Translations under genes and position numbers: made by a program
DNA from: Gammaproteobacteria bacterium
GTDB taxonomy: Bacteria > Pseudomonadota > Gammaproteobacteria > VBWC01
Length of the DNA: 64,000 bases
NCBI GenBank assembly: GCA_023266115.1
Contig: JAHFRU010000016.1
Coordinates: 1-64,000, forward strand
Direction of reading: 5' to 3'
The notes under the pieces: model-generated
Told to the model about the DNA's origin: nothing
The model's database searches: none
What the model saw: the letters and a program-made list of their open reading frames with translations, nothing else
In this document: piece after piece, positions 1 to 64,000 of the stretch
Layout: every line of letters begins with the position of its first letter
Numbering within the stretch: the stretch's first letter is position 1

Positions 1-2653
1 ATGACCGATGAATGCTTGAAAAATGAGGCTCATCCGGGCAAGGTGCGTGAATCGTCAATTTTAAAAAAGAGAGCTGTAGAATTCCGCTGGTATGAGCGGG
101 TTTTTCTACAGCCTCGTTAGATTGCTTGAGAACCGGCTCGTTTTGTTCCGACTCAGCGATAAATTCGTTCGCGTTAGTCAATTGATGGCTCACTGACGCA
201 ATTGCGGTTTCGACGTCCCCGTCGGTTTTTTGGTTGGCCGTTCGTTCCTGGTTTAGCGCTTCAATAATTGCCTGCTGTCTAGCCACGATAGTTCCGGCAC
301 TCGCCAAACGTTCAGTCATTAGATCCAGCTCCCGCGCCAGTCGCCGCTGTTGTTTTGTCAACTGCGCGATCTGTATTTCCTTGGCTGCCAGTTGTTCAAC
401 CAGCTCGTTTGCTTCCTGTTGTGTCCGTTGTTGATCCGTCTCTGCCTGGCCACACTGATCTTTTAACGATTCGTTTTCGCCTAGCATCTGGCGATTACTG
501 TTTTCCAGCTCCTGCACTTTCGCCGACAACATCTGTACCTGGCCGTTGGCCTGGTCGCCTTGCAGACGGTAGTGTTCGGCAGCGCGCTTTGCCTGACTGG
601 TTGTTTCCCGTAATGCGGTGAGTTGATTTTGCATGTCCTGGGCGATTGTTAGTTGCGCGTGCAGGCCTTGTATCGCCTCTGCCAGGTCGGCGGCCATACG
701 CGCATGGTCTTCCACCGAAACAGCATTGTTCTCAAGAGACGACTGTTTCTCAGCCGCGATATTTTCCGCACTGGCCAGGCGTTCACTCATTAAATCCAGT
801 TCCTCTACCAATCGCCCGCGTTCGGTGACCAGGGCGGCCTGTTCCCGTGTCAGCTGTGCAAGCTGCGTTTCCTTTGCCGCCACCTGCTCGACAAGCCGAC
901 TAACCGCTTCCTGTGTGCTTTGTTGATCCGTTTCGAACTGGCGACGCTGGTCTCTTAATGCCTCGTTATCGTCTAACACCTGTCGACTAATATTTTCCAG
1001 CTCCATGACTTTCGCCGAGTACATCTGTACGTTTTCATTGGCGCGGTCTCGTTGCATACGGTACTCCCGGGCGGCGTTCTCGTTCTGATTGGCTGTTTCC
1101 TGTAAAGCAGTCAGGCGATTCTCCAAATCCCGGGTAACGGTTTCCTTTGCGTCGAGCGCCTGTCGTGCCTGTTCCTCTGCCGAAATTGAGTGTTCCTCAA
1201 GTTCGCGTATCCGCGCCTGCATTTCCGCGATGTTTTCCTCAAAGATCCGCCGGTCTTCTGCGACCTTGTTCGCTCGGAGCTCAGCGAGTTGCTGCGCATC
1301 ACGTGCCTCGTCGGCAAACTCTGCAGCACGGGCCGTCTCGATTGTTTCTATGGACTTCTTGAAGCTTTCAAATCGGGCATTGGCGACGGCCAATTGTTGC
1401 TGCAACGCAAAGGACTCCTGTTCAGCGCGCACCCTGGCTGCCTCGGCGTCATGCAGCCGCACCGCAAAGGCGTTGTCGGTTGTCACGTCGATAGTGTTAT
1501 GTTCGCTTCGGGATGTTTCCAGAAGCGCGTTTACGCTGGCGATCTCCGCAAGTGCCTTCTTATGTTCCGCCTCGGCCGCTTTCGCGCGCGCCATGGATTT
1601 GGACGCCAGTGTTTCCGCGGAGGCGATTCTCGCTCTCAGTCGTTTATTGTCGCTTTCCTGATCGACTCGTTGTTGCTTTTCCAGCGCAAGTTCCAGCGCC
1701 AGTGCGTTAAGTCGAGGCCCACGGGTGTCAGGTTCCGAACTATCCGCGCGTGGATCGTTGGGGTTTTGGGGTGACCGTTGTGCCGTCGTCACCTGTTTTA
1801 GATCACGCAGCGCCTCATCCCGGTCAATTTCCGCTTGCTTGAGCTTCGCCTGGTAGTCCGCCAGGATGTACTCGGCGGCTTCGATACGTGAACGCAGCTC
1901 GGTTAATTCTTCCGCGTCAGGGGCCGGTGCCGCATCTGCTCGAACGGCATTTGGTTGATCTCTTAAGCCGCCGTTGATACCCGCGTTGACCTGCGCCAAC
2001 TCGGCGGTGAGCTGGGCAACCTGTTTTGCGGAGGCGGCATATCTCTCTTCAAGCTGCGTTAATTTATTCCTGGATTCTTTCGCCGAATTTTGAGCGGAAA
2101 TGACGAGTTGTTGCAGGCCCCGGTAATTACTGTCCAAGCCGATTGATGAGCCGTCCGATTGATTATCGGCGCCATCGGCTGGCGACGTGTCCCGCGCAGT
2201 TGTTAAATGCGCTATTTGCAGACTCAGCCGCTGAACGTCTTCCCTGGCGCTGGTGCATTCTTGCTCGGTCTGATGCAGCGCCGAAACATACTGGGTTGCG
2301 ACGCGCTCCGAGGCCTCCAGGCCGGCCTCAAGTTCCACTACGCGTTCCTCGGCGCGACAACGTTCCTCGTTGGCCTTTTTCAGTCCGATGGTAAGAGCAC
2401 GGAGCTGGTTTTCGACCTGCGCGGCGTAATCCGGCACATCGTTGGCCGCCCCCGCAAGATGCGCTTTTTCGGAGGTGAGCTGGGCACTGAGATGGTAGGC
2501 GGAATCGAGTTCGCGCTTGAGTTGCGTAAAATCGCGCTCGAACTTCGCGACCGTCTCGGCGTGAGTATCGTAGGCCTTGCGCAGCTTGGCACTCAGGCGC
2601 TCTATTTCGCCTTCAAGGCCTTTGATCACTGTGTCAGTGTTTCGACCCCACAC
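1..2653 (-). CDS. Giant coiled-coil protein, partial (runs off left edge)
   Basis: The minus-strand frame is open from a GTG at 2653 to the first base of the window, giving at least 884 residues with no stop. An in-frame TAA lies 24 bases upstream of the GTG, and a GGGAGGGG ribosome binding site sits about 8 bases before it, which decides the start. The product is almost wholly Glu/Gln/Ala/Leu/Arg with heptad-like spacing, typical of a long parallel coiled coil. No signal peptide, transmembrane segment or catalytic motif is visible in this part. A block around residues 530-640 is repeated around 693-797 (both contain LDLM-S/T-ERLAS and VEQ-V/L-AAKE). It resembles SMC/KfrA/tape-measure-like coiled coils only in composition, so no function is assigned. 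The C-terminus lies outside the window. Confidence 0.8.
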   Translation of the reverse strand, partial: MWGRNTDTVIKGLEGEIERLSAKLRKAYDTHAETVAKFERDFTQLKRELDSAYHLSAQLTSEKAHLAGAANDVPDYAAQVENQLRALTIGLKKANEERCRAEERVVELEAGLEASERVATQYVSALHQTEQECTSAREDVQRLSLQIAHLTTARDTSPADGADNQSDGSSIGLDSNYRGLQQLVISAQNSAKESRNKLTQLEERYAASAKQVAQLTAELAQVNAGINGGLRDQPNAVRADAAPAPDAEELTELRSRIEAAEYILADYQAKLKQAEIDRDEALRDLKQVTTAQRSPQNPNDPRADSSEPDTRGPRLNALALELALEKQQRVDQESDNKRLRARIASAETLASKSMARAKAAEAEHKKALAEIASVNALLETSRSEHNTIDVTTDNAFAVRLHDAEAARVRAEQESFALQQQLAVANARFESFKKSIETIETARAAEFADEARDAQQLAELRANKVAEDRRIFEENIAEMQARIRELEEHSISAEEQARQALDAKETVTRDLENRLTALQETANQNENAAREYRMQRDRANENVQMYSAKVMELENISRQVLDDNEALRDQRRQFETDQQSTQEAVSRLVEQVAAKETQLAQLTREQAALVTERGRLVEELDLMSERLASAENIAAEKQSSLENNAVSVEDHARMAADLAEAIQGLHAQLTIAQDMQNQLTALRETTSQAKRAAEHYRLQGDQANGQVQMLSAKVQELENSNRQMLGENESLKDQCGQAETDQQRTQQEANELVEQLAAKEIQIAQLTKQQRRLARELDLMTERLASAGTIVARQQAIIEALNQERTANQKTDGDVETAIASVSHQLTNANEFIAESEQNEPVLKQSNEAVEKPAHTSGILQLSFLKLTIHAPCPDEPHFSSIHRS
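270..1065 (-). repeat. Internal duplication inside the coiled-coil gene
   Basis: Two segments, roughly 745-1065 and 270-575, encode about 105 residues each with the same order of words: YR-M/L-Q, QM-SAKV-ELEN, ETDQQ, VEQ-AAKE-QLAQLT, ELDLM-ERLAS. The period is about 163 residues (490 bp). This looks like a tandem intragenic duplication that has since diverged. Confidence 0.65.
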
Positions 2654-2952
2654 TTTTCGAGCCCCTCCCTGGTTTTAAAGTAAATTGCGTCACAAATACT
2701 TGATACCGGCCCGCTCACTGTCCGGCCACATTTCAACGCTTGTTTGCACGGGTATCGACCGGGAACAAAAAAAATCGAGGGAAAAATGTTATTTCAAGCC
2801 GACCCATTTTAATCACGGCCGCGGTGTCCCGCATTTGGCGGAATGCGATTACGTCAATGAGAGAAAAACAGGCTCGACGTCACGGCCGTCCCGCCGAGAC
2901 GTCAGTCCCGTCGAAACGGGAATCCATGAGTTTTAGCGCGCGCGGCGGTTTT
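2654..2952. other. Intergenic, no gene seen
   Basis: No coding frame is convincing here. Around 2895-2925 there is a degenerate half of the palindromic repeat family found elsewhere in the window (CCCGTCGAAACGGGAATCC). The upstream region of the coiled-coil gene, including its promoter, must lie here; I see no clear -35/-10 pair. Confidence 0.4.
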
Positions 2953-3498
2953 CAAGATAGTTGTCACCGTTTCGATCATGGGGCCTGAGCCTGTGGGTCA
3001 GCCGATTTTCCCGGGTTGAGGCAGACACTCTGTGGCAGTGACCAGTTCCGGCTGTCACCACTCCATCGGCGCGGGTTGCGCGCACGTGCTGTCTCATAAA
3101 CATCCATGCGCTGTTTCATAATCTCCTCTGCCTGCGCGGTATGGCGCTGTTCCGGTGTCACGAAGTTCAGCCCGCTGTGCCGGTGCCCGGTGTTGTACCA
3201 CGCCTCGAAGCGCAGCATCCAGGCACGGGCCTTGTCCAGTGTGGCAAAGCCCTCACTCGGATATTCCGGCCGGTACTTGCACGTCCGGAACACGCTCTCC
3301 GCCAATTGTACAGGGTCGTTTCCGTGATGCCTGTCTCCTTCGATAACTCCGCCACCGATCGACTCTCCGGCGGCATCATTCGCTTCAACACAGTCTGCTT
3401 CAACTCCTCTGCGAATACCTCGACATCTCTCGTCATCTTCCGCCTCCCGCTCGCTCCAGAGATTACAGAAATCAGTGACAACTATTCTGACGCGGGGG
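2953..3498 (-). mobile_element. IS3-family remnant, copy 1 (internally deleted)
   Basis: The ends are imperfect inverted repeats: AGATAGTTGTCACC at about 2955 and, reversed, AGAATAGTTGTCACTG ending at 3490, with a C-run before it. The same right end, in opposite orientation, is found at 8172-8338. About 545 bp is far shorter than a complete IS3-family element (1.2-1.5 kb), so the middle has been lost. Confidence 0.75.
2976..3481 (-). pseudogene. IS3-family transposase OrfA/OrfB deletion remnant
   Basis: Read on the minus strand, the 5' part (about 3434-3310) encodes the OrfA helix-turn-helix with ELKQTVLKRMMPPESRSVAE and TGITETTLYNWR. It then passes abruptly, in another frame, into the last 100 residues of OrfB (EYPSEGFATLDKARAWMLRF, WYNTGHRHSGLNFVTPEQR, ending ARNPRRWSGDSRNWSL). 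The DDE catalytic core between them is missing, so the element cannot transpose by itself. Assignment to the IS3 family rests on these conserved OrfA and OrfB words. Confidence 0.8.
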
Positions 3499-3847
3499 GC
3501 GTATGCGAATCAGCAAGTTACTGGATACCTTGGGGCCGTTTCCGACACGCTCCCGGCAGGACTCGACCTCGCGCATTCCTGGCTCGTACCGTTGCCGTCC
3601 ACGGGCTTGCGCCTGCGCGGGAATGACACCATTTCTGCTTTGCAGTGGGGAAATGGAATCAGAGTGGACTTCCCCGGTACCATAGACAGGCGTCTGCTTT
3701 ATTCGGGAGAGATCAGCGCCGATTTTCCGCCGGATGTAGCCGCTACAGCTGGATTCCGGCTCGCGCTCGCTGTGCTTGCCTGGCCGGAAAGACAGAAAGG
3801 CGGGGCAGGTTTACTCCGGCGCCATTCATATTGATATGATGGAGCCC
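3499..3847. other. Intergenic, degenerate repeat pieces
   Basis: No gene is supported. Pieces resembling the palindromic repeat family occur near 3573-3636 (GCGGGAATGAC) and 3751-3775 (GGATTCCGG). A TATGAT hexamer at 3835-3840 lies just upstream of the lipoprotein gene and could be its -10 box. Confidence 0.35.
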
Positions 3848-4402
3848 ATGTTGAAAACGAATTATTGGCTATTGTCTTTGGTGTTGATCCTCGGCACGGG
3901 GTGTTCGACGGTACAGGTCAGTCAGGACTATGAACCCGGCATAGACTTCACGGGCATGAGCACCTTTGCCTGGCAGCATGATAGTCAGCCCAAAACCGAT
4001 GACATCCGCGTCGATGATCCGCTGATCAATAAGCGTATACGAGCCGCGATCGATAATAATCTTGAGAGCCGCTATACCAAGGCGGAGCGCGCATCCGCCG
4101 ACTTTCTGATTGCCTACGAGCTGGCCATTCGGCAAAAGATCAAATCCGAAGGCACCCAAAGCGGGATCATGATCGGCACCGGGACCAGGGGTTCGTTCGG
4201 CGGCATTGGCATCGGCACGGGCAGTCCGGTGGAGACCTATGATCAGGGCATGTTGTTCATCGATGTGCTGGATTCGAAAAGCGGCAAACTGTTGTGGCGG
4301 GGCAAGGGCACGGATGTCATCTCCGAACACGCTGATCCGGACGAAACAACTCGACAGATCAATGAACTGGTGCAAAAAATTCTGGCGAAATTTCCGCCGT
4401 AA
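3848..4402 (+). CDS. DUF4136-type outer-membrane lipoprotein
   Basis: The product is a predicted lipoprotein of 184 residues. A hydrophobic signal (NYWLLSLVLILG) is followed by the lipobox-like LGTGC, which would make Cys18 the lipidated residue. The mature part contains the pattern of DUF4136 proteins: an N-terminal DYEPGIDFTGMSTFAW, a charged middle with two-sided strands, a Gly-rich segment (GIMIGTGTRGSFGGIGIG) and a C-terminal LFIDVLDSKSGKLLWRG followed by a short helix. DUF4136 proteins are of unknown function. The start at 3848 is chosen because it places the signal peptide at the N-terminus and has GGAG 4 bases upstream; ATGs at 3836 and 3839 are alternatives. It lies inside the block bounded by the two inverted IS remnants. 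Confidence 0.8.
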   Translation: MLKTNYWLLSLVLILGTGCSTVQVSQDYEPGIDFTGMSTFAWQHDSQPKTDDIRVDDPLINKRIRAAIDNNLESRYTKAERASADFLIAYELAIRQKIKSEGTQSGIMIGTGTRGSFGGIGIGTGSPVETYDQGMLFIDVLDSKSGKLLWRGKGTDVISEHADPDETTRQINELVQKILAKFPP

Positions 4403-4846
4403 TCCGCACCGAAAGGCGTTCGGAGTGAGCTAACCCGTGCTTCTCGGATCAAGCCAGGACGTTGATGGAAAAATATATCGCGATAGAGTCTGAGGTGTTA
4501 ACGCGTCTTACGAGCCGCTTTCCACGCCCGGAATAATAACGCTAATGTGTTGGTACCTTAGGCAGGTGAGACCTGGTAGCACCGCGTCCCTCCAGGCAAT
4601 CACGGCGATGTTCGACGGAATTATCTGCTAATTGTCGCTAAACGTCGTTGCCTTGGACAGCATCTGGTCTTGACGTGTACGGCATTCATTTCTAGTTTTA
4701 TGTCCAGTTCCACGCTACTCTGCGTGACACAAGGTGCCATGAACATAACTGCTATCTCATCTGTTGCCCCATGAACCCTGAACCGCACGGCGGCACCGAA
4801 AATCACGCTGAAGTATCGCCGGGCGGCAAGGGAGCGGTCATGCCGG
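4403..4846. other. Intergenic, nothing recognised
   Basis: About 440 bases without a supportable gene. Frames on both strands that stay open here carry no recognisable motif and look like shadows. The missing 5' part of the AI-2E transporter would be expected here but is not visible in any frame. Confidence 0.35.
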
Positions 4847-5146
4847 ATGTTGCTCCGCAGCCCGTCGCTCGTGCTGCTCGCGGTCGTCTTTACCGTTGGC
4901 ACGGCGCTGCTGGTTTCCGCAAGCGCGCTGGCCATCACCTCTATCGAAGGTTTCTGGCTGACGCCGTGGCTTACCAGCCGGGCAAGCCAGATGAACGCCG
5001 TGGTGATTTTCGCAGGCGTGTTGTTTTGGGGTTGGTTGTGGGGCGTGTGGGGGTTATTGCTGGGCATCCCCATTATTATGGCCATCAAGGCCGTATGCGA
5101 CCATGTGGAAGATTTAAAACCAGTCGGTGAACTGCTGGGAAAGTAA
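4847..5146 (+). pseudogene. AI-2E family transporter, C-terminal fragment
   Basis: The 99-residue product matches only the last quarter of the AI-2E/PerM/YdiK permease family. It has the hallmark region NAVVIFAGVLFWGWLWGVWG followed by GLLLGIPIIMAIKAVCDHVE and a C-terminal LKPVGELLG. Family members are about 350 residues with eight membrane spans. Here the first five or six spans and the soluble loop are absent, with no sign of them upstream. It is therefore a truncated relic; translation from the internal ATG would give a protein with two or three membrane segments of doubtful function. Confidence 0.75.
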
Positions 5147-5402
5147 CCTGAGTGTCTGCGCAACCCGGACGATATGAGAAATATCGCGCTTTCTTGATAC
5201 CGATCAATCCTCTTTCAAAATCGGTCCGGCGATAATGCAAGCGAGATGTAACGCCTGCATGCTACAGTGCATAGCGAATCCTCTCAAAAGTTGCTACCTG
5301 TGTTGTGGCCGCCGGTGAGTTCGCTTTCGGAGCGGCCTGGCGCTACCGCGGCTGGTTCTGGCAAACCTGTCAACAAGACATGAATTCATCAAGGAGTAGG
5401 CT

Positions 5403-5714
5403 ATGGTTACGGAAACGTCCTCTGCACGAGACAGACTGGTCGATGATTTCAAGGCGGTTGTGCGCGACGCCGAAGAACTGCTGAAGGCCACTGTCGGCCA
5501 GACCGGAGACACCATCAGCGCGGCGCGCGCGCGGACCGAGGAAAGCCTGCGTGAGGCGCGGCGCAAGCTCAACGAAGTAGAGGGCGACGTGGTTGACCGA
5601 ACGGTGGCGGCGGCAAAGGCGACCGATCAGCTCGTCCGTGAAAATCCCTGGCAGGCGATTGCCGCCGGTACCGCAGCGGGCTTTCTGCTCGGCATGTTGA
5701 TCAGCCGGCGCTAA
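5403..5714 (+). CDS. YqjD/ElaB-family membrane-anchored protein (DUF883)
   Basis: This 103-residue protein has a long amphipathic helical N-terminal part (RDRLVDDFKAVVRDAEELLK, then an Ala/Arg/Glu-rich heptad region). It ends with the DUF883 signature ENPWQAIAAGTAAGFLLGML, a single C-terminal membrane anchor. In Escherichia coli the homologues YqjD, ElaB and YgaM anchor stationary-phase ribosomes to the inner membrane and are under the general stress sigma factor. It heads a three-gene unit with a holin-like and a YqjK-like protein, 4 bases apart, the same order as yqjD-yqjE-yqjK. AAGGAGTAGGCT before the ATG supplies the ribosome binding site. Confidence 0.88.
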   Translation: MVTETSSARDRLVDDFKAVVRDAEELLKATVGQTGDTISAARARTEESLREARRKLNEVEGDVVDRTVAAAKATDQLVRENPWQAIAAGTAAGFLLGMLISRR

Positions 5715-5718
5715 CGTC

Positions 5719-6129
5719 GTGGCGTACGAAGACACAGGTGCGGAACCGGCACCGGGTCAGGTGACCGGGGTGCTGGCCGCGTTGCAGCGGTTGCTGGCGA
5801 CATTCGCCGAGATCCTGCACACCCGGATAGAGATTCTTTCCACTGAACTGGAAGAGAGCGGCGGAAGGGTTCGACAATTGTTCGTGTACGGACTGGTGTC
5901 GCTGTTCTGTCTAGGCGTGGGTGTGGTGCTCGCTACCGTGTTCATTGTGGCGGCCTTCTGGGAAACTCACCGGTTGTATGTGCTGGGCGGCTTCGCCGTC
6001 TTTTACCTGGGTATCGGCGTCATTGCCGCTTTGGTGATGCGTCACAAGATCAGGACCCGGCCACGGCTGTTTTCCGCCACCATGGCGGAACTCGGCAAGG
6101 ACCGTGAACGGATGATATCCCGGCGATGA
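5719..6129 (+). CDS. YqjE-like phage holin family protein (Holin-X type)
   Basis: This 136-residue membrane protein starts at GTG 5719, only 4 bases after the previous stop. The N-terminal third is soluble and helical (LLATFAEILHTRIEILSTEL). It is followed by two strong membrane spans (about residues 54-78, SLFCLGVGVVLATVFIVAAF, and 86-108, VLGGFAVFYLGIGVIAALVM) and a basic tail. This matches YqjE and the actinobacterial Holin-X family (PF07332). The family name does not imply lysis; the yqjE context points to an envelope-stress role. It overlaps the next gene by 4 bases (ATGA), suggesting translational coupling. Confidence 0.8.
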   Translation: MAYEDTGAEPAPGQVTGVLAALQRLLATFAEILHTRIEILSTELEESGGRVRQLFVYGLVSLFCLGVGVVLATVFIVAAFWETHRLYVLGGFAVFYLGIGVIAALVMRHKIRTRPRLFSATMAELGKDRERMISRR

Positions 6130-6422
6130 ATGCGCGCATGAAATTTCTGCGACGGCAGCGTGAATTCCTGGTGTCGCAGGCGGCGGCCCAGCGTAGTGAG
6201 GTGGCCTATGTGGCGTCCCACCTGCAAAAAAATCTGCGGCTGCTGGACATGGGCTTTGCCATCGTACACGCGGTGCGCGTCCATCCGGTGCTGGCGGTGA
6301 CGAGTGCCACACTGCTGTTGCGCGCGGGCCGGGGCAAGTTGTTGTTCTGGGCCAGCCAGCTGTTCACCGCCTGGGAGCTATACGAAACCGCGCGCAAGCA
6401 GTGGCCTCGACGCCAGGCCTAG
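6126..6422 (+). CDS. YqjK-like small protein
   Basis: A 98-residue product beginning at the ATG that overlaps the upstream stop. The N-terminus is basic (ARMKFLRRQREFLVSQAAAQ) and the middle has a weakly hydrophobic segment (VHPVLAVTSATLLLRAGRGK), ending in a Trp/Arg-rich tail. Position as third gene after yqjD and yqjE homologues and the RR-rich N-terminus suggest YqjK. Sequence conservation of YqjK is low, so the name rests mainly on context and is not given as a symbol. Confidence 0.65.
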   Translation: MNARMKFLRRQREFLVSQAAAQRSEVAYVASHLQKNLRLLDMGFAIVHAVRVHPVLAVTSATLLLRAGRGKLLFWASQLFTAWELYETARKQWPRRQA

Positions 6423-6516
6423 CGCGACTTATGTCAATGCCGACTGGGCCATCCCGGATAAAGACGTCTGGCTTAATTTTTAGTGTGCGTCTTTTAACCG
6501 GGACACGGGAAAAGCA

Positions 6517-6858
6517 ATGAGCAACCTGCCCGATTGCCCCAAGTGCAGCTCGGCATACACCTACAGCGATGGCAGCATGTTCATCTGCCCGGAATGCGCG
6601 CACGAATGGTCGTTGGATGCGACCGCCATTGGCGCCGACGAAGCGCGTGTGATCAAGGATGCCCACGGTACCGTGTTGCAGGACGGTGATTCCGTCACCG
6701 TCATCAAGGACCTTAAGGTGAAAGGTTCATCGCTCGTGGTGAAGGTCGGTACCAAGGTGAAGAATATCCGGCTGGTCGATGGCGATCATGATATCGATTG
6801 CAGGATAGACGGGGTTGGCGCGATGAAGCTGAAATCGGAGTTCGTGAAGAAAGCTTGA
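6517..6858 (+). CDS. yjdM: YjdM/PhnA family zinc-ribbon protein
   Basis: A 113-residue protein with an N-terminal zinc ribbon ([10 protein letters not shown] ... [10 protein letters not shown], four cysteines in two CxxC pairs) and the C-terminal PhnA domain. The domain carries [17 protein letters not shown], the [20 protein letters not shown] segment and a final [11 protein letters not shown]. This is a near full-length match to YjdM (formerly PhnA). Despite the old name it has no proven role in phosphonate use in E. coli. A hairpin-like stretch precedes it and the ATG is preceded by GGGAAAAGCA, a weak ribosome binding site. It is separated from the yqj-like trio by 94 bases and is probably its own unit. 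Confidence 0.92.
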
Positions 6859-7415
6859 TGAGGGCAGGGCCGATGGCTACCGACACGGACTCTACCTCGC
6901 TCGTCCACGGGCTCGTACCCCCTGCATCCATGTCGCGCGTGCGCGGCTGGCGAGCGATGATCCCGTCGTGCTTCAAGACCTGTTGCAACCAAAGGAGAAA
7001 TCCGGCCGGACTTGTTATCCGGTCAATAAGCGAGCAAGCAATGCGCGGAACCGCGAAGCGGCATGTATTGCGCCGATGGAATAGCGAAAAACCGGATGGG
7101 CGGAGTAGTAACCTGTCGGGAATTACCAAATGACGTGACAACACATCGCGACCGTCATTCCGGGCGGAGCGCAGCGGAGACCCGGAATCCAGCGGTTGTG
7201 AATGGCAATGGATTCCCCGCGAAGTATACACCCGGAGGTGGCGGGAATGACGTCCGTTGGACGTGTCATGCTTATAGGTAATTGTCGATAGATACAGGCG
7301 GTTTCTGCAAATTAACTTCACTCTGCCTTCGTTAAAACTGCTGCGTTTTCACTGTGCAACAAGTTGTTGCCCCATACATCCCTGATGGATGTCCGGGGCA
7401 ACGATGTTTCAGGTC
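6859..7415. other. Intergenic region holding a palindromic repeat
   Basis: No gene is supported in these 557 bases. The centre (7153-7252) is one copy of the palindromic repeat family described separately. The remainder, including 7320-7415, shows no recognisable feature; open frames here are short and lack motifs. Confidence 0.5.
7153..7252. repeat. Palindromic intergenic repeat, copy 1
   Basis: A 100-bp element beginning CGTCATTCCGGGCGGAGCG and ending GGCGGGAATGACG, so the ends are inverted repeats. The left half forms its own hairpin (ATTCCGGG...CCCGGAAT). Related copies lie at 51124, 58020 and 60156, all between genes. The unit resembles the ATTCC-GGAAT intergenic repeats common in Proteobacteria. 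Confidence 0.75.
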
Positions 7416-7919
7416 CTATTGAAGGTCGGGGTAAACGAATGCAGGCAGACTATTGAGCTGCTCTTTCCCCGCTGGATAAATCAACGTATCCACACCCATT
7501 TCTTTTTGTATCTTGAGCTTATCAAATGGTACTGCTATGTGTTTTTCGCGAAGACCAAGGAATCCGCCTACGGAGATGACGGCGCGGTATTCAGTGGCCT
7601 TCTGTGAAGCACCGGCCTTCTCAAAAAAGGGGTTATAACTCTCTATTACCACGTCGTCGATTGTGCCAATTTTTTTGCCGTCGCTATTCTTTACCGTGGC
7701 CCCAATAAAATCGCTCACGCGCATGAAATAGATGCCCTCGTCCGGGAGAGAGTAAATTATCTGTTTCGCCAGACCGGGTACTCTAGCCATGGGTTCGTCA
7801 CCCGCCGGGTGTTCCACAGGGGTGCCGCGCGTCGCCGCCGTATCCGCGTAAACAGACTGGCCCGGTATGATTAGAAGAGCCAAGGATACAAAACCGAGTG
7901 ATATAAATGCGTTTTTCAT
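7416..7919 (-). CDS. Periplasmic PRC-barrel domain protein
   Basis: A 167-residue protein with a clear Sec signal peptide (MKNAFISLGFVSLALLIIPG, cleavage likely after SVYA at about residue 25). The mature part carries a PRC-barrel fold: VSDFIGATVKNSDGKKIGTI followed by DDVVIES and a second strand pair VISVGGFLGLREKHIAVPFD. Exported PRC-barrel proteins of this type are widespread in Proteobacteria and of unknown function. AAGGAGT lies 7 bases upstream of the ATG. It is the last gene before the IS remnants and faces away from them. Confidence 0.85.
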   Translation of the reverse strand: MKNAFISLGFVSLALLIIPGQSVYADTAATRGTPVEHPAGDEPMARVPGLAKQIIYSLPDEGIYFMRVSDFIGATVKNSDGKKIGTIDDVVIESYNPFFEKAGASQKATEYRAVISVGGFLGLREKHIAVPFDKLKIQKEMGVDTLIYPAGKEQLNSLPAFVYPDLQ

Positions 7920-8171
7920 AACATTACTCCTTCCTTGTGGTGGATTAGTTTTTCAATTAAAAAACTTTCCGAATCGCCTCTCGCTGCATACTTACAAAGG
8001 TTAACTAACTTTGTTTCTTGCGTAGATTGTGATGGGTAGGCTACTTCCAGTGGGGGAATTTTAGCGTACAGAGAGGGTCTTGAGAAGAGGGGTATATCGG
8101 CGTGAGGGATTATACGCTCGGGATCGGATATTTTGCATCGGGGTTGCCCAGGGGCGCAGGCAGGAAAGTCC

Positions 8172-8338
8172 CCCCCCGCGTCAGAATAGTTGTCACTGAT
8201 TTCTGTAATCTCTGGAGCGAGCGGGAGGCGGAAGGTGACGAGAGATGTCGAGGTATTCGCAGGAGTTGAAGCAGACTGTGTTGAAGCGAATGATGCCGCC
8301 GGAGAGTCGATCGGTGGCGGAGTTATCGAGGGAGGGAC
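8172..8338 (+). mobile_element. IS3-family remnant, copy 2 (5' end only)
   Basis: The sequence from the C-run at 8172 through AGAATAGTTGTCACTG and the start of OrfA is almost identical to the end of copy 1 at 3498-3345, in reverse orientation. Relative to copy 1, two bases are missing in GTATTCGCA-GGAGTTGAAG near 8264, which destroys the OrfA frame. The copy stops at 8338 where another IS begins; its continuation is not found beyond that IS, so the rest was deleted. Confidence 0.75.
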
Positions 8339-8395
8339 TGGACTTGACCGGCTTCGGTGGACACTTCATCTTCACAGAAAGGAGGAGTGTACCCC

Positions 8396-8710
8396 ATGGC
8401 AAAGGAGCAGCGGATATACACGCCGGAGTTCCGGCAGCAGATGGTCGAACTGGTCCGGCTCGGGCGCAAGTATGAGGATCTGGCCGAAGAATTCGGCTGC
8501 ACCTCATGGTCGATCCGGCAATGGGTCAAGCGGGCGGAGCGGGACGCCGGCCGGGGTGATGGCGGCCTGACCAGTGCCGAGCGCGAGGAGCTGACCCGGC
8601 TGCGGCGCGAAAACCGGACACTGCGGCAAGAGCGGGAGATCCTGTCAAAAGCCGCGGCCTGGTTTGCGACGATGAGCACCGCGACACCGAAGCGCTCTTC
8701 GGATTCGTGA
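8396..8710 (+). CDS. IS3-family transposase OrfA
   Basis: A 104-residue helix-turn-helix protein. Residues 8-60 contain the transposase DNA-binding motif (YTPEFRQQMVELVRLGRKYE, then DLAEEFGCTSWSIRQWVKR) and residues 62-95 a leucine-zipper-like helix (LTRLRRENRTLRQEREILSK). The ATG at 8396 has AGGAGTGT upstream. The stop overlaps the orfB start (GTGA at 8707), as usual where orfB is expressed by frameshifting or coupling. OrfA alone would bind the IS ends but cannot transpose. Confidence 0.85.
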   Translation: MAKEQRIYTPEFRQQMVELVRLGRKYEDLAEEFGCTSWSIRQWVKRAERDAGRGDGGLTSAEREELTRLRRENRTLRQEREILSKAAAWFATMSTATPKRSSDS

Positions 8711-9558
8711 AGGCAAACCAGGCCCATTATCCGGTACGTGTGATGTGCCGGTTGCTCGGGATCTCGACAAGCGGGTTTTATGCGTGGTGCGACCGGCCGC
8801 TGTCGACGCGGGCGCGGGAAGACCCCCGGCTGACCGCGTTGATCCACGGCATCCATCGTCGCTCGCGAGACGCCTACGGAGCGCCGTCGATTCATGCCGA
8901 GCTCAAGGACGATCACGACATTCATGTCGGCTGCAAGCGGGTGGCGCGGCTGATGCGGGCGGCAGGCATGACGGGCGTGACGCCGGCGGCCTTCGTCAAG
9001 ACGACCACCGCCGACCCGGTGGCGGATCGCGCGCTCGATCGTGTAGACCGGCAGTTTCAGGCCACGGGACCGGACCGGCTGTGGGTCGCGGACATCACCG
9101 ATATCCCGACCTGGGCCGGCTTGTCTTCATCTCGCCGTGGTGCTCGACGTCTGGTCGCGCCGCATCGTCGGCTGGGCGATGGCGACCCATCTGCGGGCCG
9201 AACTCGTGGTCAGCGCACTCGACATGGCGCTGGCCCAACGGCGACCCCGGTCGGTGATTCATCATTCCGACAGGGGCTGTCAATATACGAGCTACGCCTT
9301 CGGCAAACGCTGCCAGCAGATGGGCGTGATGCCGTCGATGGGCTCGGTCGGTGATGCCTACGACAATGCAATGGCCGAGAGCTTCTTCGCGACGCTCGAG
9401 CGCGAAGTGCTGAACCGGCGCCGTTTCAAGACCCAGGCCGAGGCCCGCATGGCGGTCTTCGAATGGATCGAGGGATGGTATAACCCGCATCGTCGGGCTA
9501 CTTGTCACCCGTCAACTACGAGAGGAAACTATTGACCACTGAAAACGAGGCGGCTTAG
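8707..9558 (+). pseudogene. IS3-family transposase OrfB, two frameshifts
   Basis: The product begins in frame with the IS3 OrfB N-terminus (YPVRVMCRLLGISTSGFYAW) and reaches LWVADITDIPTW with the first catalytic Asp. It then changes frame near 9120; the next part (VVLDVWSRRIVGWAM, VIHHSDRGCQYTS, AYDNAMAESFFATLE) supplies the second Asp and the Glu. A second frame change near 9495 removes the end of the family motif NPHRRHSALGYLSP, the tail resuming as YLSPVNYERKLLTTENEAA before TAG at 9558. The catalytic core is therefore split over three frames and the element is dead. Confidence 0.85.
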
Positions 9559-9597
9559 GTCGCAAACCGTCCACTAAAGCGGGTCAAGTCCAAAGTA

Positions 9598-10848
9598 ATG
9601 TTCTTCTGCCTGTCACGAGATTCGAGGAAGGGTCGGAAATTGAGGCAAGTATCGTTGAAGTCCAGAGAGTGGCGCAAGACCGGGCGACCGGCGCACGCGA
9701 TAGATCCGGAGAAACGTCAAGAGTACCCGGGCAACGTTCCCGCTGTACTCGTCGTCGGCAATGGATTGACAGGCGGAGGTGCTGAAGCCAGATTGTCGAG
9801 GCTTGTGCCGCGGCTTTTCGGAGGCCGGGTTGATCTGGCTTTGTTGACAGGCGGTCATCAACCGGATGCGCCATGTGGCGGGGAAGTTTTCTACCTGGGA
9901 TGGAAGAGCAGGCTGAGTTATCCACGATTGGTGCTCAAATTGTGGCGTATCGTAAAAAATCGCCAGTACGACGTCGTAATGTCTTTTGGCTTGTTTCCTG
10001 TTGCAATTACTTCCCTTGTGCTTATGGGAACAGCGTCGAAGCCCAAGTTCATCGTGAGTGAAATAACCCGGCCGGATGCCGCGGGACCGACGGAAAATAG
10101 TCTCCGGCAATGGATTTATTACTGGTTGCGCAGAAAGCTTTACCGAAGAGGTGATCTAATAACGGCAAACTCGATTGACGGAGTAATCGAGACATGCCGA
10201 TTGGCTGATGCCAAATTGGCGGTTCGGCTGCCGAACATTGTTGATGTCGATCGACTTGGAGCGGACGCCGCCCGGGAGATCATCGATTCGATATCTTTCC
10301 GTCGCTACATAATTTGTATCGGGCGACTTGTCACTATGAAACGTATTAATACGGTGCTGGAGGCCTTGGCGAGAATCGTCCGTCGAGTTGACTGTGGCCT
10401 TGTCATTGTCGGCGATGGTGTGGCACGGCAAGCGCTGGAGGCACAGGTGCAGGGAATGGGTTTACAGGAGTCGGTTATGTTTACGGGAAGATTGGAAAAC
10501 CCGCTGCCGGTGCTGAAACGTGCATCGGCGCTGGTGCTGGCTTCGGAGTATGAGGGCTTCTCCAATTCGGTTCTGGAAGCGATGTTCTGTGATGTTCCGG
10601 TGATTACCAGTTACTGCAGTTCCGATGCGCGCGAAATGTGTGAACAGGGGGCGGCATTGGGCTTCGAGGTCGGGGATGCGGAGCAGCTTGGCGAGCATAT
10701 CGTCTCAATCGTTACTGACGAAGCGCTCGGTCAGGGGCTGGTGCAGCGCGCCCGGGAGTATCGCGCTCCGCATGCGATGGACCGGGCGATCCCGGTTTAC
10801 GAGGATCTGATTCTCCGGGTGGCAGGGTACGAAGGATCCTGGCGATGA
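9598..10848 (+). CDS. GT4 family glycosyltransferase
   Basis: A family 4 retaining glycosyltransferase with GT-B fold. The N-terminal domain starts with VPAVLVVGNGLTGGGAEARL. The C-terminal nucleotide-sugar domain has IICIGRLVTMKRINTVLEAL, GLVIVGDG and the E-x7-E motif in SEYEGFSNSVLEAMFCDVPV. It probably adds one sugar to a lipid-linked exopolysaccharide or O-antigen unit on the cytoplasmic face. The ATG at 9598 lies only 6 bases after the IS end, and the first 45 residues are basic and unlike the family, so the native start and promoter were probably lost or lie further in. It overlaps the next gene by 4 bases (ATGA). Confidence 0.82.
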   Translation: MFFCLSRDSRKGRKLRQVSLKSREWRKTGRPAHAIDPEKRQEYPGNVPAVLVVGNGLTGGGAEARLSRLVPRLFGGRVDLALLTGGHQPDAPCGGEVFYLGWKSRLSYPRLVLKLWRIVKNRQYDVVMSFGLFPVAITSLVLMGTASKPKFIVSEITRPDAAGPTENSLRQWIYYWLRRKLYRRGDLITANSIDGVIETCRLADAKLAVRLPNIVDVDRLGADAAREIIDSISFRRYIICIGRLVTMKRINTVLEALARIVRRVDCGLVIVGDGVARQALEAQVQGMGLQESVMFTGRLENPLPVLKRASALVLASEYEGFSNSVLEAMFCDVPVITSYCSSDAREMCEQGAALGFEVGDAEQLGEHIVSIVTDEALGQGLVQRAREYRAPHAMDRAIPVYEDLILRVAGYEGSWR

Positions 10849-12014
10849 TCCGGGTTGTGCACTGCGTGGGTAGTCTCGCACCACGCTACGGCGGCCCGGC
10901 ACGTACTGTCACTGCTCTTACCGATAATTTGGCGGCTGAGGATGATTGTGCGGTGGTCTTGCTAAGTCAGCGTCGCCAGAACGATGGTGTGGTCACAGCG
11001 GCGACAGACTCACGGGTCGATCGACGAATGGCGGACTCCGCCCTTGATATCGGGTTGGTGGCGAGCTGGCCACTCAAGCGCATGCTCTACTCGCTGGTTC
11101 GTGAACGCGCGCCGTCGCTGTTGCACGATCACGGTATCTGGAGGCCCTGCAATCATTACGTCGCGGCTGCGGCACGCAGATTCGGAATTCCTCTGATGAT
11201 TCACCCACGAGGGATGCTGGAGTCCTGGTCCCTGCAGCATCACGGCCGGAGAAAGCGCCTGGCACTACGGCTTTATCAGTACCGGGATCTGGAAACGGCG
11301 GCAGTGCTTTTTGCCACTGCGGACCAGGAGGCTGAGAGTATTCGCCGGCTGGGTTTGCGACAGCCGATTGCCATCATCCCGAACGGGGTGAAAATTGCTT
11401 CGCCTCGACTGGATCAAGCGTTACGCAAGGGGGTGCCGCAAGGCCCGCGTACCGCTTTGTTTCTCAGTCGTATCCATCCAAAGAAAGGTTTATTGAATCT
11501 GATTGACGCGTGGAACCGGTTGCGACCGGTGGATTGGCGTTTGCGGCTGGCCGGTCCGGATGAAGGCGGACATCGGGCCGAAGTCATGCGGCGGGCCCGG
11601 ACGCTTGGCCTCGATGCTTCGGTGGATTACGTCGGAGAAGTCGACGGCGATGCCAAGGCCACATTGTACGAGCATGCCGATTTGTTCGTTCTGCCAAGTT
11701 TCAGCGAAAATTTCGGGGTGGTGGTTGCCGAGGCCCTCGCCTATGGCGTGCCGGTGATTACGACGAAAGGGACTCCGTGGCAGGGGTTGCAGCAGCACGA
11801 GTGCGGCTGGTGGATTGATCCGGATGTGGATGCGTTGCTTGAGGCCTTGCGCGCCGCAACGACTATGAGTCCGGCGATGCTGCGGGCAATGGGCAACAAC
11901 GGACCGGCGTACGCGCGCGAGTTCGACTGGGCCAGCATCGCGCGGCAGACGGCCGATGTTTATCGCTGGGTATTGGGCCAGGGGCCCATGCCGGGCTGCG
12001 TGGTCGTTGATTAA
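10845..12014 (+). CDS. GT4 family glycosyltransferase
   Basis: A 389-residue GT-B glycosyltransferase. The N-terminal half contains VVHCVGSLAPRYGGPARTV, the Gly-rich acceptor loop of this group, and HDHGIWRPCNHYVAAAARR. The C-terminal half has TALFLSRIHPKKGLLNLIDA, LRLAGPDEGGHRAEV and the E-x7-E motif in SFSENFGVVVAEALAYGVPV. Members of this subgroup act in exopolysaccharide repeat assembly. The ATG overlaps the stop of the previous glycosyltransferase, so both are one transcript and probably act sequentially. The donor sugar cannot be read from sequence. Confidence 0.85.
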   Translation: MIRVVHCVGSLAPRYGGPARTVTALTDNLAAEDDCAVVLLSQRRQNDGVVTAATDSRVDRRMADSALDIGLVASWPLKRMLYSLVRERAPSLLHDHGIWRPCNHYVAAAARRFGIPLMIHPRGMLESWSLQHHGRRKRLALRLYQYRDLETAAVLFATADQEAESIRRLGLRQPIAIIPNGVKIASPRLDQALRKGVPQGPRTALFLSRIHPKKGLLNLIDAWNRLRPVDWRLRLAGPDEGGHRAEVMRRARTLGLDASVDYVGEVDGDAKATLYEHADLFVLPSFSENFGVVVAEALAYGVPVITTKGTPWQGLQQHECGWWIDPDVDALLEALRAATTMSPAMLRAMGNNGPAYAREFDWASIARQTADVYRWVLGQGPMPGCVVVD

Positions 12015-12068
12015 ACAGCAGGCTCGGTCGGGTATCTGCGGCAATCAATATAATTAGGAGAGAGGGGA

Positions 12069-12818
12069 GTGCAAGGGAGCAGCGAAATTGAAGCGAGATG
12101 GTTTCCCGAGGTCGGCGCCGGCGGGTTCACGTCGCTGGATGGGACCATCGAGTTTTATACCCGGATTAATGCGCTGCTGGAGCCGGGTATGACCGTTCTC
12201 GATTTCGGCGGAGGGCGCGGCGTAACCTTCATCGAAAGCGCCAGCAGCTACAAACAACAGCTCATGATGTTGCGCGGCAAGGTCGCGAAAGTTATCGCCT
12301 GCGATGTCGACGAGGCGGTGTTGATCAATCCTGCGGCGGACGAGACCGTGGTGATTCGCGCGGACGCGCCACTGCCGTTTGCCGACGGAACCTTTGACTT
12401 GATTGTGAGCGATTTCGTGTTTGAGCACATTGCGGATCCATTGTTTGTGTCGGGGGAGTTGCGGCGGGTATTGAAGCCCGGCGGCTGGATCTGCGCGCGG
12501 ACACCGAACAAGTACTGCGTGATTTCTTTGCTGACCCGGTTGATTCATAACTCCCGACATTCGCACGTCCTGCGCTGGGTGCAGCCGGAGAGGAAATCTA
12601 TTGATGTGTTTCCGACGGTGTATAAGATGAATAGTAAACGGGATATTTGCACGTGGTTCGGGCCGGATAAGTTTGATAACTTTACCTACCGCTACGAAGC
12701 GGAGCCTTCGTATTTTTTTAACAATCATGTCGTGTTTGCGTTAATGTTGTTGTTCAACAGATTGTCGCCACCGGTGATAAAATCCGGGCTCTTCGTGTTC
12801 TTGAGGAAAAGGAAGTAA
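12069..12818 (+). CDS. Class I SAM-dependent methyltransferase
   Basis: A 249-residue methyltransferase. Motif I is TVLDFGGGRGVTF (SAM-binding glycine loop), followed by IACDVDEAV (acidic end of strand 2), LPFADGTFDLIVSDFVFEHI (motif II region) and LRRVLKPGGWICART (motif III). This is the UbiE/Methyltransf_11 type. In a polysaccharide cluster it probably methylates a sugar or a lipid-linked intermediate; the substrate is not known. Start is GTG at 12069, preceded by AGGAGAGAGGGGA, a strong ribosome binding site; no ATG fits. Confidence 0.82.
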   Translation: MQGSSEIEARWFPEVGAGGFTSLDGTIEFYTRINALLEPGMTVLDFGGGRGVTFIESASSYKQQLMMLRGKVAKVIACDVDEAVLINPAADETVVIRADAPLPFADGTFDLIVSDFVFEHIADPLFVSGELRRVLKPGGWICARTPNKYCVISLLTRLIHNSRHSHVLRWVQPERKSIDVFPTVYKMNSKRDICTWFGPDKFDNFTYRYEAEPSYFFNNHVVFALMLLFNRLSPPVIKSGLFVFLRKRK

Positions 12819-12819
12819 G

Positions 12820-13434
12820 TGATCAGTTTTTTGTCGCAGGGCTACTGCTATTACACCGCTTAACAAAGCTCGCCGTCTCACTGCTGCCCCGCCCCTCTCG
12901 CTGGGCAATAAGGTAGGACGAGGCATCTGGAACCTCGTTTGGCTGGTGCTGTATCGGCCTACGCCGCGGCTATTTCATCCGTGGCGGCGTTTTGTTCTGC
13001 GCCTGTTCGGTGCGAAGATCGGCAAGGCGGTGCGTGCTTATCCATCGGCGCGGGTCTGGGCGCCGTGGAATCTGGAGATGGGCGACTACAGTTGCCTGGG
13101 TGACCACGTCGACTGCTATTGCGTCGACAAGATCCGGATCGGCGCTCATGCGACGGTTAGCCAGTACAGCTATTTGTGTGCCGCCAGTCATGATTATACC
13201 GATCCCGCGATGCCGCTGATGACGGCCCCGATCTCTATCGGTGAGCGTGCCTGGGTGACGGCGGACGTGTTTGTGGCGCCGGGTATCAGTATTGGTGAAG
13301 GCGCGGTAGTCCTGGCGCGATCCAGTGTATTTAGAGACATCGAGCCGTGGGTCGTCGCGGCAGGTAGTCCGGCTACAGCGATCAAGCCGCGCGTCTGGCG
13401 GCAAGGCACGGAGACTGACCATGATGCCATGTAA
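12820..13434 (+). CDS. WcaF-like sugar O-acetyltransferase with apparent frameshift
   Basis: The protein is a left-handed beta-helix (hexapeptide) acetyltransferase close to colanic-acid WcaF. It contains LGNKVGRGIWNLVWLVLYRP, PRLFHPWRRFVLRLFGAKIG, GDYSCLGDHVDCYCVDKIRI, the catalytic-region SHDYTDPAMPL, then GERAWVTADVFVAPGISIGE and VAAGSPATAIKPR. The conserved N-terminal part is open back to 12823 but has no ATG/GTG/TTG before GTG 12946, which would cut off about 20 conserved residues. A GTG at 12820 with AGGAAGTAA upstream lies one frame away; removing one T from the T6 run at 12827-12832 joins the two. It is either a mutation, a sequencing error or slippage. Confidence 0.7.
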
Positions 13435-13545
13435 CAGCGCTGGATATGGCGGTGTAAGTTCGGTCCTGAAGGGCCAGAAGAGTTATCCAGGGTGTGCGGT
13501 ACTGCCGTCGCGTGTTGAATTCATGACGACGACTTTGCGCATACT

Positions 13546-14445
13546 ATGAAACTCGTCGCCGTCGTTCTGACATTGAATGAGGCGCAGCACCTGCCGCGTT
13601 GCCTGGCGAGTCTCGAGGGTGTGGCGAATCAGGTGCTGGTCGCCGACTCCTACTCGACCGATGACACCCTGACAATCGCACAGGCTCACGGCGCGCGGGT
13701 CGTGCAGCATCCGTTTGTGACATGCGCCGCGCAATTCAACTGGGCGCTGACCCAGCTGGACAAGGACTGTGACTGGGTACTGCGCATTGATGCCGATGAA
13801 TATCTGACCCCGGAGCTGGCGGCGGAAATTTGGCAACGGCTGCCGCAGCTCGGTCCCGACGTCGATGGCGTCTACTGCGGCCGGCGTATGACCTTCCAGC
13901 GCCAGCTCATCCGCTTCGGCGGTGTATTTCCGGTGCAGGTGCTGCGGTTGTTTCGTTATGGTCGGGGGCAATGCGAGAATCGCTGGATGGACGAGCATAT
14001 CAATGTGGCCGGTCGGACCGTTCATTTCAAAGGCGAGCTGATTGACGACAATCTCAATGCACTCACCTGGTGGACCGAAAAACACAACCGTTACGCCAGC
14101 CGCGAGGCGGTGGAACTGCTCAATCTGAAATATGGTTTCAAGCTGGAAGATTCGGCCGCCTGTCTCGGCGGCGGGGTTCGGGAGCGGGGACGGAGACGCT
14201 GGCTGAAAGAGTCGGTTTACGCGCGGTTGCCCGGCGGCCTGCGGGCCTTCGCTTATTTCTTTTATCGCTATGTACTCCGGCTCGGCTTCCTCGATGGCCG
14301 GGCTGGCGCGTCTTTTCATTTTCTGCAGGGTTTCTGGTACCGCTATCTGGTGGATGCAAAGGTGGCGGAGGTGAGGCGCTATATGCGTACCCATTCCTGC
14401 GATGTCACTACGGCAATCGAACAAGTGTTGGAAATTCGGGTTTAG
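13546..14445 (+). CDS. GT2 family glycosyltransferase (WaaE/KdtX-like)
   Basis: A 299-residue GT-A inverting glycosyltransferase. The N-terminus VAVVLTLNEAQHLPRCLASL and ADSYSTDDTLTIAQAHGARV form the nucleotide-sugar site, and VLRIDADEYLTPEL carries the metal-binding DxD. The C-terminal part has FYRYVLRLGFLDGRAGASFHF, a weakly hydrophobic stretch seen in the LPS-core WaaE/LgtF subgroup. It probably adds a glucose- or GlcNAc-type residue to the polysaccharide unit. No ribosome binding site is obvious; an eight-codon reading frame from ATG 13523 ends in TGA overlapping the ATG, which could couple translation. Confidence 0.82.
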   Translation: MKLVAVVLTLNEAQHLPRCLASLEGVANQVLVADSYSTDDTLTIAQAHGARVVQHPFVTCAAQFNWALTQLDKDCDWVLRIDADEYLTPELAAEIWQRLPQLGPDVDGVYCGRRMTFQRQLIRFGGVFPVQVLRLFRYGRGQCENRWMDEHINVAGRTVHFKGELIDDNLNALTWWTEKHNRYASREAVELLNLKYGFKLEDSAACLGGGVRERGRRRWLKESVYARLPGGLRAFAYFFYRYVLRLGFLDGRAGASFHFLQGFWYRYLVDAKVAEVRRYMRTHSCDVTTAIEQVLEIRV

Positions 14446-14573
14446 CGAGCGGCCGCGACAGTTTTTGGTGTTGTAGCGACGGGCCTGTGAAAGGCGGGCC
14501 AATATCGGCATGATGGCGATCCGGAAATTCGCGCGCGTTGGTCTTGGTGGTATGCGTTGTAAGGAGTGCAACG

Positions 14574-15467
14574 ATGAGTGTCATTAACAGCCTGGGGTTT
14601 ATCACCCGGCATCCACTGACGCGGCACGCCCGGCTTGCCGCCCTTACCCGTTGGTTGAGGTGGCAGGTAGGGAGCAGGTTGTTGCCCGGGCCGGTGATTG
14701 TTCCCTTTGTGAACGACGCAAGGCTCATCGTCCAACCGGGAATGACCGGTGCTACCGGTAACATTTACTGTGGCTTGCACGAATTTGAAGATATGGCGTT
14801 GGTCTTGCACGCGCTGCGTCCGGACGATGTGTTTGTAGACGTCGGGGCGAATGTAGGGTCCTACACTGTTCTTGCGGGAGGTGCGGCGGGCGCGCGCTGT
14901 ATCAGCATTGAGCCGATCCCTGGCACGTTCGCGTGGCTACGGCAGAACATTGCTATCAATGGCCTGAGCGACCGGGTGCAGGCTTTGAATATTGGTGTGG
15001 GACGAGCGGCGGGGACGCTGCGTTTTACGGGTGGACTCGACACGACGAATCATGTGCTAGATGACGATGAGCGCGTGGCTGACACGCTTGCGATGCCGGT
15101 ACAAACACTCGACGCGGTGCTGAACGAGGTCGGCCCGACGCTGATCAAGATCGACGTCGAGGGATTCGAGACGGAGGTCGTCGCCGGCGCCGAACGTACT
15201 TTGGGTTCCCCGGATCTGCTGGCAGTCATCATGGAGCTCAATGGGAGCGGCGATCGTTATGGCTTTGATGAGGATGCCCTGCATCAGCGAATGATGGAAT
15301 TCGGCTTTGAAAGCTGTCATTACCGGCCGTTTGAGCGCGAGCTGGAAATACTGCACGGAGCTCGGGCCGGCAGCGGCAACACGCTGTACGTGCGCGATGT
15401 GGCAAAGCTGGCCGGCCGGGTCAAAACGGCGCCGCGATTCCATTTGGGGATCGGTGTAGGGATATAA
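14574..15467 (+). CDS. FkbM family methyltransferase
   Basis: A 297-residue protein with the FkbM methyltransferase core. The SAM loop is DVFVDVGANVGSYTVLAGG, the acidic residue is in CISIEPIPGTFAWLRQN, and the C-terminal signature is LIKIDVEGFETEVVAGAERT followed by VIMELNG. FkbM enzymes O-methylate hydroxyls of natural products and sugars; in this context the acceptor is probably a polysaccharide sugar. ATG 14574 has AAGGAGTGCAACG directly upstream, which decides the start over earlier in-frame codons. It is the second methyltransferase of the cluster, suggesting a multiply methylated glycan. Confidence 0.85.
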   Translation: MSVINSLGFITRHPLTRHARLAALTRWLRWQVGSRLLPGPVIVPFVNDARLIVQPGMTGATGNIYCGLHEFEDMALVLHALRPDDVFVDVGANVGSYTVLAGGAAGARCISIEPIPGTFAWLRQNIAINGLSDRVQALNIGVGRAAGTLRFTGGLDTTNHVLDDDERVADTLAMPVQTLDAVLNEVGPTLIKIDVEGFETEVVAGAERTLGSPDLLAVIMELNGSGDRYGFDEDALHQRMMEFGFESCHYRPFERELEILHGARAGSGNTLYVRDVAKLAGRVKTAPRFHLGIGVGI

Positions 15468-15610
15468 ATTGCCGAGCGTATAAATGCGCACGCAATAGTT
15501 TATTTGCCCTTTGCCGCATCGAAGCCCTATCTGAATTTTTACTGAGCATTATTATTGATAATATAAGGATGCCTTGATATCCGGATGACCGGGTTCGCAG
15601 GGTAAACGAA

Positions 15611-16831
15611 TTGAAGATCATTTTTCTCAACCGGTTTTTCTACCCAGACCATTCCGCCACCAGTCAGCTTTTGACGGATCTTGCCTGTTACCTGGCCGGG
15701 CAGGGCATGGAAATCCACGTGGTGACCAGTCGTCAGCGCTACGATGATGCGGCGGCACAGTTGCCTGCGTCTGACCTGGTTCAGGGCGTCCATGTTCATC
15801 GCGTCTGGACATCGCGATTTGGCCGAGACTGGTTGCCGGGGCGCGCCGTTGATTATCTAAGTTATTACCTTAGTGTTGCGTGGTGTCTACTTCGGCTACT
15901 TGAAAAGAATAATGTCGTTGTGGCGAAGACGGACCCTCCGTTGATTTCCATCGTGGCGGCGGTGGTGTCAAAACTGCGAGGCGCAAGGCAGGTCAACTGG
16001 ATTCAGGATCTGTTCCCCGAGGTGGCCATGGCCCTGAATGTGCGCGGCATGGACGGCTGGTTTGGCGGGTTTTTGAAGAAGTGGCGTAATAGCTCCTTGC
16101 GTTTTGCCAAAGCAAATGTGGTGCTTGGCGAGCGAATGGGGGAGTGTTTGCGCAGCGAGGGCGTGCGCGACAATATCGTCGTTATTCCTAACTGGGCGGA
16201 TGGTGACGCGATCCGGCCGCTTGCCCATGAGGAGAACGCGTTACGCAAGGCTTGGGGTCTCACTGACAGGTTTGTGGTGTGTTATTCGGGGAACATGGGC
16301 CGAGTGCATGAATTCGGCACGATACTCGATGCGGCCGAGTTGCTTAAGAATGAGCAGGGGCCTGTTTTTCTGTTTATTGGTGGTGGGCCGCGGCGCGGAC
16401 AGGTTGCGGAAGAGGTTACAGCGCGCGGATTAAGTAATGTGATGTTTCAGTCGTATCAGGCGCGCGAGCGTTTGCGCGAAAGCCTGGGCGTGGCGGATGT
16501 CCATGTAGTATCGCTGCTACCCTCAATGGAAGGCTTGATTGTGCCGAGCAAGTTTTATGGCATTGCGGCGGCAGGCAGGCCGACACTATTTATTGGCGAT
16601 GTGAATGGCGAAGTGCCCGCAGTTCTCGGTGCAGAGCATTGCGGAGTGGCGTTACAGATCGGTAACAGTGCTGGGTTGCGTGATGCTATCAAGACCTTGA
16701 TTGATGATGAGGCCGGCCGTATCGCTATGGGAGAACGGGCCCGGTGCGTGTTCGAGCGGCAGTTTGATAAGCCGGTGGCATTGATAAAGTGGCGCGATTT
16801 GTTAGAGAAGGTAATGAACGAAGGGCGGTGA
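15611..16831 (+). CDS. GT4 glycosyltransferase, WcaI-like
   Basis: A 406-residue GT-B glycosyltransferase resembling colanic acid WcaI. The N-terminus IIFLNRFFYPDHSATSQLL is typical, as are VVAKTDPPLISIVAAVVSKL and NWIQDLFPEVAMAL. The donor domain has VVCYSGNMGRVHEFGTILDA and MEGLIVPSKFYGIAAAGRP, where the usual E-x7-E is present as E-GLIVPSK. WcaI-type enzymes transfer a fucose or similar sugar during repeat assembly. The start is TTG at 15611, consistent with the family N-terminus; no ATG is available. A 140-bp gap with AT-rich sequence precedes it and may hold a promoter. Confidence 0.83.
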   Translation: MKIIFLNRFFYPDHSATSQLLTDLACYLAGQGMEIHVVTSRQRYDDAAAQLPASDLVQGVHVHRVWTSRFGRDWLPGRAVDYLSYYLSVAWCLLRLLEKNNVVVAKTDPPLISIVAAVVSKLRGARQVNWIQDLFPEVAMALNVRGMDGWFGGFLKKWRNSSLRFAKANVVLGERMGECLRSEGVRDNIVVIPNWADGDAIRPLAHEENALRKAWGLTDRFVVCYSGNMGRVHEFGTILDAAELLKNEQGPVFLFIGGGPRRGQVAEEVTARGLSNVMFQSYQARERLRESLGVADVHVVSLLPSMEGLIVPSKFYGIAAAGRPTLFIGDVNGEVPAVLGAEHCGVALQIGNSAGLRDAIKTLIDDEAGRIAMGERARCVFERQFDKPVALIKWRDLLEKVMNEGR

Positions 16832-16976
16832 GAAAAAGAAACGGTGCTCTATCAGGTCCGTGGGTGGATTCCTGTCCCGCCAATAGCTAGTAGCCTCATG
16901 TCTGACGCAGCGGAAACCACCATAGTGCACGTTTTGCGGGCAACGGAGCCCCGGATGAAGACGCCGGCGACGGGTA

Positions 16977-17309
16977 TTGTCGGGGTCGGGCGTTCGTTCG
17001 GATGACCGCGGGACCATAATTCCCGGGTCGCCCAGTATCTGGAACGAGGCCTTGAAAACAGCGGTGCCGGTCGGGCGGTTCGGTTGGCAACGCATTATCG
17101 TCGTGACCGATCCACCGCCTATGCACCGATCGAAGTGGGCCTTCGAGACGGCGCCTGAGCCGCTCGGCACAATGGCGGTTATGGTGGCGCCGCGGCTGCC
17201 GGCATGTGATGCCGAACAGTGGTGGAAGAGTGCATCGTCACGGACATATGTGTTTCCACGTGCTCGAAAATGGCGCATTACCGGGCGTTCTATGGCCGGG
17301 GCCGGGTAA
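16977..17309 (+). pseudogene. Possible YdcF/DUF218-like remnant
   Basis: The 110-residue frame contains WQRIIVVTDPPPMHRSKWAF and VMVAPRLPACDAEQWW, which resemble the C-terminal part of YdcF/SanA/ElyC-type DUF218 proteins (an VVTDPPHM-R--WAF segment followed by a WDAD-WW segment). The part after QWWK does not resemble the family end, and no N-terminal half with the nucleotide-like GG-D motifs is seen upstream. DUF218 proteins often occur in exopolysaccharide clusters, which fits. I regard this as a decayed relic, with limited confidence in the family. Confidence 0.35.
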
Positions 17310-17791
17310 TGGCGAGAGCATGTGTTCGGGTGGTTGCGACTCGACGCAACAATGATGTCCGGCTGTTGAGGTGGGTTGATCGCTCACCATAGTTCGTGTG
17401 ACAGCAGTTGTTCTTCGTGGTCGTGATAGAAGTAGTATTTACGATATGCAAAAAAAGTCGCATAGACGTTTTTGTCAGAATAAATCATAATTTTATCCTG
17501 CTGTCAGGGGCGAGTATTTTTCAGTCGTAACGCCGCCGGTTACCGATGTGTTTGCCGGAACAGGTATGTCGGGCTGCGTTCGCGTGACCATTATCCCGGT
17601 CCCTGTGTCTGGTCGGCGCACGAAAAGTTGTTGATTGGCTCATCAGTGTCAGTAATGGCAGTGGCCGTGGTTTTCTGTGGCTGGCGAGAAGGGATCTATC
17701 GTTGGATATATGCGGCAAGCCTGGCGCATGCCGCACCGGTGGGTGTCAGAGCGCCCACGCCTAATAACCTGAACGGGAACGCATAACGAGC
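17310..17791. other. Intergenic, AT-rich centre, no gene
   Basis: No gene is supported. An AT-rich stretch at 17430-17520 contrasts with the surrounding GC-rich DNA and is a plausible promoter region for the WecA-like gene; TTGTCA at 17473-17478 is a possible -35 box, but I could not pair it with a convincing -10. Confidence 0.3.
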
Positions 17792-19045
17792 ATGGAAGCC
17801 AACCCATTTTTGCTGATTAATTCCATCCTTCTTACCTTTGGCACTACCGCTGTACTGGTAGTGCTCCTCACTCCCCTGGCGGTGCGTGTCGGGTTGGTGG
17901 ACGCACCTGATGCACGGAAGCATCATGCGGGGCATGTTCCGCTGGTCGGCGGGCTCGCTATTTTTGCGGGCTTCGGCTTGAGTTGTGCATTGCTGGGTTC
18001 GCAATTATTGCTGGCCGGATACTTTTTTGTTGCCAGTGCGATTTTGGTTATTGTCGGTGTCGTGGATGATTTTGTAGCTCTGTCCGCCCGCGCGCGCTTT
18101 GGCGCGCAGATTGCTGCGTCGCTGGTGATGGTGCTGGGGGGGCATATCATGTTGTATGATTTTGGCGCCTTGTCCTGGGATGGTAGTCTGTTTACGCTGG
18201 GGATATTTGTTATTCCGTTAACGGTGTTCGCGACAGTCGGCGTGATTAACGCGGTGAACATGTCCGACGGCATTGATGGACTGGCCGGCAGTTATGCGCT
18301 GGTTGCACTGATCGGGCTTTCGATCGTCAGTTTTATCGCCAATCATGATGCGCAGGGCATGGCATTGGTATTGCTGGCGTCCGGTTTGTTGGCATTTCTT
18401 GCGTTTAATTATCGTTTTCCGGGTCGCAAGCGGGCGACGGTGTTTCTAGGGGATTCGGGGTCGACCTTTCTCGGGTTCGCGCTCACTTGGTTTATCCTCG
18501 CGTCAAGTCAGGGTGAAGGCCGTATTATGGCCCCGGTGACGGCCCTGTGGTTTTTGATGCTGCCGCTGTTTGATACCGTGAGCATTATGTTGCGGCGGAT
18601 GGTGAGGGGTCGTTCACCGTTCGCGGCGGATCGCGAGCATTTTCATCATGTGTTGCAGCGGGCCGGTTTTTCGGTTAACCAGTCGTTGCTGATTCTGGTT
18701 ACGCTGGCACTGGCGGGGATGGCGGCAGGGTTGGCGGGCCCGTATTACCAGGTGCCCGAGATGTGCCTGTTCGTGACGTTTCTGCTACTGTTTGCGCTTT
18801 ATTTTCTGGGCATGATGCGCGCATGGAAAGTAATGCGCTTTTTGCGCTGGTCGATCTGTCTGCGGGAAACAGCACAGGGCAGGCGTAGTAGTGATCGCAT
18901 ATCTTTGTTCGGCACGCGGGAAGATACCCAGGCAGCTGCAGTGGCGACAGATGGTGCCGGTCGCACCACTGCGACGGCGCACGGCAACTCATTCGACCGG
19001 CGTTCTCACCGTGACCGCCGCGTTCGCCCCACTCGCGCGCAATAG
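17792..19045 (+). CDS. WecA-like undecaprenyl-phosphate sugar-1-phosphate transferase
   Basis: A polyprenol-phosphate:UDP-N-acetylhexosamine-1-phosphate transferase, the enzyme that starts lipid-linked glycan synthesis at the inner membrane. About ten hydrophobic segments run through residues 5-345. Family signatures are present in order: PDARKHHAGHVPLVGGLAIF, GVVDDFVAL (Mg-binding Asp pair), NAVNMSDGIDGLAG, VFLGDSGSTFLGF and the cytoplasmic His loop EHFHHVLQRAG. The core ends near residue 350; the last 65 residues are hydrophilic, Arg/Asp/Thr-rich and unlike WecA, perhaps read-through into neighbouring DNA after loss of the natural stop. It probably supplies the first sugar for the glycosyltransferases upstream. 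Confidence 0.88.
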   Translation: MEANPFLLINSILLTFGTTAVLVVLLTPLAVRVGLVDAPDARKHHAGHVPLVGGLAIFAGFGLSCALLGSQLLLAGYFFVASAILVIVGVVDDFVALSARARFGAQIAASLVMVLGGHIMLYDFGALSWDGSLFTLGIFVIPLTVFATVGVINAVNMSDGIDGLAGSYALVALIGLSIVSFIANHDAQGMALVLLASGLLAFLAFNYRFPGRKRATVFLGDSGSTFLGFALTWFILASSQGEGRIMAPVTALWFLMLPLFDTVSIMLRRMVRGRSPFAADREHFHHVLQRAGFSVNQSLLILVTLALAGMAAGLAGPYYQVPEMCLFVTFLLLFALYFLGMMRAWKVMRFLRWSICLRETAQGRRSSDRISLFGTREDTQAAAVATDGAGRTTATAHGNSFDRRSHRDRRVRPTRAQ

Positions 19046-19643
19046 ATTTTCCCTTGGTCAGGCGGCTTGCAACGGTGAACCGCTCCGCCCAAGCATCTCT
19101 CGCCGCGTTCTGACGCGCGCTACAGATCGTGGCAGTGATAGCTTGCCGTTGCTGATCTTGGTCTACTACCGTTTTCAGGAGCTTCCCTGGTTGTTGCGGC
19201 AACTCCTCGATGTGGACGACGAGAACAATCTTCCGACCCGGTATTCCGGCTTTTTGTTACCGATCGCCCGCGTGTCGCCGTGGTTATGTGCGGGCGCGCG
19301 GCGGGCCGACGGTTATCGCTGGTATCGGCCGCGTGCCGGGCGGTAGCGTGGCATCGATTTCAGTTCAATGATGTCTATGGCCGTAGTCGCGAGTTGCTTC
19401 AATAGTGAATTCGATACAGAGGTTGCCAATGCGTCGTCGGCGATCACGAAAGTCAGCACGCTGGTCGGGGAATTCCACATCAAGACAGCCGGATATCGCT
19501 TGAACAACGCGTCGATTGGCTCTATCTTATGTACACTGCGGATGCGCGCGTTATCTCAGGCCAAGAGATGCCGGAATAAAGCTGTGGAACAGCAGCTTAT
19601 CGCTGATAATTGCGCTACACTCCCGCTTCGCCGCCGGTTTAAT
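19046..19643. other. Intergenic, nothing convincing
   Basis: About 600 bases between the WecA-like gene and ffs. Short frames on both strands stay open (for example a 64-codon frame at 19507-19313 minus), but none has a recognisable motif or ribosome binding site. It may hold decayed remains of the polysaccharide cluster plus the ffs promoter. Confidence 0.3.
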
Positions 19644-19757
19644 GGTGGCCCGTACAAGTCCTCTCGCAACGATAGAGTGTGAACCCCGTCAGGCCCGGAA
19701 GGGAGCAGCGGCAGCAGTCGATTCGTGTGCCGGGATGTGGCGGGTACGGGTCGCCGC
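19644..19757 (+). ncRNA. ffs: Signal recognition particle 4.5S RNA
   Basis: The apical part GTCAGGCCCGGAAGGGAGCA, then GCAG and GTGCCGGGATGTGGC, matches bacterial 4.5S RNA, including the GGAA tetraloop and the two internal loops bound by the Ffh M domain. The ends pair (GGTGGCCCGTAC at 19644 with GTACGGGTCGCC at 19746-19757), giving about 114 nt, the E. coli size. It lies just upstream of dnaX, a common position in gammaproteobacteria. Exact ends are from pairing only. Confidence 0.93.
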
Positions 19758-19913
19758 CTTTATCGTATTTCGCATGGCGTTCACGTGTCCGGTCGCCGGC
19801 CGTTTGATCAGTGGAATATGCGTTATACTCCGTCGACCTGTTGGCGTTGTCGCACCCGGGGTGAAGTATCCGGCTGGGCCGCGCGTTAGTTTCATCTACA
19901 TTTGATTTGAGCG

Positions 19914-21500
19914 ATGACATATCAGGTTCTGGCGCGCAAATGGCGCCCGCGTACATTTTCCGAACTCGTCGGCCAGGAGCACGTGTTGCGCGCGCTGGTC
20001 AACGCGCTCGACAACCAGCGGCTGCACCACGCGTTTCTGTTTACCGGGACGCGCGGCGTCGGCAAAACCACCATCGCGCGCGTTCTGGCGAAAGCGCTGA
20101 ACTGTGAAACCGGCGTCACGTCGGCGCCGTGCGGCACCTGTTCCGCCTGCCGCGAGATCGACGAGGGTCGCTTTATCGATCTGATCGAGGTCGACGCCGC
20201 GTCGCGCACCAAGGTCGAGGATACCCGCGAGCTGCTCGAAAACGTTCAGTACTCACCGACGCGCGGCCGTTACAAGATCTATCTCATTGACGAAGTACAC
20301 ATGCTGTCCAATCACAGCTTTAATGCGCTGCTCAAAACGCTGGAGGAGCCACCGCCGCATGTCAAATTCCTGCTGGCGACGACCGATCCGCAGCGGCTGC
20401 CGGTCACTATCCTGTCGCGTTGCCTGCAATTCAATCTGAAACAACTGCCGAAGGAGCTGATCCGCGGTCACGTGACGAACGTGCTTAAGGCAGAGAACGT
20501 TGCCGCTGACGCAGCGGCTGTCGCGCTGATTGCACGCGCCGCCGATGGCAGTATGCGCGACGCGCTCAGCCTGCTCGATCAGGCGATCGCCTATGGTGGC
20601 GGTGAGTTGCGCGAGGCCGACGTCCGAACCATGCTGGGGACCATTGACCGGTCGCAAGTGTTTGCGTTACTCGACCGCCTGGCCGCCGGCGATGCCGCCG
20701 GTACGCTGGACTGCGCAGCGCGGCTGGCGGAACAGGCGCCGGATTTTTCCGATGCGCTCGCCGAACTGGTATCGACGCTGCATCGTATCGCGGTAGTGCA
20801 GGCCGTGCCCGGTGCCGCCGGCGACGACTGGGATGATCGCGAAGAGATTGTCCGGCTGGCCGCCGCGATGTCGCCGGAGGACGTGCAGCTGTATTACCAG
20901 ATTGGCCTGATCGGACGCCGGGATCTGCCCATGGTGCCCGATGCGCGCAGCGGATTCGAGATGGTATTGCTGCGCATGCTGGCGTTCCGTCCGTCCGGCG
21001 GCGACGTGGCGGCACAGGAAGTGCCCGCGCGTAGCGCAGGCACGTCGCCTGTGGCGCCAAAGCCGGCAACGCGCCCGGCCGGCGCATCCGCGGTGAAAAA
21101 TCCGGTGGTGCGTGAGGCGGCGGCGGACGAATGGGCGGTGATCGTCGGTCGTCTGGGTATCGATGGTCTGGTGCGCGAGCTGGCCGCAAACTGTGTACTG
21201 AAGGAACGCCGCGATGACGCCTTGCATCTGGTGCTTGGCGCGTCGCACGTGCATTTGCATAACAATAAATTTGAGAAGCGACTGGAGCAGGCCTTGCAGC
21301 AGTATTACAAGACGCCGCTTGCATTGCGTGTCGAGATCGGCGAGCAGCAGAGCCACACGCCGGTACAGCTGGCGGCGCAGCACGATCGCGAGCGCCAGCG
21401 TCATGCCGTCGAGGCGATCGAAGGCGACAGCAATGTGCAGGCGTTGCGTGAAGTGTTCGGTGCGAAAATCGTGCCGGATTCGATCTATCCGGTGGAATGA
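19914..21500 (+). CDS. dnaX: DNA polymerase III subunits gamma/tau
   Basis: The AAA+ clamp-loader subunit. It begins YQVLARKWRPRTFSELVGQE, followed by Walker A FTGTRGVGKTTIAR, the zinc-binding CETGVTSAPCGTCSAC, Walker B YLIDEVHMLS and the sensor region LLATTDPQRLPVTILSRCLQ. The C-terminal domain (about 400-528) would bind polymerase alpha and DnaB. At 528 residues it is shorter than E. coli tau. I found no A-AAA-AAG slippery heptamer with a nearby stop, so production of a separate gamma form by frameshifting is not evident. It is followed by ybaB and recR in the conserved order. Confidence 0.95.
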   Translation: MTYQVLARKWRPRTFSELVGQEHVLRALVNALDNQRLHHAFLFTGTRGVGKTTIARVLAKALNCETGVTSAPCGTCSACREIDEGRFIDLIEVDAASRTKVEDTRELLENVQYSPTRGRYKIYLIDEVHMLSNHSFNALLKTLEEPPPHVKFLLATTDPQRLPVTILSRCLQFNLKQLPKELIRGHVTNVLKAENVAADAAAVALIARAADGSMRDALSLLDQAIAYGGGELREADVRTMLGTIDRSQVFALLDRLAAGDAAGTLDCAARLAEQAPDFSDALAELVSTLHRIAVVQAVPGAAGDDWDDREEIVRLAAAMSPEDVQLYYQIGLIGRRDLPMVPDARSGFEMVLLRMLAFRPSGGDVAAQEVPARSAGTSPVAPKPATRPAGASAVKNPVVREAAADEWAVIVGRLGIDGLVRELAANCVLKERRDDALHLVLGASHVHLHNNKFEKRLEQALQQYYKTPLALRVEIGEQQSHTPVQLAAQHDRERQRHAVEAIEGDSNVQALREVFGAKIVPDSIYPVE

Positions 21501-21700
21501 CCGGTTCGCCGCCGGGCCGGTTATCGCGGGCGTCCTGACACGTCCCGCCGCCGGTCAGGCTTCGGAACAAAAGGAGGGGTGGTTACTTTTTTCGTCCGTT
21601 TCCCTTCACCTGCGTGGTTGGAGACCGGGCGAAGCTTTCCGGCACCATGCGGAGCCCTGAAAAAATCCGAAGTTCCTTTAGATAGAGGCAAGGAGACACT

Positions 21701-22024
21701 ATGAAAGGCGGCATTGGTAATCTGATGAAGCAGGCGCAGAAGATGCAGGAAAACCTGCAGCGGGCCCAGGAAGAGCTGGGCAATATGGAAGTCACCGGTC
21801 AGGCCGGCGGCGGACTCGTCAGTGTTGTCATGAACGGGCGCCATGACGTCAAGCGCGTCAAGATCGATGACAGCCTGTTCGGCGACGACAAGGAGATGCT
21901 CGAGGATCTCGTCGCGGCGGCGGTCAACGATGCAGTGCGACAGATAGAAAAGACCACCAAGGAAAAGATGTCGGCCATGACCGGTGGTATGGGGCTGCCG
22001 GGCGATTTCAAGTTGCCGTTCTGA
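21701..22024 (+). CDS. ybaB: YbaB/EbfC nucleoid-associated protein
   Basis: A 107-residue protein with the family pattern: helical N-terminus [20 protein letters not shown], strand region [29 protein letters not shown], then [17 protein letters not shown] and the Gly/Met-rich tail. YbaB binds DNA as a dimer and lies between dnaX and recR in most bacteria, as here. AAGGAGACACT precedes the ATG. The 200-bp gap from dnaX holds no further gene. It ends 8 bases before recR, so the two are co-transcribed. Confidence 0.95.
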
Positions 22025-22031
22025 AGCCGCA

Positions 22032-22628
22032 ATGTCGAACGTCACCCTGCTCGAACGGCTGATTGAGTCCTTGCGCTGCCTGCCCGGCGTCGGGCCCAAG
22101 ACCGCGCAGCGCATGAGTTTTCATTTGCTGGAGCGGGATCGCAACGGGGCGCGCCGCCTTGCCGAGGCGCTGGTCAATGCGGTGGACCGGATCGGGCATT
22201 GCAGCCAGTGCCGCACCTTGAGTGAAGATAACATCTGCCGTACCTGTGCCAACGAGCGCCGCGACCGGACCGCGTTATGTATCGTTGAAATGCCTGTCGA
22301 CGTGCTGGCGATCGAGCAATCGACGGCCTACCGCGGCCTGTATTTCGTGTTGATGGGACATCTGTCGCCGCTGGATGGCATTGGCCCGGACGACATTGGC
22401 TTGGACCACTTGTCTGCGCGCCTCGATACGGGCGAGATCAGCGAGGTCATTCTGGCGACTAACCCGACCGTCGAAGGGGAGGCCACCGCGCATTACATCA
22501 GCGAGATGTTGCATCAACGCCGTATCCGCGCGACGCGCATCGCCCACGGCGTACCGCTGGGTGGTGAACTGGAGTACGTCGACGGCGGTACGCTGGCCCA
22601 CGCCTTCGCCGGTCGTCGCGAAGTGTGA
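22032..22628 (+). CDS. recR: Recombination mediator RecR
   Basis: A 198-residue RecR, the usual size. The helix-hairpin-helix [20 protein letters not shown] is at residues 14-33. The C4 zinc finger [16 protein letters not shown] follows at about 57-72. The Toprim domain contains [15 protein letters not shown] (acidic residue), [20 protein letters not shown] and [17 protein letters not shown]. With RecO and RecF it loads RecA at gaps. ATG 22032 is used rather than upstream in-frame codons because it gives the family N-terminus. Confidence 0.96.
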
Positions 22629-22719
22629 GTCTCGTCCTGCCGACCCTCGCCAGCGGCGGGGCGTGACGCGCGGCGCGCGGCAGGTTTCGCGATCCTGCTC
22701 ACACGCTGATGGCTGACGC

Positions 22720-23012
22720 CAGTGACCGGCCATGCGCAGTGTTGCACGGAACCGCCGCCGGATCAGCCCCTGCCGGATATTGCGCTGCAAGCGGTTGCCG
22801 AGGGCTTTGCGCCGCCGGTGCATATGGCCAGTGCGCCGGACGGTGGTACGCGCCTGTTTGTCGTGGAACAGGACGGCTATTGTCGAAAACGGCGAGGTGT
22901 TACCCGTGCCGTGTCTCGACATTCGTGACAAGGTGGCGAGGGCGCTGACGGCGAGCTTTACCTGATGTCGCATCAGGCCGGTCGCATCATGAAGACCGTG
23001 TCGGTGAAGTAA
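22720..23012 (+). pseudogene. PQQ-dependent sugar dehydrogenase, gutted remnant
   Basis: The 5' part encodes QAVAEGFAPPVHMASAPDGG and TRLFVVEQDGY, the first blade of the soluble glucose/sorbosone dehydrogenase family. The reading then shifts frame (IVENGEVLPVPCLDIRDKVA). It jumps directly to the very end of such proteins (GADGELYLMSHQAGRIMKTVS) at about 22945-23012. Complete enzymes are 350-450 residues, so roughly 300 residues have been deleted. It is not functional. Confidence 0.75.
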
Positions 23013-23029
23013 CCGGTAGATGACGGGAA

Positions 23030-23437
23030 ATGGCCATGATATCCGGAGCCTTTATTTTTGTGGCCGCCACCTATCTGGTGATGCTGGTTGCGTTCCGCCT
23101 GTCGCATTGGCGTGTCTTCCATGTCACGGTGATGGCGACAATAATGCTGATTGACATGCTGATCCCGGTGTATCTCGTTTTCACGCGCGACTGGTATCTT
23201 CGCCTGATCAAGCAGGAGGAAATCTTCTCGTTCATGATCTGGATGCACGTGATCCTCGTGCTGGCGCTGTACGCACTTTACCTGTTACAGATTCCGGCGG
23301 GGCGCAGGTTGCTGCGCGGTGAGGAGGGCATACGCCCGGACCATCGGGCCCAGGGGATTGGCATTCTGATCGTCCGCGGTCTGGTGATACTTTCCGCCGC
23401 GCTGTTGATCGAGCCCGCTACACCTCCACCTGTCTGA
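23030..23437 (+). CDS. Four-helix membrane protein of unknown function
   Basis: A 135-residue protein with four predicted membrane spans (about residues 5-25, 32-52, 66-88 and 106-126). Conserved-looking polar residues are spaced as in DUF420/COX-assembly-type small membrane proteins: FRLSHWRVFHVTVMATIMLI, PVYLVFTRDWYLRLI, FSFMIWMHVILVLALYALYL and DHRAQGIGILIVRGLVI. I recognise the pattern from uncharacterised proteobacterial proteins but not a named family. The three histidines in or near membrane spans could bind metal or haem; this is inference. ATG 23030 is 17 bases after the dehydrogenase remnant. Confidence 0.7.
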   Translation: MAMISGAFIFVAATYLVMLVAFRLSHWRVFHVTVMATIMLIDMLIPVYLVFTRDWYLRLIKQEEIFSFMIWMHVILVLALYALYLLQIPAGRRLLRGEEGIRPDHRAQGIGILIVRGLVILSAALLIEPATPPPV

Positions 23438-23645
23438 AATATTAGCGCCGGCGTTGTTGTCCGGCCGGATCCGATTCCCGCAGAAAAATAGCGGCCCTCT
23501 GAAGGGCGCTCCAGCCGGATTTTACTTTGGTTAATAGTTCGCCGGACACAAAGCGCGTTTACCTCGCGGACCGGTCGGGGAGATAGATAACAAAGACGGT
23601 AGTTTCGGCGATGATGGAAGTGGGAAGGCCGCCGGAGACGGGTGA

Positions 23646-24094
23646 GTTTCCGGCGGTGTACTGGCGCGTCAACCGATCGACCAGGCGTTGGTCGCGGTCA
23701 TTCAGCGCGCCCTCGCATCCCGTCCCGACGTCAAGCCGCGCGTTCTCTGTGTCGACGGCAATGCAGAAGTCAGGCAGATCGTCACCGTGGTATGCCATGA
23801 TATCGCCGGGATTGATTTTTCGGAGCGTCGGGCAGCGGCGCGGAGGAAGCCGGCCGACGAGGCGTATTCACTGGTGATTCCGGAACTGCAATTGCCGGAC
23901 GGGAGCGGCCAGGAACTGCTGCTGATGTTGTCGGCGACCGAAGTCAGCGCGGACGAATTGCGCGGCGCCCAGGCGGCACTGGTTACAGACAGGTATCTGA
24001 CCACGAGCCGGCCAGCACGCTGAAAGCGATGTTAAAAATTGCTGATCGCCAGTCAGACGGCGACGGTAACGGTAACAATACAAGGGGTGCCTGA
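23646..24094 (+). pseudogene. Decayed response-regulator receiver protein
   Basis: The frame reads QPIDQALVAVIQRALASRPD, PRVLCVDGNAEVRQIVTVVC and LVIPELQLPDGSGQELL, the outline of a CheY-like receiver. The acidic pocket is DG instead of DD, and the phospho-acceptor Asp is replaced by Glu (LVIPEL for LV--DL). Near 23998 the frame is broken; the natural C-terminus (DHEPASTLKAMLKIADRQ) continues in another frame and ends in a TGA overlapping the ATG of the next gene (TGATG at 24092). The original gene was thus coupled to the intact response regulator. Both the active-site loss and the frameshift argue that it is dead, or at best a phosphorylation-independent fragment. Confidence 0.6.
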
Positions 24095-24483
24095 TGGCGG
24101 AATTGCGCCGCATTCTGTATGTTGAGGATGAGCCGGATATCCAGGCCGTCGCGCGCTTGTCGCTTGAGATGGTTGGTGGCTTCGAGGTTCGCATCTGCAG
24201 CTCGGGGCACGAAGCGCTGTCCGCGGTCGGGGAGTACCTTCCGGACATTATCCTGCTGGACGTCATGATGCCCGAACTGGATGGTCCCGCAACACTGGCG
24301 GAACTGAAGAAGCGGCCTGACGCTGCGGCGATACCGGTAGTATTCATGACCGCGAAGGTGCAGCCCCATGAAATTGCCGGTTACAAGGCGCTCGGTGTGG
24401 CCGCTGTCATTCCAAAGCCGTTTGATCCGATGACGTTGCCGCAGCAAATCCAATCGATATGGCAGAGTGCCCGTGCAGATTGA
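24094..24483 (+). CDS. Single-domain response regulator (CheY-like)
   Basis: A 129-residue receiver with intact active site: VEDEPDIQ (acidic pair), DIILLDVMMPELDG (phospho-acceptor Asp at about residue 57), VFMTAK (Thr) and IPKPF (Lys). No output domain is present. It overlaps the following diguanylate cyclase gene by 17 bases. The pair therefore very likely forms one signalling unit in which this receiver exchanges phosphate with the Hpt domain of the next protein. A cognate kinase is not in the window. Confidence 0.9.
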   Translation: MAELRRILYVEDEPDIQAVARLSLEMVGGFEVRICSSGHEALSAVGEYLPDIILLDVMMPELDGPATLAELKKRPDAAAIPVVFMTAKVQPHEIAGYKALGVAAVIPKPFDPMTLPQQIQSIWQSARAD

Positions 24484-26134
24484 CGCGGCAAAAATAGAAA
24501 CCCAGTTGCGCGAATTGCAGCGTAACTATATCGCCGGACTCCCGGGCAGGCTCGATGAGATCGAGAGTCAGTGGCGCCTTCTGAATGCCGGGAAATGGGA
24601 CAGCGACCTGCTGTCCGAACTGCACCGCCGCGTGCATAGCTTGACCGGCTCGGGCAAAACGTTTGGCCTGGGCAGGCTGAGCGACAACGCCCGTGTCATA
24701 GAGCATGAAATCCAGCGGCTGATGCAAGGCGCTGCACGACCGGACAAAGGGCTCGCTGAGCGCCTGTCGCGGTTGCTCGCCGGGTTACGCGAAACCTTGG
24801 GCGAAGCAGAAACCGTCCAGGAGTTGATGCCCCTTGCGATGCCCTCCTCACACAAGAAAGACACGAATGACAATAATCCGGTTTATGTTTTCGAGGACGA
24901 CGGCGTGCTGGCGAGCGAGCTGTCGGTGCACTTGCATCACTTCGGCTACCGGACACAGACGTTCGACCGCCTTGAGGATATCGAGCGGGCGGTCGCGTGC
25001 AAGACGCCGGTGGTGGTGATTGTCGATATCATGACTGACGAGGGCCCGCAACACGGGATCCAGGTGGCATCCCGTATCAAGAGTCTTGGCGCCGGCAACG
25101 TGCCGGTTGTATTTATGTCGGCACGGGATGACTTTGAGGCGCGCCTTGGGGCCGTCCGGGCCGGCGGGGATGCCTATATCGTCAAACCGGCGGACATTCC
25201 GTCATTGGTGGATCGACTCGATGGCCTGACACGACGCGGCGACGATGCGCCATACCGCATTCTCATCGCGGATGATGATGAGGCGCTCGCCGGACATTAT
25301 GCGCTGGTGCTCAAGCGCGCCGGTATGGACGTGACGACGGTGGCCCGGCCGGAAGATGTCGTCAATGAGCTGGTGGAGTCGAGCGCCGAGTTGATCGTCA
25401 TGGATCTGTATATGCCGCGGTGCTCCGGTTACGATCTTGCCAAGGTCATCAGACAGCAGGAAGCGTTCGTCGGCATCCCGATCATCTTTTTGTCAACGGA
25501 AACCGACGCCGATAGCCAGCTGCTGGCGATGCGCATGGGTGGTGATGACTTTCTTACTAAACCGATTGGAGAGAAAGAGTTGATCGCAGGCATCTCGGTG
25601 CGTGCCCGGCGCGCACGCGTGCTGGGCGAGCTGATGATGTATGACAGCCTGACCGGCCTGTTAAAGCATGCCAGGATCCGCGAAGCGCTGGACATCGAGG
25701 TGACCCGTGCCAGGCGCCGTGACGCGTTCGTTACCTATGCAATGATCGATATCGATAACTTCAAGAATATTAACGATACCTATGGGCACATGATGGGCGA
25801 CTCGGTCATCAAGAGCCTGGCCAGGCTCTTGAAGAAACGACTCCGTCAGGGCGATAGCATTGGCCGGTATGGTGGCGAGGAGTTTGCAGTAGTCATGACC
25901 GATTGCAATCAATCTACGGCCTTGCAGATTCTTGACGCAATTCGCGAAAGTTTTTCCAGGATTTCGTTTGTTCAGGGCGAGAATAAATTCTCCGTGACGT
26001 TCAGCGCCGGCATCGCCGGTTTCCCGGGTCGCAACGACGCGAATGCAGTCTGTTACGCAGCGGACAGGGCGTTATATCGGGCGAAAGAGCAGGGGCGCAA
26101 CCGCCTCGTGCCGGACGACGATACCGCAGCGTAG
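24467..26134 (+). CDS. Hpt-REC-REC-GGDEF diguanylate cyclase
   Basis: A 555-residue multidomain signalling protein. Residues 1-110 form an Hpt-like helical bundle with LHRRVHSLTGSGKTFGL (His as phospho-acceptor). A first receiver follows at about 140-255 (VFEDDG, VVIVDIM, VFMSAR, VKPA), and a second at about 263-380 (IADDDEA, LIVMDLYMPRCSG, IFLSTE, LTKPI). The GGDEF domain is at 390-550 with the active signature GGEEF and an RQGD product-inhibition site five residues before it. It should make cyclic di-GMP under phosphorelay control. Start is GTG 24467, inside the preceding gene. A PilZ receptor lies in the same window at 50732. Confidence 0.92.
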   Translation: MPVQIDAAKIETQLRELQRNYIAGLPGRLDEIESQWRLLNAGKWDSDLLSELHRRVHSLTGSGKTFGLGRLSDNARVIEHEIQRLMQGAARPDKGLAERLSRLLAGLRETLGEAETVQELMPLAMPSSHKKDTNDNNPVYVFEDDGVLASELSVHLHHFGYRTQTFDRLEDIERAVACKTPVVVIVDIMTDEGPQHGIQVASRIKSLGAGNVPVVFMSARDDFEARLGAVRAGGDAYIVKPADIPSLVDRLDGLTRRGDDAPYRILIADDDEALAGHYALVLKRAGMDVTTVARPEDVVNELVESSAELIVMDLYMPRCSGYDLAKVIRQQEAFVGIPIIFLSTETDADSQLLAMRMGGDDFLTKPIGEKELIAGISVRARRARVLGELMMYDSLTGLLKHARIREALDIEVTRARRRDAFVTYAMIDIDNFKNINDTYGHMMGDSVIKSLARLLKKRLRQGDSIGRYGGEEFAVVMTDCNQSTALQILDAIRESFSRISFVQGENKFSVTFSAGIAGFPGRNDANAVCYAADRALYRAKEQGRNRLVPDDDTAA

Positions 26135-26147
26135 CCCTGCCGCGGGA

Positions 26148-26179
26148 CCCGAGTAACCCGCAACCGCGGGTTACTCGGG
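26148..26179. terminator. Perfect 14-bp hairpin between convergent genes
   Basis: CCCGAGTAACCCGC at 26148-26161, loop AACC, then GCGGGTTACTCGGG at 26166-26179, a perfect inverted repeat. It lies between the ends of the cyclase gene and the convergent rsgA and overlaps the rsgA stop codon. No T-run follows on either strand, so it may be a bidirectional or Rho-assisted terminator. Confidence 0.65.
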
Positions 26180-27172
26180 CGCCAGCTCGTTCACTAATTC
26201 CAGATAGCTCTGGTAACGGGGCCGGTGGATGGCGCCCGACTCGACCGCGTCCTTTACCGCGCAATGGTGTTCGGTACGATGCAGGCAATCGTTGAACTTG
26301 CATCTGCCGTGCAGCGAGCGAAACTCGATAAAGCCCCGTTCAACAAGCGCCGGGTCGATATTGCCCAGGCTGAAATCGCGTATTCCAGGTGAATCGATGA
26401 TGTTCCCGCCGCCAGGCAGTTCATAGAGCATGGTCGCTGTCGTCGTATGCCGGCCAAGACCGGTGGCTTCCGATAACGCCGCGATGCGGATATCGAGGTC
26501 CGGCAGCAGCGTGTTGATCAACGATGATTTTCCGGCGCCGGACTTGCCGACCAGTACACTGGATTTCCCGCTCACGCGGTTCGCAAATTCCTGTAGATGC
26601 GCGCCGTCGATAGTGCTGGTAAACAGCACTTCGTAGCCTATCTCGCGATAAAGCGATAATCGGCCCGTGATTTCATTGCGCTGGCGGTGATCGAGCAGAT
26701 CAATCTTGTTGACGACAATAAGCGGTTTGATGGCGCTGATCTCGGCGCCAACGATGTAACGATCAATCAGTCGTTCGTTGAAAGGCGGTATGACAGCGGC
26801 GACAATAATCATCCGGTCGATATTCGCCGCAATCGGTTTCGCGGCGCCGGAGTGATCAGGGCGCGATAACAACGACGTGCGCGGCAAGCGCTCGATGATA
26901 ACGCCCGTGACGTCCGGCAACGCCTGCCAGATCACCCTGTCGCCGGCGACCACTGTCGCGACGCTGCGCCGTCGCGTGCAATGCCACAAAGCCCGGCTGT
27001 TATCCTGGAGCGCGACATGCAGGCCGTGGTTGGCGACCACCAGGCCTGGTTGCGGTGGCCCGGGTTCTGCCGCGCGCTGCCCGGAATCCGCTATGGTGGC
27101 GCTGGTACGGTCGCTGCGGGTATGGCGCTTTACCGCTGGCGGTTTGATGGACGTGCGGTGTTTTTTCGGCAT
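26171..27172 (-). CDS. rsgA: Ribosome small-subunit biogenesis GTPase RsgA
   Basis: A circularly permuted GTPase of 333 residues that checks 30S maturation. After an N-terminal OB-fold (about 40-105), the permuted GTPase motifs appear as VNKID (G4), STIDGAHLQEF region (G5), VGKSGAGKSSLINTLL (G1) and DSPGIRDF (G3). The C-terminal zinc finger is CKFNDCLHRTEHHC. The N-terminal 35 residues are basic and unstructured, as usual. The neighbour downstream on the same strand is convergent to a cyclase gene; the M48 protease gene is 18 bases upstream and probably in the same transcript. Confidence 0.95.
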   Translation of the reverse strand: MPKKHRTSIKPPAVKRHTRSDRTSATIADSGQRAAEPGPPQPGLVVANHGLHVALQDNSRALWHCTRRRSVATVVAGDRVIWQALPDVTGVIIERLPRTSLLSRPDHSGAAKPIAANIDRMIIVAAVIPPFNERLIDRYIVGAEISAIKPLIVVNKIDLLDHRQRNEITGRLSLYREIGYEVLFTSTIDGAHLQEFANRVSGKSSVLVGKSGAGKSSLINTLLPDLDIRIAALSEATGLGRHTTTATMLYELPGGGNIIDSPGIRDFSLGNIDPALVERGFIEFRSLHGRCKFNDCLHRTEHHCAVKDAVESGAIHRPRYQSYLELVNELAPE

Positions 27173-27190
27173 GATGCCCGGCGAAGCGCG

Positions 27191-28432
27191 TCAGGCGCGC
27201 GCGGCGAGATTGGCGATGCGCAACGCCGCCGGCGGATGGGAATCATGGAAGGCCGAATATAGCGGGTCCGGCGTGACTGTCGCGGCATTCTCGGTATAGA
27301 GTTTTATCAGCGCCCCGATCAGATCCGCAGCGCTGGCCTGTCCGGCAGCGAAATTATCCGCCTCGTATTCGTGCGCCCGGGACCACCACGCCGCCAACGG
27401 CTGCAGGAACACACTGAACACCGGGACTACCAGAATAAATAACAACAACGCGATATGCGGCGCCGGCGTCTGGATGCCGAGCCCGGCATAAAACCACTGT
27501 TGCTGCGCCAGCCAGCCGAGCAGCGCCAGGCCGGCAAAGCTGGTTAGCGCTGTCACCAGCAGGCGTTTGCGCACGTGGCCATGGCGGAAGTGTCCGAGTT
27601 CGTGGGCGAGTACCGCTTCCAGTTCGCCCGGTTCCAGCTGGTTCGCCAGCGTGTCGAAAAAGACAATGCGTTTGTTGGCGCCGACACCGGTGAAATAGGC
27701 GTTGCCGTGCCCGGATCGGCGCGAGCCGTCCATGACATAAATGCCGCGGCTGCGAAAGCCGGTACGCTTCAGCAGATTTTGTATGCGCTGTTGCAGCGCA
27801 TCGTTCTCCAGCGGCGTGAAACGGTTGAACAACGGCGCGATCACGGCCGGGTATAGCCAGATCAAGAAGATCATGAAACCCGTCCACACCAGCCACGTGT
27901 AGAACCACCAAAGGTCTTGCCAGGTCGTCATCAACCAGACGATAACGGCAGCGAGCGGCGCGCCGAAGACCACCAGCAGGGCACCTTTCTTGATGGTGTC
28001 GCTGACGAACAGCGGCACGGTCATACGGTTAAAGCCGAAGCGCTGCTCGACGACGAAGGCGCGATAGATGCCGAGCGGCAGATCCAGCATCGCCACAATG
28101 ACAAACGCGCCGACCAGCACGGCGGTGCCGGTGCCGACCGGCCCGAAACCGGTTTCACGCAGCGCTGTGTCCAGCCATTGCAGACCGCCACCCAGGGTCC
28201 AGCCGAGCAGAACGACGCCGCCGATCACCAGATCGACGTTGTCGAGGTGGCCGCGTGCGACCGTGTAGTCGGCGGCTTTCTGATGGGCGGCGAGGGAAAT
28301 CCTGCCGGCGAACGCGTCGGGCACCCGGTGGCGATGTTGCATGACGTGTGCCTGATGACGCCCGGTCAGCCAGTACTGCAGCGCGGTCGCCAGCCCGAGC
28401 GCCGCAAGAAAAATCATCGTGAAACCATTCAA
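27191..28432 (-). CDS. M48 family CAAX-protease-like metallopeptidase (Ste24-type)
   Basis: A 413-residue inner-membrane zinc protease. Several membrane spans (residues 3-20, 68-90, 100-120, 155-175, 178-200, 300-350) surround the catalytic motif HELGH at about residue 275, with the third zinc ligand Glu in [10 protein letters not shown]. The [19 protein letters not shown] segment and the [14 protein letters not shown] motif are typical of the Ste24/CaaX prenyl protease branch rather than of the shorter HtpX. Bacterial members are thought to act in membrane protein quality control. It is divergent from orn and 18 bases upstream of rsgA. Confidence 0.9.
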
Positions 28433-28474
28433 ACTCGAGTCTCCGTGTCAACGCAATCGCAGGCTAGCGTCTGG

Positions 28475-28480
28475 TAGAAT
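28475..28480 (+). promoter_or_regulatory. Extended -10 box for orn
   Basis: TGGTAGAAT at 28472-28480 is an extended -10 element (TG-N-TAGAAT) in the short gap between the divergent protease gene and orn. A good -35 is not evident, as is common with extended -10 promoters. The presence of this box argues for the GTG at 28512 as the orn start rather than the ATG at 28479. Confidence 0.4.
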
Positions 28481-28511
28481 GCATAACAAGTCAACTATCC
28501 GGGAAAACAAC

Positions 28512-29060
28512 GTGCCGCCACAAGCCGACAACCTGATCTGGATCGATCTGGAGATGACCGGTCTCGATACCGCCCGTGACCTGATTCTCGAGATTGCGAC
28601 CATCGTGACCGACGGTGCGCTCAATACACTCGCCGAAGGACCGGTGCTGGCGGTACATCAGCCCGCCACCGTGCTGGACGCGATGGACGACTGGAACCGG
28701 AACCAGCATGGTAATTCCGGTTTGATCGCACGTGTCAGGCACAGCGCAGTCACGGCCGCTGAAGCGGAACGTCAGACAATAGAATTTCTGGAGCAGCATG
28801 TTCCGGCCGGCAAATCGCCGATGTGCGGCAACAGTATCTGTCAGGACCGTCGCTTTCTGGCCCGTTTGATGCCGGATCTGGAGCGTTTTTTTCATTACCG
28901 CAATCTTGATGTCAGCACGGTCAAGGAACTGGCCATGCGCTGGGCGCCGGCGGTGGCGGCCAGGGTCGAGAAGAAATCGACGCACCTGGCGCTGGACGAT
29001 ATCCGCGATTCGATCCGCGAGCTGCAATACTACCGCGAGCACTTTATCCGCTTGCCATAG
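28512..29060 (+). CDS. orn: Oligoribonuclease
   Basis: A DEDDh 3'-5' exonuclease of 182 residues that degrades 2- to 5-mer RNAs, including pGpG from cyclic di-GMP breakdown. Motifs: [12 protein letters not shown] (Exo I), [20 protein letters not shown] (Exo II) and [19 protein letters not shown] (Exo III with His and Asp). The GTG at 28512 gives the family-standard distance to [10 protein letters not shown]. The gene end overlaps the end of the convergent queG by 17 bases. Confidence 0.95.
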
Positions 29061-30144
29061 CATCTTGCTGTCGTTGCAGCGCCCATTCCACGTGCTCGCG
29101 CACCAGCGCTGACGGGAAGGCCAGCCGCGCCCGTAGCGCCGCGATGACCCGGCCATCCGGCGCGCCGTTGCCGAGTGCCACGGCGATGTTGCGCATCCAG
29201 CCTTCGTAACCGATGCGCCGGATCGCCGAGCCGGCGGTATGCTCGAGAAACATCGATTCCGTCCAGTCGAACAGATCGAGCAGCGCTGGCGCGTCCAGCC
29301 CGTGGCGCGGCAGGAAATCGGTTTCGGTCGTCATGGTGGCGTAGCGGTTCCACGGGCACACCAGCTGACAATCGTCGCAGCCGTAGATGCGATTGCCGAT
29401 CAGCGGACGCAGTTCCAGCGGAACACTGCCGCGCAGTTCAATCGTGAGATAGGAGATACAGCGCCGCGCATCGAGTTGGTACGGCGCGACGATGGCCTGC
29501 GTCGGACAGATATCGATGCACGCACCACAGGTGCCGCAGTGGTTTTCCACCGGGCGGTCGACCGGCAGCGGTAGGTCGGTATACAGCTCGCCGAGGAAGA
29601 ACCACGAGCCGTGGTCGCGGTTGATCAGATTGGTATGCTTGCCTATCCAGCCGAGCCCGGCTTTTTCCGCCAGCGCCTTTTCCAGCACCGGCGCGCTGTC
29701 GACGAACGCGCGGTAACCGAACGCCCCGGCGCTGGCTACGATACTATCGGCCAGGCGCTGTAACCGCGCCCGCAGCACCTTGTGATAATCACGGCCGAGC
29801 GCATAACGCGATACAAACCCGAGCGTATCGTCGTCCAGCACCCGCTCCGCTGCCTCGGGCGGTTCCGGGTAATAGTCCATGCTCACCGATATCACGCGTA
29901 GCGTGCCGGGGATCAGCTCACCCGGGCGGCTGCGTGTCGTGCCATGACGCTGCATATAGGCCATATCGCCGTGCCGGTCGGCGGCCAGCCAGTTCGCGAG
30001 CCATGCCTCGTGCGTGGCAAGTTCGGTATCGGCAATGCCGATCTGCTGGAAGCCAAGCGCTGCACCGTGACGTTTGATGTCGGCAGCGAGTTGCTGCATA
30101 TCGCCGGCGTCGCGCAGCAGCGCCGGGTTCTTTGCGTTCTGCAT
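29044..30144 (-). CDS. queG: Epoxyqueuosine reductase
   Basis: The cobalamin- and Fe-S-dependent enzyme for the last step of queuosine synthesis in tRNA. N-terminal cobalamin-binding region ([32 protein letters not shown]). Two 4Fe-4S clusters: [16 protein letters not shown] and [12 protein letters not shown]. The C-terminal HEAT-like region with [20 protein letters not shown] completes the family. Start ATG 30144 gives the family N-terminus at 366 residues; a longer frame upstream is antisense to nnr. It is divergent from nnr, with only 19 bases between the start codons. Confidence 0.94.
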
Positions 30145-30163
30145 AACCGTTATGATAGCCCCC

Positions 30164-31654
30164 ATGCCAGAACTCCCGCATCTGTTATACCGTGCCGAAG
30201 ACGTGCGCGTGCTCGATCGTATCGCGATCGAGCAGCACGCCATCCCGGGCCTGACGCTGATGACACGCGCCGGTACCGCGGTATTCGCCGCGTTGCGCCG
30301 GCGCTGGCCGCGGGCGCGCCGGCTGGCCGTGGTCTGCGGCGTCGGCAACAACGCGGGTGACGGATATGTGGTGGCGCGCCTGGCACGCGAGGCCGGCTGG
30401 CAGGTCGCTGTGTGCCTGATCGGCGACAAGACACGGTTGGCAGGCGATGCGCTGGCTGCCTGTCATGCATTGGGCAGTGCCGGCGTAGCGCCGCAGCCGT
30501 TCGAGGCGGACGCGATTGATCAGGCCGACGTCGTTGTCGATGCACTGTTCGGCACCGGGCTCGATCGGGAGGCGACTGGTGAATGGCGCGCCGCGATCGA
30601 GGCGATAAACGGCAGCGGCCGCCCGGTTGTCGCTATCGATATTCCGTCGGGGCTGAACGCCGACACCGGCGCCGTCATGGGGGTTGCCGTGCGTGCGGCG
30701 GCGACCGTCACCTTCATTGGTCTGAAACGCGGCATGTTCACAGGCTCTGGCCCGGCGCGTTGCGGCGAGATCGTGTTCGATGATCTGCAGGTGCCGCGCG
30801 ATACCTATCAGCATGTCGAGTGTGGCACGCTCCGCTTCGATGCGCGGCAGATACCAGGCTTATTGCCACCGCGATCACGTGATGCGCACAAGGGGCATTT
30901 CGGGCACGTGCTGATTATTGGCGGGGATTCCGGCATGCCGGGAGCGGTGTGTATGGCCGGCGAGGCCGCGGCGCGCGTCGGCGCCGGACTCGTCACGCTG
31001 GCGACACGCACCGCACACGCTGCGGCGATCGTGCAGGCGCGACCGGAACTGATGTGTCACGGTGTCGACGCGGCGGCGGATCTGCGACGTTTGTTCGCAC
31101 GCGCGACAGTAATTGCGATCGGCCCGGGCCTCGGGCAATCGGAGTGGTCGCGGCGGATGTTTGCGCAAGTGCTGGATAGCGGTCTGCCGCTGGTAGTCGA
31201 TGCCGATGCACTCAATATACTGGCCGCCGAGCCGGTCAGGCGGGACAACTGGGTGCTGACGCCGCACCCGGGCGAGGCGGCGCGGCTGTTATCCATATCG
31301 ACCGCAACCGTACAGGCGGATCGCTTTGCCGCCGTGCGCGTGTTGCAGGAGCGTTATGGCGGGGTGTCGGTATTGAAAGGCGCCGGGACGCTGATCGGCG
31401 GCGGCGATGGGCCGCTGATTCTGTGCGATGCCGGCAATCCGGGCATGGCGAGCGGTGGCATGGGCGACGTGCTGACCGGCGTGATCGCGGGGCTGGTCGC
31501 CCAGCAGCTTGCGCTGTCGCTCGCGGCGTCAACGGGTGTCTGGCTGCATGCCAGTGCGGCCGACGCAGCAGCGCGGCACGACGGCGAACGCGGCGTGTTG
31601 GCCAGTGATTTGATGCCGCATCTGCGCCGGCTGGTCAATCCCGGTCCGGCCTGA
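30164..31654 (+). CDS. nnr: Bifunctional NAD(P)H-hydrate epimerase/dehydratase
   Basis: A 496-residue repair enzyme for hydrated NAD(P)H. The N-terminal epimerase (YjeF_N) runs to about residue 215: GLTLMTRAGTAVFAALR, VVCGVGNNAGDGYVVARLA and VVDALFGTGLD. The C-terminal ADP/ATP-dependent dehydratase contains KGHFGHVLIIGGDSGMPGA, VVDADALNIL, VLTPHPGEAARLL and NPGMASGGMGDVLTG. ATG 30164 is close to a TATGAT box at 30151-30156, so a transcript from that box would be nearly leaderless. The next gene, tsaE, starts 12 bases after the stop. Confidence 0.95.
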   Translation: MPELPHLLYRAEDVRVLDRIAIEQHAIPGLTLMTRAGTAVFAALRRRWPRARRLAVVCGVGNNAGDGYVVARLAREAGWQVAVCLIGDKTRLAGDALAACHALGSAGVAPQPFEADAIDQADVVVDALFGTGLDREATGEWRAAIEAINGSGRPVVAIDIPSGLNADTGAVMGVAVRAAATVTFIGLKRGMFTGSGPARCGEIVFDDLQVPRDTYQHVECGTLRFDARQIPGLLPPRSRDAHKGHFGHVLIIGGDSGMPGAVCMAGEAAARVGAGLVTLATRTAHAAAIVQARPELMCHGVDAAADLRRLFARATVIAIGPGLGQSEWSRRMFAQVLDSGLPLVVDADALNILAAEPVRRDNWVLTPHPGEAARLLSISTATVQADRFAAVRVLQERYGGVSVLKGAGTLIGGGDGPLILCDAGNPGMASGGMGDVLTGVIAGLVAQQLALSLAASTGVWLHASAADAAARHDGERGVLASDLMPHLRRLVNPGPA

Positions 31655-31665
31655 GTGTGCTTGCC

Positions 31666-32118
31666 ATGCAGCTGACGATAGCCAGCGAAGCGGACATGAT
31701 GGCGCTGGGCCAGCGGTTGGCGCAGGCGTGCGCCGATGGCGGCTGCACGGTGTTTCTGCGTGGCGAGCTTGGTGCGGGCAAGACGACGCTGGCACGCGGT
31801 TTTCTGCGTGGCATGGGGCATCCGGGTTCCGTCAGAAGCCCGACATTCACGCTGGTGGAGCCTTACGAGATTCTTGGGCGGCAGATCTTTCACTTTGATC
31901 TCTACCGGCTGGCGGACCCCGAAGAGCTCGAGTATCTCGGCGTGCGTGACTACTTCGGCGGCGACGCGATCTGCCTGATCGAGTGGCCGGAGCGCGGCGC
32001 CGGGAAGCTGCCTGACGCGGACCTGTCGATCACCCTCCGGTTTGCAAACGGCGGTCGTCGCGCGGACCTGGCGGGGCAAACGGCGTCGGGTGTGTGGATA
32101 CTCGAGAATCTGCGCTAA
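31666..32118 (+). CDS. tsaE: tRNA threonylcarbamoyladenosine synthesis ATPase TsaE
   Basis: A 150-residue P-loop ATPase of the t6A pathway, working with TsaB and TsaD. Walker A is LRGELGAGKTTLARGFLRG. SPTFTLVEPYEI, FHFDLYRLADPEELEYLGV and CLIEWPERG complete the family pattern. A GTG at 31657 in the same frame is an alternative start. The order nnr-tsaE-amiC-mutL is conserved in many gammaproteobacteria. Confidence 0.95.
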   Translation: MQLTIASEADMMALGQRLAQACADGGCTVFLRGELGAGKTTLARGFLRGMGHPGSVRSPTFTLVEPYEILGRQIFHFDLYRLADPEELEYLGVRDYFGGDAICLIEWPERGAGKLPDADLSITLRFANGGRRADLAGQTASGVWILENLR

Positions 32119-32339
32119 TTCGCCGCACCCGGCATTACGTTTGCATTCCAATTGATTGCGACGATTTGTTGGTGGTTTGGCGGGTTCGACCGGAGGAATA
32201 GCGGGAGTTATGGCCGTTACGTGACTTAGTCTCGCAAGTAAGCGGGATATCTTGTTAGATTAATGGAAGAATTTCTTGACACCCTGCGGGAATCGGGCTT
32301 TCATAGGCTACCCAGGGATAGAGGTAACAGGGCGCACGC
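32119..32339 (+). promoter_or_regulatory. Upstream region of amiC with -35-like box
   Basis: A TTGACA hexamer at 32276-32281 matches the sigma-70 -35 consensus exactly. The sequence 18 bases downstream (TTCATA at 32300) is only a fair -10. If used, transcription would begin about 30 bases before the amiC ATG. Confidence 0.3.
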
Positions 32340-33659
32340 ATGAGAAGAAGACTAACAGCCTTGTTGGTCGGGTTTTGGATCCCGCTTGTCGGATGGGCGG
32401 GCGACACCGAGATCAACGGCGTCCGCGTATGGCCGGCGCCCGATCACACGCGTGTCGTATTCGATATCAGCTCGCCGGCAGAGTACCGCCTGTTTTCGCT
32501 CGCCAATCCTGATCGTGTCGTCATCGATATCGACGCCGCGCGCTTGATCAAGCCGCTGGATCAGAGTGCCTCCCCGGGCGACAGCATGCTCAAGCACATA
32601 CGCAGCGCGACGCGCAACGGCAATAATTTGCGTATCGTGCTGGACGTGACTGACAAAACTCACCCGAAGACTTTCCTGCTTCCGCCTAACCAGACATACG
32701 GACATCGACTCGTGGTCGATTTGCTGCCGCAGGGCGCAGGTTCCGCAAAACCCGCCGCCGCGCCCCCGGCGACAACGGTCAAAACCACGCCGGCAAACAG
32801 TTTGCGCGAAGTGGTGATCGCTATCGATGCCGGCCACGGTGGCGACGATCCCGGCGCGCTCGGCCGGCACGGGACGGCGGAAAAAGACGTGGTTCTCGCG
32901 ATTGCGCGCGAGCTTGAACAGTTGATCCGCGCGGAACGCGGCATGCGGCCCGTGATGATACGCGACGGTGATTATTACAGCAGCCTGAGAAAACGCACCG
33001 ACAAGGCGCGCGGCAACAAGGCGGATTTGATGGTCTCCATTCACGCCGACGCGTTCAAGGACGTGCGGGTGGACGGAGCGTCGGTCTTCATTCTGTCCGA
33101 GCGTGGCGCGACCAGCGAGGCGGCGCGCATGCTGGCGGCCAAGGAGAACGCGGCTGACTTGCTGGGTGGGGTCAGTCTGGAAGACAAGGATGATCTGCTT
33201 GCGTCCGTACTGGTAGACCTGTCCCAGGTGGCGACGATCGAGGCGAGCTATACCGCCGCCAACGAAGTGTTGCGCTCGATGAGATCGGTCGGGAAGCTGC
33301 ACAAGCCCCAGGTCGAACGCGCCGGGTTTGTCGTGCTCAAGTCGCCGGATGTGCCGTCGATTCTCGTTGAGACGGCGTTCATATCCAATCCCAATGAAGA
33401 ACGCAGACTGAAAGACAGGGATTACCAGCGCAAAATGGCGCAGGCGATACATCAGGGCGTGCGCTCCTATTTCAACAAGAATCCGCCTCCAGGCACGCTA
33501 CTCGCCAGCACCCGTCAGCATATCATCGCCCAGGGCGAGAGCCTCGCGGCGATCGCGCAGCGCTATCGTGTCAGTGTCGACCAGTTACGCCTGGCGAATA
33601 ACCTCACTTCCGACCACGTGCGGGTCGGGCAGCGTCTGTTGATACCCTCCGACAGCTGA
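32340..33659 (+). CDS. amiC: N-acetylmuramoyl-L-alanine amidase with AMIN and LysM domains
   Basis: A periplasmic septal peptidoglycan amidase of 439 residues. A Sec signal peptide (RRLTALLVGFWIPLVGWAG) is followed by an AMIN domain (about 25-130, RVWPAPDHTRVVFDIS), a Pro/Ala linker, the Amidase_3 zinc domain (about 155-385) and a C-terminal LysM (about 392-437). Zinc ligands and catalytic residues lie in AIDAGHGGDDPGALG, GTAEKDVVLAIA, MVSIHADAF and ILVETAFISNPNEE. It cleaves the peptide from MurNAc during daughter cell separation. The LysM domain gives peptidoglycan anchoring, as in Pseudomonas-type AmiB/AmiC. It sits upstream of mutL, as in many gammaproteobacteria. Confidence 0.93.
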   Translation: MRRRLTALLVGFWIPLVGWAGDTEINGVRVWPAPDHTRVVFDISSPAEYRLFSLANPDRVVIDIDAARLIKPLDQSASPGDSMLKHIRSATRNGNNLRIVLDVTDKTHPKTFLLPPNQTYGHRLVVDLLPQGAGSAKPAAAPPATTVKTTPANSLREVVIAIDAGHGGDDPGALGRHGTAEKDVVLAIARELEQLIRAERGMRPVMIRDGDYYSSLRKRTDKARGNKADLMVSIHADAFKDVRVDGASVFILSERGATSEAARMLAAKENAADLLGGVSLEDKDDLLASVLVDLSQVATIEASYTAANEVLRSMRSVGKLHKPQVERAGFVVLKSPDVPSILVETAFISNPNEERRLKDRDYQRKMAQAIHQGVRSYFNKNPPPGTLLASTRQHIIAQGESLAAIAQRYRVSVDQLRLANNLTSDHVRVGQRLLIPSDS

Positions 33660-33712
33660 TTCTTTTGGCGAATTTCCGGATGAAGCGCGGCGGCAGAACG
33701 ATCGCGCTCTAC

Positions 33713-33721
33713 TGGTATACT
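33713..33721 (+). promoter_or_regulatory. Extended -10 box for mutL
   Basis: TGGTATACT (TG-N-TATACT) at 33713-33721 lies 17 bases before the mutL ATG. It has the same extended form as the box before orn. A -35 is not obvious. Confidence 0.4.
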
Positions 33722-33738
33722 GCGCCTCGGTACCAGTC

Positions 33739-35544
33739 ATGCGCATTCATCGTTTATCGACAGAGCTTGCCAATCAAATCGCTGCCGGCGAGGTGGTCGA
33801 GCGCCCGGCGTCCGTGCTTAAAGAGCTGCTGGAGAACAGCATCGATGCCAACGCCCGTCAGATCGATATCGACATCGAGGACGGCGGCACGCGTCTGATC
33901 CGCGTGCGTGACGACGGGGAGGGTATCCACCGCGATGACCTGTCGCTGGCGCTGAGTCGTCACGCCACCAGCAAGATCACCAGTTTTGCCGACCTTGAGA
34001 AGGTCGTCAGCCTCGGCTTTCGCGGCGAGGCGCTGCCGAGCATCGCGTCGGTTTCGCGCCTGACGTCGATCTCGCGAGTGGAGGGCGGCGATACCGGCTG
34101 GAGCATCCGGGCTGACGGTACACCGGCATCGTGGGAATTGCAGCCGGCCGCCCATCCGCGCGGCACGACCATCGAAGTGCGCGACCTGTTTTTCAACACG
34201 CCCGCGCGCCGCAAGTTCCTGCGCACCGCAAAGACCGAATTCAGCCACCTTGAGAACATGTTCAACCGGATCGCGCTGGGGCGTCTCGACGTAGGCTTTC
34301 ACCTGCGCCACAACCAGCGCGATGTTCAGATGCTGCGGCCGGCATTGCAGCGTGAGGAGCAGGAGCGCCGTCTCGCCGCCGTGCTGGGTAACTCGTTTCT
34401 CGAAAACGCAATCGGCATCGAGGCGGAAGGCGCGGGGCTGACCTTGTCCGGCTGGATCACGCTACCGACGTTTTCGCGCTCCCAGGCCGACATGCAGTAT
34501 TTCTACGTCAACGGACGGTTTGTCCGCGACAAGCTGGTGACCCACGCGATTCGTCAGGCGTATCGCGACGTTCTGTATCAGGACCGCCATCCCGCCTATG
34601 TGCTGTATCTCGATATCGCCCCGGAAATGATCGACGTCAACGTCCACCCGACCAAGCACGAAGTGCGTTTCCGCGAAAGCCGGTTGGCGCACGACTTTCT
34701 GTATCGCACTATCCGCGATGCGCTCGCTGAACTGCGGCCGGGAGGCGTGGCGGGGTTGGGTCAAGATGCGGTGCCGGCCACGGCGCGGCCGTCGTACGAT
34801 AGTCCTGCACAGGCACCGGTGGTTGTTGGCCGCAGTCATACCGGTCCGGTGCCGCGGCAGGGCGCGATCGCATTGAATGTCGCGGAGCACGTATCCGCTT
34901 ACCGCGCGTTGCACGGCGCACCGGGCACCGCGATGCCGGACACGGTAGTGTCCGTCGAGAGTATGCCGCTCGGGGCTGCGCTCGCGCAGCTGCACGGCGT
35001 GTATATCCTTGCGCAGAACAGCGCCGGTCTGGTACTCGTCGACATACACGCGGCGCACGAGCGCGTGACCTACGAGCGGCTCAAGTCGTCATTCGACAGC
35101 GGTCAGGTGACTGTTCAACCGTTGTTGCTGCCGGTCACGGTCCATGTCAGCAGGCAAGATGCAGTCGCGGTAACCGCACATCGCGAGATGCTCGCGCGCA
35201 GTGGTTTCGAGATCGAATGCCTCGGTGCGGATACCGTCGCGGTGCGCGGTGTTCCCGCCATGCTCGCCAGCGGTGACATGGCGGCGTTGGCGCGCGATAT
35301 CCTGGCCGACCTTGCCGAGCACGACCGGACGACGCGCGTCGAGGATCTTACCTGCGACATACTGGCAGCCGCCGCTTGTCACGGATCCATCCGCGCGAAC
35401 CGTCGCATGACGTTAGACGAAATGAATGCACTGTTGCGAGCTATGGAACACACCGAACGTAGCGGTCAGTGCAACCACGGCCGACCGACCTGGGTGCAGG
35501 TCGACGTGCGTGAGCTGGACAGGTTGTTTCTCCGCGGACGATAG
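33739..35544 (+). CDS. mutL: DNA mismatch repair protein MutL
   Basis: A GHKL ATPase of 601 residues. N-terminal ATP-binding motifs: ERPASVLKELLENSIDA, VRDDGEGIHRDDL, SLGFRGEALPSIASVS and RGTTIEVRDLFFNTPARRKF. The C-terminal dimerisation domain (about 410-600) carries VDIHAAHERVTYERL, which fits the metal-binding endonuclease motif D-x-HA-x2-E-x4-E. That motif is found in MutL of bacteria lacking MutH, so strand nicking is probably done by MutL itself. CACGSIRANRRM-like CHGSIRANRRMTLDEMNALL follows, also part of the nuclease site. Confidence 0.96.
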   Translation: MRIHRLSTELANQIAAGEVVERPASVLKELLENSIDANARQIDIDIEDGGTRLIRVRDDGEGIHRDDLSLALSRHATSKITSFADLEKVVSLGFRGEALPSIASVSRLTSISRVEGGDTGWSIRADGTPASWELQPAAHPRGTTIEVRDLFFNTPARRKFLRTAKTEFSHLENMFNRIALGRLDVGFHLRHNQRDVQMLRPALQREEQERRLAAVLGNSFLENAIGIEAEGAGLTLSGWITLPTFSRSQADMQYFYVNGRFVRDKLVTHAIRQAYRDVLYQDRHPAYVLYLDIAPEMIDVNVHPTKHEVRFRESRLAHDFLYRTIRDALAELRPGGVAGLGQDAVPATARPSYDSPAQAPVVVGRSHTGPVPRQGAIALNVAEHVSAYRALHGAPGTAMPDTVVSVESMPLGAALAQLHGVYILAQNSAGLVLVDIHAAHERVTYERLKSSFDSGQVTVQPLLLPVTVHVSRQDAVAVTAHREMLARSGFEIECLGADTVAVRGVPAMLASGDMAALARDILADLAEHDRTTRVEDLTCDILAAAACHGSIRANRRMTLDEMNALLRAMEHTERSGQCNHGRPTWVQVDVRELDRLFLRGR

Positions 35545-35970
35545 CCGTTGTCGTCGTTGACCGGCGGTACATCGCCGCTGCTGCGGGGGTATGAGATACA
35601 TCTCGAGACGGCGCCTTTCACACGTTTTCAGATACCAGTTCTCCCTCGAAATGTTTCGGCGGAAGCGCGGCTTCACAAAATACGTCCAGGCGGCCACAGC
35701 CGTTGCGCCCGTGGCGGTCACGGTGCCCCGCTTACGTTGGTATAACGTTCCCTCGTATTGATCCAGACGTACCAGATGGCGCGTTGTGATGCCGTTGTAT
35801 ATCACGACTGTGCCGGCGCCGGGATGATGCCCGGAAAATGCTCGCCGGCGATGCAAAAACAGGCGTATCCCGCCAGGGTCGCCTGCGTAGCAGCGCGTAT
35901 GGCCAACGATGGCGCGCATCACGTCTGTCGATTGCAGGGTGCCGTCGCAGAAAACGCGGTCAGCGACCAT
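35545..35970 (-). pseudogene. Gamma-glutamylcyclotransferase (AIG2-like), frameshifted
   Basis: The frame begins DRVFCDGTLQSTDVMRAIVG and later reads VVIYNGITTRHLVRLDQYEG, TLYQRKRGTVTATG, AAWTYFVKPRFRRNIS and ENWYLKTCERRRLEMYL. This is the AIG2/GGCT pattern (G-V-Y-GI, LD-YEG--Y-R, A--Y--P). The middle strand (IAGEHFPGIIPAPAQS) is in another frame between about 35805 and 35875, so two compensating indels are needed. The usual YGTL has become CDGTL. No stop closes the frame before it runs into mutL antisense. It is a recently decayed gene. Confidence 0.65.
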
Positions 35971-35985
35971 TATTTCCGGCCAATG

Positions 35986-36201
35986 CTAATCGCGGTTACG
36001 AATCACGAGTATCAACACCGTTACCAGCGATGCCATCGATACCCCGAGATTTGTGTAGGCGTAGACGTTGAGGTCATGGAGTGCGCTGTCGGTGATACCC
36101 GGATAGCTGGTGGTGCCGGCCGACTTGATGAATTGAAAAAAACAGTAGACCGTGACCACGGATAACGCGGCGGTAGCGACCGCAAGAATAACTTTCTTCA
36201 T
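35986..36201 (-). CDS. Small two-span membrane protein
   Basis: A 71-residue frame with two hydrophobic helices: VILAVATAALSVVTVYCFF at the N-terminus and LGVSMASLVTVLILVIR at the C-terminus, joined by a polar loop (TSYPGITDSALHDLNVYAY). The distribution of hydrophobicity supports a real protein. No family is recognised. ATG 36201 (MKKVILAV) is preferred; an ATG at 36216 is in the same frame. Neither has a strong ribosome binding site. Confidence 0.5.
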   Translation of the reverse strand: MKKVILAVATAALSVVTVYCFFQFIKSAGTTSYPGITDSALHDLNVYAYTNLGVSMASLVTVLILVIRNRD

Positions 36202-36389
36202 TTTTGATAGATGCATTTTTCGAAGTGACTTGGCATCTTACAAAAAAAGCGCCCGGCGTGTCTTTAAAATATCTAAAAAAATCGCGGGATATCATCGAGC
36301 CGTTATTTGATCGATCGCTTCGCGCCGATCGTCACCGGTGGTATGGTAAAATCAGCCGCAGGGTCCTGCCCATGGTGTGAGCAGGGTGT

Positions 36390-37256
36390 TTAATCCGGGA
36401 GCTCGTCGACCTTGATCAGCGTGACGCCCTGCATGGTGTCCGACCGTTTGGTCGAGAACACGTAACCCTGCGTGTCGTGCGCCTCGGTTCGGGAGATACC
36501 GCCAACTTCCAGCCATTCCCCGAGACTGCCCGAAATGGCGGTATGCATCTGCCGCACCGTGACCGCGCCGGACGTGCCGGAATCCATGCTGGCCCGGTGT
36601 GGCCGGATTTCCAGCGTCACCTGGTTGCCATTGGTGCGTGCCAGCACATCAAATCCCGCGGTAACGTCCCGGTACGCGAACTCGGCATGCTTGCCGGCGA
36701 CCTTTCCCTCGAGGCTGCCGGCCCGGGTTACCACCGGAACCGACTGTCCGACGCGTATCGACGCGCTGTGGCCCTCGAGAACCTGTATCTGTTGCGTGTC
36801 TGCTTCATCGGCATGGGAGCGTGTTCGCGTGATGTGGGCGGTGACACCTCGTCCGTTACCCGGGCGGGCGTTTTCCCCGCCGCCGATCGTGGCGTCTATG
36901 TCACCGCCTGTCGAGATCGAGCCGCTGACGCTGCCGGCCTGATGTTCGGCGTCACCCACATCGCTTTGCCGTACACTAATCACTAACCGCCGCGGCGCCT
37001 GGTCGATGGATGCAAGGATCTTGCGGATTTCCTTCATGTTGGCGGGTGTCGTACGTATTATGAGTCGAAACCCCGTGCCTGATATCACGTCCTCGTCGGC
37101 AAGAAATGGCTTGATCATCGGGATGATCTCGCTTGCCGGCCGATTTTTCAGTTCGAGAATTTCGGTAGCGCCGTCCGCCGCAAATCCGGTCGTCGCGACG
37201 ACGGTGAAGGAGGCGATCCACAACGCCGCGTGTAAATGTCGGAGTAATGCTGCCAT
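36390..37256 (-). CDS. Short secretin-like periplasmic protein (secretin N domain)
   Basis: A 288-residue protein with a signal peptide (HLHAALWIASFTVVATTGFA). A secretin N-terminal (NolW-like) domain follows at about 30-100 (ILELKNRPASEIIPMIKPFL, IIRTTPANMKEIRKILASID). The Gly-rich centre (SVSGSISTGGDIDATIGGGE) resembles the disordered loops of N domains. The last third (VRVGQSVPVV-type SIRVGQSVPVVTRAG, YRDVTAGFDVLARTNGNQVT, LEIRPH) matches the start of the secretin barrel. Full secretins are 500-700 residues; the pore-forming end and S domain are absent. It may be a small accessory or orphan secretin-like protein. The DUF7931-type gene is 5 bases upstream, so they form one unit. Confidence 0.75.
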   Translation of the reverse strand: MAALLRHLHAALWIASFTVVATTGFAADGATEILELKNRPASEIIPMIKPFLADEDVISGTGFRLIIRTTPANMKEIRKILASIDQAPRRLVISVRQSDVGDAEHQAGSVSGSISTGGDIDATIGGGENARPGNGRGVTAHITRTRSHADEADTQQIQVLEGHSASIRVGQSVPVVTRAGSLEGKVAGKHAEFAYRDVTAGFDVLARTNGNQVTLEIRPHRASMDSGTSGAVTVRQMHTAISGSLGEWLEVGGISRTEAHDTQGYVFSTKRSDTMQGVTLIKVDELPD

Positions 37257-37261
37257 GGATT

Positions 37262-37774
37262 TCAGAGAAGCAGGCGGCGCAGCTCAGCGTGTGGTTCGCT
37301 GCGCCCCCACACTTCGTTAAAGAATTTGACCAGCTCCCGGGCTTGGCGGCGTGCATTAAAATTGACGATACCGGTATAACGATCCGCGACGCGACGATGT
37401 AACACCCCGCTCTCGTCCGCAACGAGAAACGACTCGTTAAAATCCTTGTACTGATAAGCCGGTTTACGCAGCTTGACCTTGCTGTCGAGGCGGTAACACA
37501 GATCCAGCAGTCGATGACCGTGTTTGGCGATTTTTTGGGTATCCTGTAGCAGGATATGGACGAACGAGTATCGGCTGCGCGTCGCCAGGGAGGTGACCGC
37601 ATCGACAAAAGGCACAGTGTCATAAATCGGGGCGTCGAGATCTGCGCTGAACAGGTGCAAGGTTCGTTGCGCCTGGGAGGCCAGTGAAACGGCCGCCAGA
37701 CGACTCTCGTCACTCGTGGCGATGTCAATGTTTCCGGTGGACTCACCGATGATCAGGTTTTCAGTAGGTGCCAT
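37262..37774 (-). CDS. DUF7931-type protein
   Basis: A 170-residue soluble protein with SLASQAQRTLHLFSADLDAP, IYDTVPFVDAVTSLATRSRY, VHILLQDTQKIAKHGHRLLD and FNESFLVADESGVLHRRVAD. The pattern resembles a single phospholipase D-like half domain (DUF7931) found near N-acetyltransferases in gammaproteobacteria. The HxKxxxxD catalytic motif is not evident (HGHRLLD is the closest), so activity is doubtful. It is the first gene of a two-gene unit with the secretin-like protein. Upstream lie the three candidate small RNAs, transcribed in the same direction and each closed by a terminator. Confidence 0.65.
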   Translation of the reverse strand: MAPTENLIIGESTGNIDIATSDESRLAAVSLASQAQRTLHLFSADLDAPIYDTVPFVDAVTSLATRSRYSFVHILLQDTQKIAKHGHRLLDLCYRLDSKVKLRKPAYQYKDFNESFLVADESGVLHRRVADRYTGIVNFNARRQARELVKFFNEVWGRSEPHAELRRLLL

Positions 37775-37861
37775 GATCGATACGCGTGCGTCTGTTCAAG
37801 ATTGCGGAGGTGCCATCTGCTGCGTGATTATATTGGACTGTCGCGGCCGTCAGCACAACCC

Positions 37862-37903
37862 AAAAAAAACCCCGAACTGTATGGGAGGGGACACAGTTCG
37901 GGG
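37862..37903 (-). terminator. Intrinsic terminator of RNA C
   Basis: CCCCGAACTGT (37903-37893) pairs perfectly with ACAGTTCGGGG (37880-37870), with the loop GTCCCCTCCCAT, followed by eight Ts on the minus strand. The loop is C-rich. Confidence 0.85.
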
Positions 37904-37985
37904 CGAATTTCGATAGTGATAACGACACAGTGGGGAGGCATGAAGGTAGGATAGTACCTACGTGTCGGTGTTTCACTATCTGGTA
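37862..37985 (-). ncRNA. Candidate small RNA C (tandem sRNA array)
   Basis: On the minus strand a long-range stem GATAGTGA (37980-37973) pairs with TCACTATC (37919-37912). A second stem, CGACAC with GTGTCG, lies inside it. The enclosed loop holds a small hairpin (GTAGG...CCTAC) and the single-stranded word CTTCATGCCTCCCC. The RNA ends in the terminator at 37903-37862. A TATCAT box at 37994-37989 could be its -10. No open reading frame is present. The same architecture recurs in RNA A with different stem sequences, which supports a structured RNA. Confidence 0.6.
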
Positions 37986-38048
37986 ATGATATTGGCACCG
38001 GGCAGCCAATAATTCGTGAACAGCATCACAGTTTCCGAAGCAGGTCGG

Positions 38049-38086
38049 AAAAATACCCGAGCTATGCGGGGGTGGCGCAGCTCGGG
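38049..38086 (-). terminator. Intrinsic terminator of RNA B
   Basis: CCCGAGCT (38086-38079) pairs with AGCTCGGG (38063-38056); the loop contains GCGCCACCCCCGC, with a possible GCG/CGC extension. TATTTTT follows on the minus strand. Confidence 0.75.
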
Positions 38087-38165
38087 TTACCCGGAGGGGT
38101 AGTGGCGGTGGAGCGCAGGTGCCGCTTTCGGGGGAGGGAGTCACGGCGCCACCGTTTGCTACCAG
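38049..38165 (-). ncRNA. Candidate small RNA B (tandem sRNA array)
   Basis: The minus strand reads CGGTGG (38154-38149) pairing with CCACCG (38111-38106), an inner GCCG/CGGC stem, and between them the C-rich single strand GACTCCCTCCCCCGAAAG. It ends in the terminator at 38086-38049. A CATAAT box near 38180 is a possible -10. It is more diverged from A and C than they are from each other, but has the same plan. Confidence 0.45.
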
Positions 38166-38219
38166 CAGTTTCTATTATGCGGATCGACGCGGACTTTACT
38201 GTGACGTGGCTAGCAAGCC

Positions 38220-38262
38220 AAAAAAACCCGAACTGCACGGAGGGGAGATGTACAGTTCGGGG
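38220..38262 (-). terminator. Intrinsic terminator of RNA A
   Basis: CCCGAACTGTAC pairs with GTGCAGTTCGGG on the minus strand, with the loop ATCTCCCCTCC, and seven Ts follow. The stem is nearly the same as in RNA C; the loop again is C-rich. Confidence 0.85.
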
Positions 38263-38333
38263 TAAATTAAGGCAATCTGCATGACACGTTTGGGGAGGCT
38301 TGAAGGAAGGAGCCGTGCCCGCTGATTGCCTAA
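38220..38333 (-). ncRNA. Candidate small RNA A (tandem sRNA array)
   Basis: On the minus strand GGCAATC (38330-38324) pairs with GATTGCC (38277-38271), and GCACG with CGTGT inside. The enclosed loop has a GGCT...AGCC hairpin and the word CCTTCAAGCCTCCCCA, shared with RNA C (CCTTCATGCCTCCCCA). A terminator with CCCGAACTG/CAGTTCGGG and seven Ts ends it. Upstream, TTGACT at 38360-38355 with GATATT 16 bases later, or GATAAT at 38345-38340, could be the promoter. It begins right after the purB terminator. Length would be about 110 nt. Confidence 0.6.
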
Positions 38334-38356
38334 ATATCAATTATCCATACACCAAG

Positions 38357-40451
<2,095 letters not shown>

Positions 40452-40519
40452 GGTGGTCCGGAAACGGGTGGCATTTCGGCGGTGACATGGTAACGCCGCC
40501 GGAAGTACAGTCGATAACG

Positions 40520-41683
40520 TTAAACATGATTGGTGGTTTCGTCGATGATGCCACCGCCGAGGCATTCATCCCCCTGGTAGAACACGATCGACTGGCCGGG
40601 TGTTGCCGCGCGTTGCGGGGCATCAAAAACAACCCGGCACTGATCCATCCCTGTCAGGGTGATCTCGCCGCTCTGATCGGCCTGTCGATAGCGTATTTTC
40701 GCGCCGCAACGCAGCGGGCTTGCAGGCGTCTGCCGCGCCACCCAGTGCAGGTGCGTCGCCGTCAGCGAGGTACTGTAGAGCAGCGGATGCTCATGCCCCT
40801 GCGCGACAATTAGTACATTCTGCTTGAGATTCTTGCCGACCACGAACCACGGCTCGCCGCTGCAGCCGCTGCGGCCGCCGAGTCCGAGGCCCTGACGCTG
40901 GCCGATGGTATGGAACATCAGGCCCTGGTGGGCGCCGACGTATTCGCCTTCTGGCGTGCGCATCTCACCGGGCAGGGCGGGAAAATAGTGACGCAGGAAG
41001 CCGGCGAAATCCCGTTCGCCGATAAAGCAGATGCCGGTGCTGTCGCGCTTTGCGTGATTTTCCAGCCCGGTCTCCCGCGCGAGGCGCCGCACCTCGGTTT
41101 TGGTCAGCTCGCCAAGCGGGAATATCGTCGCAGCGAGTTCGCGCTGTCCCAGCGTATACAGAAAATAGCTCTGGTCCTTGCTCAAATCCCGCGCCTTCAG
41201 CAGGCGATAGCGGCCGTCGACGCAATCAGTTCGCGCATAATGGCCAGTGGCAATCCGGTCCGCGCCACGGGTCAACGCATGCTCGAGAAACACCTTGAAC
41301 TTGATTTCCTTGTTGCAGAGGATATCCGGATTCGGCGTGCGCCCACGGATGTGTTCTGCCAGGAAATATCCGAACACACGGTCACGATACGCGCCCGAGA
41401 AATCCTCGCCGTCCAGTGCGATCCCGAGCCGCTCACAAACGTGCAACGCATCCTTCATGTCGTCTGCTGCGGTGCACGGGCTGTTTTCCGGGAGGCCGGC
41501 GCCATTCTCATCCCAGTTCTTCATGAACAGCCCGCTCACCTCACACCCGGCGCGCGCCAGCAGCATCGCCGCGACGGACGAGTCGACGCCGCCGGACATG
41601 CCGACAACAACGCGCATGGCCGGGTCGGCGTTGTCGCCCGCCGCGTCCGGTACAGATGTAAGATTCAATTGGTGTGCCCCCAT
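40520..41683 (-). CDS. mnmA: tRNA-specific 2-thiouridylase MnmA
   Basis: Thiolates U34 of Lys, Glu and Gln tRNAs. The PP-loop is VVGMSGGVDSSVAAMLLAR. The catalytic cysteines lie in NPDILCNKEIKFK and DSTGICFIGERDF; RTPNPD, GHYART, KDQSYFLYTL and VAQGHEHPLL are also family words. Possible starts are ATG 41698 (overlapping the nudix stop), 41683 and 41617; the last gives the shortest N-terminus before VVVGMSGG and may be the true one. The upstream nudix gene is practically contiguous, so the two are co-transcribed. Confidence 0.95.
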   Translation of the reverse strand: MGAHQLNLTSVPDAAGDNADPAMRVVVGMSGGVDSSVAAMLLARAGCEVSGLFMKNWDENGAGLPENSPCTAADDMKDALHVCERLGIALDGEDFSGAYRDRVFGYFLAEHIRGRTPNPDILCNKEIKFKVFLEHALTRGADRIATGHYARTDCVDGRYRLLKARDLSKDQSYFLYTLGQRELAATIFPLGELTKTEVRRLARETGLENHAKRDSTGICFIGERDFAGFLRHYFPALPGEMRTPEGEYVGAHQGLMFHTIGQRQGLGLGGRSGCSGEPWFVVGKNLKQNVLIVAQGHEHPLLYSTSLTATHLHWVARQTPASPLRCGAKIRYRQADQSGEITLTGMDQCRVVFDAPQRAATPGQSIVFYQGDECLGGGIIDETTNHV

Positions 41684-41687
41684 GGCG

Positions 41688-42131
41688 CTAGAGGTCACAT
41701 AGCAGGGTGAGCGGGAAACGATGCCCGGCGCGGTAGTCGTCGACGCAGCGCATCACCATTGGGCTGCGCATCTGTCCGGCGCGCCCCTTTAATTCGTCAT
41801 ATGACAGCCAGATCGCGCGTTCGATACCCGTATCGAGTTCGCGCGTTCTGTCGAAATCCACGCAACGCGCCGAAAAACACGCGCGCAAATAGGTGGTAGC
41901 GCTTTCCGGCATCTGCCAGCGATATATGCCGACCAGCGATTCCGGCACGACGTGCCATGCCGTCTCCTCAAGGGCCTCGCGGGTCGCGGCGTGTTGCAGG
42001 CCTTCGCCCTCGTCGAGATGGCCGGCCGGTTGGTTCAACACCAGCCGGCCGCTGACATTCTCTTCCACCATCAGAAATTTTCCGTCACGTTCGGCCACGA
42101 CCGCGACAGTGACGTTGGGTCTCCAAATCAT
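41688..42131 (-). CDS. nudJ: NudJ-like Nudix phosphatase
   Basis: A 147-residue Nudix hydrolase beginning WRPNVTVAVVAERDGKFLMV. The Nudix box is GHLDEGEGLQHAATREALEE followed by TAW, so the usual Gly near the end of the box is Ala. The glutamates for metal binding are intact. YRWQMPESATTYLRACF matches NudJ (YmfB), a phosphatase for thiamine pyrophosphate precursors and nucleoside diphosphates in E. coli. Position between rluE and mnmA is as in E. coli, which supports the name. Confidence 0.9.
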   Translation of the reverse strand: MIWRPNVTVAVVAERDGKFLMVEENVSGRLVLNQPAGHLDEGEGLQHAATREALEETAWHVVPESLVGIYRWQMPESATTYLRACFSARCVDFDRTRELDTGIERAIWLSYDELKGRAGQMRSPMVMRCVDDYRAGHRFPLTLLCDL

Positions 42132-42226
42132 CCGCGAATATTAACATGGCGGGCGGGGTTTCTGCCCGCTGGCGGTGGCGCTATCGACCGGCGGGCCAGT
42201 GCTCCGCCGACGCGCGCTGCCTGGCG

Positions 42227-42766
42227 CTAAACCTCCAGGCGACGCCATGCGCCCGGCGCCAGCCCGTCGATGCGCCACGGTCCGACTGCGCACCGAATGA
42301 GGCGCAGTGTTGGATAGCCGGTGGCGGCCGTCATGCGTCGTACCTGTCGGTTGCGGCCCTCGGTGATGGTAAGTTCAAGCCACGCGGTCGCGATAGCGGC
42401 GCGATAACGTATCGGTGGATCGCGGTCCCAGATCGCCGGCTCCTCGATGCGGCTGGCAACGGCGGGCAATGTCGTCCCGTCTTTCAGTCGGACCCCGCGC
42501 CGCAACGTATCAAGCGCGGCATCCGTCGGTTCGCCTTCGACCTGAACCCAGTAGGTCTTCGCCAGTTTGTGTCGCGGATTCGAAATGCGCTGCTGCAGCG
42601 CGCCGTCGCCGGTCAGTATCACCAGGCCTTCGCTGTCCTGGTCGAGGCGCCCGGCCGCATAAACACCCTGCACCGGAATGTAATCGGCCAGCGTCGGGCG
42701 GTGTTCGCTGTCGGTAAACTGGGTGAGGACGCCGTACGGTTTGTTAAACAGGATGACAGTAGACAT
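42227..42766 (-). CDS. rluE: 23S rRNA pseudouridine synthase RluE
   Basis: A 179-residue RsuA/RluE-type pseudouridine synthase without an S4 domain. The N-terminus [20 protein letters not shown] is typical. The catalytic Asp is in [39 protein letters not shown] is the basic conserved motif. E. coli RluE modifies U2457 of 23S rRNA. It neighbours nudJ and the divergent icd in the same order as E. coli. Confidence 0.93.
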
Positions 42767-42939
42767 GGGTCCCCGAATTGCGCCGGATTAGGCCCGCCCC
42801 GCGACTGCACGCTGGTACAGGATGACGATTATCTGTCATTGTATATCGCGCCAATATGCAGGATGAAGTTCGCCGAGGCTTCGGGCAGCTGCTAATATGA
42901 ATCGTTTATTCTTGTGCCGACCGTATACGGGGAGATTAT

Positions 42940-44196
42940 ATGTCGTTTGATAAAGTCACAGTTCCCAAAGATGGGGAACAGATCCGCGTCAACAAGAACG
43001 GCTCGCTGGATGTGCCGGCGCGGCCGATCATCCCGTTTATCGAAGGTGACGGCATCGGCGTGGACATCACGCCGGTGATGCGCAAGGTCATCGATGCCGC
43101 GGTCCGCAAGGCCTACGGCGGTAAAAAATCCATCGCATGGATGGAGGTCTACGCTGGTGAAAAGGCGACGCAGGTATACGGAAAGGACACCTGGTTGCCG
43201 GATGAAACCCTGACTGCAGTACGCGATTATGTCGTATCCATCAAGGGGCCGTTGACTACGCCGGTCGGTGGCGGCATCCGTTCGCTGAACGTCGCGTTGC
43301 GCCAGAAGCTTGATCTATACCTGTGTCTGCGGCCAATACGTTATTTCCCCGGCACGCCCAGCCCGCTGAAGGCCCCGGAAAAAACCGACATGGTGATCTT
43401 TCGTGAAAATTCCGAGGATATCTATGCCGGCATTGAATGGAAGGCCGGCACGCCGGAAGCGAAAAAAATCATCGACTTTCTGCAGAATGAAATGGGCGTC
43501 ACCAAGATACGCTTTCCGAAGACTTCCGGAATCGGTATCAAGCCGGTGTCCCAGGAAGGTACCTACCGGCTGGTGCGCAAGGCGATTCAGTATGCCATCG
43601 ACAACCATCGCGAGTCGGTGACACTGGTGCACAAGGGCAACATCATGAAATTCACCGAGGGCAGCTTCAAGGACTGGGGCTACGAGCTTGCGAAGCAGGA
43701 ATTCGGCGCCAGGGAAATCGATGGCGGGCCGTGGTGCGCCTTCAAGCATCCGAAAACCGGCAACGAGATCGTTATCAAAGACGTGATCGCCGACGCGTTT
43801 CTCCAGCAGATACTGTTGCGGCCCGTTGAATACAGCGTCATCGCGACGCTCAACCTCAATGGCGATTACATCTCGGATGCGCTGGCGGCGCAGGTGGGTG
43901 GTATCGGCATCGCGCCCGGTGCCAACCTGTCGGATACGGTGGCAATGTTCGAGGCGACGCACGGAACCGCGCCGAAGTACGCGGGGCAGGACGTGGTTAA
44001 TCCCGGGTCGTTGATTCTTTCTGGCGAAATGATGCTGCGGCATCTTGGCTGGATCGAGGCCGCCGATCTCGTGATTCAAGGCATTTCAGGAGCGATTGCG
44101 GCGCGCACCGTTACGTACGACTTTGAAAGGCTGATGAGCGACGCCAAGCTGCTTAGCTGTTCGGGGTTCGGCGCAGCGGTCATTGCGCATATGTAA
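42940..44196 (+). CDS. icd: NADP-dependent isocitrate dehydrogenase
   Basis: TCA-cycle enzyme of 418 residues. The N-terminus [20 protein letters not shown] is the family start. Substrate-binding Ser and Arg are in [20 protein letters not shown], the site phosphorylated by AceK in E. coli. NADP specificity is indicated by the [10 protein letters not shown] region and the downstream Tyr/Arg of the E. coli type. GGGGAGATTAT precedes the ATG. It is divergent from rluE. A perfect hairpin follows it at 44229. Confidence 0.97.
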
Positions 44197-44228
44197 GCGG
44201 AAAAACGGTCGCGTGGACAAACCTGGCG

Positions 44229-44263
44229 CCATTGTTCAAGCGCTTTAGCCGCTTGAACAATGG
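44229..44263. terminator. Perfect 14-bp hairpin between icd and cspD
   Basis: CCATTGTTCAAGCG (44229-44242), loop CTTTAGC, CGCTTGAACAATGG (44250-44263), a perfect inverted repeat without a T-run. It lies between two convergent genes and may act for both directions. Confidence 0.65.
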
Positions 44264-44329
44264 TGGCCTGCGGAGATATTGGTGGCCGCGTTGGTTAATA
44301 GCCGCCGTAACGGCCTTTATTGCACGCGG

Positions 44330-44683
44330 TCAGTTATCGCGACCGGTTGCGCCGGCAAGCGCCGCCTGAGGCGCGGCGCCAGTGACGGCGTTGTTGTCGA
44401 TGGGTTCGATGTTGCTGGCAAAGCTTCCCTTGGGTCCGGTGACGAGTTCGAAGCGTACCTGCTGTCCTTTCTTCAGAGTCTTGTAGCCCTCCGCCGATAT
44501 TGCGGAAAAGTGCGCAAAGATATCGCCGCTACAGTGCTCGGTACAGACAAAGCCGTAACCTTTGGCATTGCTGAACCACTTGACAACACCGTGAACGATC
44601 GGGCCACGTTCATGATTGCTTAACGCTGTATCGTCACCGTCTGCGTGACGCTGTACTTCCATATCTTTATTTGGGGCATCCAT
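44330..44683 (-). CDS. Cold-shock domain protein (CspD-like) with extensions
   Basis: A 117-residue protein with one cold-shock domain at about residues 30-95. VVKWFSNAKGYGFVCTE contains RNP1 (KGYGFV) and DIFAHFSAI contains RNP2. KTLKKGQQVRFELVTGPKG completes the beta-barrel. An acidic 28-residue N-terminal extension and an Ala-rich C-terminal tail (VTGAAPQAALAGATGRDN) are additional to the usual 70 residues. In E. coli cspD precedes clpSA divergently, the same position as here, so this is probably the CspD equivalent. The start at 44683 is the only ATG that keeps the domain with an upstream AAGAG-like sequence; shorter starts are possible. Confidence 0.85.
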   Translation of the reverse strand: MDAPNKDMEVQRHADGDDTALSNHERGPIVHGVVKWFSNAKGYGFVCTEHCSGDIFAHFSAISAEGYKTLKKGQQVRFELVTGPKGSFASNIEPIDNNAVTGAAPQAALAGATGRDN

Positions 44684-44998
44684 AGCTCGACTCTTTTTAA
44701 CGTTGTTGTCCGGGAACTGCTCGGATCCAATTGTTAACCGTTCTCATTTGGAGAGTCAACAGGAAATTAATCCGTGGTTTGCTCATGGATTAGTGGTCGT
44801 GGTGGTATCTGCGATTTACATCGGGAGTTGCTTTGTACCAATGTAGCGGTCATGGGTGCAGATACACGGCGGTCTCGTCAGAACCGCCAGTCGCCCTGCC
44901 CGGTATGGCGCAAATATTGCTTTCTTTCTAAGGAGCCCGCCGTCATTGCAGCTAAGTATATGAAGGACCGGTGGGTATAGAGTAGAATCAATTCCATT
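44684..44998. promoter_or_regulatory. Divergent cspD/clpS regulatory region
   Basis: A 315-base gap between divergent cspD and clpS. GGGTATAGAGTAGAAT at 44974-44988 offers overlapping -10-like boxes just before the clpS ATG. A long untranslated leader for the cold-shock gene would lie at its left end. No further gene is seen. Confidence 0.35.
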
Positions 44999-45331
44999 AT
45001 GAGCGACCAGCGCAAGCACATTTCGCAATTGGGTAAAGATGACGGCGTCGCCCTGAAGGAGGCGGCACCGAAGCTTAAGCAACCACCGTTGTACAAGGTA
45101 TTGCTGTTGAACGACGACTACACACCGATGGATTTTGTGGTCAAGGTGCTGGAGACCCTGTTCCACCTGAGCCGCGAGAAGTCGACCCAGGTGATGTTGC
45201 ATGTGCACACCCGTGGCATGGGCGTTTGTGGCGTTTACAGCAAGGACGTCGCCGAGACGAAGGTCGAGCAGACCAATCAATACGCGCGCGATAACAACCA
45301 TCCGCTGAAATGCGTCATGGAGGAAGCCTGA
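44999..45331 (+). CDS. clpS: ClpAP adaptor ClpS
   Basis: The N-degron receptor that hands substrates to ClpA; 110 residues. Family motifs: [20 protein letters not shown] (binding pocket with Asn-Asp), [20 protein letters not shown] and a C-terminal [12 protein letters not shown]. The N-terminal 25 residues are flexible and charged, as expected for delivery into ClpA. It is followed at 32 bases by clpA. Confidence 0.97.
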
Positions 45332-45363
45332 TTCCCGATCCAGGTCAATGAGAGACGACTGTC

Positions 45364-47631
45364 ATGCTTAGCAAAGAGCTCGAGTTCACGCTTAATTTAG
45401 CCTTCCGGGAAGCGCGCGAAAAGAATCATGAGTTTATGACCGTCGAGCATTTGCTGCTCGCGTTGACCGATAACCCGATTGCCGCCGGTGTGTTACGCGC
45501 CTGTGGTGTCGATATCCCGGTTCTCAAGTCCGATCTGGCAAAGTTTCTTGACGAAACGACGCCGCGGTTATCCGAACATAGCGCCTCCGAGACCCAGCCG
45601 ACGCTTGGGTTCCAGCGGGTATTGCAGCGTGCGGTATTTCACGTCCAGTCATCCGGCAAGCACGAAGTGACCGGCGGCAATGTGCTGGTCGCAATATTCA
45701 GCGAACAGGACTCGCAGGCGGTTTACTTCCTGAACAAGCAGGATCTCACGCGGCTGGATATCGTGAACTACATCGCCCATGGCATCAGCAAGGTACATGG
45801 CGAGGAACCGGAAAGCCTCGTTTCCCCCGCGGACGAGGAAGCGGGGCGTGAGGCGCCTGGTAAGAAGCCGCTCGACAGTTTTGCGACCAATCTGAATGAA
45901 CTGGCGCGTCAGGGCAAGATAGATCCGCTGGTTGGCCGCAAGGAAGAGCTGGCGCGTGCGACCCAGGTACTGTGCCGGCGGCGCAAAAACAACCCGCTGC
46001 TGGTCGGTGAGGCCGGCGTCGGCAAAACGGCGATTGCCGAAGGTCTCGCAAAGAAAATTGTCGAAGGTGACGTGCCGGAGATACTGAAGAACAGCACGAT
46101 CTACATGCTCGATATGGGCGCACTGCTGGCCGGTACCAAGTATCGCGGCGACTTTGAAAAGCGTTTCAAGGCCGTGATGGGGCAGTTGAAGAGCGAGCCC
46201 GGCGCAATTTTGTTCATCGACGAAATTCATACCGTGATCGGCGCGGGAGCGGCTTCCGGCGGCGTGATGGACGCGTCCAACATGATCAAGCCGGCGCTCA
46301 CGTCCGGCGATATGAAATGCATCGGTGCGACCACGTACCAGGAGTATCGCGGTATTTTCGAAAAGGATCGTGCGCTGGCGCGCCGTTTCCAGAAAATCGA
46401 TATTGTCGAGCCGACTGTCGAGGAGACCGTGCAGATCCTGCGCGGCCTGAAGGACAGGTTCACCGAGCATCATCACGTCAAGTACTCAAACGAATCGTTG
46501 CGCGCGGCCGCGGAGTTGTCGGACCGCTATATTACAGATCGCAACCTGCCGGACAAGGCAATCGACGTTATCGATGAGGCCGGCGCCAGCCAGCAACTGT
46601 TGTCGGTGTCGAAGCGCAAGAAGACCATCGGCGTCCGCGATATCGAGGAGATTGTGGCGCGCATCGCCCGGATTCCGTCGCGTAGCGTGTCGGCCTCCGA
46701 CAAGGACCGGCTGCGCACGCTGGAGCGTGACCTGAAGCTCGTCGTGTTCGGTCAGGACGAGGCGATCAATACGCTCGCCAGTGCGATCAAGATGGCGCGT
46801 TCGGGTCTGGGGGAATCCCAGAAACCGATCGGCGCGTTCCTGTTCGCCGGTCCGACCGGCGTGGGCAAAACGGAACTCACGCGTCAGCTGGCGAAAATCA
46901 TGGGTATCGAGCTGATCCGGTTCGACATGTCGGAGTACATGGAGCGTCATACCGTATCGCGATTAATTGGTGCGCCACCCGGTTACGTCGGTTTCGATCA
47001 GGGAGGGCTGCTGACCGAAGAGGTGACCAAGCACCCGCACTCGGTGATTCTGTTCGACGAAATCGAGAAGGCGCATCCCGACGTGTTTAACCTGTTATTA
47101 CAGGTAATGGATCACGGTACGCTAACGGACAACAATGGACGCAAGGCGGATTTCCGCAATGTTGCACTGGTGATGACCACCAACGCCGGCGCCGATCAGG
47201 TGAGCCGGGCGTCAATTGGCTTTACGCAGCAGGATCATTCCAGTGACGGCATGGAAGCCATCAAACGCATCTTCAGTCCGGAATTTCGCAACCGGCTGAC
47301 GGCGACGATCCAGTTCAAACCGCTCGACGCGCAGACGATCTCATTTGTGGTCGACAAATTTATCGTCGAGCTGGAGGCGCAGCTCGAGCAGCAGCATGTC
47401 ACACTGGATGTTGATGACGCGGCGCGCCGCTGGCTTGCCGAACGCGGCTATGATCCGAAAATGGGTGCACGTCCGATGGCACGTTTGATCCAGGAGCACA
47501 TCAAGAAACCGCTGGCCGAGGAGCTGCTGTTTGGCAGGCTCGCCAAGGGCGGGAACATTCGCATCGGCGAACAGCGTGGTTCGCTGGTGATCGATTTCGA
47601 GGGGAGTGAGGCGACTCTGCCGGCAGGCTAG
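45364..47631 (+). CDS. clpA: ATP-dependent Clp protease ATP-binding subunit ClpA
   Basis: A two-ring AAA+ unfoldase of 755 residues. The N domain is at 1-145 ([20 protein letters not shown]). The first AAA module has [20 protein letters not shown] and [14 protein letters not shown]. The second has [16 protein letters not shown] and [28 protein letters not shown] contains the pore loop, and the IGF-type ClpP loop appears as IGFTQQDH. Works with ClpP (not in the window) and ClpS. Immediately downstream are convergent infA and the two aminoacyl-transferase genes of the N-degron pathway. Confidence 0.97.
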
Positions 47632-47637
47632 CGCCGC

Positions 47638-47677
47638 TACTGCCGCACACTAGCGGGTACTGCCGCACACTAGCGGG
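47638..47677. repeat. Tandem 20-bp duplication at clpA/infA junction
   Basis: TACTGCCGCACACTAGCGGG occurs twice in direct tandem (47638-47657 and 47658-47677). The second copy covers the last codons of infA. CCGCTA at 47634 and TAGCGG within the first copy also make an inverted repeat, so this may be a convergent terminator enlarged by duplication. Confidence 0.75.
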
Positions 47678-47888
47678 CACGATAGGTGATGCGCCCTTTG
47701 GTCAGATCGTAGGGGGTCATTTGCACGGTGACCTTGTCGCCGGTCAGTATCCGAATATAGTTCTTGCGCATTTTTCCGGAAATATGTGCAGTCACGGTAT
47801 GTCCGTTGTCGAGTTGTACCCGGAACATCGTGTTCGGCAATGTTTCAAGAACCGTGCCTTCCATTTCAATATTTTCTTCTTTTGCCAT
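47670..47888 (-). CDS. infA: Translation initiation factor IF-1
   Basis: A 72-residue S1-domain protein of standard length: [40 protein letters not shown] and [20 protein letters not shown]. It binds the ribosomal A site during initiation. The position between clpA and aat/bpt is that of E. coli. The stop falls inside the tandem 20-bp repeat. A TATAAT box about 65 bases upstream gives it its own promoter. Confidence 0.98.
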
Positions 47889-47953
47889 AACAACCTTTAG
47901 TATGAACGTCGCGAAAATCCGCCGGCGGCGGATGCCGCTGCCGGTAGCTCGGC

Positions 47954-47959
47954 ATTATA
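47954..47959 (-). promoter_or_regulatory. -10 box of infA promoter
   Basis: A perfect TATAAT on the minus strand, just downstream of the bpt stop. A weak -35 (CGCACA) is 17 bases upstream. It would give infA a leader of about 60 nt independent of the bpt-aat transcript. Confidence 0.5.
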
Positions 47960-47966
47960 ACCGGAT

Positions 47967-48710
47967 TCAGGCGGTTTGTGCGGTATCCACCCAGACCCAC
48001 CGGCCATCGCGGTACAACTGGTGCGGCCGGTACAGCGTTTTGTAACGCATCTTCCTGCATTCACTGATCCAGTACCCTAGAAACAGCCACGGCAGGTCAC
48101 GGCGGCGGGCCTCGCTCAGCTGCCACAGCACGGTGTACACGCCGAGACCACGGTCCTTGCAGTCCGGATCAAAGAACGTGTAAATCGCCGACAAGCCCTG
48201 TTCGAGGTAATCCGTAGTCGCGACGGCCACCAGCCGATCGCAGTCGCGGAATTCCACAAAGGCGGACTCGATATCGGGGTTCGCCAGGAAGGCGAGATAT
48301 TCCGCCGCCGTGTGTCCCGCCATCTCGCCATCGCCGTGGCGCGCCGCGAGATAACGTTTGTAGAGCTGAAAATGTTCGTCGTCCAGACCGGGCGGCCGTG
48401 CGGTTACGGTCAGGTCCTGGTTACGTTTCCAGATGCGCCGCTGGCTGCGGTTGGGCAGGAAACGCTCAACGGATACACGCACCGGGACGCAGGCGCTGCA
48501 CCGGGCACAGCTCGGGCGGTAGAAGTACCGGCCGCTGCGCCGAAAGCCGTGTTCGGCCAGGTAGCTGTAATGCCTGGTATCGATCAGCAGATCAGGGTCC
48601 GCGACCAGGGTGCGCGCTTCCCGCTCCGGCAGGTAGCTGCAACGATGCGGCGGTGTCGATACGAATGTCAGTGCATCGGTAGTTAACGGTGGGCGTGGCT
48701 GAAAGTGCAT
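47967..48710 (-). CDS. bpt: Aspartate/glutamate leucyltransferase Bpt
   Basis: A 247-residue tRNA-dependent aminoacyl transferase that adds Leu to proteins with N-terminal Asp or Glu, marking them for ClpS-ClpAP. HRCSYLPEREARTL and PSCARCSACVPVRVSVERF hold the conserved cysteines of the ATE_N domain. The C-terminal GNAT-fold domain has LSAIYTFFDPDCKDRGLGVY and LGYWISECRKMRYKTLYRPH. Bacterial members without a eukaryote-like extension are Bpt. It starts 7 bases after aat ends. Confidence 0.93.
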   Translation of the reverse strand: MHFQPRPPLTTDALTFVSTPPHRCSYLPEREARTLVADPDLLIDTRHYSYLAEHGFRRSGRYFYRPSCARCSACVPVRVSVERFLPNRSQRRIWKRNQDLTVTARPPGLDDEHFQLYKRYLAARHGDGEMAGHTAAEYLAFLANPDIESAFVEFRDCDRLVAVATTDYLEQGLSAIYTFFDPDCKDRGLGVYTVLWQLSEARRRDLPWLFLGYWISECRKMRYKTLYRPHQLYRDGRWVWVDTAQTA

Positions 48711-48717
48711 GGCGCTG

Positions 48718-49455
48718 TCAGTCCGGGCTCAAGCCGTGTAACGACCGGTAATCGTCCATGCGCCAGCGCACTGGCGAGCGCAGCGTTGCGCACAGTTTTC
48801 GCAGATGGTTAAGAAACAGCACGCGTGGAATCGGGCGCGCACCGAACCGGGCCAGATGCGACGACGCGATCTGGCAATCAACCAGTGCGAAGCCCCAGCG
48901 GACTAATTGTTGAACCAGCGTGACGAACGCGATTTTTGACGCGTCGGGGGCGAGGTAGAACATCGATTCGCCGAAGAAAACCCGTCCGAGCGCCACCCCG
49001 TACAGCCCGCCGACCAGGCGGCCGTTGTGCCATGCCTCGGCGCTGTGCGCGACGCCCAGCTCGTGCAGCCGGATGTAGGCGCGCATCATGTCGTCGGTAA
49101 TCCACGTTCCGGCGCCATCCTGGCGCGGTGCGGCGCACGCGCGGATGACGTCTTCGAACGCCGTGTCCAGGCGGATCTCGTAGGGTTGCGATTTGATGGT
49201 TTTATGCAGGCTGCGCGCGATGCGTATTTCGTCCGGGTACAGTACGGTACGCTGATCCGGCGACCACCACAGGATCGGCTGGTCGGCGCTGAACCACGGG
49301 AAGATGCCGTTGCGATACGCGTTGATCAGCGACGCCGGTTCCAGGTTGCCGCCGACGGCGAGTAATCCGTTCGGCTCAGGCAGCGCCAGCGCCGCGTCCG
49401 GAAACATGCAGCCGGATTGCTCGTCACAGTGGCTGATCCACACCGGCCCGTTCAT
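48718..49455 (-). CDS. aat: Leucyl/phenylalanyl-tRNA-protein transferase
   Basis: A 245-residue enzyme that adds Leu or Phe to proteins with N-terminal Lys or Arg, making them N-degrons. Family words: FPDAALALPEPNGLLAVGGN, AYRNGIFPWFSADQPILWWS, RTVLYPDEI, AEAWHNGRLVGGLYGVALGR, FFGESMF and FVTLVQQLVRWGFALVDCQI. The ATG at 49455 overlaps the stop of the upstream gene by 4 bases (ATGA). Together with bpt, clpS and clpA this completes the classical bacterial N-end rule set. Confidence 0.96.
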   Translation of the reverse strand: MNGPVWISHCDEQSGCMFPDAALALPEPNGLLAVGGNLEPASLINAYRNGIFPWFSADQPILWWSPDQRTVLYPDEIRIARSLHKTIKSQPYEIRLDTAFEDVIRACAAPRQDGAGTWITDDMMRAYIRLHELGVAHSAEAWHNGRLVGGLYGVALGRVFFGESMFYLAPDASKIAFVTLVQQLVRWGFALVDCQIASSHLARFGARPIPRVLFLNHLRKLCATLRSPVRWRMDDYRSLHGLSPD

Positions 49456-50648
49456 CCCGCCAGGCTCCGGCGCCCGGCGCTGGCGACAGAGGTTGATGCG
49501 CATGACGATCGATCCCGCTTGTACGGCGTCAGTGCTGACGCACGCTCAATATAATTGGCGATAACATGGCGCTCGTGATCGACAAAATCCTCGATCATTG
49601 AGCGACCTGCAGGGTCGGCGATCCAGTGCGCCGACCGGGTTTCCACCGGAACGAATCCGCGATCGATCTTGTGTTCACCCTGCGCGCCGGCTTCAAAGCG
49701 TTGCAGACCCCGTTCGATACAAAACTCGATGGGACGATAATAGCAGACTTCGAAATGCAGCCCCGGAATCGCGCGATTGCAGCCCCAGTAGCGGCCGTAG
49801 AGGCTGCCCGCATCGTGCATGAAAAAGGCCCCGCCGACGTACTCCCGGTTTTGCCTGGCCATCACCAGCATGATGTTTTCCGGCAGCTTTTCGCCGATTT
49901 CATGAAAAAATTCCGCCGACAACGCATTGATGTTTTCCTTGCGCCGCATAGTCGACGCATAGAATCCGTAGTAGGTATTCCACAGCGACCCGGTAATTTG
50001 CGCGCCGGTCAGCACGTCGATCTCCACGCCCGCCTCGCGGATCAGACGCCGGTCGCGCAGCACGTTCTTGCGTTTCTTTGACGTGAACGCGTTCAAAAAA
50101 TCGTTGAAGTCGCGGTAACCGGGGTTGTGCCAGTGATACTGATATCCAGTGCGCTCGACCAGGTCGCCGCGCAGCGACAGCAGGCGGGAGTCATCGGTGT
50201 TGGTGAACAGGAAATGCAGCGAAGACAGACCGGCCCGGCTCGCCAGTTCGCGCGCTGCATCGACCAGCATTGATGCGACGTGGTCGCGCTGCGCGGACGT
50301 TTCGTTGACCAGCAGGCGGCGGCCCGTGACCGGTGTAAACGGCACGGCGACCACCAGTTTCGGATAGTAATGGCGTCCCGAGGATTCGTAGGCCTGCGCC
50401 CACGACCAGTCGAAGACAAACTCGCCGAATGAATCGTGCTTGATAAACATCGGCAGCACGCCGGCCAGCACGTCGCCTTCATAGGCCGCAAGGTAATGTG
50501 GTTGCCACGTCGTTCCCGTGCCGACGCAGTGCTGATGCTCGAGCGCCGCAAAAAACGCATGGCGCAGAAACGGATTGGTGGTGCCGGCGACGGCATTCCA
50601 GGCGGGCGCTGCAATACTGTCGATGTGCTCATGCGTAACGACGCGCAT
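49452..50648 (-). CDS. FemAB-like GNAT-fold acyltransferase (DUF482)
   Basis: A 398-residue protein of the PF04339 (DUF482) group, FemAB-like with tandem GNAT folds. TTWQPHYLAAYEGDVLAGVL, FGEFVFDWSWAQAYESSGRH, YYPKLVVAVPFTPVTGRRLL, YQYHWHNPGYRDFNDFLNAF, TSKKRKNVLRDRR, GRYWGCNRAIPGLHFEVCYY and AGAQGEHKIDRGFVPVETRS are its signatures. The substrate is unknown. FemAB relatives and Aat/Bpt use aminoacyl-tRNA, and the 4-base overlap with aat shows tight coupling. A role in the same pathway is a reasonable inference but not shown. Confidence 0.85.
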   Translation of the reverse strand: MRVVTHEHIDSIAAPAWNAVAGTTNPFLRHAFFAALEHQHCVGTGTTWQPHYLAAYEGDVLAGVLPMFIKHDSFGEFVFDWSWAQAYESSGRHYYPKLVVAVPFTPVTGRRLLVNETSAQRDHVASMLVDAARELASRAGLSSLHFLFTNTDDSRLLSLRGDLVERTGYQYHWHNPGYRDFNDFLNAFTSKKRKNVLRDRRLIREAGVEIDVLTGAQITGSLWNTYYGFYASTMRRKENINALSAEFFHEIGEKLPENIMLVMARQNREYVGGAFFMHDAGSLYGRYWGCNRAIPGLHFEVCYYRPIEFCIERGLQRFEAGAQGEHKIDRGFVPVETRSAHWIADPAGRSMIEDFVDHERHVIANYIERASALTPYKRDRSSCASTSVASAGRRSLAG

Positions 50649-50731
50649 GCGCTTATTGTAAAGCGAAACCCGGCGCGCGCGGGAAAAGCAGACACTGCCA
50701 GGGCTGACCGGGCGGCCTATACGCGGGCCGG

Positions 50732-51031
50732 CTAGGCGGGTACCTCGCGGATTTTCCCGGCGACCTGGAATTGGTCGCGACCGGTCGCCGGGGTGATGCG
50801 CACCACCTCGACAATTGCCTTTAGGGATGGAATGCGGCCGGGACCGGAGCGCATGTGCAGATTCAGCCGACAGCCGAGAATGGGGCGGTGAGGAGTAGTG
50901 AAAAGAATGCCGCTGCCGCTGAGATTGCGGGCGCGGCCATGATATATCCCGCCCGAACCGAACTGGCTGTAAACGACCGCGCTGTCGACCGGTATTCTCG
51001 GAAGATCCCGCTTGTCGGGGGGTGCCGACAT
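50732..51031 (-). CDS. PilZ domain protein
   Basis: A 99-residue single-domain cyclic di-GMP receptor. The binding motifs are both present: RDLPR (RxxxR) at the N-terminus and NLSGSG (NxSxxG) at about residue 38. The rest follows the PilZ beta-barrel (GILFTTPHRPILGCRLNLHM, EVVRITPATGRDQFQVAGKI). It has no other domain and would act by protein contact. It could respond to the cyclase at 24467, but no link is visible. It is 83 bases upstream of the FemAB-like gene on the same strand. Confidence 0.88.
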   Translation of the reverse strand: MSAPPDKRDLPRIPVDSAVVYSQFGSGGIYHGRARNLSGSGILFTTPHRPILGCRLNLHMRSGPGRIPSLKAIVEVVRITPATGRDQFQVAGKIREVPA

Positions 51032-51123
51032 GGTGCTTCCTCGCTGTCAGTGCACGTTGACAGCCAGTCTAGCACAGCGCAGCGCATGGGCACGCATGGG
51101 CCGGGTAACGCGTCTGATGGACC

Positions 51124-51296
51124 CGTCATTCCGGACGGCGCACGAGCGCCGCGCCGGAATCCAGTCCCTGCCGAAGCCGCTGCCTTCCCGCCTGTATGAG
51201 CCTTTCGTAACCGGACGGGCTGGATTCCTCGGTCGCTGTTCCAGGCGCGACCCTACCTCCCGCATATCCATGCAGTCGTGCTTTCGCAGGAATGAC
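51124..51296. repeat. Palindromic intergenic repeat, copy 2
   Basis: A 173-bp copy of the family: CGTCATTCCGGACGGCGCAC at one end and GCTTTCGCAGGAATGAC at the other. The core is longer than in the other copies and contains unrelated sequence, suggesting insertion or two fused elements. It fills the gap between the PilZ gene and trxB. Confidence 0.65.
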
Positions 51297-51323
51297 AACG
51301 AAGAAGCGTTAGCCCGAGCTTTC

Positions 51324-52445
<1,122 letters not shown>

Positions 52446-52473
52446 CTAGACTCGCGCTAAACGGAATGCAAAA

Positions 52474-52503
52474 CGCCGGGGCATGGTACGTGATGCCCCC
52501 GCG
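52474..52503 (+). promoter_or_regulatory. Hairpin in ald leader
   Basis: CGCCGGGGCAT and ATGCCCCCGCG pair across GGTACGTG, with one C-C mismatch in an otherwise perfect stem, 25 bases before the ald ATG. It could be an operator or an RNA hairpin in the leader. No T-run follows. Confidence 0.4.
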
Positions 52504-52528
52504 CTAGTAAAGAATAAAGGGAGTGCAA

Positions 52529-53593
52529 ATGCGAATTGGAGTGCCGCGTGAAATCAAGGTGCTGGAAGGCCGTGTCGGACTGATACCGGCGGCGGTGGCG
52601 GATCTCGTCGTACGCGGGCACACCGTGCTGCTGGAAACCGGTGCCGGTATCCTCAGCGGTTACCGTGACGACGATTACCGCGCCGTTGGCGCCGACATCC
52701 TGCCGGATGCGGCGGCGGTGTATGGCGATGCCGAATTGATCCTCAAGGTCAAGGAGCCGCTGGCCAGCGAGCTCGCGCTGCTACGTCCCGAGCATCTGTT
52801 GTTCTGCTATCTGCATCTCGCCGCCAATCCACATCTACTCATCGCACTGCGCGACATCGGTCTCACCGCGGTGGCGTTTGAAACGGTGGAGGAGTCCGGC
52901 GGGCGATTGCCGCTGCTCGCGCCGATGAGCGATATCGCCGGCCGGTTGGCGACGCAGATCGGCATGAACCTGCTGTATCACCCGAACGGCGGCAAGGGCA
53001 TCCTGCTCGGCGGTCTGCCGGCGGCGGAACGCGGCAGCGTCGTGATTCTCGGCGCCGGCGTGGTGGGGCATAGCGCGGCGATTGTCGCGGCGGCGCTCGG
53101 CGCGCAGGTTACCGTGTTCGATTTGCGCCGGGAAAGACTCGAGCAGGTGCGCGCACTGGGCAACAACGTAACGGGGCTGCATCCGTTCGCCGCGACGCTG
53201 GAGGAGGCCGTGGTGAACGCCGATTTGTTGATAGGCGCGGTGCTGGTCACCGGCGAGCGAGCGCCGCATCTGGTGTCGGCGGACACCGTCAGGAAGATGG
53301 GCAACGGCAGTGTCATTGTCGATGTTTCTGTCGATCAGGGTGGCTGCATCGAGACCACCCGCCCGACGGACTACTCGAAGCCGACATTTGTCTGGGAGGG
53401 CATCGTGCATTGCGCGGTCACCAATATGCCCGGCGCCGTCCCGCGCAGCGCGTCGCAGGCCTTATCCGCGGCGCTGTTGCCGTATGTATTCAAGCTCACG
53501 CAGGACAAGTGGTGGGAGCATCCCGCGTTGTATGCCGGCATCAACCTCAGTCACGGCGAGGTTGTGAATCCCCATATTAAAACTTTGCTTTAG
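52529..53593 (+). CDS. ald: Alanine dehydrogenase
   Basis: NAD-dependent interconversion of alanine with pyruvate and ammonia; 354 residues. RIGVPREIKVLEGRVGLIPA (pyruvate-binding Arg), LKVKEPLASELALLRPEHLL, FCYLHLAANPHL, EESGGRLPLLAPMSDIAGRL and GAGVVGHSAAIVAAALGAQV (Rossmann loop) are all present, ending NMPGAVPRSASQALSAALLP. GGGAG lies 6 bases before ATG 52529; a GTG 6 bases earlier is less likely. It occupies the place of lrp between trxB and ftsK. Confidence 0.96.
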   Translation: MRIGVPREIKVLEGRVGLIPAAVADLVVRGHTVLLETGAGILSGYRDDDYRAVGADILPDAAAVYGDAELILKVKEPLASELALLRPEHLLFCYLHLAANPHLLIALRDIGLTAVAFETVEESGGRLPLLAPMSDIAGRLATQIGMNLLYHPNGGKGILLGGLPAAERGSVVILGAGVVGHSAAIVAAALGAQVTVFDLRRERLEQVRALGNNVTGLHPFAATLEEAVVNADLLIGAVLVTGERAPHLVSADTVRKMGNGSVIVDVSVDQGGCIETTRPTDYSKPTFVWEGIVHCAVTNMPGAVPRSASQALSAALLPYVFKLTQDKWWEHPALYAGINLSHGEVVNPHIKTLL

Positions 53594-53652
53594 TAGATAT
53601 TTCTTTTAGTATTCGATGAGTAAGGGGTTTTCTTGGCGTAAAGGGTAAGGTC

Positions 53653-55950
53653 TTGGCACGGATGGTATTAAAAAAAGACGGCGCCCAGCCACTGGGCAGC
53701 CACAGCCTGCGCGAAGGCGCGTTGCTGGTGTTCAGCGCCATCGCAATCTATCTGCTCGTCGCGCTGTTTACCTACCACTCCACCGATCCCGGCTGGTCTC
53801 ACAGCGGCGCCGGTGGCGATATCGCCAATGGCGGTGGCGTGGTGGGCGCATGGTTTGCCGACGTGTTTCTGTATCTGTTCGGATATTTCGCCTACCTGTT
53901 TCCGGTCATGGCCGGTTACGCCGGCTGGCTGTTGTATCACGGCAGCAATGGCAACGCACCGGCGGACGGCCGGCTGTTCGTCTTGCGTGGCGCCGGATTT
54001 GTCCTGACCATGGTCGGTGGCGCGGCGCTGGCCGCGTTGCATTTTGCCGATCCGGCATCGTCGTTACCGCTGAACTCCGGCGGCATACTGGGCGATTCCG
54101 TCGGCAAGGGCCTCGTCCACCTGTTCAGTTTTGTCGGCGCGACGCTGCTGTTGCTGGCGCTGTTTCTTTCCGGGGTGACACTGTTTACCGGCCTGTCGTG
54201 GATCAAGGTGACGGACACCACCGGGCGCTACACGTTGATCGTTCTCGCGTCGGTCCAGCAGTTCGCGATGCGATTGTGGGAAACCTGGCAGGAGCGTCGC
54301 CGCGCCAGGGCCGCGCGTCCGGCACCGGCGCCTGTGCCGGTCGAGAAGACCCGCGTTATTAACCGGCCAACACCGCGTATCGAGCCGGTCATCCAGAAGA
54401 TCGAAATCAGCGAACGGGCGGAAAAGGACCGGCAGGTGCCGATGTTCAATCCGTCGGCGAACAGCGAGCTGCCGTCACTGGCGCTGCTCGACGACGCCGA
54501 GCCGTCCGGCCGGCAGATGTCGGACGCGGCGCTGGAGGCGATGTCACGTCTGGTCGAAATCAAGCTGCGCGATTTCGATGTCGAGGTCGAGGTCGAGTCC
54601 GTCCATCCCGGCCCGGTCATCACCCGTTTCGAGCTGCGGCCGGCGCCGGGCGTCAAGGTCAGCCAGATCACCAATCTCTCCAAGGATCTGGCGCGCGCAC
54701 TGTCAGTGATCAGCGTGCGCGTTGTCGAGGTCATCCCGGGCAAGTCGACGATAGGGCTGGAGATTCCCAACGAACACCGTGAGACCGTGCGGCTCAGCGA
54801 GATTCTGAAGTCGCGCGAGTACGACGAGGCCGCCTCGCCGCTGGCGCTGGCGCTCGGCAAGGAGATCGACGGTCGTCCGGTGGTGGTCGATCTGGCGCGC
54901 ATGCCGCACCTGCTGGTCGCCGGCACGACGGGTTCCGGCAAGTCGGTCGGCATCAACGCAATGATACTGAGCCTGTTGTACAACGCGACACCGAACGACG
55001 TGCGCCTGATCATGATCGATCCGAAGATGCTGGAGCTGTCCATCTATGAAGGCGTGCCGCATCTGCTGACGCCGGTCGTCACCGACATGAAGCAGGCGGC
55101 CAGCGCGCTGCGCTGGTGTGTCGCCGAGATGGAGAAGCGCTACAAGCTGATGGCCTCGCTCGGCGTGCGCAACATCGGCGGCTATAATCGCAAGGTTACC
55201 GACGCGATGGAGAAAGGCAAGCCGCTGCCCGATCCGCTGGCCAAGACAATTTTTGAGGGCCAGGAACAACCGACCCTGCAGCCGCTGCCGTATATCGTCG
55301 TTGTCATCGACGAGTTTGCCGACATGATGATGGTGGTCGGCAAGAAGGTCGAGCAGTTGATCGCGCGGCTCGCGCAGAAGGCGCGCGCGTCGGGCATCCA
55401 TCTGATACTCGCCACGCAGCGGCCGTCGGTCGACGTGATTACCGGCCTGATCAAGGCCAATATTCCCACGCGCATCGCGTTCCAGGTGTCATCGAAGATC
55501 GACTCGCGCACGATCATCGACCAGATGGGCGCCGAGCAACTGCTGGGCAATGGCGACATGCTCTATCTGCCGCCCGGTACTGCGTTGCCGGTGCGCGTGC
55601 ACGGCGCGTTTGTCGCCGACCATGAGGTGCATAAGGTCGTCGCTGAACTGAAGAAGACCGGCGAGCCGGATTATCTGGAATCGATCCTGCACGAATCCGA
55701 AAACGGTGGCGACGCCTCCGGCAACGGCGACGCATTTGGCGATTCCGAGCAGGACGACCTTTACGATCAGGCGCTGCGCATTGTTACGGAAAGCCGCCGC
55801 GCGTCGATTTCGGGCCTGCAGCGGCGCCTGAAGGTCGGCTATAATCGCGCGGCGCGCATGATCGAGGCGATGGAAGCGGCCGGCGTGGTCGGACCGCTCG
55901 AATCAAACGGCTCGCGCGACGTTTTGGCACCCCCACCACCTGAAGGCTGA
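53653..55950 (+). CDS. ftsK: DNA translocase FtsK
   Basis: Septal DNA pump of 765 residues, within the short FtsK class. Four N-terminal membrane spans (about 25-45, 75-100, 115-135, 155-180) are followed by a short linker (Pro/Arg-rich, 205-250). The motor contains Walker [35 protein letters not shown] and Walker [14 protein letters not shown]. The C-terminal winged helix ([20 protein letters not shown]) reads KOPS. TTG 53653 and ATG 53662 are both possible starts. LolA follows after 5 bases. Confidence 0.97.
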
Positions 55951-55955
55951 GGCTC

Positions 55956-56603
55956 ATGAACACATCCATCCAGTCCACGCGCGGCCGCGTCAGCGCGTGC
56001 CTGTTATTCCTGCTGCTACCGTGCGCCACTGTACCGGCCGCCGATACCGCCATGCCGCCGCGGCTCGAGCGTTACTTTGCCGATCTCGTGACGATCGAGG
56101 CCAACTTTGAACAGGAACAGATCGACGCGCAGACCGGCGAGCGGCGTCAGGCCAGCGGCACGTTTCTGCTGTCGCGACCGGGAAAGTTTCGCTGGGATTA
56201 TCTCGACCCGTATAAGCAGCTGATACTGGCCGACGGCGACAAGATATGGATCTACGATCCGGACCTCGAGCAGGTGATCGTCAAGCAGGCGAAGCAGGCG
56301 CTGGGCGACATGCCCGCACAGCTGCTGAGCAGCACGCAACCGCTCAACGAATCGTTCGACATCTTTCAGCTCGAGGACGCGGACGGGCTGACCTGGTTCA
56401 AACTGGAGCCGATAGCCAAAGACAGCACGGTCGAAGCAATCAGGCTCGGCTTCGATCGCGACCACCTGCGCGCGATGGAACTGACCGACGCCTTCGGCCA
56501 GGAAACGCGCATCCGGTTCCTGAATGTGAAGCGCAATCCCGTTATCAATCCGTCCCGGCTGAAGTTCGTACCGCCGCCGGGTGTTGACCTGGTCGGTGAG
56601 TAA
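55956..56603 (+). CDS. lolA: Outer-membrane lipoprotein carrier LolA
   Basis: Periplasmic chaperone moving lipoproteins from LolCDE to LolB; 215 residues. A Sec signal ([18 protein letters not shown]) precedes the half-barrel fold: [57 protein letters not shown] and a C-terminal [20 protein letters not shown]. The mature protein fits the family. The order ftsK-lolA-rarA is that of E. coli. Confidence 0.96.
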
Positions 56604-57945
56604 CGCAGCGGCCAAACTCGGTAACCCCGCCCAGGCGGTGGCCGCAACGCAGCCGCTCGCCGACCGCATGCGGCCGCAACGCCTCGAGGACTTTGCCGGC
56701 CAGACGCATCTGCTCGGTCCCGGCAAGCCGCTGCGGCTCGCGATTGAGTCCGACCGCCTCCACTCGATGATCTTCTGGGGTCCGCCCGGCACCGGCAAGA
56801 CCACGCTCGCGCGCATGATTGCGCGCCGCGCCAACGCGCAGTTCATCAACATCTCCGCGGTGCTCGCCGGCGTCAAGGACGTACGTGCCGCGGTCGACAG
56901 CGCGAAACAGCTGTTGCGGGAACAGGGCCAGGGGACCGTACTGTTCGTCGACGAGGTGCACCGGTTCAACAAGGCGCAGCAGGACGCGTTCCTGCCATTC
57001 GTCGAGGACGGCACGTTCGTGCTCATCGGCGCAACGACCGAGAATCCGTCGTTCGAGCTCAACAGCGCGCTGTTATCCCGAGCGCGTGTCTATGTGCTGA
57101 AACGCCTCGAAGCGACGGACATCCGTGCGGTGATCGATCGCGCGCTGGCCGATGCCAAACACGGGCTCGGCGCGCGACCATTGGAAATCGCCAGTGAACT
57201 GCGTGACCGCCTCGCCGAGGCCGCCGACGGCGCCGCGCGCCGCGCGCTGAATTTTCTCGAAATCGCCGCCGACCTTACCGAGCCGCACGACGGCCGCGAG
57301 GTGATCGGCGAGGCGCTGGTGAACGATATCCTGTCGAACGGGCTGCGGCGCTTTGACAAGCGCGGCGAGATGTTCTACGACCAGATCTCCGCGCTGCACA
57401 AGGCCGTGCGCGGCTCCGATCCGGATGCCACGCTGTACTGGTACGCGCGCATGCTCGATGGCGGTTGCGATCCGCTGTACATCGCGCGGCGCGTCGTGCG
57501 CATGGCGAGCGAGGACATCGGCAACGCTGATCCGCGCGCGCTCGATATTGCGTTGAACGCATGGGACGTGCAGGAACGGCTCGGCAGTCCGGAAGGCGAA
57601 CTCGCCATTGCGCAGGCGGTCGTCTACATGGCCTGCGCCGCGAAAAGCAACGCGGTCTACACGGCGTTCGGCGCGGCGCAGGCGGACGCGCAGCAATACG
57701 GCTCGCTCGACGTGCCGCTGCACCTGCGCAATGCGCCGACAAAGCTGATGAAGGAGCTGGACTACGGCAAGGGCTACCGCTACGCGCACGACGAGGCCGA
57801 CGGTTACGCGGCCGGCGAACGCTATTTTCCGGACGACATGCCGGTCCGGCAGTATTATCATCCGGTGCCGCGCGGGCTGGAGATCAAGATCGGCGAGAAA
57901 CTCGCGCAGCTGCGTCAGTTGGATCGGCAGAAGAAGAAAGAGTGA
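56596..57945 (+). CDS. rarA: Replication-associated recombination protein RarA
   Basis: AAA+ ATPase acting at stalled forks; 449 residues. [20 protein letters not shown], Walker [20 protein letters not shown], Walker [20 protein letters not shown], sensor 1 [20 protein letters not shown], and the C-terminal tetramerisation region [20 protein letters not shown] and [20 protein letters not shown] identify it. GTG 56596 (MSNAA) overlaps lolA by 8 bases; GTG 56581 is an alternative with 23 bases overlap. Confidence 0.96.
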
Positions 57946-58019
57946 TTCACCACGAAGGGCACGAAGTAAAGATAATAACTTGAACCGCCGAGGAGCGGAG
58001 ACGCTGAGGCTGTTCTTGC

Positions 58020-58102
58020 CGTCATTCCTGCGGAAGCAGGAATCCAGTCCAACTAACGACCACTGGATTCCGGGTCTTCGCTTCGCTACGCCCGGAATGA
58101 CG
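58020..58102. repeat. Palindromic intergenic repeat, copy 3
   Basis: An 83-bp copy with CGTCATTCCTGCGGAAGCAG on the left and CGCTACGCCCGGAATGACG on the right. Each half forms a hairpin (ATTCCTGCGGAAGCAGGAAT and ATTCCGGG...GCCCGGAAT). It lies between rarA and crcB. Confidence 0.8.
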
Positions 58103-58160
58103 AGCAAATTTCTTCGTGTCCTTCGTCGTAAACAATTAGAATACTGGCGAAGGGAAACAT

Positions 58161-58535
58161 GTGAACCAGACACTGATGATCGCCGCTGGCGGTGCGCTGG
58201 GCGCGCTGTTGCGCTACTGGATGTCCAGTGGCATATACGCGTTGCTCGGGCGTGGCTTTCCGTGGGGCACTCTGGTCGTCAACGTGTTGGGTTCGCTGGC
58301 GGCGGGGTTTTTGTATGTCTGGCTGTTCGAGCGCTCGAGTCTCGGGCCCGAGTGGCGGGCGCTGTTGCTGGTCGGCCTGCTCGGCGCGTTCACGACGTTC
58401 TCAACGTTTTCCGTCGAGACGCTGAACCTCGTCGAGCAGGGCGCGCTGGCCAAGGCAATGTTGAATATCGCTGGCAGCGTCCTGCTGTGCCTGGGCGCGG
58501 CATGGGCCGGAATGCTGGCCGGGAGACAGCTATGA
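58161..58535 (+). CDS. crcB: Fluoride ion channel CrcB/Fluc
   Basis: A 124-residue four-span membrane protein of the Fluc family that exports fluoride. GGALGALLRYWMSSGIYALL, PWGTLVVNVLGSLAAGFLYV (the conserved Asn of the pore) and LLGAFTTFSTFSVETLNLV (Phe box and Na-site Thr) match. Start is GTG 58161, preceded by GAAGGGAAACAT. It overlaps the DUF190 gene by 4 bases. I see no fluoride riboswitch in the short leader. Confidence 0.95.
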   Translation: MNQTLMIAAGGALGALLRYWMSSGIYALLGRGFPWGTLVVNVLGSLAAGFLYVWLFERSSLGPEWRALLLVGLLGAFTTFSTFSVETLNLVEQGALAKAMLNIAGSVLLCLGAAWAGMLAGRQL

Positions 58536-58840
58536 ACGAGATCGACGTGACCATGGTGCGGATCTACCTGACTGAGGCAGAAGGGCAGCTCGATCCGCTG
58601 GTGAAGCGGCTGCATGACTGGGAAAAGGTTAAAGGCGTGACGGTGTTTCGCGGTATTTCGGGCTTCGGAAAATCCGGCAAGATGCATTCGTCGGCCCTGT
58701 TCGATACCGGACTGAATATGCCGGTGATCGTCGAATTCTTTGATGAGCCGGACAAGGTGCAAACCATTATCGAGCATCTCAGCACGACCATCGAGCCCGG
58801 CCACATTGTCCGCTGGCCAGCGCGGCTGATGGTGGGGTAG
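58532..58840 (+). CDS. DUF190 protein
   Basis: A 102-residue soluble protein of DUF190: VTMVRIYLTEAEGQLDPLVK, RLHDWEKVKGVTVFRGISGF, GKSGKMHSSALFDTGLNMPV and IVEFFDEPDKVQTIIEHLS. Its fold is PII-like. DUF190 genes are frequently coupled to crcB, as here (ATGA overlap at 58532), and are thought to modulate the fluoride channel; the mechanism is not known. Confidence 0.9.
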   Translation: MNEIDVTMVRIYLTEAEGQLDPLVKRLHDWEKVKGVTVFRGISGFGKSGKMHSSALFDTGLNMPVIVEFFDEPDKVQTIIEHLSTTIEPGHIVRWPARLMVG

Positions 58841-60130
<1,290 letters not shown>

Positions 60131-60155
60131 AGGAACATACGACATGTCCAAAGAA

Positions 60156-60278
60156 CGTCATTCCTGCGAAAGCAGGAATCCAGTCCATCCGGTTACGAAT
60201 GGCGGTGCGATTGGCAGGCGCAGCAGCTTCGTTATGGGCTGGATTCCGGGTCTTCGCTGCGCTACGCCCGGAATGACG
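60156..60278. repeat. Palindromic intergenic repeat, copy 4
   Basis: A 123-bp copy: CGTCATTCCTGCGAAAGCAG at the left and GCGCTACGCCCGGAATGACG at the right. It is closely related to copy 3, with a longer centre. It lies between serS and the aldolase/dehydrogenase gene. Confidence 0.8.
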
Positions 60279-60332
60279 GGTACTATACATTTTCGGTAAT
60301 CCGGACAATCACGAAACTTACACACATCGACC

Positions 60333-62306
60333 ATGCAAAATCTCTGGAATGAATTCGAGGCCGCCGGATTTCAGGGCGATCTGCAACAGCGTGTTTACAC
60401 GTCGCGCTTGCTGGGCCGCGACAAGACGCTGGTGATGCACGGCGGCGGCAATACCTCTGTCAAGATCACCGAACAGAACATTCTCGGCGAAGCAGAAGAC
60501 CTGCTTTATGTGAAGGGCAGCGGCTGGGACCTGGAGTTCATCGAGGCGGCGGGTTTCGCGCCGGTGCGGCTCGCGCATCTGGTGAAACTGGCGAAGCTGA
60601 AAGAATTGTCCGACCCCGAGATGGTCAACGAGCTGAAGACGCAGATGACCAACGCGTCCGCGCCGACGCCGTCAGTCGAGGCGATCCTGCACGCGGTGCT
60701 GCCGTTCAAGTACGTTGACCACACGCACTCGGACGCAGTGATCGCGGTGACCAACACCGCCAGCGGCGAACAGCGCGTGCGTGAAATCTACGGCGACACG
60801 GTGCTGATCGTGCCGTATGTGATGCCCGGCTTTGATCTGGCGCGCATGTGCGCCGATCTGGTCGAGCGCTACCTGACCGACAAGATGATCGGCATGGTGT
60901 TGCTGAATCACGGCATCTTCTCGTTCGGCGCGACGGCGCGTGAATCCTACGAGCGCATGATCGAGCTGGTGGGTCATGCCGAAGACTATCTGCGCTCGCA
61001 TCAGGCGTGGGACGTGGTGATGCCCGAGCCGCCCGGCGACGTGCCGGTGCATATGCACGATATCGTCCGGTTGCGCGATGGCCTGTCCAAAGCCGCCGGT
61101 GCGCCGCTGATCGTTTCGACGCAGCGTGATACCAAGAGCCGCGCGTTCGCCCGCCATCCCGACGTTGCGCGCCTGTCGCAGCAGGGCCCGGCGACACCGG
61201 ATCATGTGATCCGCACCAAGCGCGTGCCGATGCTGGGGCTTGATGTCGCCGGCTATAGCAGCGAATACAAAAAATACTTTGACGTCAACGACAAGCTGTC
61301 GCGCGTCAAAAAGACCATGCTTGATGCTGCACCGCGCGTGGTGCTTGATCCGGCGCTCGGTATGCTGACCGTCGGTCGTACCGCGAAGGACGCGGCCATC
61401 GTGCGTGATATCTATGATCACACTATTGACGTCATGCTGCGCGCTGCGGCGCTTGGTGGCTATCGCGCGCTTCCCGAAAAAGACATCTTCGACGTCGAGT
61501 ACTGGGACCTCGAACAGGCCAAGCTGCGCAAGAGCGGCAAACCGCCGGTCTATACCGGCGAGATCGTGATGATTACCGGCGCGGCCTCCGGCATCGGCCG
61601 TGCCTGCGTTGACAGCTTTCTGGTGCGCGGCGCGGCGGTGGTCGGCCTGGATATCAATAACAAGGTTGAGACCCTGCTCGATCGCCCCGAGTATTACGGC
61701 GTTACCTGCGATGTCACCGACGAATCGTCGCTGCAACGCGCGCTGGAACAGGCCGTGCTGCACTTCGGCGGGCTGGACATGCTGGTGCTGAACGCCGGCG
61801 TGTTTCCCGAGAGCTGCAACATCGCCGATCTGCACTACGAGGATTGGTGGCGCGTGATGAACGTCAACGTCGACGCTAGTCTGTCCCTCATGCGTCTCGG
61901 TCATCCGTTGCTGAAGCTCGCGCAACATGGTGGCCGGGTCGTTGTCATCGGCTCCAAGAATGTCTCGGCGCCTGGCCCCGGAGCTGCCGCGTATTCGGCA
62001 TCCAAGGCGGCACTGAACCAGCTCGCGCGCGTCGCGGCGCTGGAGTGGGGCAAGGACCGCATCCGCATCAATACCCTGCATCCCAACGCGGTGTTCGATA
62101 CCGCCATCTGGACCGCCGAGGTGCTGGAAACGCGCGCGCAGTCCTACGGCCTGACCGTGGAGCAGTACAAGGCAAAAAATGTGCTCAAGGTCGAGGTTAC
62201 CAGCCACGACGTCGCGGAGCTGGCCGCCGAGATGTGCGGCCCGTTGTTTGCCAAAACCACCGGTGCGCAATTACCGGTGGACGGCGGCAACGAGCGCGTG
62301 ATCTAA
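60333..62306 (+). CDS. Bifunctional class II aldolase/short-chain dehydrogenase
   Basis: A 657-residue fusion of the RhaD/YuxG type. The N-terminal half (1-400) is an aldolase II domain with MHGGGNTSVKITE and the zinc-binding His of VDHTHSDAVIAV and LLNHGIFSFG. The C-terminal half (410-657) is a short-chain dehydrogenase with TGAASGIGRACVDSF (NAD loop), VLNAGVFPES and the catalytic YSASKAALNQ. Related enzymes cleave rhamnulose-type phosphates or oxidise sugars and lactaldehyde. The substrate here is not known. No sugar kinase or transporter is next to it, so sugar catabolism cannot be inferred. Confidence 0.88.
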   Translation: MQNLWNEFEAAGFQGDLQQRVYTSRLLGRDKTLVMHGGGNTSVKITEQNILGEAEDLLYVKGSGWDLEFIEAAGFAPVRLAHLVKLAKLKELSDPEMVNELKTQMTNASAPTPSVEAILHAVLPFKYVDHTHSDAVIAVTNTASGEQRVREIYGDTVLIVPYVMPGFDLARMCADLVERYLTDKMIGMVLLNHGIFSFGATARESYERMIELVGHAEDYLRSHQAWDVVMPEPPGDVPVHMHDIVRLRDGLSKAAGAPLIVSTQRDTKSRAFARHPDVARLSQQGPATPDHVIRTKRVPMLGLDVAGYSSEYKKYFDVNDKLSRVKKTMLDAAPRVVLDPALGMLTVGRTAKDAAIVRDIYDHTIDVMLRAAALGGYRALPEKDIFDVEYWDLEQAKLRKSGKPPVYTGEIVMITGAASGIGRACVDSFLVRGAAVVGLDINNKVETLLDRPEYYGVTCDVTDESSLQRALEQAVLHFGGLDMLVLNAGVFPESCNIADLHYEDWWRVMNVNVDASLSLMRLGHPLLKLAQHGGRVVVIGSKNVSAPGPGAAAYSASKAALNQLARVAALEWGKDRIRINTLHPNAVFDTAIWTAEVLETRAQSYGLTVEQYKAKNVLKVEVTSHDVAELAAEMCGPLFAKTTGAQLPVDGGNERVI

Positions 62307-62331
62307 TCCTTGCCTTGCGGGATAATCGGGC

Positions 62332-63717
62332 ATGGAATTCTTCCCGGTATTTCTGAGAATTAGTGAACAGCCGTGTTTACTGATCGGGGGCGGCGACGTT
62401 GCCGCGCGCAAAGCTGCGCTGTTACAGCGCGCTGGCGGTCGCGTAACGATCGTCGCCCCTGACCTGGGCCAGCAATGCCGCGCACTGGTAGAAAGTGGCG
62501 GTGCGCACCACCGTCACAAATCCTTCTCCGCAGACGACCTCGATGGCATGCGGCTCGTCATCGCCGCGACCGACGACCGTGCGCTGAACGAACGCATCGC
62601 CAGCGCGTGCCGCGCGCGTCACATCCCCGTCAACGTCGTCGACAACCCCGATCTGTGCACGTTCGTGCTGCCATCGATCATCGACCGCAGTCCGGTGATC
62701 GTCGCCGTCTCGACCGGCGGCGCATCGCCGGTGCTCGCGCGCCTGCTGCGCGCTCGGCTCGAAACCCTGATCCCGGCCGGCTACGGCAAGCTCGCCGAGC
62801 TCGTCGGCCGTTATCGCACACAGGTCAAACAGCATTTCACCCGCCCGCAGGAACGGCGCAAGTTCTGGGAAAAGGTCTTGCAGGGTCCAATCGCCGAGAT
62901 GGTGTTCGCCGGTCGTGACCAACAGGCCGAGGCGGCGCTCGAAAAATCACTAAAGGAAACCGCGACCGATACCGCGCTCGGCGAGGTCTATCTCGTCGGC
63001 GCCGGCCCGGGCGATCCCGATCTGCTGACGTTTCGCGCGCTGCGCCTGATGCAGCAGTGCGACGTCGTGCTGTACGACCGCCTCGTCGCGCCGCCGATAC
63101 TCGATCTGGTACGCCGCGAGGCCGAGCGCATGTACGTCGGCAAAAAGGCCGCGTTTCACAGCGTGCGCCAGGACGAGATCAACGAGACGCTGGTGAAACT
63201 CGCGAAGCAGGGCAAGCGCGTGTTGCGCCTCAAGGGCGGCGACCCGTTCATCTTCGGCCGCGGCGGCGAAGAGATTGCGACGCTTGCGGAAGAAGGCATC
63301 CCGTTCCAGGTCGTGCCCGGCATCACCGCCGCCTCCGGCTGCGCGACCTATGCCGGTATTCCGTTAACGCATCGCGACTACGCGCAGTCCGTCGTGTTCG
63401 TCACCGGCCACAGAAAAGACGACACCGTGCATCTCAACTGGACCGAACTCGTCCAGCCGCAACAGACCGTCGTCATCTACATGGGCCTGCTCGGCCTTGA
63501 TGACATCTGCGCCGGGCTGATCAAGAATGGCATGTCACCGGCGATGCCCGCCGCACTGATCGAGCAGGGCACGACACCGCAACAACGCGTGGTTGTCGGC
63601 ACGGTACAAGACCTGCCGCAACGCGCCGAAGAAAACGAACTGCACGGCCCGACGCTGGTGATTATCGGCGAGGTGGTGAAGCTGCATGACAGTTTGAAGT
63701 GGTTTGGGGCGGGGTAA
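62332..63717 (+). CDS. cysG: Siroheme synthase CysG
   Basis: A 461-residue trifunctional enzyme making siroheme. The N-terminal dehydrogenase/ferrochelatase domain has [40 protein letters not shown] and [18 protein letters not shown]. The C-terminal uroporphyrinogen-III methyltransferase has [36 protein letters not shown] and [20 protein letters not shown]. Siroheme is the cofactor of sulfite and nitrite reductases. It ends the annotated genes; the next gene is outside. Confidence 0.97.
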
Positions 63718-64000
63718 GGGTGAGCGGCGGAGGGCAGATTGATGAGGTCATTATGAATTCGTCACGCCACGGGTGGCGGCGCGGCGCGTGGTGTACTTGC
63801 CGATTTCATTAGGGTGTATTTCCCGGTAATATCCGGTTTAAGTAATTGATTTATTTAAGACGAGAAAGTGTTACACACCATGTTGGTGTAAAACAAGACA
63901 CCAATTAGGGTGTCGAAAACATGTTGGGCGTCACGTCTGCACCCACGTGGTAAGCCGCGGCCAAAGAACGTAAAATAAGCCTGAAATCGTACTGGAGGGA
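63718..64000. promoter_or_regulatory. Region after cysG with GTGT inverted repeats
   Basis: No gene is present. TTACAC (63871-63876) and GTGTAA (63886-63891) form one inverted repeat. GACACC (63897-63902) and GGTGTC (63909-63914) form a second, perfect one with a 6-base spacer. Further GGTGT words lie at about 63790 and 63813. The window ends in GGAGG, a ribosome binding site for a gene just outside. The region looks like an operator-bearing promoter for that gene. Confidence 0.45.

Follow-up and report, generated by a model that had tools for sequence, protein, structure and literature searches.

Spot 42 and CyaR are CRP-controlled enterobacterial small RNAs (sRNAs) that act by base pairing, and Spot 42, which sits by polA, is repressed by CRP. 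The Xanthomonas sRNA sX13 is ~110 nt long and strongly structured, with C-rich apical loops on three stem-loops, and lies beside polA; experiments have established that, through these loops, it represses mRNAs whose ribosome binding site bears G-rich motifs (PMC3771888). In the Rhizobiales, the SmelA075 and SmelA099 families carry CCUCCUCCC loops, in which a conserved anti-Shine-Dalgarno sequence is held by variable stems (PMC3927594). Here we analysed three tandem units, designated A, B and C, in a 64,000-nucleotide stretch of DNA from a Gammaproteobacteria bacterium (hereafter the window). These units follow the same logic of conserved loops in variable stems as the SmelA075 and SmelA099 families, which differ in being alphaproteobacterial, in having three or four hairpins per RNA that each bear the motif, and in the motif itself. 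Relative to sX13, the window units have one long hairpin plus a terminator, are located beside purB, possess a CRP site and occur as tandem copies. They have no sequence relation to Spot 42 or CyaR.

We compared the units with known RNA families using Rfam at both gathering and relaxed thresholds, and in the window and the loci of eleven relatives they reached no cut-off. Pseudomon-1/ErsA (RF01719), which likewise combines a hairpin whose loop is C-rich with a following terminator whose loop is C-rich too, scored 20.1 and 18.8 bits in the window and 28.5 and 26 bits in relatives against a cut-off of 50. Anti-hemB (RF02837; 22.7 bits in the window and 28.1 at locus L102, cut-off 49.5) and the Betaproteobacteria toxic sRNA (RF02278; 19.8 bits, cut-off 50), both of which resemble the units in combining a C-rich loop with a terminator, were rejected on the same grounds, as was Spot 42 (RF00021), for which the best window score was 13.6 bits against a cut-off of 80 and for which the locus is purB, not polA. 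The only Rfam match in the window was a bacterial small SRP RNA (19653-19749, + strand, 65.6 bits), unrelated to the array. A literature search, conducted largely outside subscription papers, returned no sRNA described at purB. We regard the units as a new family whose functional kind is already known.

All three units lie on the minus strand between the purine gene purB (38377..39762, −), the conserved upstream neighbour of the array, and a gene for a DUF7931 protein (37262..37774, −), and a first-pass annotation of the window had given their sequence and coordinates correctly. That annotation had placed the array between purB and a secretin-like operon; the purB flank stands, but the directly downstream gene is DUF7931, and the gene for a short secretin-like protein (36390-37256, −; 288 aa, with Secretin and Secretin_N domains) comes after it, as it does in several genomes. 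Unit A (38220..38333, −) has a predicted start at ~38333 and a T-run end at 38220, and runs from a long hairpin, whose loop is C-rich, through a linker to an intrinsic terminator. Unit C (37862..37982, −), which shares this layout, is predicted to start at ~37982 and has its T-run end at 37862. The C-rich loop cores of unit A (CCTTCAAGCCTCCCCA, 38291..38306, −) and unit C (CCTTCATGCCTCCCCA, 37931..37946, −) are the proposed pairing regions, and that of unit C aligns with the TGCTTCCCCAA...GTCGTY loops of other families. The outer stems, GGCAATC/GATTGCC in A and GATAGTGA/TCACTATC in C, have no sequence in common and yet pair, as had been proposed: both units fold, with z-scores relative to shuffled sequences of −5.6/−5.4 for A and −6.4/−6.6 for C. 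The conservation that had been noted for the CCTTCA word and the terminator stem was also confirmed, since CCTTCA-N-GCCTCCCC, found in the A and C loops, has exactly two exact occurrences in the 64 kb, and the terminator stem CCCGAACTGT...ACAGTTCGGG is common to both.

The claim that the three units are structurally alike stands for A and C but less so for unit B (~38049..38167, −), a divergent copy with a C-rich internal part and terminator loop. Unit B folds weakly (whole-unit z −2.2), and its 5′ hairpin folds no better than shuffles (z +0.5). The whole array is present in the sister genome, the sole other sampled genome of the genus, where identity is 98% for the A and C RNAs, 90% for B and 84% for the promoter spacers. 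Between these two genomes the unit A loop differs by a 1-base indel, which would break any reading frame and so supports the earlier reading of the units as non-coding. A BLASTN search with the array matched the sister genome only, with no plasmid match.

We found a feature that the first-pass annotation had not described, namely that each unit is preceded by a predicted CRP operator and a predicted promoter of class II. The operator of unit A (TGTGAACTGGTTCACA, 38366..38381, −) matches TGTGA-N6-TCACA at 10/10 positions, is identical in the sister genome, and is followed 20 nt later by the −10 hexamer GATAAT (38340..38345, −). The predicted operator of unit C (TGTGATGCTGTTCACG, 38015..38030, −) is a perfect or near-perfect match, again 20 nt before its −10 hexamer, CAATAT (37989..37994, −). 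Unit B has a degenerate predicted operator (TGCTAGCCACGTCACA, 38200..38215, −; 8/10) 20 nt before CATAAT (38174..38179, −), a −10 hexamer read directly from the sequence. In the 64 kb, TGTGA-N6-TCAC occurs solely at the A and C promoters (0.37 expected), and the distance from operator to −10 is constant at 20–22 nt. With a predicted start 6–8 nt after the −10, the A and C operators are centred near −41.5 and overlap the −35, and a centre near −41.5 is the classical position for class II CRP activation. The units thus have the layout of class II CRP promoters with respect to their predicted transcription starts. The genome encodes an ortholog of the carbon/energy regulator CRP (347 bits on the CRP equivalog model, for which the cut-off is 266) that retains the SRE..GR recognition helix, and it encodes Hfq. 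At 38360-38387, the unit A CRP palindrome is followed by TTTTTT and is the sole evident terminator-like palindrome after purB, and the operator palindrome may double as the purB terminator; overlaps resembling this one are found at loci L009 and L013.

To look for relatives, we screened 80 purB loci from other species and found a CRP site with the same spacing, ahead of a hairpin whose loop is C-rich and a terminator, downstream of purB at L009 (two units) and L013. A search with DUF7931 added units of the same layout at L097 (two units) and L114. A covariance model, R1, was constructed from these six units of distant genera only, with the window units absent. In a search of 352 kb, R1 recovered window unit C (E 4.9e-7, 32.1 bits) and unit A (E 1.9e-4, 23.5 bits), and A and C therefore match a model to which the window contributed nothing. 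In the 369 class genomes sampled, R1 found further units; the real-looking matches had a CRP site upstream, even though R1 included no upstream DNA, and nearly all lay after purB. A second model, R2, was built with unit C and with the copies of A and C from the sister genome, but with B left out. In the window's genome its sole matches were A (2.5e-14), B (9.9e-5) and C (9.3e-17), and in a further search the E-values were 5.1e-15 (A), 2e-5 (B) and 1.9e-17 (C). Unit B, recovered at 2e-5 although absent from the building set of R2, is a real but divergent member.

Across both rounds we examined 38 matches for a CRP site (at least 8/10, in the expected place). It was present in 17 of the 18 that were adjacent to purB and in 4 of the 20 that were not, compared with 18 of 1591 control windows from the same loci (1.1%). 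Counting CRP-site matches only, the family is found in at least 25 of the 369 sampled class genomes and at least 14 families, a lower bound because weaker matches were only partly inspected. Tandem pairs occur at L009, G337/L097, G205 and G075; exceptions to the pattern are L131, which has no CRP site, and L126 and L167, which are away from purB. The earlier view of the units as tandem sibling sRNAs of an unrecognised family is supported by the independent covariance model, by purB synteny in at least 14 families and by the lack of an Rfam match.

In the second round, 23 units were aligned and 94.5% of the modelled pair cells were paired. Two-sided changes were found in 15 of 17 modelled pairs, including all seven pairs of the inner stem, which bears out among relatives the compensatory change first seen between A and C. 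The covariation score was 0.596, compared with 0.223 for shuffled alignments and at most 0.13 for slid structures, figures that lean in the structure's favour because the alignment was fitted to it. MAFFT and RNAalifold recovered the terminator alone across the divergent units, because the stems do not align by sequence, and a covariance-model alignment, which leans towards its own structure, was used in place of the MAFFT alignment. The stems of independent families are nevertheless truly different sequences that pair. Comparison among genomes shows the units and their structure, the promoter layout, the synteny and the family itself.

We next consider the loops, which we examined in 36 units. 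The 5′ part alone had a median folding z of ~−3.1, with z below −2 in 27 of the 36, and the fully open loops were 16–27 nt long and 50–72% C, versus 35% overall. A stable stem presenting a C-rich loop, the functional kind of sX13, is thus a property of the family. Loop sequences are kept over 15–25 nt within subfamilies, with no single invariant sequence across families: one group has the subtype CCCCCGCATCYACCCCGACGC and another has TCCCTCCCGCTTTGCTTCCCCAA...GTCGTY, to which window unit C aligns. A single-stranded C-rich loop that is conserved while its stem changes freely has the appearance expected of a region that pairs with G-rich ribosome binding sites, and sX13 is a precedent; from this we infer CRP-activated, trans-acting repression. 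Transcription of the units, CRP binding, target pairing and the direction of regulation are likewise inferred. It is probable, in our estimation, that the array comprises three members of an unrecorded Gammaproteobacterial family of CRP-activated trans-acting sRNAs with C-rich loops that would block G-rich Shine-Dalgarno regions. Each sRNA of 105–130 nt would be transcribed from a promoter of its own, at which CRP binds near −41.5 (class II), and would end at its own intrinsic terminator. Given the class II position, transcription would be expected when cAMP-CRP is active. A rigid, freely varying 5′ stem would present the conserved 18–28 nt C-rich loop, followed by the terminator hairpin, usually with a second C-rich loop; the C-rich loops would pair with the G-rich Shine-Dalgarno regions of target mRNAs and thereby block translation, and the tandem copies would supply dose and diversified loops.

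If this is true, an sRNA family for which both the inducer (cAMP-CRP) and the mode of action are predicted would be added to lineages that are in many cases known from metagenomes only, and for which almost no post-transcriptional regulation has been described. It would also exemplify an sRNA whose loop and operator persist although its stems are replaced altogether, a pattern that accounts for its escape from sequence searches; the covariance model and the syntenic anchor, purB, are ready for finding further members. On a wider proposal our judgement is evenly divided: the purB locus may be home to a CRP-activated sRNA system of ancient origin in Gammaproteobacteria that lie outside the model orders, with a function parallel to that of Spot 42/CyaR and sX13. 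In such a system the loop and operator alone would be conserved, the stems would turn over freely, and repeated duplication in tandem would make the loops diverge, giving sibling regulators of carbon/energy metabolism.

Rather than pair with mRNAs, the same loops could serve as a sponge that sequesters a protein or other RNAs. The multiple copies and the lack of a single invariant loop sequence across families would suit such a role, as would the terminator loops of the L114 (1317-1427) and L009 (4651-4762) units, which are G-rich, not C-rich (GGAGGGA and TGAGGGA), and might base-pair with the C-rich loop within the same RNA. However, loop conservation over 15–25 nt within subfamilies exceeds what a plain C-run sponge needs, and we know of no bacterial sponge for a C-run-binding protein of the type described, so we regard this explanation as unlikely. 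A cis-acting role, in which the units would be leaders or attenuators for the DUF7931/secretin-like operon with regulated read-through of the terminator, is quite unlikely in our view: in many genomes they do sit immediately before DUF7931, and their terminators are strong, but there are three in succession, each with a promoter and a terminator to itself, we saw no alternative fold that would act as an anti-terminator, and the unit stays while the downstream gene changes, to a cupin (RoxA-like) gene at L023 and L169 and to others around L126 and L167. It is hardly credible that the units are ordinary terminators or palindromes after purB, alike by chance or recent duplication, for although weak model matches are dominated by terminator hairpins and many low-scoring ones are without a CRP site, synteny, the CRP site and two-sided changes in the stems are found together in at least 14 families, and R1 recovery, two-sided changes and CRP-site counts refute this explanation for A and C.

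Returning to the reading of the units as trans-acting sRNAs, a crude seed scan with GGGGAGGC-N(1-14)-ATG gave 9 matches versus 5 in the reversed control, which was not significant. Candidate targets in this set, with GGGGAGGC a few nt before ATG, include mraZ, a periplasmic-binding-like gene, a lipase-like gene and a second CRP/FNR-type regulator (G000 loci L174, L176, L177 and L180). The single extra match to the loop pattern in the class (G205/L005) fell where an apparent coding region ends and was attributed to chance. Model matches that had neither CRP site nor purB were, on inspection, discarded as simple terminators or as RNAs of another kind (L129, L130, L134, L135, L138, L140, L141, L143, L144, L146, L148-L150, L168, L170 and L172). 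L172 (G162:C3:74216-74306) is an ErsA/Pseudomon-1-like RNA that R2 matched weakly. At L097, a group II intron-like RNA (194-263, + strand) scored 39.8 bits, just below the cut-off of 40. In L168 and L170, a hairpin whose loop is C-rich (TTTCCCC / TTCTCCCC between CCGG arms) precedes a terminator with a long C-rich loop; these two are possibly another C-rich sRNA family.
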